DNA of 24,690 nucleotides from a virus, in IMG/VR virus record IMGVR_UViG_3300017739_000103, positions 1-24,690 of that record. One strand, 5' to 3'. Of the stretch, positions 1-24,690 are shown piece after piece (positions within the stretch are counted from its first letter, which is position 1; the number at the start of each line of letters is the position of its first letter). The notes beneath the pieces are model-generated. The model saw only the letters and a list, made by a program, of their open reading frames with translations, was not told where the DNA came from and did not search any database. Made by a program: the position numbers and the translations under genes.

Positions 1-470
1 ATAAAAGCGGCCGGGTGTTCGTCTCTCAACTTGGATAGCTGTTCAATAATTTGATCCCGAGACATTTGGTCATACGAATGGACATGTTGGTTCTCGCGTC
101 GGTCAACAGTCAGCCCTCCCAAGCTGGCACGAATTTTTTCTGCGTTGATGGCAGCAGAGAACTGACCTTCCGATTCGGCATTGTGTGACAGGTCGGATAA
201 TCTTTTGAGTTGCCCTATCAATGTCACTCCGTATTTACGTTCATGTTCCTGACGGAGTTCAGCGATGTGTTGCGGGACTAACGGGAAGTCTTTTCCGTTG
301 AGAAGTTTGTGAGCGTATTTCACCGCGACCTTCTCACTGTATCCAGCGCGTCGAGCACACTCGGCGTTGCTGTACACACCTTCAACAATATGTCGTGAAA
401 ATTCTTTCTGACGATTGGTTAAAAATCCACCTGATTGTTCTTCGGCTTCAAGCTCCATGTTTCCTCGCAT
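1..470 (-). CDS. Terminase small subunit (partial, runs off left edge)
   Basis: The reading frame is open from the start to the window edge, giving about 156 codons. The N-terminal part contains LTNRQKEFSRHIVEG followed by NAECARRAGYSEK and a KLLNG segment. This is the helix-turn-helix pattern of phage terminase small subunits (Terminase_2-like), which recognise the packaging site and recruit the large subunit. The start is ambiguous: ATG at 470 (MRGNMELEAEEQ) or ATG at 458 (MELEAEEQ), which has GAGGAA immediately upstream. The gene overlaps the 59-aa gene upstream by 11-23 nt, so the two are probably translationally coupled. The large subunit would be expected beyond the left edge. The family assignment is by motif recognition only. 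Confidence 0.8.
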   Translation of the reverse strand, partial: MRGNMELEAEEQSGGFLTNRQKEFSRHIVEGVYSNAECARRAGYSEKVAVKYAHKLLNGKDFPLVPQHIAELRQEHERKYGVTLIGQLKRLSDLSHNAESEGQFSAAINAEKIRASLGGLTVDRRENQHVHSYDQMSRDQIIEQLSKLRDEHPAAF

Positions 471-627
471 GTTTATAATGTTCCCAAGTTTTAATCAGGC
501 TCCTATAGAAGCCATGCCATTTCGCCGGGTAATGAACCCAACCTTTTTTATCACCACGCCAAACAAGCCCGAAGCCCCATGAGCTTGTCGGTGGTGCGCT
601 CTTCCAAAAACTTAAACGTGGCCTCAT
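448..627 (-). CDS. Small Trp-rich basic protein (59 aa)
   Basis: A complete frame runs from ATG 627 to TGA 448 and is preceded by AGGGGATAG as a plausible ribosome binding site. The product has six tryptophans in 59 residues and a basic C-terminus (EHYKHARKHGA). Its 3' end overlaps the first codons of the terminase small subunit. That arrangement, the ribosome site and the position at the head of the leftward unit support it as a real gene. I do not recognise the family. It may be a small packaging or DNA-binding accessory protein, but that is only inferred from its neighbour. Confidence 0.6.
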   Translation of the reverse strand: MRPRLSFWKSAPPTSSWGFGLVWRGDKKGWVHYPAKWHGFYRSLIKTWEHYKHARKHGA

Positions 628-710
628 TTCTATCCCCTAAAACTATTTCCCCTGACTTTTATTAATATATAGCAAAGTCACAGATTTCGCGCCATCAGTA
701 TGACTGCACC

Positions 711-880
711 CTGATACAGTTGATACAGTTAGTGTAACACAAGTGTATCAGCTAGAACCCTTGTACACCCTGCGTTACAGAGAAACTGATACACTGATAC
801 ACTGATACACCATTTTCACAAAAAAACTTACAACAAAAATCTCACAGAAATAAGCTTATGCATCTGTATCAATGTATCAC
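711..880. repeat. TGATACA iteron cluster (8 copies)
   Basis: Forward TGATACA lies at 712, 721, 787, 795 and 803. The reverse form TGTATCA lies at 744, 865 and 873. The three central copies are an exact tandem CTGATACA with 8-bp period (786-809), and the two reverse copies at 865 and 873 are also 8 bp apart. The consensus is CTGATACA followed by C or G. A 7-mer should occur only about three times by chance on both strands of the whole window, so eight in 170 bp is strong clustering. They are likely binding sites for a phage initiator or repressor. Confidence 0.8.
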
Positions 881-897
881 TTTTTTCATTTCACCCC

Positions 898-926
898 TTG
901 ATATATCCAATAGAAAAGGTTATACA
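898..926 (+). promoter_or_regulatory. Sigma70-like promoter for early operon
   Basis: TTGATA (898-903) and TATACA (921-926) are separated by exactly 17 nt, each matching consensus at five and four of six positions respectively. It lies 50 nt upstream of the first early gene, just right of the iteron cluster. A second possible -10, TATGCT, lies at 935-940. Control by factors bound to the adjacent TGATACA sites is plausible. Confidence 0.6.
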
Positions 927-976
927 TTGGAATATGCTATGTTGCATACATAAAGTCCCATCTAAAGGAGTACACG

Positions 977-1126
977 ATGGCAGACGAAAAGCAAATAACT
1001 TTTTCATTCATGTCCCAAGAACCAAGTTCCGAGGACATTCAACAGCAATCTTTTGATGCATGGGTCAAGGGCATGGAGCTCGTGGCTAAGACAGGTAACC
1101 CGGACAACGTTGGAGGAGACGAGTAA
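977..1126 (+). CDS. Small acidic protein of unknown function (49 aa)
   Basis: ATG 977 follows a strong ribosome site, AAAGGAG at 964-970, and the candidate promoter at 898-926, so this is the first gene of the early operon. The 49-residue product is acidic (ADEKQ, SSEDIQQQ, a DEQ-rich tail ending GGDE) with a single tryptophan and no recognisable domain. Its stop TAA shares one base with the ATG of the next gene (TAATG), a typical coupling arrangement. The position suggests an early host-interaction protein, but nothing in the sequence shows a function. Confidence 0.65.
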   Translation: MADEKQITFSFMSQEPSSEDIQQQSFDAWVKGMELVAKTGNPDNVGGDE

Positions 1127-1449
1127 TGGCATCTTTTAAAATTGAGTTTGAGTGGCGTGAAGCGTTCGACAAGTTTGGGTTTCACGATGGCGATAGCTGG
1201 AATGGCACTGACCTTGTATCGGATTTCATTGAGGAACAATTCAACGTTAAGGCTGAATGTGATTCGTGGGGCTGCCACAACTACATGATTATGGCAGTCA
1301 AGGACCAGGATGGTAAGAACCTAATCCCCGAAGAAAATTTTCAGCATGGTTATGATGAGCCTGATGCATGGATGCCGAAGGCGTGGGTCGAGGCTCTGGA
1401 CGAGCACTTTGATGAAAACTGGGAACAGCCAGTAGGCGCGTGGTACTGA
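1126..1449 (+). CDS. Conserved-looking phage protein of unknown function (107 aa)
   Basis: The start is ATG 1126, preceded by GGAGGAG at 1112-1118, so the ribosome site lies within the end of the upstream gene. The product is acidic and aromatic-rich, with a FHDGDSWNG segment near residue 18, a Cys pair (CDSWGC, about residues 45-50) and a Trp-rich C-terminus ending in WEQPVGAWY. No signal peptide or membrane segment is visible. I do not recognise a family. It sits between two genes of unknown function in the early operon, with only one base between it and the next gene. Confidence 0.7.
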   Translation: MASFKIEFEWREAFDKFGFHDGDSWNGTDLVSDFIEEQFNVKAECDSWGCHNYMIMAVKDQDGKNLIPEENFQHGYDEPDAWMPKAWVEALDEHFDENWEQPVGAWY

Positions 1450-1450
1450 T

Positions 1451-2785
1451 ATGGCAAAGGGCGAGAAAACGGCTGGCAACCACATAATGGACAAGGCTAA
1501 GAGACAAGTCATGTCTTCAAATGGAATAAAGCTGACCAGTAACGGCATAAACGTAGAAGATGGTTTTCAGCATCTTGTGGGTAGAGCCGAACACGGCGAC
1601 CCACATGCTCAGAGACAGCTACGCAACGGCAAGTATGCGTTCCCACATCTCAGAGATTTCGACAGTCTTCCTAAGTTGGAGGGCGATCAATTAATCGACC
1701 ACTTCATCACAGCACTGACAACACAGCCCAAGCATTTGTATGCAAACTACAAGGCTCGTGGAGCAAAAACACTGATGAAACAAATCAGCATCTCACTACA
1801 ACGTGCACACAGGTTCAGGGTTGATGATGACTTGGTTGAGAGAGTTTTGTTTGATAGCGCGGGTGCGGAGTGGGAGAAAATTTTTGATGTAATCAACAAC
1901 GCCGTTCCGCCCTTCGATAACATGTGGATTGAGGGAGAGCGCAACTCTCGTTTGTTTCAACGCTGGAGAAATGACGACACACACTTCGCCCCGGAATGGG
2001 TAGGCTGGCACATTCAACGCGCCGGAGCGATACGCAGTTTCAAAGAGGGGGACATCTGGCCTCTCTGTCTTGTTGGACCGACCACGCTTCATTCAACTTC
2101 GGACGACACGATTGTTGTTCAGAAGTATCTGAAGCCGCAATCTCATGCCACGGAAAATCTTTCCTATTACATTCCTAAGACTTGCTATTTGTTCACGGGC
2201 AAAGAGCACATAAGTAAGATGCCTTACGAAGCAAACTCAAAATCGTTTCAATGTCTTGGTGAGCACTGGTCAGCGGAGATAAGAGACTTTGCCCCAGCGC
2301 ACATACGCATGAACCTTGAGAAAAGAATTACTTCAAGCTTGGGGATTTCTTACCCTCTTGATGACTACGGCATCATGTTGAAACAGCCTCAAGCGATGGC
2401 TACCACAGTAACTTCTTCAACAGCGATGTATGAGGATGACATTCGTATGTTGGCGTGGCTGTTGAGTGAACTGAATTTTACATGGCATGAGTCCAAGCTT
2501 GTTGGCAAACCGACACGCAAAAACAGGGCACTAGTTGCGACCAAGCCGACTATCGACTTGAAGACAATAGAGATAGACTTACCCAAGCCCAGGGGAATTG
2601 TGTTGCGTACAGAAACCCCATCGGAAGAGGGGTGCCGGAAACTGCACTGGGTGCGTGGTCACACACGCAAGTACCAAGATGGTCGGATAGTTCGAATAGA
2701 ACCATACCAGCGGGGCAACGAAAAGTTCGGCGAAGTAATTAAAGACTATTCATTGAAGCTAGATAAGAGGCAGATAGATGACTAA
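1451..2785 (+). CDS. Large early protein of unknown function (444 aa)
   Basis: This is the longest unknown gene of the early operon; its ATG is one base after the upstream stop. The N-terminal region is basic and Gly/Asn-rich, followed by an HLVGRAEHGDPHAQRQLRNGK segment (residues about 41-60). The last 60 residues contain RKLHWVRGHTRKYQDGRIVR, then a YQRGNEKFG element. A similar VRGH...Y..G..V.V..H.RG tail occurs, from memory, at the C-terminus of several unrelated phage hypothetical proteins. No nuclease, ATPase or membrane motif is apparent. The function is unknown. The 3' end overlaps the next small gene by 8 nt. Confidence 0.75.
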   Translation: MAKGEKTAGNHIMDKAKRQVMSSNGIKLTSNGINVEDGFQHLVGRAEHGDPHAQRQLRNGKYAFPHLRDFDSLPKLEGDQLIDHFITALTTQPKHLYANYKARGAKTLMKQISISLQRAHRFRVDDDLVERVLFDSAGAEWEKIFDVINNAVPPFDNMWIEGERNSRLFQRWRNDDTHFAPEWVGWHIQRAGAIRSFKEGDIWPLCLVGPTTLHSTSDDTIVVQKYLKPQSHATENLSYYIPKTCYLFTGKEHISKMPYEANSKSFQCLGEHWSAEIRDFAPAHIRMNLEKRITSSLGISYPLDDYGIMLKQPQAMATTVTSSTAMYEDDIRMLAWLLSELNFTWHESKLVGKPTRKNRALVATKPTIDLKTIEIDLPKPRGIVLRTETPSEEGCRKLHWVRGHTRKYQDGRIVRIEPYQRGNEKFGEVIKDYSLKLDKRQIDD

Positions 2786-2927
2786 GCCACAAAGAAAGAA
2801 ACTCAAACAAAGTCCTTACCGAATTGGCTCGGATGTTTTCGCCATGGGACTAATCAACACACAACGCAGTCAGAACGTCTGGCAGCGCACACTCAGAAGG
2901 ATCAAAAAATGGAATACGTTTTCATAG
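2778..2927 (+). CDS. Small basic protein (49 aa)
   Basis: The frame from ATG 2778 to TAG 2925-2927 overlaps the upstream stop by 8 nt and the following start (2909) by 19 nt, which fits the chain of overlapping genes here. The product is strongly basic, with TKPQRKKLKQ at the N-terminus and RTLRRIKKW near the end, so it may bind nucleic acid. The ribosome site is weak (AGATAAGAGG, 2761-2770). No family is recognised. The call rests mainly on packing and on the basic composition. Confidence 0.5.
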   Translation: MTKPQRKKLKQSPYRIGSDVFAMGLINTQRSQNVWQRTLRRIKKWNTFS

Positions 2928-3112
2928 TAGTCGCAATTTTGCATAGCAATGCATTCAAGATGGTCGAAGCGAAACCAAACATGGAGCGCGATGCATGTCT
3001 TGATTTGGTGGTGGAATACAACAGAGAGCCATCACGACAGGGAACTTTTGCTCTGTGCACATCGTTCCCCGAGGAAGAGAAGATATATGGCGAGGAGAAA
3101 CGAAATGGGTGA
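2909..3112 (+). CDS. Small protein with hydrophobic N-terminus (67 aa)
   Basis: ATG 2909 is preceded by AGAAGG at 2895-2900 with an 8-nt spacer. The first 12 residues (MEYVFIVVAILH) are hydrophobic but short. They could be a membrane-associating segment or a buried strand. Two cysteines (in DACLDL and ALCTSF) lie near residues 30 and 50. The tail is charged. Similar short proteins are frequent in phage early operons, but I cannot assign a function. It overlaps both neighbours. Confidence 0.5.
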   Translation: MEYVFIVVAILHSNAFKMVEAKPNMERDACLDLVVEYNREPSRQGTFALCTSFPEEEKIYGEEKRNG

Positions 3113-3473
3113 AGTAGTACCTTTCAATCCCAAGGCCGGGAAGATTGAAGATGCCGACATTGTTGCGGTTTGCTTTCTCGATCACGACATGGTTCCGATC
3201 AAATCATTCCAGGACCATGCATGGTATGGAGTCGCAGGGCTATGGATCGATGAAAAAAAGAAAGACGTTGAGGTTCGTTTGTTCGCGGCGTTTATGGAAA
3301 AGAACCACGCATATAACTTTGCAATCTATTCTGCCAGCGACGATGACAAAGTACAGTGGATGACAGATGAAATGGTGGATACCATAACGTCTATGTTGGA
3401 TGACGCTGTCCCAGATTTGCAGGACTTTTTCAAAAGTCTCACGAAAAACGAAGATGACCCCGAAGTTCACTGA
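3105..3473 (+). CDS. Unknown early protein (122 aa)
   Basis: The frame is open further upstream, but ATG 3105 (MGEVVPFNPKAGK) is chosen because GAGGAG at 3092-3097 sits 7 nt before it. An in-frame ATG at 3087 is the alternative. Earlier codons read as basic out-of-frame shadow of the previous gene. The product has alternating hydrophobic and acidic stretches, with DADIVAVCFLDHDMVPI around residues 17-33. The acidic helical C-terminus ends DDPEVH. No known domain is seen. It overlaps the previous gene by 8 nt and the next by 20 nt. Confidence 0.6.
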   Translation: MGEVVPFNPKAGKIEDADIVAVCFLDHDMVPIKSFQDHAWYGVAGLWIDEKKKDVEVRLFAAFMEKNHAYNFAIYSASDDDKVQWMTDEMVDTITSMLDDAVPDLQDFFKSLTKNEDDPEVH

Positions 3474-3663
3474 CAAAAAAGTCTTGGTGTACTTGCGAGA
3501 GAACACTGGCAACGGAGAGTATCCGGCGGAACTTTGTATCAAGGTTACGCAAAGCGACCCAGGCACGTTTGTTCAGTTGCCTGTTAACAGAAAACAACTG
3601 CTCAACATGCTTGATGTAGGAATAGGAATTTTGAGAAGGACAGAAGATGAAACGTCATGTTGA
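3454..3663 (+). CDS. Small unknown protein (69 aa)
   Basis: The preferred start is ATG 3454 (MTPKFTDKKVLVYLRE). It overlaps the previous stop by 20 nt; the open frame upstream of it duplicates sequence already used by the 122-aa gene. The ribosome site is weak. The protein is a short mixed alpha/beta sequence with VQLPVNRKQLLNMLDVGIGIL near the C-terminus. It overlaps the methyltransferase start by 17 nt. No family is recognised. Confidence 0.5.
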   Translation: MTPKFTDKKVLVYLRENTGNGEYPAELCIKVTQSDPGTFVQLPVNRKQLLNMLDVGIGILRRTEDETSC

Positions 3664-4690
3664 TCTGTGTTCAGGAATCGGGGGCTTTGCCCTGGGATTC
3701 GAATGGGCTCAATTATCAAGCCCGATATTATTTTGCGACACTGATGATTGGTGTCGCCGTGTGCTGAGAAAGCATTGGTCAGATGTCCCCATAGCGGAGG
3801 ACGTAAAGGAGTTAGCGAATGACCCAACAAGACTTGTTCCCGACTGTGACATCCTCACAGCAGGATACCCCTGCCAGCCATTTAGTGTTGCCGGGAAGCA
3901 AAGAGGCGCAGAAGATGACCGTCACATCTGGCCTGAAATACGAACCATTGTTGAAGCAAAGCGACCAACTTGGTGCGTTTTCGAAAACGTTTATGGTCAC
4001 ATCAAGCTGGGACTCGACGAGGTGCTATCTGATTTGGAAGCCATTGGCTACGCCACAAGGCCGTTTGTTGTTCCAGCTTGCGCCGTCAATGCTCCCCACA
4101 AACGAAACCGAGTCTGGATTATTGCACACGCCGACAGCGAAGGGGAATCAGGACGCGCCATCGATGAGGGGCAGAGATCCGGGAAGCTGGTGGGCAACGC
4201 CCAACACAATGGATCACCTACCACAAAGATCAACGGAAGCTCTGATCAAGCAAGCGACGACAGCGCGCAAAGGAAGGAAGCGACCCGCAAACCTACGAGA
4301 ACAGGTGGACGAGGAGACAGTAGCGATGTGGCCTACACCGACAGCGATGACGGGCGGCACCGGAGTGGCACCAAGTCACAAGAACGGCAAGCACGGGTGG
4401 AACACGGGCGCGGCGGTGAACGACAGCTTGTCGGAAGACCCAGTGAGAATGTGGCCTACACCAACGGCACGGGATCACAAGGACAGTGGGGACAACACCG
4501 ACTACCAGAAGATCAAAGAGAAGAGCAAGCTAGCTGGATACGCTGGTGGCAGTTTGAACCCCCAGTGGGTCGAGTGGCTGATGGGATACCCCGCCGGGTG
4601 GACAGAATTAGAGGATTAGGAAACGCGATTGTGCCAGCCATAGCACAGCAAATCGGCATCGCCATAAAGGAGAATTATGATGCAAACTGA
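3647..4690 (+). CDS. DNA (cytosine-5) methyltransferase
   Basis: It transfers a methyl group from S-adenosylmethionine to cytosine C5 in phage DNA, probably shielding it from host restriction. Motifs are in canonical order: motif I DLCSGIGGFALGF (6-18), motif IV GYPCQPFS (73-80) with catalytic Cys76, motif VI ENV (113-115), motif VIII HKRNRVW (151-157) and motif X GLGNAIVPA (about 323-331). Residues about 160-300 hold four degenerate repeats (HADSEGE, GNAQHNG, VAYTDSDDG, VAYTNGTG) in the target-recognition region. At 347 aa it is a normal length. The ribosome site is GAAGGA at 3635-3640. Codons 58-325 also encode a second protein in the +1 frame. It overlaps the following RHH gene by 14 nt. 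Confidence 0.92.
   Translation: MKRHVDLCSGIGGFALGFEWAQLSSPILFCDTDDWCRRVLRKHWSDVPIAEDVKELANDPTRLVPDCDILTAGYPCQPFSVAGKQRGAEDDRHIWPEIRTIVEAKRPTWCVFENVYGHIKLGLDEVLSDLEAIGYATRPFVVPACAVNAPHKRNRVWIIAHADSEGESGRAIDEGQRSGKLVGNAQHNGSPTTKINGSSDQASDDSAQRKEATRKPTRTGGRGDSSDVAYTDSDDGRHRSGTKSQERQARVEHGRGGERQLVGRPSENVAYTNGTGSQGQWGQHRLPEDQREEQASWIRWWQFEPPVGRVADGIPRRVDRIRGLGNAIVPAIAQQIGIAIKENYDAN
3805..3811 (+). promoter_or_regulatory. Internal Shine-Dalgarno for the +1-frame gene
   Basis: AAAGGAG lies inside the methyltransferase coding sequence, seven bases before ATG 3819 in the +1 frame. A near-perfect ribosome site at optimal spacing in front of a 266-codon alternative-frame open reading frame argues that the inner frame is translated independently. 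Confidence 0.75.
3819..4619 (+). CDS. Overprinted +1-frame protein of the WPTPTA / LNPxWVEWLMG family (266 aa)
   Basis: This frame lies wholly inside the methyltransferase gene, shifted by +1. It carries a consensus I know from phage and bacterial hypothetical proteins found beside cytosine methyltransferases: an N-terminal SKEAQKMTVTSG segment (27-38), DSTRCYLIWKPLATPQGRLL (65-84), repeated WPTPTA units (HTPTAKG 103-109, WATPNTMDH 125-133, WPTPTAMTG 171-179, WPTPTARDH 212-220) and a C-terminal SLNPQWVEWLMGYPAGW (245-261). The family match plus AAAGGAG at 3805-3811 make it a real gene rather than a shadow. The function is unknown. A role tied to methyltransferase recognition or regulation is inference from the fixed co-location. 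No membrane segment or known catalytic motif is seen. Confidence 0.8.
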   Translation: MTQQDLFPTVTSSQQDTPASHLVLPGSKEAQKMTVTSGLKYEPLLKQSDQLGAFSKTFMVTSSWDSTRCYLIWKPLATPQGRLLFQLAPSMLPTNETESGLLHTPTAKGNQDAPSMRGRDPGSWWATPNTMDHLPQRSTEALIKQATTARKGRKRPANLREQVDEETVAMWPTPTAMTGGTGVAPSHKNGKHGWNTGAAVNDSLSEDPVRMWPTPTARDHKDSGDNTDYQKIKEKSKLAGYAGGSLNPQWVEWLMGYPAGWTELED

Positions 4691-4895
4691 AAGTAAAATG
4701 GGGCGACCCAAGAAGTTCAATACTCGAAAAACAATGTCTTTCGATCTGGACGAAGCAATGTTCAACGAGTTAGTATCATGTGCAGAGGATAGAGGTCAGA
4801 CCAAAAGCGAGTTTGTTCGAACAGCTATCGCGCACCAGCTTTGGTCACCTCCAAAGGAAAAGACTGATGCAAGAACCGGAAAAACAAAAGGTTAA
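4680..4895 (+). CDS. Ribbon-helix-helix (CopG/Arc-type) DNA-binding protein
   Basis: The strand-helix-helix pattern TMSFDLDEAMFNELVSCAEDR then GQTKSEFVRTAIAHQL is characteristic of RHH repressors, in which an N-terminal beta strand (here KTMSFDL) reads the major groove as a dimer. A basic GRPKKFNTRK arm precedes it. Two adjacent ATG codons (4677 and 4680) follow AAAGGAG at 4666-4672. The second has better spacing and is used here, giving 71 aa. It overlaps the end of the methyltransferase gene. It is likely an autoregulator or early-gene repressor. The operator is unknown; the TGATACA iterons are a candidate by inference only. Confidence 0.8.
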   Translation: MQTESKMGRPKKFNTRKTMSFDLDEAMFNELVSCAEDRGQTKSEFVRTAIAHQLWSPPKEKTDARTGKTKG

Positions 4896-5034
4896 ACCAC
4901 ACTCACCCTGGTCCAAGGCGTGGGAGTATTTCCCACCCCGCAGCCGCAAGGAGGCTTCCGACTGTGACGCTGTCACATGTTCGGAGTGCCCCGGGGGTGA
5001 GCGTTGTTGTAACCACTTACTTAGAGTTAGATGA
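4867..5034 (+). CDS. Small Cys-rich protein (55 aa)
   Basis: The frame is open earlier, but ATG 4867 is preceded by AAAGGA at 4853-4858 with an 8-nt spacer and gives a compact 55-aa product. Five cysteines cluster near the C-terminus (CDAVTCSECPGGERCC), resembling a treble-clef or knuckle zinc site, though the spacing is not diagnostic. The N-terminal half is basic with SPWSKAWEYFPP. It overlaps the RHH gene by 29 nt and, on the other strand, the tail of the convergent small RHH gene by 18 nt. It is the last gene of the rightward early operon. Confidence 0.5.
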   Translation: MQEPEKQKVKPHSPWSKAWEYFPPRSRKEASDCDAVTCSECPGGERCCNHLLRVR

Positions 5035-5163
5035 TTGTGTCGCTTCGCGGATAAGAAAGCTTATCTGCCGAGCGATACTTCTCTCATTCTTTTCAGCGAG
5101 TTCTTTCGCTATTTCATATGCCTCTATCGGCAGTGCTATTGATTTAAATTTCTGAGTATCCAT
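5017..5163 (-). CDS. Short ribbon-helix-helix-like protein (48 aa)
   Basis: ATG 5163-5161 shares one base with the stop of the helicase gene (TAATG), so it is probably translated by coupling. The 48 residues read as strand (FKSIALPIEAYE), helix (IAKELAEKNER), helix (SIARQISFLIREAT). This is the minimal RHH fold and similar to CopG/Arc repressors or plasmid antitoxins. It is too short to carry another domain. It is the second RHH protein within 500 bp, on the opposite strand and converging with the first. It probably regulates the helicase operon, by inference. Confidence 0.65.
   Translation of the reverse strand: MDTQKFKSIALPIEAYEIAKELAEKNERSIARQISFLIREATQSSNSK
5047..5068. terminator. Possible terminator hairpin at convergent junction
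   Basis: GATAAG (5050-5055) and CTTATC (5060-5065) form a perfect stem around an AAAG loop, extended by G-T, C-G and G-C pairs to nine base pairs. It lies 13 nt past the end of the rightward operon and is followed by a pyrimidine-rich stretch (5077-5095) rather than a clean T-run. It is also inside the small RHH coding sequence. Terminator function is tentative. Confidence 0.3.
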
Positions 5164-6608
5164 TACTTTACCTTTAGCCATTGTCGCATCTCCTCTCCGA
5201 GTGCAGCCCCCGCCAACGCAATCTTACCTCGCAAAATACGAACGATGTGTTCGTCCACAGTTCCTTCTGCAAGCAAGTCGATATACGTCACGGGTTGTTC
5301 TTGACCGATCCTGTGGCACCGATCTTCTGATTGAGTACGAGATTCCAAGTTGAAATCATTTGAGTAGTAGATGACCGTGTTGGCTGACACCAATGTCAGA
5401 CCACGCCCTGCCGTTTGTGGGTTGCCCACAAAGAACCGAGTTGCATGATCTGGGTCACTAAAGTCACGAACCAAATCATCTCGCTCTGTTTCACTTGTAT
5501 CCCCGTAATATGAACCGACAGATTCGCGCCCGTATTTCTTTGCGAGTGCTTCTTCGATCCGTTGAATGTCTTTCCGAAACCGAGCCCAGATAATTATCTT
5601 GCCGCTAGTTTCTTCGACAGCTTCCAGCAGGGCATCGAGTCTACGAGTTGGGATATCGACAAGCGTTCCCTCATCATCGACAGGCAGATACCCGCACAGA
5701 ATTTGTTGGAGGCGCAGTAGTTGTGTCATCGCTTCTTGCGCGAAGACTGTATCGTCCTCGAGGATGACAAGCGCGGCCTTCTTCATGGTCATGTAGTGCT
5801 GAAGTTGCTCTGGGTGCAGAGACACTTCGCGTATCGTGTATGTTTTCGATGGCAGATCAAGACAGTCTTTCTTGAGCACTCGGCTGGAAAACTTTCTCAA
5901 GAGCACGGCTAGTTCTTCCAAGTTCTTGAAGGATACAATCTTGTTGAATGAGTGCGCGCCCATATTGATACGGCGCATATTCGCGTACCGAGCTTGGAAC
6001 TGATAGTAGTTGTCGCAGCCGAGGAGCTCCGGGTCCAGGAAGGCGCACTGTGCGTACAAGTCCATAGGGCTTTGTGTTACCGGGGATCCGGTGAGGATGC
6101 GCCGGTAATCGCAATTCTCGGCTAGCTTGGTAATAATCTTTGTTCGTTTTGCTTTGTGGTTTTTGATCGTGGTGCTCTCGTCCACGGCGAACATTACCTT
6201 TTGTCCTTCCATAAACTTCTGCACATACTTCACGGTTTTTGTGCTGACAAAAGCCTCGACGTTGATAACCAAGATGCGAAGCCCATCGTGATAGTGCACC
6301 AGATCAGTGAGTTCTTTTTGCTGTGCCTTGTTCATCGAACTACGCCACGTTGCCATCTGTCTTGGGACATTATCTGGCATGTGTATGGGTATCTCTTTCA
6401 GCACCCAGTTCCGGTACACACCTTTCGGTGCTACGATTACAAGAGAAGTGATCCGCCCAGCGGCGTACAAATACGCGGCGTTGTCGATCAGAACTTTTGA
6501 CTTGCCACAACCCATTTCCATGAAGTATGCGTAGTTCTTCTCATCCGCACTTGCCTTGAATGCATCCTCTTGGTGTTTGTATGGTTGTGTCTTATATGTG
6601 TAATTCAT
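5163..6608 (-). CDS. SNF2-family DEAD-like helicase/ATPase
   Basis: An SF2 ATPase that translocates on or remodels duplex DNA. From ATG 6608 (481 aa): motif I MEMGCGKSK (30-38), Ia VIVAPKGVYRNW (57-68), II DEST (143-146), III LTGSP (172-176), V GRGLTLV and VI QSEDRCHRIGQ (426-436), the SNF2 signature. It is compact, with no accessory domain, as in phage SNF2-like helicases. An upstream in-frame TTG (6668) would add 20 residues, but ATG 6608 begins the conserved YKTQPYKHQ (Q-like) motif. The ribosome site is weak (TTGAG directly before the ATG). It is read opposite to both flanking operons and coupled to the downstream RHH gene. Confidence 0.9.
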   Translation of the reverse strand: MNYTYKTQPYKHQEDAFKASADEKNYAYFMEMGCGKSKVLIDNAAYLYAAGRITSLVIVAPKGVYRNWVLKEIPIHMPDNVPRQMATWRSSMNKAQQKELTDLVHYHDGLRILVINVEAFVSTKTVKYVQKFMEGQKVMFAVDESTTIKNHKAKRTKIITKLAENCDYRRILTGSPVTQSPMDLYAQCAFLDPELLGCDNYYQFQARYANMRRINMGAHSFNKIVSFKNLEELAVLLRKFSSRVLKKDCLDLPSKTYTIREVSLHPEQLQHYMTMKKAALVILEDDTVFAQEAMTQLLRLQQILCGYLPVDDEGTLVDIPTRRLDALLEAVEETSGKIIIWARFRKDIQRIEEALAKKYGRESVGSYYGDTSETERDDLVRDFSDPDHATRFFVGNPQTAGRGLTLVSANTVIYYSNDFNLESRTQSEDRCHRIGQEQPVTYIDLLAEGTVDEHIVRILRGKIALAGAALGEEMRQWLKVK

Positions 6609-6632
6609 CTCAATACATCTAAAAATATGTTG

Positions 6633-6668
6633 TTGACATGAAATAATATGTTTGATACAGATTGTCAA
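6633..6668. promoter_or_regulatory. Divergent overlapping promoter region
   Basis: TTGACA at 6633-6638 reads right and a second TTGACA reads left from 6668 to 6663, so two consensus -35 boxes bracket 24 bp in inverted orientation. Good -10 boxes are less clear: TATTAT at 14 nt for the leftward promoter, GATACA at 15 nt for the rightward one. A TGATACA element identical to the origin-region iterons lies between them at 6653-6659. The arrangement suggests mutually exclusive or co-repressed expression of the SNF2 island and the replication operon. Confidence 0.45.
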
Positions 6669-6733
6669 GTCGGGATAGATAACGGGTGATGAGGCATCCG
6701 TAAGCTAGCGTCAGCCCGACAAGGTTTTGAATC

Positions 6734-6812
6734 ACCTCCTAAGACTGACGTTAGTCTCCTCAACCAAAGCTGCCGAGCTATAAACGTCGAAACGAGAGCA
6801 TAGAAAGGAGGT
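6734..6812 (+). promoter_or_regulatory. Leader with anti-Shine-Dalgarno element
   Basis: ACCTCCT (6734-6740) is perfectly complementary to the strong ribosome site AGGAGGT (6806-6812) of the following gene. The longer string ATCACCTCCT (6731-6740) equals the conserved 3' tail of 16S rRNA. A hairpin, AGACT (6743-6747) with AGTCT (6753-6757), sits just inside. A second CTCCT (6756-6760) could compete. Together these look like a translational on/off switch in the 5' leader. This is inferred from base complementarity only. Confidence 0.5.
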
Positions 6813-6816
6813 CCTA

Positions 6817-7374
6817 ATGAGTGGACTATTCGATGAGATGAAAGCTGATGCAGATGCATTTGCAGACATCAAGACCGAGGACGGGTCTAAACTGTCCAAC
6901 CTTGTTCGTGAGGCTATGAGACTTCAAGACGAAGTACGGCAACACGAAAAAGCCGCGAAAGATCTGAAATCAGAATCCTTACGCATTATTCGTGAGCTTA
7001 TTCCTTCAGAAATGCAAGAGATGGGTCTAGACCGGGTAGACGTTGACGGTAACTCCGTGACGTTGAGCCAGTTCTGTTACGCATCTATACCCGCAGACAA
7101 GAAGGAAGAGGCTTTTGCTTTCCTACGGAGTATTGGTCAGGATGATATCATCAAGAACGAAGTTAAGGTTTCGTTCTCAAAAGGCCAAGACAACGAAGCG
7201 GGGGCTTTTGTAGATGATTGTGCCCAGAAGGGGCTTGATCCCGAACACAAGACCACAGTGCATCCCATGACGCTACAGGCGTGGATTAAAGATCGGCTTG
7301 CATCAGGTCAGGAAATTAACCTTGAAACATTTGGCGCATATATTGGTACAGAAGCCAAGATAAGGAGGAAGTAA
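6817..7374 (+). CDS. Conserved phage replication-region protein of unknown function (185 aa)
   Basis: ATG 6817 follows the strongest ribosome site in the window (AAAGGAGGT, 6804-6812), so high expression is expected unless masked by the leader. The N-terminal third is a charged helix or coiled coil (VREAMRLQDEVRQHEKAAKD, 30-49). After it come a GNSVTLSQF beta segment, SIPADKKEEAFAFLRS (90-105), then IIKNEVKVSF and an HPMTLQAWIKDRL segment. This order is familiar from hypothetical proteins in the replication clusters of other phages, but no activity is known to me. It abuts the putative ssDNA-binding gene (shared base, GTAATG), so a recombination or replication accessory role is inferred. Confidence 0.75.
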   Translation: MSGLFDEMKADADAFADIKTEDGSKLSNLVREAMRLQDEVRQHEKAAKDLKSESLRIIRELIPSEMQEMGLDRVDVDGNSVTLSQFCYASIPADKKEEAFAFLRSIGQDDIIKNEVKVSFSKGQDNEAGAFVDDCAQKGLDPEHKTTVHPMTLQAWIKDRLASGQEINLETFGAYIGTEAKIRRK

Positions 7375-8168
7375 TGTCAGAGAACCAAGTTACCAAAACC
7401 AGCAAAAAGGCTGTGGCGATCCCGAAGGATCTCCTAAACAACTTTATTGAAGATGCCGGTGCCGGCACAGAGAACATCTCTGCCGACGATATGAAGATAC
7501 CGTTCATTCGTATCATTCAGCCGACATCACCCGAGGTCAAAAAGAAAGACGACAAGTACATTGAAGGTGCCCAAGCCGGTCACATGTTCAATACAGTGAC
7601 GCGTCAGACATGGGAAGACGAGATACTTGTCATCCCGTGCGGGTACATCAAAAAGTATTTGGAGTTCGTGCCTCGAGAAAAGGGCGGCGGGTTCCAAGGC
7701 GAACTTGACCCCAACAGTAATGAAGTTCTGAACGCCCAGCGCGTTGAGAACAAGGATGTGATGACGAACGGAAACGAACTTGTCATCTCCGCACAGCACT
7801 ACTGCAAGATCCGTGATCCAGAAACCGGGTCGTGGCAATCCGCGATTATTGATATGAAATCTACGAACCTCAAGATTTCGCGTCAGTGGAATACCATGAT
7901 CCAGATGCAGGAACACACGGCAGACGGGAAGACTTTCAAGATCCCGAGCTTCGGTGTTATCTGGAGACTTGAGTCAGACGAAGTTTCGAATGACAAAGGT
8001 GCATGGAATAGTTGGAAGATTGGTGGTCGTGAAGGCTATGTCGATGACGCTGATCTTTACAAGTCATGCAAGGAACTTTCAGAGATGGTGGCAGACGGCA
8101 CAGCCCAGGCTGAAGCCGATCCTGACCTCGTTGTGCCCGTAAACGACGGCGAACCTGTACCGTTTTAG
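7374..8168 (+). CDS. Putative ssDNA-binding / recombination accessory protein (264 aa)
   Basis: The sequence has a DMKIPFIRIIQPTSPEV strand segment (40-56), an AGHMFNTVT element (about 68-76), a beta-rich core and an acidic tail ending NDGEPVPF. This layout matches phage proteins often annotated as single-stranded DNA-binding protein. The acidic tail closing on Pro-Phe resembles the bacterial SSB tip (DIPF), which recruits partner proteins. No catalytic motif is visible, so DNA binding is inferred from layout and from its place just before primase, helicase and polymerase. Ribosome site AAGGAGG at 7361-7367; start overlaps the previous stop by one base. Confidence 0.6.
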   Translation: MSENQVTKTSKKAVAIPKDLLNNFIEDAGAGTENISADDMKIPFIRIIQPTSPEVKKKDDKYIEGAQAGHMFNTVTRQTWEDEILVIPCGYIKKYLEFVPREKGGGFQGELDPNSNEVLNAQRVENKDVMTNGNELVISAQHYCKIRDPETGSWQSAIIDMKSTNLKISRQWNTMIQMQEHTADGKTFKIPSFGVIWRLESDEVSNDKGAWNSWKIGGREGYVDDADLYKSCKELSEMVADGTAQAEADPDLVVPVNDGEPVPF

Positions 8169-8267
8169 GCGCAATCATGGGGGCGGAGCACTGGTATCCT
8201 AGGCTTCGGGAGACTTCTAGGTGTACTCCACTGGTTGCTTCGTCCCCACCACTTTTGAGGTTTTGTC
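8169..8267 (+). promoter_or_regulatory. Structured spacer before primase
   Basis: This 99-nt gene-free spacer is the largest in the replication operon. GGGGGCG (8179-8185) pairs with CGTCCCC (8241-8247) over seven base pairs. Inside, CCTAG (8198-8202) pairs with CTAGG (8217-8221) around a CTTCGG-containing loop, and GAG/CAC (8186-8191) can pair with CTC and GTG near 8221-8228. CACTGGT occurs twice (8189 and 8229). ACCA follows the outer stem. It may be a cis-regulatory RNA, an attenuator or a processing site. It does not fit a canonical tRNA. Confidence 0.5.
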
Positions 8268-9800
8268 ATGGACGACACACAAAAGTTCATGGCGGCTTTT
8301 TCAGGATTTGAAACCGCGCATGGACAGACAATTATTAAAGGTACGAGAAAGAACGGCAAAGAAGAGGCCGACTCTCGGGTTATTAGGTCACCACTAAATG
8401 AAGAACACATTGAAAAACACTTTCAAGGGGTCGTGGGGGCGGGAGCTATCCCGATCACTAGTAAAAATACTTGCCGTTTCGGTTGCATTGATGTGGATGT
8501 TTATCCTCTTGATCATGCTGGGCTTGTCCGTGATTGCGCTCGGATTGATGTTCCTGCTGTGGTTTGCCGGTCTAAATCTGGCGGAGCGCATATCTACTTC
8601 TTCATTGAAGGATGGATTTCGGCATCCGATATGCGTGACAAGTTATCGGAGATTGCTGCGTCTCTTGGCTACGGTTCGGCGGAAATTTTTCCGAAGCAAG
8701 AGAGACTCCTTGTCGAACGAGGCGACGTAGGTAATTTTATTAACCTTCCGTACTTCGACGTAGATCGAACATTACGCCCAGCGTTCAACGCTCGAGGCAA
8801 AGAGCTCACGCTCAAACAATTCTTAAAGTATGTGGACAAGCAGACGGTGACACCGGCTGAGTTCATGGACTTGCAACTTAGCTCAAAGACAAACTTCATG
8901 CCGGAGTGTCCTCCGTGCCTGATTACGCTGACCACGAATGGCATAGGTGAGGGTGGTCGCAATGAAACCATGTTCAACATTGGGGTCATGTACCAGAAGA
9001 TGGACGAGGATAACTGGCCCAGTCTTTTGGAAAAGCACAACCAACAGTACTGTAAGCCTCCGCTGCCGGCTTCTGAGATAGTCGATATCCAGGACCAGCT
9101 TCGCAAAAAGGAATACCAGTACGGGTGCAAGAAGTCACCGTTGAAGGACTACTGCAACAAGACGCTATGCCTGTCACGAAAGTATGGGGTGGGCAACGGG
9201 TCAGGCCGAAGTCTTGAGATTACTGGCATGAGTGTCGTGTTATCAGAGCCGCGTGTTTGGTTTGTCGATATCGGTGGCGAACGTTTGGAACTGACAAGTG
9301 AAGACGTTCAGATGCAGTTGAAGTTTGGTCGTGCTTGTCTAGAGCAGTTGTCGTGGTTGCCTCCGCGTGTCAAAGAAGACGATTGGACGGCGATGATGAA
9401 CCTTGCTTTGCAGGAATGCATGAAGATTGAAGTTCCCCCGGAACTGACAAACAAGGGGCAGTTCCACGAGTTGATTGAGTCTTTCTGCACGGGGCGGGTG
9501 CAAGCCATGAGCCTCGAGGAGCTCGTGCTCAACAAACCATTTACGGAAAACGGTTCAGTGTTCTTCAAGCTAGATGCTTTGATGGATTTCCTGAAGGGTA
9601 AGGGCTTTACCCAATACACACGGGGTCAGGTACAAGAACGGCTGAAGGAACTGAACAACGGCGAGTCATCCAGCACGGTCAAGAACTTCTACGATAAAGC
9701 CAAGAAGCGCAAGAGTGTCCGTGTTTGGTCAGTGCCTGAGTTTGCGAGTGACGTAGAGATACCAGCCATTGAGATTAGTTCTAACGAGGCACCGTTCTAA
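8268..9800 (+). CDS. Archaeo-eukaryotic-type (AEP) DNA primase/polymerase
   Basis: It synthesises primers for the phage polymerase. The N-terminal domain has the AEP catalytic signature: FGCIDVDVY (71-79) with metal-binding Asp75 and Asp77, then SKSGGAHIYFF (102-112) with the conserved His108. A RNETMFNIGVMYQK segment near residue 230 resembles the PriCT-type helical domain. A Cys cluster, CKKSPLKDYCNKTLC (about 284-298), may bind zinc or an iron-sulfur cluster. The C-terminal half shows no Walker motif, so a fused helicase is absent. It ends NEAPF. GAGG at 8257-8260 is the ribosome site. The next gene starts on its last base (TAATG). Confidence 0.78.
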   Translation: MDDTQKFMAAFSGFETAHGQTIIKGTRKNGKEEADSRVIRSPLNEEHIEKHFQGVVGAGAIPITSKNTCRFGCIDVDVYPLDHAGLVRDCARIDVPAVVCRSKSGGAHIYFFIEGWISASDMRDKLSEIAASLGYGSAEIFPKQERLLVERGDVGNFINLPYFDVDRTLRPAFNARGKELTLKQFLKYVDKQTVTPAEFMDLQLSSKTNFMPECPPCLITLTTNGIGEGGRNETMFNIGVMYQKMDEDNWPSLLEKHNQQYCKPPLPASEIVDIQDQLRKKEYQYGCKKSPLKDYCNKTLCLSRKYGVGNGSGRSLEITGMSVVLSEPRVWFVDIGGERLELTSEDVQMQLKFGRACLEQLSWLPPRVKEDDWTAMMNLALQECMKIEVPPELTNKGQFHELIESFCTGRVQAMSLEELVLNKPFTENGSVFFKLDALMDFLKGKGFTQYTRGQVQERLKELNNGESSSTVKNFYDKAKKRKSVRVWSVPEFASDVEIPAIEISSNEAPF

Positions 9801-11323
9801 TGAGTACTTCTGCATATTTAGGTCCGCCTGGGACGGGCAAGACACACACGTTGATTAACATTGTGAAGGATGCCTTGCTACAGGGCACACCACCGGAGCG
9901 CATCGGCTTTGTTTCTTTCAGCAAGAAGGCAACAGAAGAAGCACGAACCCGTGCGTCTCGTGAGCTAGCACTCGACTACAAAAAGATGGTGCACTTCAGA
10001 ACACTGCACTCTTTGGCTTTCCGGCAACTTGGTTTGAAGACGGATTCTGTCCTGCGTAGCTTTGACTATCAGAGGTTAGAGACAGAGCTCGGCTTGCCGT
10101 TCTCTTCTACACAATCCATGAACATCAATGATGGTGAGTTCTTTCGGATAGGTGGCAAGGGTGACATGTATTTGTCTATCTACAACATGGCGCGTGTTAG
10201 GAAGGTGCCGTTGCAGGAGCAGTTCAATCTTTCAAACAACTGGAATTTGCACAGCATCGAACTTGACCACGTTGTTCGGACATACGTTGCATACAAGCAA
10301 GCCCTTGAAAAGATTGACTTTGTTGATATGATTGAGATGTTCATCAGCCAGGGGCAAGCTCCTGAACTAGATCTCCTGATTGTTGATGAGGCGCAAGATC
10401 TCGTTCCTCTACAATGGGACATGGTTGATAAACTGAAAAACAACTCTCAAAAAATCTACTACGCAGGGGATGACGATCAGGCTATTTACGAGTGGATGGG
10501 TGTGGATTCGTCAGAGTTTGTACAGCGATGCAATACGGCGGATAAAGCTCTTGTCCTCGACCAAAGTTTCCGAGTTCCACGTTCCGTGCATGAAGAAGCA
10601 ACGCGCATGATCAAGCATGTGCAGGGGCGGATAGAGAAGAAGTGGAACCCGAGAGAAGACCACGGCAATGTTTCGTATCACTACAAGATAGACGAACTGC
10701 CTTTGGAAGAGGGACAGTGGATGATACTGGCTCGAACAAACTACATCGCCAATCGTGTCGCGGTTGATTTGAAGAACAACGGGTATCTATTTTGGCGGAA
10801 CGGCAATGGCTGGAGCGTGGCGAAGTCAACATTGGATGTTGTCCGGGGCTTCACAAAACTCACACGCGGCCTAGAGATAGACAAAGAAGAGATGTCTCAG
10901 GTGTGGCGTAAAATCAAAGTAGACAGAAAGATCCGCACGGCTGGCAACAAGATGTTGAAGGCCACCGAGTTTGAAACGTTTGGCATAGAGTTTTTGGAAT
11001 CTCTGACCCAGCAATATCTGCAAGAAACGCACTGGTACGAGGTGCTGGAAGTTAGCGATCAAGAACGTATTTATATTACATCGGTTCTACAGTCCGGTGA
11101 GAAGTTCGACGATGAAAACCCAAGGATCGTTTTGTCTACAATACACAAAGCCAAAGGCGGCGAGGCAGACAATGTAGCTCTGTTGTTGGAGTCCACCAAA
11201 GCGTGTTGCACTATGAGTGAGCCAGACGCAGAACGTCGTGTATTCTATGTTGGTGCTACAAGAGCCAAGCAGAAATTGTTTGTGGTCGATAACCCAGAGG
11301 CAAGATGGAGATTTCAGTTATGA
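9800..11323 (+). CDS. UvrD/Rep-like SF1 DNA helicase
   Basis: An ATP-dependent 3'-5' DNA helicase. Motifs from N- to C-terminus: GPPGTGKTHT (8-17, Walker A), GFVSFSKKATEEARTR (36-51, Ia), FRTLHSLAF (66-74), VDEAQD (195-200, Walker B), GDDDQAIYEW (223-232, III), LDQSFRVP (IV), STIHKAKGGEAD (V, about 446-457) and RRVFYVGATRAK (VI, about 483-494). It has the SF1A architecture but at 507 aa is shorter than UvrD (about 720), with reduced 1B/2B insertions. Its start overlaps the primase stop by one base and its stop overlaps the polymerase start (ATGA). With no DnaB-type helicase here, it may serve as replicative helicase, by inference. Confidence 0.9.
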   Translation: MSTSAYLGPPGTGKTHTLINIVKDALLQGTPPERIGFVSFSKKATEEARTRASRELALDYKKMVHFRTLHSLAFRQLGLKTDSVLRSFDYQRLETELGLPFSSTQSMNINDGEFFRIGGKGDMYLSIYNMARVRKVPLQEQFNLSNNWNLHSIELDHVVRTYVAYKQALEKIDFVDMIEMFISQGQAPELDLLIVDEAQDLVPLQWDMVDKLKNNSQKIYYAGDDDQAIYEWMGVDSSEFVQRCNTADKALVLDQSFRVPRSVHEEATRMIKHVQGRIEKKWNPREDHGNVSYHYKIDELPLEEGQWMILARTNYIANRVAVDLKNNGYLFWRNGNGWSVAKSTLDVVRGFTKLTRGLEIDKEEMSQVWRKIKVDRKIRTAGNKMLKATEFETFGIEFLESLTQQYLQETHWYEVLEVSDQERIYITSVLQSGEKFDDENPRIVLSTIHKAKGGEADNVALLLESTKACCTMSEPDAERRVFYVGATRAKQKLFVVDNPEARWRFQL

Positions 11324-13290
11324 AGGGCGATCAATTATCTTTCACAGAAAAAGACACCGAATGGAAGCTACAGCCAAGGGAGATTCCAGAAGAGGATATC
11401 CGTGAGGTAGCATCGATTGCTTTGGATCAGGATTGGACACCACCCAGTTCCTTTCCCGATCACTACAAAGACGCAACGGTTATATCCATCGACCTCGAGA
11501 CACGAGATCCCAATCTTATGACACTAGGACCAGGTTGGGCGCGGGATGACGGCTATATCATTGGCTACGCTGTGGCGTTCAACGACTTCTGTGGGTACTA
11601 CCCGGTGCGTCACGAAGTTGGCGGCAACATGCCTGAAAAGGCAGTACACGGCTACATCAAGGAGATGATGGAGTGTGATGTGCCGAAGGTCATGCACAAT
11701 GCACAATACGATCTTGGATGGCTACGCTGGGCAGGGATTGAAGTCCGTGGTCCGGTGTACGACACCATGGTTGCGGCGGCTATGCTTGACGAGAACCGTC
11801 GCTGGTACAACTTGAACTCACTGGCATTTGACTACTTACAAGAGCGCAAGAACGAAAAACTTTTGAAACTTGCCGCAGCGGATTATGGCGTGGATGCAAA
11901 GTCAGAGATGTGGAAGCTACCGGCTAGGTTTGTTGGTCAGTATGCAGAGCAGGACGCGGCAGTTACCAAACGGTTGTGGGATCGTATGCAACCAGACATT
12001 ATTAGGGAAGAGGTGAGCAGCATCTTCGAACTTGAGACAGCCCTCACTCCTATGCTTTTGGACATGCGGTGGCGCGGTGTACGGGTTGACGAAGAAGGTT
12101 CAATGAATGCTCGTAAGCTACTGGAGCAACGCGAAAAAGAAATACGCAAGGAGATCAAGACAGAGACAGGGCTAGATGTAGAGCCATGGAACGCGACATC
12201 AGTTTCGAAGGTGTTTGACAAGCTTGAGCTTTCGTATCCAAGGACACCGAAGTCAGACGCGCCTTCTTTTACCAAACAGTTTCTGGCATCGCACCAGCAT
12301 CCGATAGCGCAGAACATTGTTCGCTTGCGTGAACTCAACAAAGCAAATACTACGTTCATTACCAATATCTTGAAGTTTACTCACAAAGGACGCATTCATG
12401 CCGAGTTCCATCCTCTTCGGTCTGATGACGGTGGCACCGTTACTGGTCGCTTCTCCTCATCTAATCCAAACCTCCAACAAATTCCAGCCCGAGATCCACA
12501 AATCAAGTCTATCATTCGAGGATTATTCTTGCCGGAAGAAGGAGAGAAGTGGGGTAGCTTTGACTACGCATCACAGGAGCCACGTTGGTTAGCGCACTAC
12601 TGTGCTTCAATTAGCGGTGTGCATCGTCACCCATCCATCGACGAGGTGGTTGAGCAATACCAAAACGATGATGCTGACTTCCACCAGATGGTGGCTGACA
12701 TGGCTGGTATCTCTCGGAAGGATGCCAAGACAGTAAACCTGGGCATCATGTACGGCATGGGCGTGAATAAGATGGCTGGTGTTCTTGATACGACAGTCGA
12801 AGACGCAAAAGAACTGCTCAATGAATACCACGAGAAGGTTCCCTTTGTTCGAGGATTGGCAACGATGGTGTCTAATCATGCGTCTGATAATGGACAAATT
12901 AGAACAATTCTAGGTAGGAAGTGCCGCTTCCCGCTATGGGAGCCCAAGACATTTGGCATACACAAACCGTTGCCTTTGGAAGAAGCAGTGCGAGAACATG
13001 GCAGGACATCAATCAAACGTGCGTTTACATACAAAGCATTGAACCGATTGATCCAAGGTTCGAGTGCCGACCAGACAAAGAAAGCTATGCTTGATTGTTA
13101 CAACGCTGGGTATCGCCCCATGTTACAGGTGCACGATGAACTATGTTTCAGCATCGATGCAGATGAATCAGGAAATCCAGATGAGAAGCAGATTGCTGAG
13201 ATATCTCAGATCATGGAGAACTGTGTCGATGCCAAGGTTCCGTTCAAGGTGGACTGTGCGATTGCGGATAATTGGGGGCAAGTGGATTGA
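11320..13290 (+). CDS. DNA polymerase I-like (family A) with 3'-5' exonuclease
   Basis: The phage replicative polymerase. The exonuclease domain has SIDLETRD (Exo I, Asp58/Glu60), MHNAQYDLGWL (Exo II) and YAEQDAAVTKRLWD (Exo III). The polymerase domain has TVTGRFSSSNPNLQQIPAR, motif A FDYASQEPRWLAH, motif B KTVNLGIMYGMG and motif C QVHDEL (about 603-608). There is no 5' nuclease domain, as in T7-type polymerases, and no DnaJ-like insertion between exo and pol domains. ATG 11320 forms an ATGA overlap with the helicase stop and has GGAG at 11307-11310. An in-frame ATG at 11305 is the alternative start (661 aa). Confidence 0.95.
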   Translation: MKGDQLSFTEKDTEWKLQPREIPEEDIREVASIALDQDWTPPSSFPDHYKDATVISIDLETRDPNLMTLGPGWARDDGYIIGYAVAFNDFCGYYPVRHEVGGNMPEKAVHGYIKEMMECDVPKVMHNAQYDLGWLRWAGIEVRGPVYDTMVAAAMLDENRRWYNLNSLAFDYLQERKNEKLLKLAAADYGVDAKSEMWKLPARFVGQYAEQDAAVTKRLWDRMQPDIIREEVSSIFELETALTPMLLDMRWRGVRVDEEGSMNARKLLEQREKEIRKEIKTETGLDVEPWNATSVSKVFDKLELSYPRTPKSDAPSFTKQFLASHQHPIAQNIVRLRELNKANTTFITNILKFTHKGRIHAEFHPLRSDDGGTVTGRFSSSNPNLQQIPARDPQIKSIIRGLFLPEEGEKWGSFDYASQEPRWLAHYCASISGVHRHPSIDEVVEQYQNDDADFHQMVADMAGISRKDAKTVNLGIMYGMGVNKMAGVLDTTVEDAKELLNEYHEKVPFVRGLATMVSNHASDNGQIRTILGRKCRFPLWEPKTFGIHKPLPLEEAVREHGRTSIKRAFTYKALNRLIQGSSADQTKKAMLDCYNAGYRPMLQVHDELCFSIDADESGNPDEKQIAEISQIMENCVDAKVPFKVDCAIADNWGQVD

Positions 13291-13817
13291 AGTACGAGAT
13301 TATAGATGACGCGTTTATGCGGTCAGATATTCTTTTCTTCTACGAGTTTGCTCGGCAAAGCTTGTACAAAATAGGTTGGCATGACGGAGATCATGTCGCG
13401 GATGTGGTTGGGCAGCGTAGGATGTTGTACAGCGATTACTCTGAAGAAGACGTAAAGAACTTTGAGTTCTTCCAAAGAATTAGATCTCCTCGGTTGCAAG
13501 AACTGATTGCAGGAAGAAAGCCAGTAAAGCCTTTAGTTAATCTTGTGGAACCATCAAACATTATGTGTAGTCACTCACACTTACACGAAGACAGTTTAAT
13601 TTATTATGTGAACCCAAGGTGGTTACCTGAATATGCGGGAGAAACATTGATCTTTGACGATGTTGGAGAGGAAGCCTCTCGAGCTATTTCGTTTGTCCCG
13701 GGTCGTGTGCTCTGGCTACACACAGAAGTACAACATAGTATCCGACCTCCTAGTCACGCTTGTCCGACATATCGTTTTACTTTTGCGTGTTTCTTTGGAG
13801 CAGGAGAAAGCACTTAG
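13287..13817 (+). CDS. 2OG-Fe(II) oxygenase (prolyl-hydroxylase-like)
   Basis: The double-stranded beta-helix signature is visible: HED (100-102) as the HxD iron ligands, GETLIFDD (118-125), ISFVPGRVLWLHTEVQHSI (134-152) with distal His150, and YRFTFACFF with Arg163 for 2-oxoglutarate. These enzymes hydroxylate proteins, nucleic acids or small molecules using O2 and 2-oxoglutarate. The layout is closest to the prolyl 4-hydroxylase-like group common in marine phages. No ATG fits the 5' end: the likely start is TTG 13287, whose last two bases begin the polymerase stop (TTGA). ATG 13317 would remove ten residues. It is the last gene of the replication operon. Confidence 0.75.
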   Translation: MKYEIIDDAFMRSDILFFYEFARQSLYKIGWHDGDHVADVVGQRRMLYSDYSEEDVKNFEFFQRIRSPRLQELIAGRKPVKPLVNLVEPSNIMCSHSHLHEDSLIYYVNPRWLPEYAGETLIFDDVGEEASRAISFVPGRVLWLHTEVQHSIRPPSHACPTYRFTFACFFGAGEST

Positions 13818-13825
13818 GGAAGGGT

Positions 13826-13862
13826 TGCGGCGAGGCGTTAAGGAGGGATACGCCCCGCCGCG
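13826..13862. terminator. GC-rich hairpin between convergent operons
   Basis: TGCGGCGAGGCGT (13826-13838) pairs with ACGCCCCGCCGCG (13850-13862) over 13 positions with one A-C mismatch and one T-G wobble; the loop is 11 nt. It sits in the 65-bp gap between the oxygenase and endolysin genes, which converge. No T-run follows on either strand, so a factor-assisted or bidirectional roadblock role is more likely than classical intrinsic termination. Confidence 0.55.
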
Positions 13863-13882
13863 CCCGGCCAGGCAGACGCTAC

Positions 13883-14275
13883 TCAATAAGACCAGATCGT
13901 GGGGCGGCGTTCATTGTCTAGGTCATCCAGATGGATAAACCTACGGTTGAAACTTCCTGCCTGTTGTATTCCGATACCGGTGAAGTCCCCAGATTCGAGA
14001 GCCAGGTGCAGGAGATCAAGCGCGTCTTCTCCATGTATCCTGATATCACAAGCGCGACCAGTTGCATGAGCTCCTGGACCGTTCGGCTTTCTTGCTTCGA
14101 TGGGGTGTTCGGGGCTTCTGTATCCGCTGCTGATTGTAAGACCTGTGCCGTATTCAGTGCGAAGTTTTTGCACCTTTGCGACAAAGTTCAAATCCATACC
14201 GTCCTCCCCGGTATGCTGACAACGAAACTCTTCTATTGAGAAATTTTGAAACTGCGACCAATCTTGTTCAGCCAC
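13883..14275 (-). CDS. M15-family peptidase, probable endolysin
   Basis: It probably cleaves peptidoglycan stem peptides at lysis. The peptidase M15 zinc site is present: SSGYRSPEH (49-57), GAHATGRACDIRI (68-80) with His70 and Asp77, and FIHLDD (113-118) with His115. At 130 aa it is a single catalytic domain with no signal peptide or wall-binding module, the usual size in phages of Gram-negative hosts. The start is GTG 14275, eight bases inside the end of the giant virion gene, with AAAGGA six nt upstream. No holin was recognised next to it. A virion-associated function is possible given the late-gene position. Confidence 0.85.
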   Translation of the reverse strand: MAEQDWSQFQNFSIEEFRCQHTGEDGMDLNFVAKVQKLRTEYGTGLTISSGYRSPEHPIEARKPNGPGAHATGRACDIRIHGEDALDLLHLALESGDFTGIGIQQAGSFNRRFIHLDDLDNERRPTIWSY

Positions 14276-17200
14276 GGCGAGTCCTTTCTGCTAGTTCCAT
14301 GTTCCGAGCTATTTCAACAGGGTTATCCCCTAAAAGTCCCGGTGATACAGGCTCTCCAGCTTGCACAGAAGGTACAGGAGCCGAGGCAATCGATGCTTCA
14401 GGCGACGAGAGAGACGATCCTGAAGGGGTGTTTTGTGATCTAAAGTCAAAAGTCTCTGGAGCCGGACTAGGTGCTACTGGCTGTCCTGATGGTCGAACGT
14501 TTGATCCTTCAGGTTTTACAAACAGAGTACTTGGAGCTCCTGATCCAAACACTCTCTGAAAAAGATCTGGTCCGAGCTCCTCTTCTGTAAAGAATGTTTC
14601 CAAAGGAGGGAAAGGTTCGGTTAGAGAAATACGTTCATCAAACTCATCTGATTTGTTGTTAAGAATTTCTACCATTCTTTCAAACTCTCCGGGAGTAAAC
14701 TGCTCCCGTTCAGCAAAAGGAGTTTGAGCCAACCCACGATAAAAAGCTGCCTTGCCTGGATTGTTCTCCACCTCATCGTATAAATCGTTTACCAGTTTAT
14801 CGCCTATCTTTTTAAAGGTAAATTTGCCTCTCAAAGATGCATCCGACACCAGTTTTGGAACACCGTTCTCAGTTAACACTACGTCTACATCATCCATATT
14901 AACGTTTGTGAGAATTGCATTGTTCGCGGTAATCATTAAGTTTTGTTGTGTTCTGAAGCCTTCTTGTTGGCTGTCGTACCACTGTGAGATTGCTTTATAA
15001 GGAGTTACATCGTCCGTTCTTAGTTCTGCGTTGAGCTCTCCTCCCGGTCCAGCAGTGTTTGCTCGTGCAAATTCTCGTGCTGTGTATTCAAGTTTCTTCT
15101 TGTTATCAATTTTAATGCCGCGCAAACCGGTGCTCATGGCAGTGGCTTCGGCAGCTAGATTAACGAATTGACCAGACTTGGAAAGCTCTCCTTCTATTGC
15201 TTTTAGAAGGCGACCTTTTTTAACTCCCTCTGGGTCAGAAGGATCAAGCTCATAGAAGTAGTCTGTAGCAACTGGTGTAACAGCACCCAACAAATGAAGA
15301 AAACTTTTGTTTACGATTTCTCCAAAGTTGTCTGCTTCCATCTCACCAGGTTGGTAACGATAAATTATAGCTCCTGTTTTTGTTCTGCCGGCTCGACCAG
15401 TAACATCCATAGCTCTTTCAAAAAGCAAAGACTCGTCTGTGAAGGGGCGTAGCAATGTTTGCAAGCCTACTAGCGTAGAATTAAGTACGCTTTCCTCGTT
15501 TATCTTTTTTCCTCGAGCGTAGTCTTGCAACGCTGCGTTTGCAGCACTTCCGATAACATCATTTGGAATAAAATATCCAACAGGCAACGCTTCAAACTGC
15601 CCGTCTACGGGCTTGGTCAGATAAATAAATCGTTGTCCTTCGTAAAAACCTGTTGCGGCACTATTGTCCATGCCCTCTTTTTCGTCGTCCGTTAGTCCTA
15701 GCGCGGCAGCGGAGATAGCGGAGGCTGTGGCGGTAGTACCAAAAGTTGTAAAACCCAAACCAGCCATTCTCTTTGTGCCGATTGCATTCATTTGACGAGC
15801 AAGACCATTAGCGGCTTTCTCTCCCAACTCTTGTACAAGCTGTGGGTTTGCAATAGCTTGTTGCTCAAGACCCTTCAAACGAATGATTTGATTGCCCATA
15901 ATATCAATCATTTCAGGAGTGGCTCTGAAGTTCATTTCTTTTGCAGCTTGCGCGAAAGTGTTCCCAGCATTACGAATTGTTTCAGACATAAAGCCGACAA
16001 ACGTACCAAGCACAGGAGCTCTGATGATTTTTCTACCAACTTCAGATATTTTAAAATAAGACGGTTGTGTGTTTGTAACTAAGTCGCCTGTCCAAACATC
16101 AAAGAAGTCATCACCAAAACCGTTTGTTTTTCTTTTGGCTACTCCTTGTTTGATGAACTCATCCGCAAGGTCGTCCCAGAGCTTATATGAAGCAGCACTG
16201 GTTGCGTTGCCTGTTCCTTGGGGCAAGGCATCAAGAAGACTAGCTCTCAGAGCGGCATCATATCTTGCTCTTTCTCCAACCCAAGCGGCTAGCTTATAAA
16301 AAGTATCTGCAAACTGTTGTGCTTTCTGAGGGAGTGTGTAGGGAGATTTTGCAACAGCTTTGGCACCTTTAGCTACTTTATCCGTAACCTCTGTGGGAAT
16401 AATTTTGTCTAGGTTTTCACGCAAGTTCCTAGCAAAAATTTGTAACGAGCTCGTGTTTGGGTTTCTTTCTGCTTGTGCGACCGACCCGGCCATTGTCTCT
16501 GCAATCTCATTGGCTCGAACAGACTCATCAACAATACGCAACCGCCGTGCTTTCTCAAACAAATCTGTTGCCGCTTCTGTTGGGACATTGCCTAGCTTGC
16601 CTATCGTTAAATTAAAAGCATCCATCAAGTCACCGCCTCGTGGCAGAAGACCCTGTGCTGTTAAATAGAAGCTGCCCCCGAGCAAGTTTCTCATGAGAGC
16701 GACAGGATTGTAAGTAACAACCGCTTGTTGCGTTAAAGATTTTAACCTAACCGCTCCTCCGAATATCATACCGAGTGCAGTGGTGTCGTATCCTTTTATC
16801 TGTAAGGCATCAACTAATTCTGTTCGAACAAGATTGCCGCTAAGAGCACCGAACGTTCCGCCAAAAACCGTATCTGTTTTTTCGCCAAGAGTAACAAGAT
16901 CTTTCTTAACTTTTTGATACCTCGCTAGCGCGTCTCCAGTAAGTTCTCCAGCAGCCGCCCGAGCATCAAGCAGAGCCATTTCTGCGGGATCCATGATTAG
17001 AGGATTTAGTTTTGATCCGCTTATTACTTCTTCCGCAGTTGCTGTGATCTCCTTATTGTTGAGCAGATCAGTGTACAATTTGTTTGTTTCTGCGATCCGA
17101 GCAAGGTTTGAGATAGTGTCCGTGTATCGTAGTACAGCCGCACCCTGTCCCTCTTTCATTTCTCCCATTAACTCGCGTAAAACAACAGTACCCGGATCGT

Positions 17201-19055
17201 CCAATATCTTTGATCTTGCCTTCAAGACATCTTGTGATACTTGAAACTTTGGCTCTTTTCTTGACAAGGAAAATTTGAAAAAATCTTTAAAACCTCCTGT
17301 CGCAGATTCTGGTACGACATTCGCAGCGTCTTCAATTGTTATCCCAGGTGTGTTTTCTACGCGTCGGCGAACCTGAGTCAGCACATAGTCTGCTGCTTCT
17401 CTGAGAAGAGGCTCATTGCCAGAGATGTCATATGTGCCATTTGCTCGTTGAGTTATGCCAAACTGAGTCCGATACGCTGGTATCTTCGCCATAGCTAACA
17501 TTACTTCATTGATGGCAGTCTTGATTTTCTTCGGCAGTGTACCTCTTGATTCAAGCTTTGCGAAGTTTCTTACAATATCTTCTAATTCAGCTTCGTTTCG
17601 CCCGATTGTCCGAGCAAACATTCTACGCAGATATCCGTTTTCGTTTTCTTTAAAGTTTCTTCTAAGCCGAAGAAACTCTTCTTCGGCTTTTTTCCCTGCT
17701 CCAAAGTCTCCAGCGTCAAAGCGTCTTTGCAAATCGTCCATGAAACCTTGTGAAAGCTTGTTTCTTTCACTAGCCATGCGCTCTGCAATCTTTTCTATGT
17801 TTGAAACTTTTTCTGGGTTCTTTCTGTACTTGATTAGAGCCTCTGTGTTTCCTTCGAGGTAGTTTATCAAGTCATCATATGTGGTTTGTATGGTTTCTTT
17901 GCCGCCTCTACCCATACGATTGAGTTCTTTGAGATATGTAACAGCCTCTTTGTGAAACGAGTTTAAGTTTTTCAACGCTAGTTTTTCGGTGGCTTTTATA
18001 TTTCCTGTCACATCATCAATACGAGACATAACTGCTGAAGCTAAACCGCGATCACTTGTGAGGTATTGATTAAACACTTTTCCGGTTTTATCAACTAGCT
18101 GACCAACTTTTGTGCTAGCAAATTTTTGTCCCAGAATGTCGTAGCCGTTTGACACAACATCTCCAAGACGTTCGCCTCCGGTAGCAGGAACAGGTAAATC
18201 TCTAACTATTTGACTTGTTCCACCAGCTACTTTGCCAGTGCCCGAAAGAAAAGCACCGGCAGCCGGTATCGCTACATCGCCTAGAAGAATGCCCACAGCC
18301 GCTGACTCTGTGCCTATTCTAAACTTGTTCCTAAATCGAGTGGCGGCTCTTTCTCTACCTACAAGCCCTGTGTCATCTTCGGTTCGTAGACCTTCAGGCA
18401 AAATATCGAAATGATCTGCTAGTGTTGATGTGCCACCGGGGGCAACAATTGCATCCGATAGTCCAGCGGCAACACTTGTTGCGGCACCTGTTTGAAAACG
18501 CCCAACAACTCTTCCTCCGGCTCGAACAGCCGCGCTTTGTGACCTAGCTCCGTATGTCGGAGCCAGAATAACCTGTCCTGCTTTTGTTTTGCCAAATGCC
18601 TGTGCGCCTCTAAACAGACTTGTAGCCGCAGGAATTATCTCCGTTCCTGCTCTTACTGCTTGCCCTGTTTTTCCGGCTGTTGATGCCCAGCCGATTACAG
18701 GTATGGATGCGGTCACAAAAGTGGAAAGTAGTTCTGCTACTTCACCAGCCTCAGTTTCTGGATCAAGCCCAGTTACATCTCTGATGTATTGAAAAAACTG
18801 ATCGTTGTACTCAAGAGTGTTGGTATCAAAAAAGTAATCAGAAGCCAAAAGAGGAAGTGAAATAATTCCTTCTGGAACACCAAGGATCCCAGATCCAATG
18901 CCCTTGCCAATATCTCCTACTTGAGAGAATGTAAAAAAGTCTTGTTCGTCTGGAGAGTCGGGAACAAATGCTTGAACAGGTGCAACAGCGGGTACGGTTG
19001 AAGTTACAGGTTTTACGCCACCAGATTTTCCACCACTAAAATCAAAAGTTGCCAT
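14268..19055 (-). CDS. Giant virion protein, putative internal/ejection protein (1595 aa)
   Basis: It is the largest gene in the window, 1595 aa. The N-terminal 130 residues are hydrophobic and Gly-rich (GIGSGILGVPEGIISLPLLA). Ala/Gly-rich stretches follow, then a long charged helical region (about 340-620) with many Lys/Glu/Arg. A middle region contains VVTYNPVALMRNLLGG and FVGFMSETIRNAGNTFAQAA. The last 110 residues are Pro/Ser-rich and probably disordered. Size, composition and place among tail and lysis genes fit podovirus internal virion proteins ejected with DNA, or phage polyvalent proteins. No lysozyme or transglycosylase motif was recognised. It starts three bases after the stop of the 400-aa gene. 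Confidence 0.65.
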   Translation of the reverse strand: MATFDFSGGKSGGVKPVTSTVPAVAPVQAFVPDSPDEQDFFTFSQVGDIGKGIGSGILGVPEGIISLPLLASDYFFDTNTLEYNDQFFQYIRDVTGLDPETEAGEVAELLSTFVTASIPVIGWASTAGKTGQAVRAGTEIIPAATSLFRGAQAFGKTKAGQVILAPTYGARSQSAAVRAGGRVVGRFQTGAATSVAAGLSDAIVAPGGTSTLADHFDILPEGLRTEDDTGLVGRERAATRFRNKFRIGTESAAVGILLGDVAIPAAGAFLSGTGKVAGGTSQIVRDLPVPATGGERLGDVVSNGYDILGQKFASTKVGQLVDKTGKVFNQYLTSDRGLASAVMSRIDDVTGNIKATEKLALKNLNSFHKEAVTYLKELNRMGRGGKETIQTTYDDLINYLEGNTEALIKYRKNPEKVSNIEKIAERMASERNKLSQGFMDDLQRRFDAGDFGAGKKAEEEFLRLRRNFKENENGYLRRMFARTIGRNEAELEDIVRNFAKLESRGTLPKKIKTAINEVMLAMAKIPAYRTQFGITQRANGTYDISGNEPLLREAADYVLTQVRRRVENTPGITIEDAANVVPESATGGFKDFFKFSLSRKEPKFQVSQDVLKARSKILDDPGTVVLRELMGEMKEGQGAAVLRYTDTISNLARIAETNKLYTDLLNNKEITATAEEVISGSKLNPLIMDPAEMALLDARAAAGELTGDALARYQKVKKDLVTLGEKTDTVFGGTFGALSGNLVRTELVDALQIKGYDTTALGMIFGGAVRLKSLTQQAVVTYNPVALMRNLLGGSFYLTAQGLLPRGGDLMDAFNLTIGKLGNVPTEAATDLFEKARRLRIVDESVRANEIAETMAGSVAQAERNPNTSSLQIFARNLRENLDKIIPTEVTDKVAKGAKAVAKSPYTLPQKAQQFADTFYKLAAWVGERARYDAALRASLLDALPQGTGNATSAASYKLWDDLADEFIKQGVAKRKTNGFGDDFFDVWTGDLVTNTQPSYFKISEVGRKIIRAPVLGTFVGFMSETIRNAGNTFAQAAKEMNFRATPEMIDIMGNQIIRLKGLEQQAIANPQLVQELGEKAANGLARQMNAIGTKRMAGLGFTTFGTTATASAISAAALGLTDDEKEGMDNSAATGFYEGQRFIYLTKPVDGQFEALPVGYFIPNDVIGSAANAALQDYARGKKINEESVLNSTLVGLQTLLRPFTDESLLFERAMDVTGRAGRTKTGAIIYRYQPGEMEADNFGEIVNKSFLHLLGAVTPVATDYFYELDPSDPEGVKKGRLLKAIEGELSKSGQFVNLAAEATAMSTGLRGIKIDNKKKLEYTAREFARANTAGPGGELNAELRTDDVTPYKAISQWYDSQQEGFRTQQNLMITANNAILTNVNMDDVDVVLTENGVPKLVSDASLRGKFTFKKIGDKLVNDLYDEVENNPGKAAFYRGLAQTPFAEREQFTPGEFERMVEILNNKSDEFDERISLTEPFPPLETFFTEEELGPDLFQRVFGSGAPSTLFVKPEGSNVRPSGQPVAPSPAPETFDFRSQNTPSGSSLSSPEASIASAPVPSVQAGEPVSPGLLGDNPVEIARNMELAERTRRG
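14677..14709 (-). repeat. 33-bp dispersed repeat, copy A
   Basis: This segment matches 31 of 33 positions with 19202-19234 in the same orientation. Here it encodes REQFTPGEFER in the giant virion protein. It contains a perfect inverted repeat, CGGGAG (14690-14695) and CTCCCG (14703-14708), around a 7-nt loop. Confidence 0.85.
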
Positions 19056-19058
19056 ACG

Positions 19059-20261
19059 TTATCTCTGCGTAAGAAGCTTGTTAAGCACTGTCCGAACGTT
19101 TTCTGCGGATTTAGAGTCTAGCGCACCACCGTTTCTCGTGTAAAAAACAGCAGTGGGTGGAATCTGTGTGCCATCGAATCCTTGCACCATAAGTTCTACT
19201 CCTTTCAAACTCTCTGGGAGTAAACTGCTCTCGTCGTCGGGCGTAACAAACTTATTGAACGCAAAATCTTGCGCCCCAAACGGAGTGAGAGCTTTTCCTG
19301 CATTAAAGTCTAAAATTCGAGTGTCAGTGGCAGTCTCTGACGGTCTAATTATTACTCCACCTTTTTGCTGTACCGCTCCCTCTAGCCGTGAAACGAATAT
19401 CTTCAACTCTCTTGGGTTGTCTATGTCTTCGGTTTTACCAAGTTCAACCTTTTGAAGATAGGCTTGCAAGTCTATGTCTGGATTTGTCAAGTCGTCGTAC
19501 AGTCTCTCCCCTACAGTACCTCCTTCCCGTTGGATAGAGTCTGTGAGTTTTCTTAAATCACTCTCGCCCTCTTTGCCGAGTGAGCGTAGGTGTGCCTGTA
19601 GAGCTTGCATGTCTTTAAAGAAAGGCAGTTGTCCATCTACCGGAGCTCCGTATGTTATCAGGCCCGTTTGTCCATCTACCGCCGCTCCAATTTGAGACAA
19701 CTCTTTTGAAAACTTGAGGTTAACCTTACGTTGCGACGCATACGCTTTTTCCAATCTGTCCCGTGCTTCTTGATCTTTTTTGTCTTTCAACTGTGCAACA
19801 GCAATATCTGTCGCTAGATTTTTTTCTCTGCGCTTGCCGATTTTATCAATCGTGGGAATCAATGCATTAGCGATGTTCTGTGTTGTTGAGTCACTCCCAC
19901 CCGCAGCAATTCGAGCACCGAGTTCTAAAAGATCAAACCCTGACTCTGAGCGTACTCGTGAAGGATCTCGCATACCGTACAGTCTTGCAAGTGAGCCCTC
20001 TAATCCACCAATCGGTTGTACCGTTGCGGCATCTCCCTCGCCCACCATTTCAAAACCAGGAGCAACGCCTCCATATAAGTCTAGTTCGCTGTATATATTG
20101 TTCGCTATGCCGCCACCAGAAAAAGACTGAACTGGTTGCATTGCCGCTTGTTCACCAGTTTGTGCCGCGTCCATCAACTCTTTCGAAGAAGCTAGAATAC
20201 CAATCGCCTGACGAGCCCTACCGGGCTTACGAAACATACGCCTATTGCCACCTTTAACCAT
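19059..20261 (-). CDS. Putative virion structural protein (400 aa)
   Basis: The N-terminus is basic (MVKGGNRRMFRKPGRARQ). An Ala/Gly/Gln-rich section follows, with FSGGGIANNIYSELDLYGG (48-66). Then a charged helical stretch (KIGKRREKNL through KFSKELSQIGAA, about 140-205), a short internal repeat VDGQ (twice around residues 193-208) and a beta-rich C-terminal part. The ribosome site GGGAGG lies in the last codons of the upstream gene. No family is recognised beyond similarity in style to structural proteins next to internal virion proteins in marine podovirus-like genomes. It sits between the giant protein and the Gln-rich protein in one unbroken late unit. Confidence 0.65.
   Translation of the reverse strand: MVKGGNRRMFRKPGRARQAIGILASSKELMDAAQTGEQAAMQPVQSFSGGGIANNIYSELDLYGGVAPGFEMVGEGDAATVQPIGGLEGSLARLYGMRDPSRVRSESGFDLLELGARIAAGGSDSTTQNIANALIPTIDKIGKRREKNLATDIAVAQLKDKKDQEARDRLEKAYASQRKVNLKFSKELSQIGAAVDGQTGLITYGAPVDGQLPFFKDMQALQAHLRSLGKEGESDLRKLTDSIQREGGTVGERLYDDLTNPDIDLQAYLQKVELGKTEDIDNPRELKIFVSRLEGAVQQKGGVIIRPSETATDTRILDFNAGKALTPFGAQDFAFNKFVTPDDESSLLPESLKGVELMVQGFDGTQIPPTAVFYTRNGGALDSKSAENVRTVLNKLLTQR
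19202..19234 (-). repeat. 33-bp dispersed repeat, copy B
   Basis: This is the second copy of the repeat at 14677-14709, with two C-to-T differences on the plus strand. Here it encodes DESSLLPESLKG in the 400-aa protein, a different reading frame from copy A. The inverted repeat is retained on the plus strand through G-T wobble pairs. Confidence 0.85.
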
Positions 20262-20263
20262 GG

Positions 20264-21226
20264 TTATCCTCCCGAATAAGCAAAGGGATTACCAAACGCA
20301 CGACCAGCACCGAGGAGCGCGATGCCTGTTCCTAGTAACGCCGACCGTCTGTCGCCTCCACCGCCTTGTGCTGGAGAAGTTGTATATGTTGTAGGTGTCG
20401 TCGGTTGTCCGGCAAAGATATCAGAAACAAAACCAAGGCGACGATATGGTTCTTGGACGCCTTCCATTTGAGATCTCAGTTGAGCGTCAAGCACAGACTG
20501 ATCATATGCCATGCTGTCTCGTCCAAGTTGCTGTAGGGTAGCTACATCTTGTAGACCTTGATCTTGAGCTTGCTGTGCAAGATTTGAATACATGACACCA
20601 GCCTGACCCATTTGCGTTCCTGTTTGTCCAAGCAACTCTGCAATTCCAAGTTGACGACGTTTCTCCTCTTCGAAGGCTTGTTGCGCCATTCCTGATGCAG
20701 TCTGGAATCCTTGATACTTCAGATTACCAATTGTTTCCTGACGTTGCTTTTCAAAGTCACGAGCCGCAGCTTGTTGAGATAGTGCAGCACGAGTGCTACC
20801 AAATGCGCCTTGTTGTATTGCAGCTTGTTTCGCTAAATTTTCGGACTGTAATTGCTGTTCCCGTATTCTTTCTAGGGCAGGATCAAGAACTAGCTGTTCA
20901 TATGGATTCATGAAACGTCCGATACCGCTAGGATCGAACTGTCCTCCTGCTTGCCTTGCCATTTCTGCTTGCTGTCGAGCATAGTCAGCGGCTAGTGCTG
21001 TCTGGGCTGAAGCATCATCAAGCAGTCCCTGATATGCGCCGATGCCACCTTTACCTAATTCTTCTGCCTGAATAAGAAGAGGGTCACGTTCCGCGAGAAA
21101 GGTTTCGTAATCTACGGTAGGTTGAGGTTGATTAAGGATTTGTTTAGCAGAGGCATAAACATCCTTCTGCATCTCTTCCTGATACGGTTGAAGTCGAACC
21201 TCTTGAATTGTTGTTTGTGTAGACAT
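20264..21226 (-). CDS. Gln/Ala-rich virion structural protein (320 aa)
   Basis: The protein is mostly helical and rich in Gln and Ala, with long coiled-coil-like stretches (ADYARQQAEMARQAGG, LERIREQQLQSENLAKQAA). A RFMNPYEQLVLDPALERI motif (about 104-121) and a following GAFGSTRAALSQQ are recurrent, from memory, in structural proteins of marine phages. The C-terminus is Gly-rich and turn-forming. It is likely an internal or tail-associated virion component rather than an enzyme. Its ATG overlaps the stop of the upstream 480-aa gene by one base (TAATG), and its own stop lies two bases before the next gene. Confidence 0.7.
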   Translation of the reverse strand: MSTQTTIQEVRLQPYQEEMQKDVYASAKQILNQPQPTVDYETFLAERDPLLIQAEELGKGGIGAYQGLLDDASAQTALAADYARQQAEMARQAGGQFDPSGIGRFMNPYEQLVLDPALERIREQQLQSENLAKQAAIQQGAFGSTRAALSQQAAARDFEKQRQETIGNLKYQGFQTASGMAQQAFEEEKRRQLGIAELLGQTGTQMGQAGVMYSNLAQQAQDQGLQDVATLQQLGRDSMAYDQSVLDAQLRSQMEGVQEPYRRLGFVSDIFAGQPTTPTTYTTSPAQGGGGDRRSALLGTGIALLGAGRAFGNPFAYSGG

Positions 21227-22668
21227 TATGCCCTTCCTTCAAGACGGTTCATCAACTGGTACATCTTAGCCGCCCCTTTATCTCTGCTACCTCCACCCAT
21301 ACCACGAACAGCTTTCGCCGTCATTACGAACTCACCATCTGACAACATGGCAGGAATACTATCCGAGGTCCCAGTTCCAGGACCCGAGACTGCACCTCCT
21401 GCATTCACACGACGTATCGGTCCTTGGATCACGTTGATTGTTGATGGTGTGTTTGAGTAAGTTCCGGTAGCTGGATCATAGTATAGACCCGCCATCGGTA
21501 TACCTTCTCGAGTTGGCTCGTACTCATACTCTTCTCCCACCGGCATCTCTTCTGGGCTGGTCAGGAGCCCAGTGCCTATCATGCCAAGTGCGGCAAGGTT
21601 TGTTGTGGTTCCGATAGCATCTTTTTCGAAACCTTTAACAATAGATCCAGCCGCTTTTTGAAAAACGTTTTTTTCAACCTGATCTCCAACAACATTCTCT
21701 GCGCTCTCTGTAATAACCTCTTCAGCAACTTTGTTACCCGCACCGCTAAACAGTCCTGGTTTTGCTGACTCTATGAGAGCTTGGTCACCTGTCAGGCTTG
21801 CAATTCCTTTTGTGCCAAATACATTGCCTAAAGTGCCTGTTACTGCTCCTGCCTTCAGACCTAGCTTCAAAGAGTCTTTGAGGTTTTTACCCTGTCCCAA
21901 ACCAAAAGCAGTACCGGCAAGCCCCCCAGCAAGCCCCGGTGATGCAACGGCACCCGACAGTATTGTTTTACCAATAGCCGCTGCCTTGGCTCCGAAACCA
22001 GCACCACCAGCAGCAAATGTTGCACCTCCCAAGAGCGGAGCAGCAAAATAAAGTCCGGTAGCAGCAAGAATAATCGGGGCGGCTTTCTTAACAACCTTCT
22101 TAATTTTCTTCCATGTTTTGGAGAGCCAGCCAAACTCTTGCATACCGGTGTATGGGTTGCGCGCCACCACTTCGTCACCAACAACAAACTCATTCGGATC
22201 AAGTCCTTCTTCCCGTATGGCTTGGAACACCTGTTCCTTAATCTCGGGATAGTATTTCATGATTGGTGCTGGAACGATTACCTCTCCCTCGGCAACGTGA
22301 GCAATCTCGTCATCATCGTACCGACCCATGTTAGCCAGCTTTTCTGCCATATCTTGCCGACCACCCAAAGAAGGAACACCACCCATACGCGGCGTGGCTG
22401 GAGAAAACATGGGCGTTTCCACTTGAGCCATCTGTGGTGGTGGAGCCGCAAACTTCATGGGCTGACCTTGATACGGTTGCGCTGGAGCTTGAGCTTCATT
22501 TTGTGAAAAAGTGAAAGTTCCTGGGTTCTGTTGATTTGCTTGCAACATAACCTGTCGTATCAACCCTGAAATGCCTTTTGAGCCTTCAGACGGTATTTCA
22601 GGCACACTTTGAGGCCCTAGTTCCTCAATCGCTCTTCCTATAAATCCTGCGTTTGCTGCGTTCATCAT
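21226..22668 (-). CDS. Virion structural protein with two GE(F/V)V motifs (480 aa)
   Basis: Architecture: a Pro/Gln-rich N-terminus (1-100), a DDDEIAHVAEGEVIVPAPIM element (118-137), a basic segment KTWKKIKKVVKKAAP (184-198), and a long Gly/Ala-rich hydrophobic region (about 199-290) that could insert into a membrane during DNA ejection. The C-terminal element is DSIPAMLSDGEFVMTAKAV (436-454), with a GSRDKGAAKMYQLMNRLEG tail. The C-terminal element is a familiar motif of tail and tape-measure-like proteins of marine phages. It starts at the first of two adjacent ATG codons, overlapping the upstream stop by four bases (ATGA). An internal virion or tail-tip role is inferred. Confidence 0.7.
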   Translation of the reverse strand: MMNAANAGFIGRAIEELGPQSVPEIPSEGSKGISGLIRQVMLQANQQNPGTFTFSQNEAQAPAQPYQGQPMKFAAPPPQMAQVETPMFSPATPRMGGVPSLGGRQDMAEKLANMGRYDDDEIAHVAEGEVIVPAPIMKYYPEIKEQVFQAIREEGLDPNEFVVGDEVVARNPYTGMQEFGWLSKTWKKIKKVVKKAAPIILAATGLYFAAPLLGGATFAAGGAGFGAKAAAIGKTILSGAVASPGLAGGLAGTAFGLGQGKNLKDSLKLGLKAGAVTGTLGNVFGTKGIASLTGDQALIESAKPGLFSGAGNKVAEEVITESAENVVGDQVEKNVFQKAAGSIVKGFEKDAIGTTTNLAALGMIGTGLLTSPEEMPVGEEYEYEPTREGIPMAGLYYDPATGTYSNTPSTINVIQGPIRRVNAGGAVSGPGTGTSDSIPAMLSDGEFVMTAKAVRGMGGGSRDKGAAKMYQLMNRLEGRA

Positions 22669-22895
22669 GTGACTATCTTTATCGTCCCAGAATCGTTGTA
22701 CAACGACCCCGTTTCCAAGCCCGTTGCGCTAGTTGGTAATGCTGTAAGTACGGCAGTGGTAGCGCGAAGCTGACCATCTGTGTTGACCTGATCAATCAAA
22801 AGGGTCAACGCTCTTGCGAGATCTGAAACATACGCCTGATCATATTCGGGCGGAGCGTTTGATATAACGGGTGGGACAAGTTCTCTCTGAGGCAT
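22665..22895 (-). CDS. Small virion-associated protein (76 aa)
   Basis: ATG 22895 shares a base with the stop of the gp10-like gene (TAATG), with GGGAGAAG as ribosome site. The sequence has a Pro-rich start (MPQRELVPPVISNAPP), one helix (YVSDLARALTLLIDQV, about 22-37) and a C-terminal TGLETGSLYNDSGTIKIVT that reads as beta strands. The tail motif GS(L/V)YNDSGTIKIV is similar to the ends of small tail or fibre-linked phage proteins. It is probably a structural component expressed with its neighbours. A precise role is not known. Confidence 0.65.
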   Translation of the reverse strand: MPQRELVPPVISNAPPEYDQAYVSDLARALTLLIDQVNTDGQLRATTAVLTALPTSATGLETGSLYNDSGTIKIVT

Positions 22896-24690
22896 TATCT
22901 TCTCCCATCCGGTCTTATATCTACTCTAGGTATACCTAAACGCCATTGTGTTCCAGTTCCTGTGTTTTCTATCTTAACAGAAAAAGCTCTGCCACGAAGC
23001 CTTAAAAACAATTCATCGGTGTATTTTTCGACGGTTTCGCTAGCTTCTTTTGTAACGGTGCCATTCACCGAATCCTGTCCCGACTGACCCGGTTTATCGT
23101 AACCTTCCAGTGTAAACTTGACTGTTGGTGTTGCCTGTTCTGATCCATCAAACGTAATGTCAGGTATAACCCTTCGTATTAATTGGAACTGATCGCCACC
23201 TTCTATGCTCAACGGGCTGCTTTCGATAAAAGCTTGGATAGCCGTGGCAGGAGATGTCGAACCATCATCGTTACCGATTTCATGGTTGTATAGATATCGA
23301 TCTGGGGACGCAGCCACAGGATACGAACGGATTTCAGCATCAATCCAGGCTGTTCTAGCCAAGGTTCCGAAATACCAAACCTGTTCGGAGTAGTTGAACA
23401 CCACATACTTATCGACTTCAGATGAGTTCTTGGACGGATAGAACCAGAAAACTTCGTAATATGCTGAGTTCAGCCCCGCTGTAATAAGCTCTCGCTGGTC
23501 CTGGTTTATGTCGCCAAACACATAGTCTCGAACAGTGCAGGGAATCTGTTGCGTTCTACCATCGTAAACATAGAACTGATTCTCACCCATCCAGAAGACT
23601 TGGTCGTTCACCGCTGTAACAGCATTCGGTCCAATAATGCTCAAGCCTGAAGCAATTTGAATTAGACCAAAAGTATTTGGCGCACCAATGAATTGCATGG
23701 AGTGCAAGCTCACATCTGTCCACACCAGGATCTCACGTTTGGTTTCAATGGCTGTGACGAACTTAGAGCCAGATCCAATAATCAAGTCTCCCGCATCCGT
23801 TCCTGCTGTTAGAATATTCCAATCAACCGCGTTTTCCGACTTTGAAAATCTAATCAACAATGGATCCTGCGCTGTTTGTCCTTGTGCGTTACAGGCAAAT
23901 GCGATGCAGTGACGGCTTCTGTCCGAAACCATAACTTGCCTGGCTATGATAGGCACTTGATCCGCATTAGAAGGGTCAGAGGCCGCTAACGTTGTGGCTC
24001 TAGAAGACAACCCATCTGACTTGTTCCAGTAATAAAGCGCACCGTCTCTAACATTTGCAATCAGATCTTCCCCGAAGTTGTCGAGTGACCAGATCCGAGC
24101 TTCGGTGCCCGAGGTCGCCGCTAGTGATGCTGGATCACCCCACCCAGTAATCGCGGCTGTGCCACGAACAGCCACACCATCAGCATGAGCAACACCTGTA
24201 CCAGCAGTGGGTGTGCTACCGTCCTGACCACGAGTGATGCCTGTTAGGGTGTTACTACTTTTACCTGAGTATGAGATAACCTCTTTTTCATCCACCACGA
24301 TTGAACCAGAACTTGGAAAGCTACTCGCATCTGTAAGTACGACCGAAGTTCCAGAGCCCCCCGTGCCAGCGGTATCGGCACTAAGAGCACCGTTCAATGT
24401 TGTCGCTGGGTCGGCAGGAGTTGTTCCACCCCACAAACCAGCACCCCAACCAGTTCCTGACACAATCGTATCTAGACCTGTATTGATTTGATACGCTGCT
24501 GACGGTGTGCCGCCACCTGTTGTGGTAGCATTTGCAGCAGTCTCTACAGTGACTGTATATGTGCCGCCATCTACAACAGTAATCTGGTGTTCTTTGTTCA
24601 ACTCAGTTGCTGGTATTCCAGCAAAGGTAGTTGCACTCGTAAATGTAACGAAATCGTTTGTCACAGCCCCGTGGCTAGCATCTGTTACAG
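22895..24690 (-). CDS. gp10-like tail hub / stabilisation protein (partial, runs off right edge)
   Basis: The frame stays open to the right edge and reads VTDASHGA before the GTG at 24664, so the true N-terminus lies outside the window. The visible 598 residues are beta-rich with repeated Trp/Tyr blades: TGWGAGLWGG, ARIWSLDNFGEDLIANVRDG, ALYYW, NAVTAVNDQVFWMGENQFYVYDG, YSEQVWYFGTLARTAW. This matches phage tail accessory proteins of the P22 gp10-like type that close the portal or join the tail to fibres. A Gly/Thr/Ser-rich block (about residues 75-165 from the GTG) with NTLTGITRGQDGST looks like an inserted cassette. Downstream genes are coupled to it. Confidence 0.75.
   Translation of the reverse strand, partial: VTDASHGAVTNDFVTFTSATTFAGIPATELNKEHQITVVDGGTYTVTVETAANATTTGGGTPSAAYQINTGLDTIVSGTGWGAGLWGGTTPADPATTLNGALSADTAGTGGSGTSVVLTDASSFPSSGSIVVDEKEVISYSGKSSNTLTGITRGQDGSTPTAGTGVAHADGVAVRGTAAITGWGDPASLAATSGTEARIWSLDNFGEDLIANVRDGALYYWNKSDGLSSRATTLAASDPSNADQVPIIARQVMVSDRSRHCIAFACNAQGQTAQDPLLIRFSKSENAVDWNILTAGTDAGDLIIGSGSKFVTAIETKREILVWTDVSLHSMQFIGAPNTFGLIQIASGLSIIGPNAVTAVNDQVFWMGENQFYVYDGRTQQIPCTVRDYVFGDINQDQRELITAGLNSAYYEVFWFYPSKNSSEVDKYVVFNYSEQVWYFGTLARTAWIDAEIRSYPVAASPDRYLYNHEIGNDDGSTSPATAIQAFIESSPLSIEGGDQFQLIRRVIPDITFDGSEQATPTVKFTLEGYDKPGQSGQDSVNGTVTKEASETVEKYTDELFLRLRGRAFSVKIENTGTGTQWRLGIPRVDIRPDGRR

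Follow-up and report, generated by a model that had tools for sequence, protein, structure and literature searches.

Overlapping reading frames of a phage locus very probably encode the two subunits of one C5-cytosine methyltransferase

Two long reading frames lie on the same strand at a +1 offset in an IMG/VR virus contig that also carries phage replication and virion genes; here, the window denotes the whole stretch of 24,690 nucleotides that was analysed. Do both frames encode protein and, if so, what does a second protein do inside a methyltransferase gene? A sequence-only reading had proposed that ORF1 encodes a C5-cytosine methyltransferase with all motifs in order, that ORF2 encodes an independent protein of a conserved family, and that the shared region of about 800 bp is dual-coding throughout. 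The layout on which it was based was confirmed from the sequence, including the coordinates and lengths of both frames (Table 1), the AAAGGAG element seven bases 5' of the ORF2 ATG, and the family consensus quoted for ORF2. We refer to the two products as alpha (ORF1) and beta (ORF2).

Table 1. Features of the two-frame locus; positions are those of the window.
Feature	Position	Strand	Basis
ORF1 / alpha: C5-cytosine methyltransferase catalytic subunit, 347 aa, motifs I-VIII + X	3647..4690	+	PF00145, Foldseek M.HhaI
Alpha catalytic domain, residues 1-165	3647..4141	+	AlphaFold2 pLDDT mostly >90
Alpha linker, predicted disordered, residues 166-310, in TRD place	4142..4576	+	pLDDT mostly 32-48, coil; frame nearly neutral
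Alpha motif X + C-terminal helices, residues 317-346	4595..4684	+	two helices, block pLDDT 75-95
Motif X GLGNAIVP in alpha	4613-4636	+	sequence
Shine-Dalgarno (SD) AAAGGAG of ORF2	3805..3811	+	sequence; SD-start counts across loci
ORF2 / beta: probable recognition + motif-IX subunit, 266 aa, +1 frame	3819..4619	+	phase conservation, shuffles, substitution classes
Beta N-terminal part, overlaps alpha as far as motif VIII; constraint in both frames	3819..4121	+	substitution classes; helix 50-61, hairpin 69-91 in model
Beta cassette 1, type I, LHTPTA	4122..4190	+	cassette clustering, sequence
Beta cassette 2, type A, WATPNTMDH	4191..4328	+	cassette clustering, sequence
Beta cassette 3, type J, WPTPTAMTGG	4329..4451	+	cassette clustering, sequence
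Beta cassette 4, type E, WPTPTARDH	4452..4553	+	cassette clustering, sequence
Beta motif IX LNPQWVEWLMGYPAGWTELED	4554..4616	+	hhalign vs in-frame motif IX of single-chain relatives, E=1.1e-7

The +1 frame over ORF1 is open for 267 codons. This length was never reached in 5,000 codon permutations of ORF1 (longest +1 run 225, mean 79; P <= 2e-4) or in 5,000 synonymous shuffles (longest 250, mean 117; P <= 2e-4). Across 113 distinct loci, the synonymous shuffle gave P <= 0.05 in 112 and P <= 0.005 in 87 (200 shuffles per locus). Within its first 60 codons, the beta frame has an SD-preceded ATG or GTG in 84 of 114 distinct loci, whereas the other two frames of the same stretch have one in 18 of 228. 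The codon-shuffle, start-site and dual-frame substitution tests (see below) agree that both frames are coding. Of the proposal that both proteins are made, it therefore stands that two frames are under selection and that beta has its own SD and start; the beta product itself we infer from the sequence.

For the substitution test, we used a simple counting scheme of our own, neither OLGenie nor FRESCo. Isolated single-base differences between close, disjoint pairs of loci (49 pairs, then 29 with motif VIII located and bootstrap) were scored per opportunity as silent (S) or changing (N), with the alpha letter first. Alpha-silent changes are free in the alpha-only stretch and alpha-changing ones are not (SN 0.089, NS 0.006). 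Over the N-terminal part of beta both frames are constrained (SN 0.037, NS 0.016, NN 0.003), with a beta-frame NN/NS of 0.18, and alpha-silent changes are rarer there by a factor of 2.4 than in the alpha-only stretch. The stretch at the place of the target recognition domain (TRD) has the reverse of the alpha-only pattern (SN 0.009, NS 0.068, NN 0.007): the alpha frame is close to neutral (NN/SN 0.79, 95% CI 0.55-1.22) and the beta frame is strongly constrained (NN/NS 0.10, 0.075-0.136). Constraint in both frames returns over motif IX. NS exceeded SN in all 26 informative pairs for the TRD stretch and in none of 28 for the alpha-only stretch; between the window and its nearest relative, there are 26 NS and 1 SN changes in the former, and 0 NS and 23 SN in the latter. 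Along the gene, constraint passes from the alpha frame to the beta frame. The +1 frame is under constraint, as the sequence-only reading had supposed, but its picture of uniform dual coding over 800 bp was too broad: strong two-frame constraint covers only the 5'-most ~300 bp and ~65 bp over motif IX, and the middle ~430 bp is constrained in the ORF2 frame with the methyltransferase frame near neutral. Actinophage "monomers", tried as a negative control for this test, gave a mixed result (TRD SN 0.049, NS 0.072) and were rejected as not clean.

ORF1 matches PF00145 (E=5.8e-38), and its catalytic domain has motifs I-VIII (PCQ, ENV, QxRxR-type); motif X is also present. The set is not complete, however, since motif IX is absent from ORF1 and the corresponding LNPQWVEWLMGYPAGWT sits in ORF2. 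Foldseek aligned alpha with M.HhaI (E=3.5e-14, rmsd 1.8) over 166 columns only. In the AlphaFold2 model, the catalytic domain and the C-terminal helices are confident and residues 166-310 are disordered; the alpha segment at the TRD place is 11% hydrophobic in the window, compared with 38% for the catalytic domain. An alpha-beta fusion chain scored no better against PF00145 than alpha did (122.3 vs 131.5 bits). Pfam itself does not show motif IX, because the PF00145 match on L252, a bacterial locus with motif IX in frame with the enzyme, ends at residue 166.

In alignments with single-chain relatives, the C-terminus of beta falls on their in-frame motif-IX region, immediately ahead of motif X (beta family against single-frame relatives, hhalign E=1.1e-7). 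Beta also contains cassettes headed W/L-x-TP, one to seven per array and with a median of 40 residues. The 114 distinct arrays gave 139 cassette clusters (55% cut), 16 of them with at least five members. Cassette order is I-A-J-E in the window, J-E in L008, and Q-J-A-K in L009. The movement of cassettes is independent of alpha. Among pairs of loci whose alphas are <65% identical, 68 have a common cassette at >=80% identity, of which a few depend on the truncated alpha of L092, and 361 of the 519 pairs with alpha >=75% identical have no common cassette at >=60%. A 35-bp direct repeat (74%) lies at cassette headers (window 4311-4345 and 4434-4468, 123 bp apart), where cassettes might be exchanged in frame. 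The longest beta that we found (L053, 2498-3988) has 497 codons and six counted cassettes.

In three distant relatives, actinobacterial or actinophage-like (L250 from Tsukamurella sputi, L276 and L283), the catalytic domain, TP cassettes, motif IX, and motif X follow in the same order as here but within one ORF, and therefore the cassettes are at the TRD position. The beta profile matches L276 in the enzyme frame (E=1.4e-4). Some kin of these three loci, L270 for one, have mixed frames. Fused and split forms of the enzyme both exist. A TRD fold was not recognised in beta, hence the assignment of the TRD to beta rests on position, on the single-frame relatives, and on selection. The beta-alone model was poor (pLDDT 62, pTM 0.37), a Foldseek search of it against the PDB returned nothing at E<=0.001, and the beta profile matched no solved chain among PDB sequences. 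Similarity of the +1 ORF of L252 (E=7e-11) was not accepted as beta homology, as it may merely reflect alpha conservation. Homology of the beta N-terminal part might be a shadow of the same kind, and was therefore left out as proof in favour of selection.

Collectively, our results make it very likely that the overlapping frames encode a two-subunit C5-cytosine methyltransferase, with a catalytic alpha (motifs I-VIII and X) and a recognition beta (cassettes and motif IX). Rather than an independent protein, ORF2 looks like the portion of the same enzyme that holds the TRD and motif IX. Motif IX normally packs the recognition domain against the catalytic domain. In the mechanism that we propose, alpha would fold as the catalytic domain (I-VIII), with motif X tethered by a disordered linker of ~145 residues, and translation of beta would start from its own ribosome-binding site within the alpha gene. 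Beta would then provide what alpha lacks, a WPTP-cassette recognition region and motif IX, and the two would assemble into one active enzyme, which most likely protects phage DNA from host restriction by methylating it; a restriction partner was not seen in the window. DNA would be recognised by the cassettes, and one enzyme might have several specificities. We more tentatively suggest, at slightly less than even likelihood, that beta is a multispecific array, in which each ~40-residue WPTP cassette sets or adds a DNA target and is exchanged between phages as a unit, and that the array lies wholly in the second frame of the gene for its own catalytic subunit, with the alpha frame there kept open solely as a flexible linker.

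Similar divisions of a methyltransferase have precedents. The smaller polypeptide of M.EcoHK31I comes from a different frame within the gene for the larger one. As described in PMC3404938, both polypeptides are needed, the larger has motifs I-VIII and X, and the smaller has motif IX alone. Alpha and beta share this division, and it is by motif division that we liken the two systems. For M.EcoHK31I (YGGCCR) the predicted TRD is on the larger polypeptide, whereas beta cassettes seem to fill the TRD place here. Our locus appears to work like M.EcoHK31I, except that its TRD seems to have gone over to beta as well, in the form of shuffled cassettes. M.AquI (CYCGRG) also has two subunits and is a C5 methyltransferase naturally split in the variable region (PMC3404938). 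The locus resembles it in having a natural two-subunit split within that region; however, motif X joins motif IX on the smaller subunit of M.AquI, while here alpha keeps motif X and the frames overlap by ~800 bp. In the C5 methyltransferases of the Bacillus phages SPR and phi3T, several recognition modules follow one another and are shuffled between phages. Beta has exchangeable cassettes in tandem, which may be recognition modules of a comparable kind; those of SPR and phi3T, however, lie in a single chain and a single frame, and the likeness drawn here is one of arrangement.

It is unlikely that beta gives motif IX only (perhaps also solubility) and that the real TRD is the alpha segment 3' of motif VIII. 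Such a placement would agree with the TRD predicted in the larger subunit of M.EcoHK31I (PMC3404938) and with the clear TL motifs reported in YGGCCR-recognising enzymes (PMC2413257). Nevertheless, the alpha frame is near neutral in that stretch and the beta frame strongly constrained, the alpha segment is predicted to be disordered and is poor in hydrophobic residues, and TP cassettes occupy that place in the single-frame relatives. We regard as very improbable a programmed +1 frameshift past motif VIII that would produce one alpha-beta fusion chain, with beta having no start of its own. The single-chain relatives are indeed collinear with the frames, and the enzyme exists both fused and split; however, the N-terminal part of beta, which a fusion does not use, is under beta-frame selection, beta has an SD-start in 84/114 loci, and motif X is back in the alpha frame. 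That beta is a methylation-unrelated protein overprinted by happenstance is barely credible, for although no Pfam, NCBIfam or PADLOC family matches or names ORF2, beta carries the motif IX that is missing from alpha, its cassettes are in frame within single-chain methyltransferases, and it never occurred without alpha among the loci checked.

With ORF2 as the query, tblastn matched 78 phage records, of which 54 are Paenibacillus, mostly beneath methyltransferase-named features; the homologue in phage Redbud is annotated "g50 internal gene", and the PHROG match of ORF2, phrog_1008, is labelled DNA methyltransferase. Scanning IMG/VR with the beta profile returned at least 590 confirmed matches. 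Beta overlaps alpha in the +1 phase in 94 of the 94 records first examined, which include a few duplicates, and was never found without alpha among them. Loci were also fetched by the N-terminal half of alpha alone, beta not being required. A +1 beta was present in 79/79 viral loci (partly the same contigs as the first 94) and in 78/80 bacterial loci (157/159 overall). The bacterial exceptions are L252, with its in-frame motif IX, and L231, a broken-up locus; L250 is counted within the 78 yet has a weak +1 match only and is a single-frame enzyme. In a best-match beta-profile search, all 255 listed loci had an overlapping +1 match, those of L250 and L252 being weak and not true beta genes. The sequence-only reading had proposed counting homologues that overlap a methyltransferase in the same +1 phase, and essentially every related locus has this overlap; nor is the +1 frame often interrupted by stops in homologous loci. 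The arrangement spans viruses and bacteria of several phyla. Literature searches limited to open-licence papers found no published description of the beta family.

In bacteria of several phyla and in at least several hundred phage contigs (>= 590 matches), what is annotated as a methyltransferase plus a hypothetical protein would be a single enzyme divided between two frames. Most annotations give one half only, and databases built on alpha alone would miss the recognition subunit and take the wrong frame for the recognition domain. The locus is also a natural example of constraint changing frame along a gene, useful for testing overlapping-gene evolution. If the cassettes are recognition units, the assignment of cassettes to targets is testable by methylome sequencing.

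Elsewhere in the window, a small ribbon-helix-helix-like protein (4677-4895, plus strand) shares its first 14 bases with the end of the alpha gene. An SNF2-family helicase (5163-6668, minus strand) is convergent with the methyltransferase genes; the PADLOC ZorD and DpdE profiles match its helicase part only. A 1595-aa ORF (14268-19055, minus strand) has no PHROG match at E<=0.001.

Several loci have other layouts. Three actinophage contigs (L270, L268 and L271) have a ~300-codon +1 ORF beside an alpha with motifs IX and X in its own frame, an apparent intermediate; in some actinophage loci, such as L270, the cassettes seem to be in the +1 frame and motif IX in frame 0. In L096 (Bacteroides finegoldii plasmid NZ_OY725938.1, 2832-3951), which adjoins a HamA (Hachiman) annotation, beta is open throughout, the alpha frame is broken by stops between motifs VIII and X, and motif I is also absent. 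Lastly, alpha ends early in L224, from an Oscillospiraceae MAG, and it is the +1 ORF that contains the motif X sequence, as though an indel had swapped the two frames.
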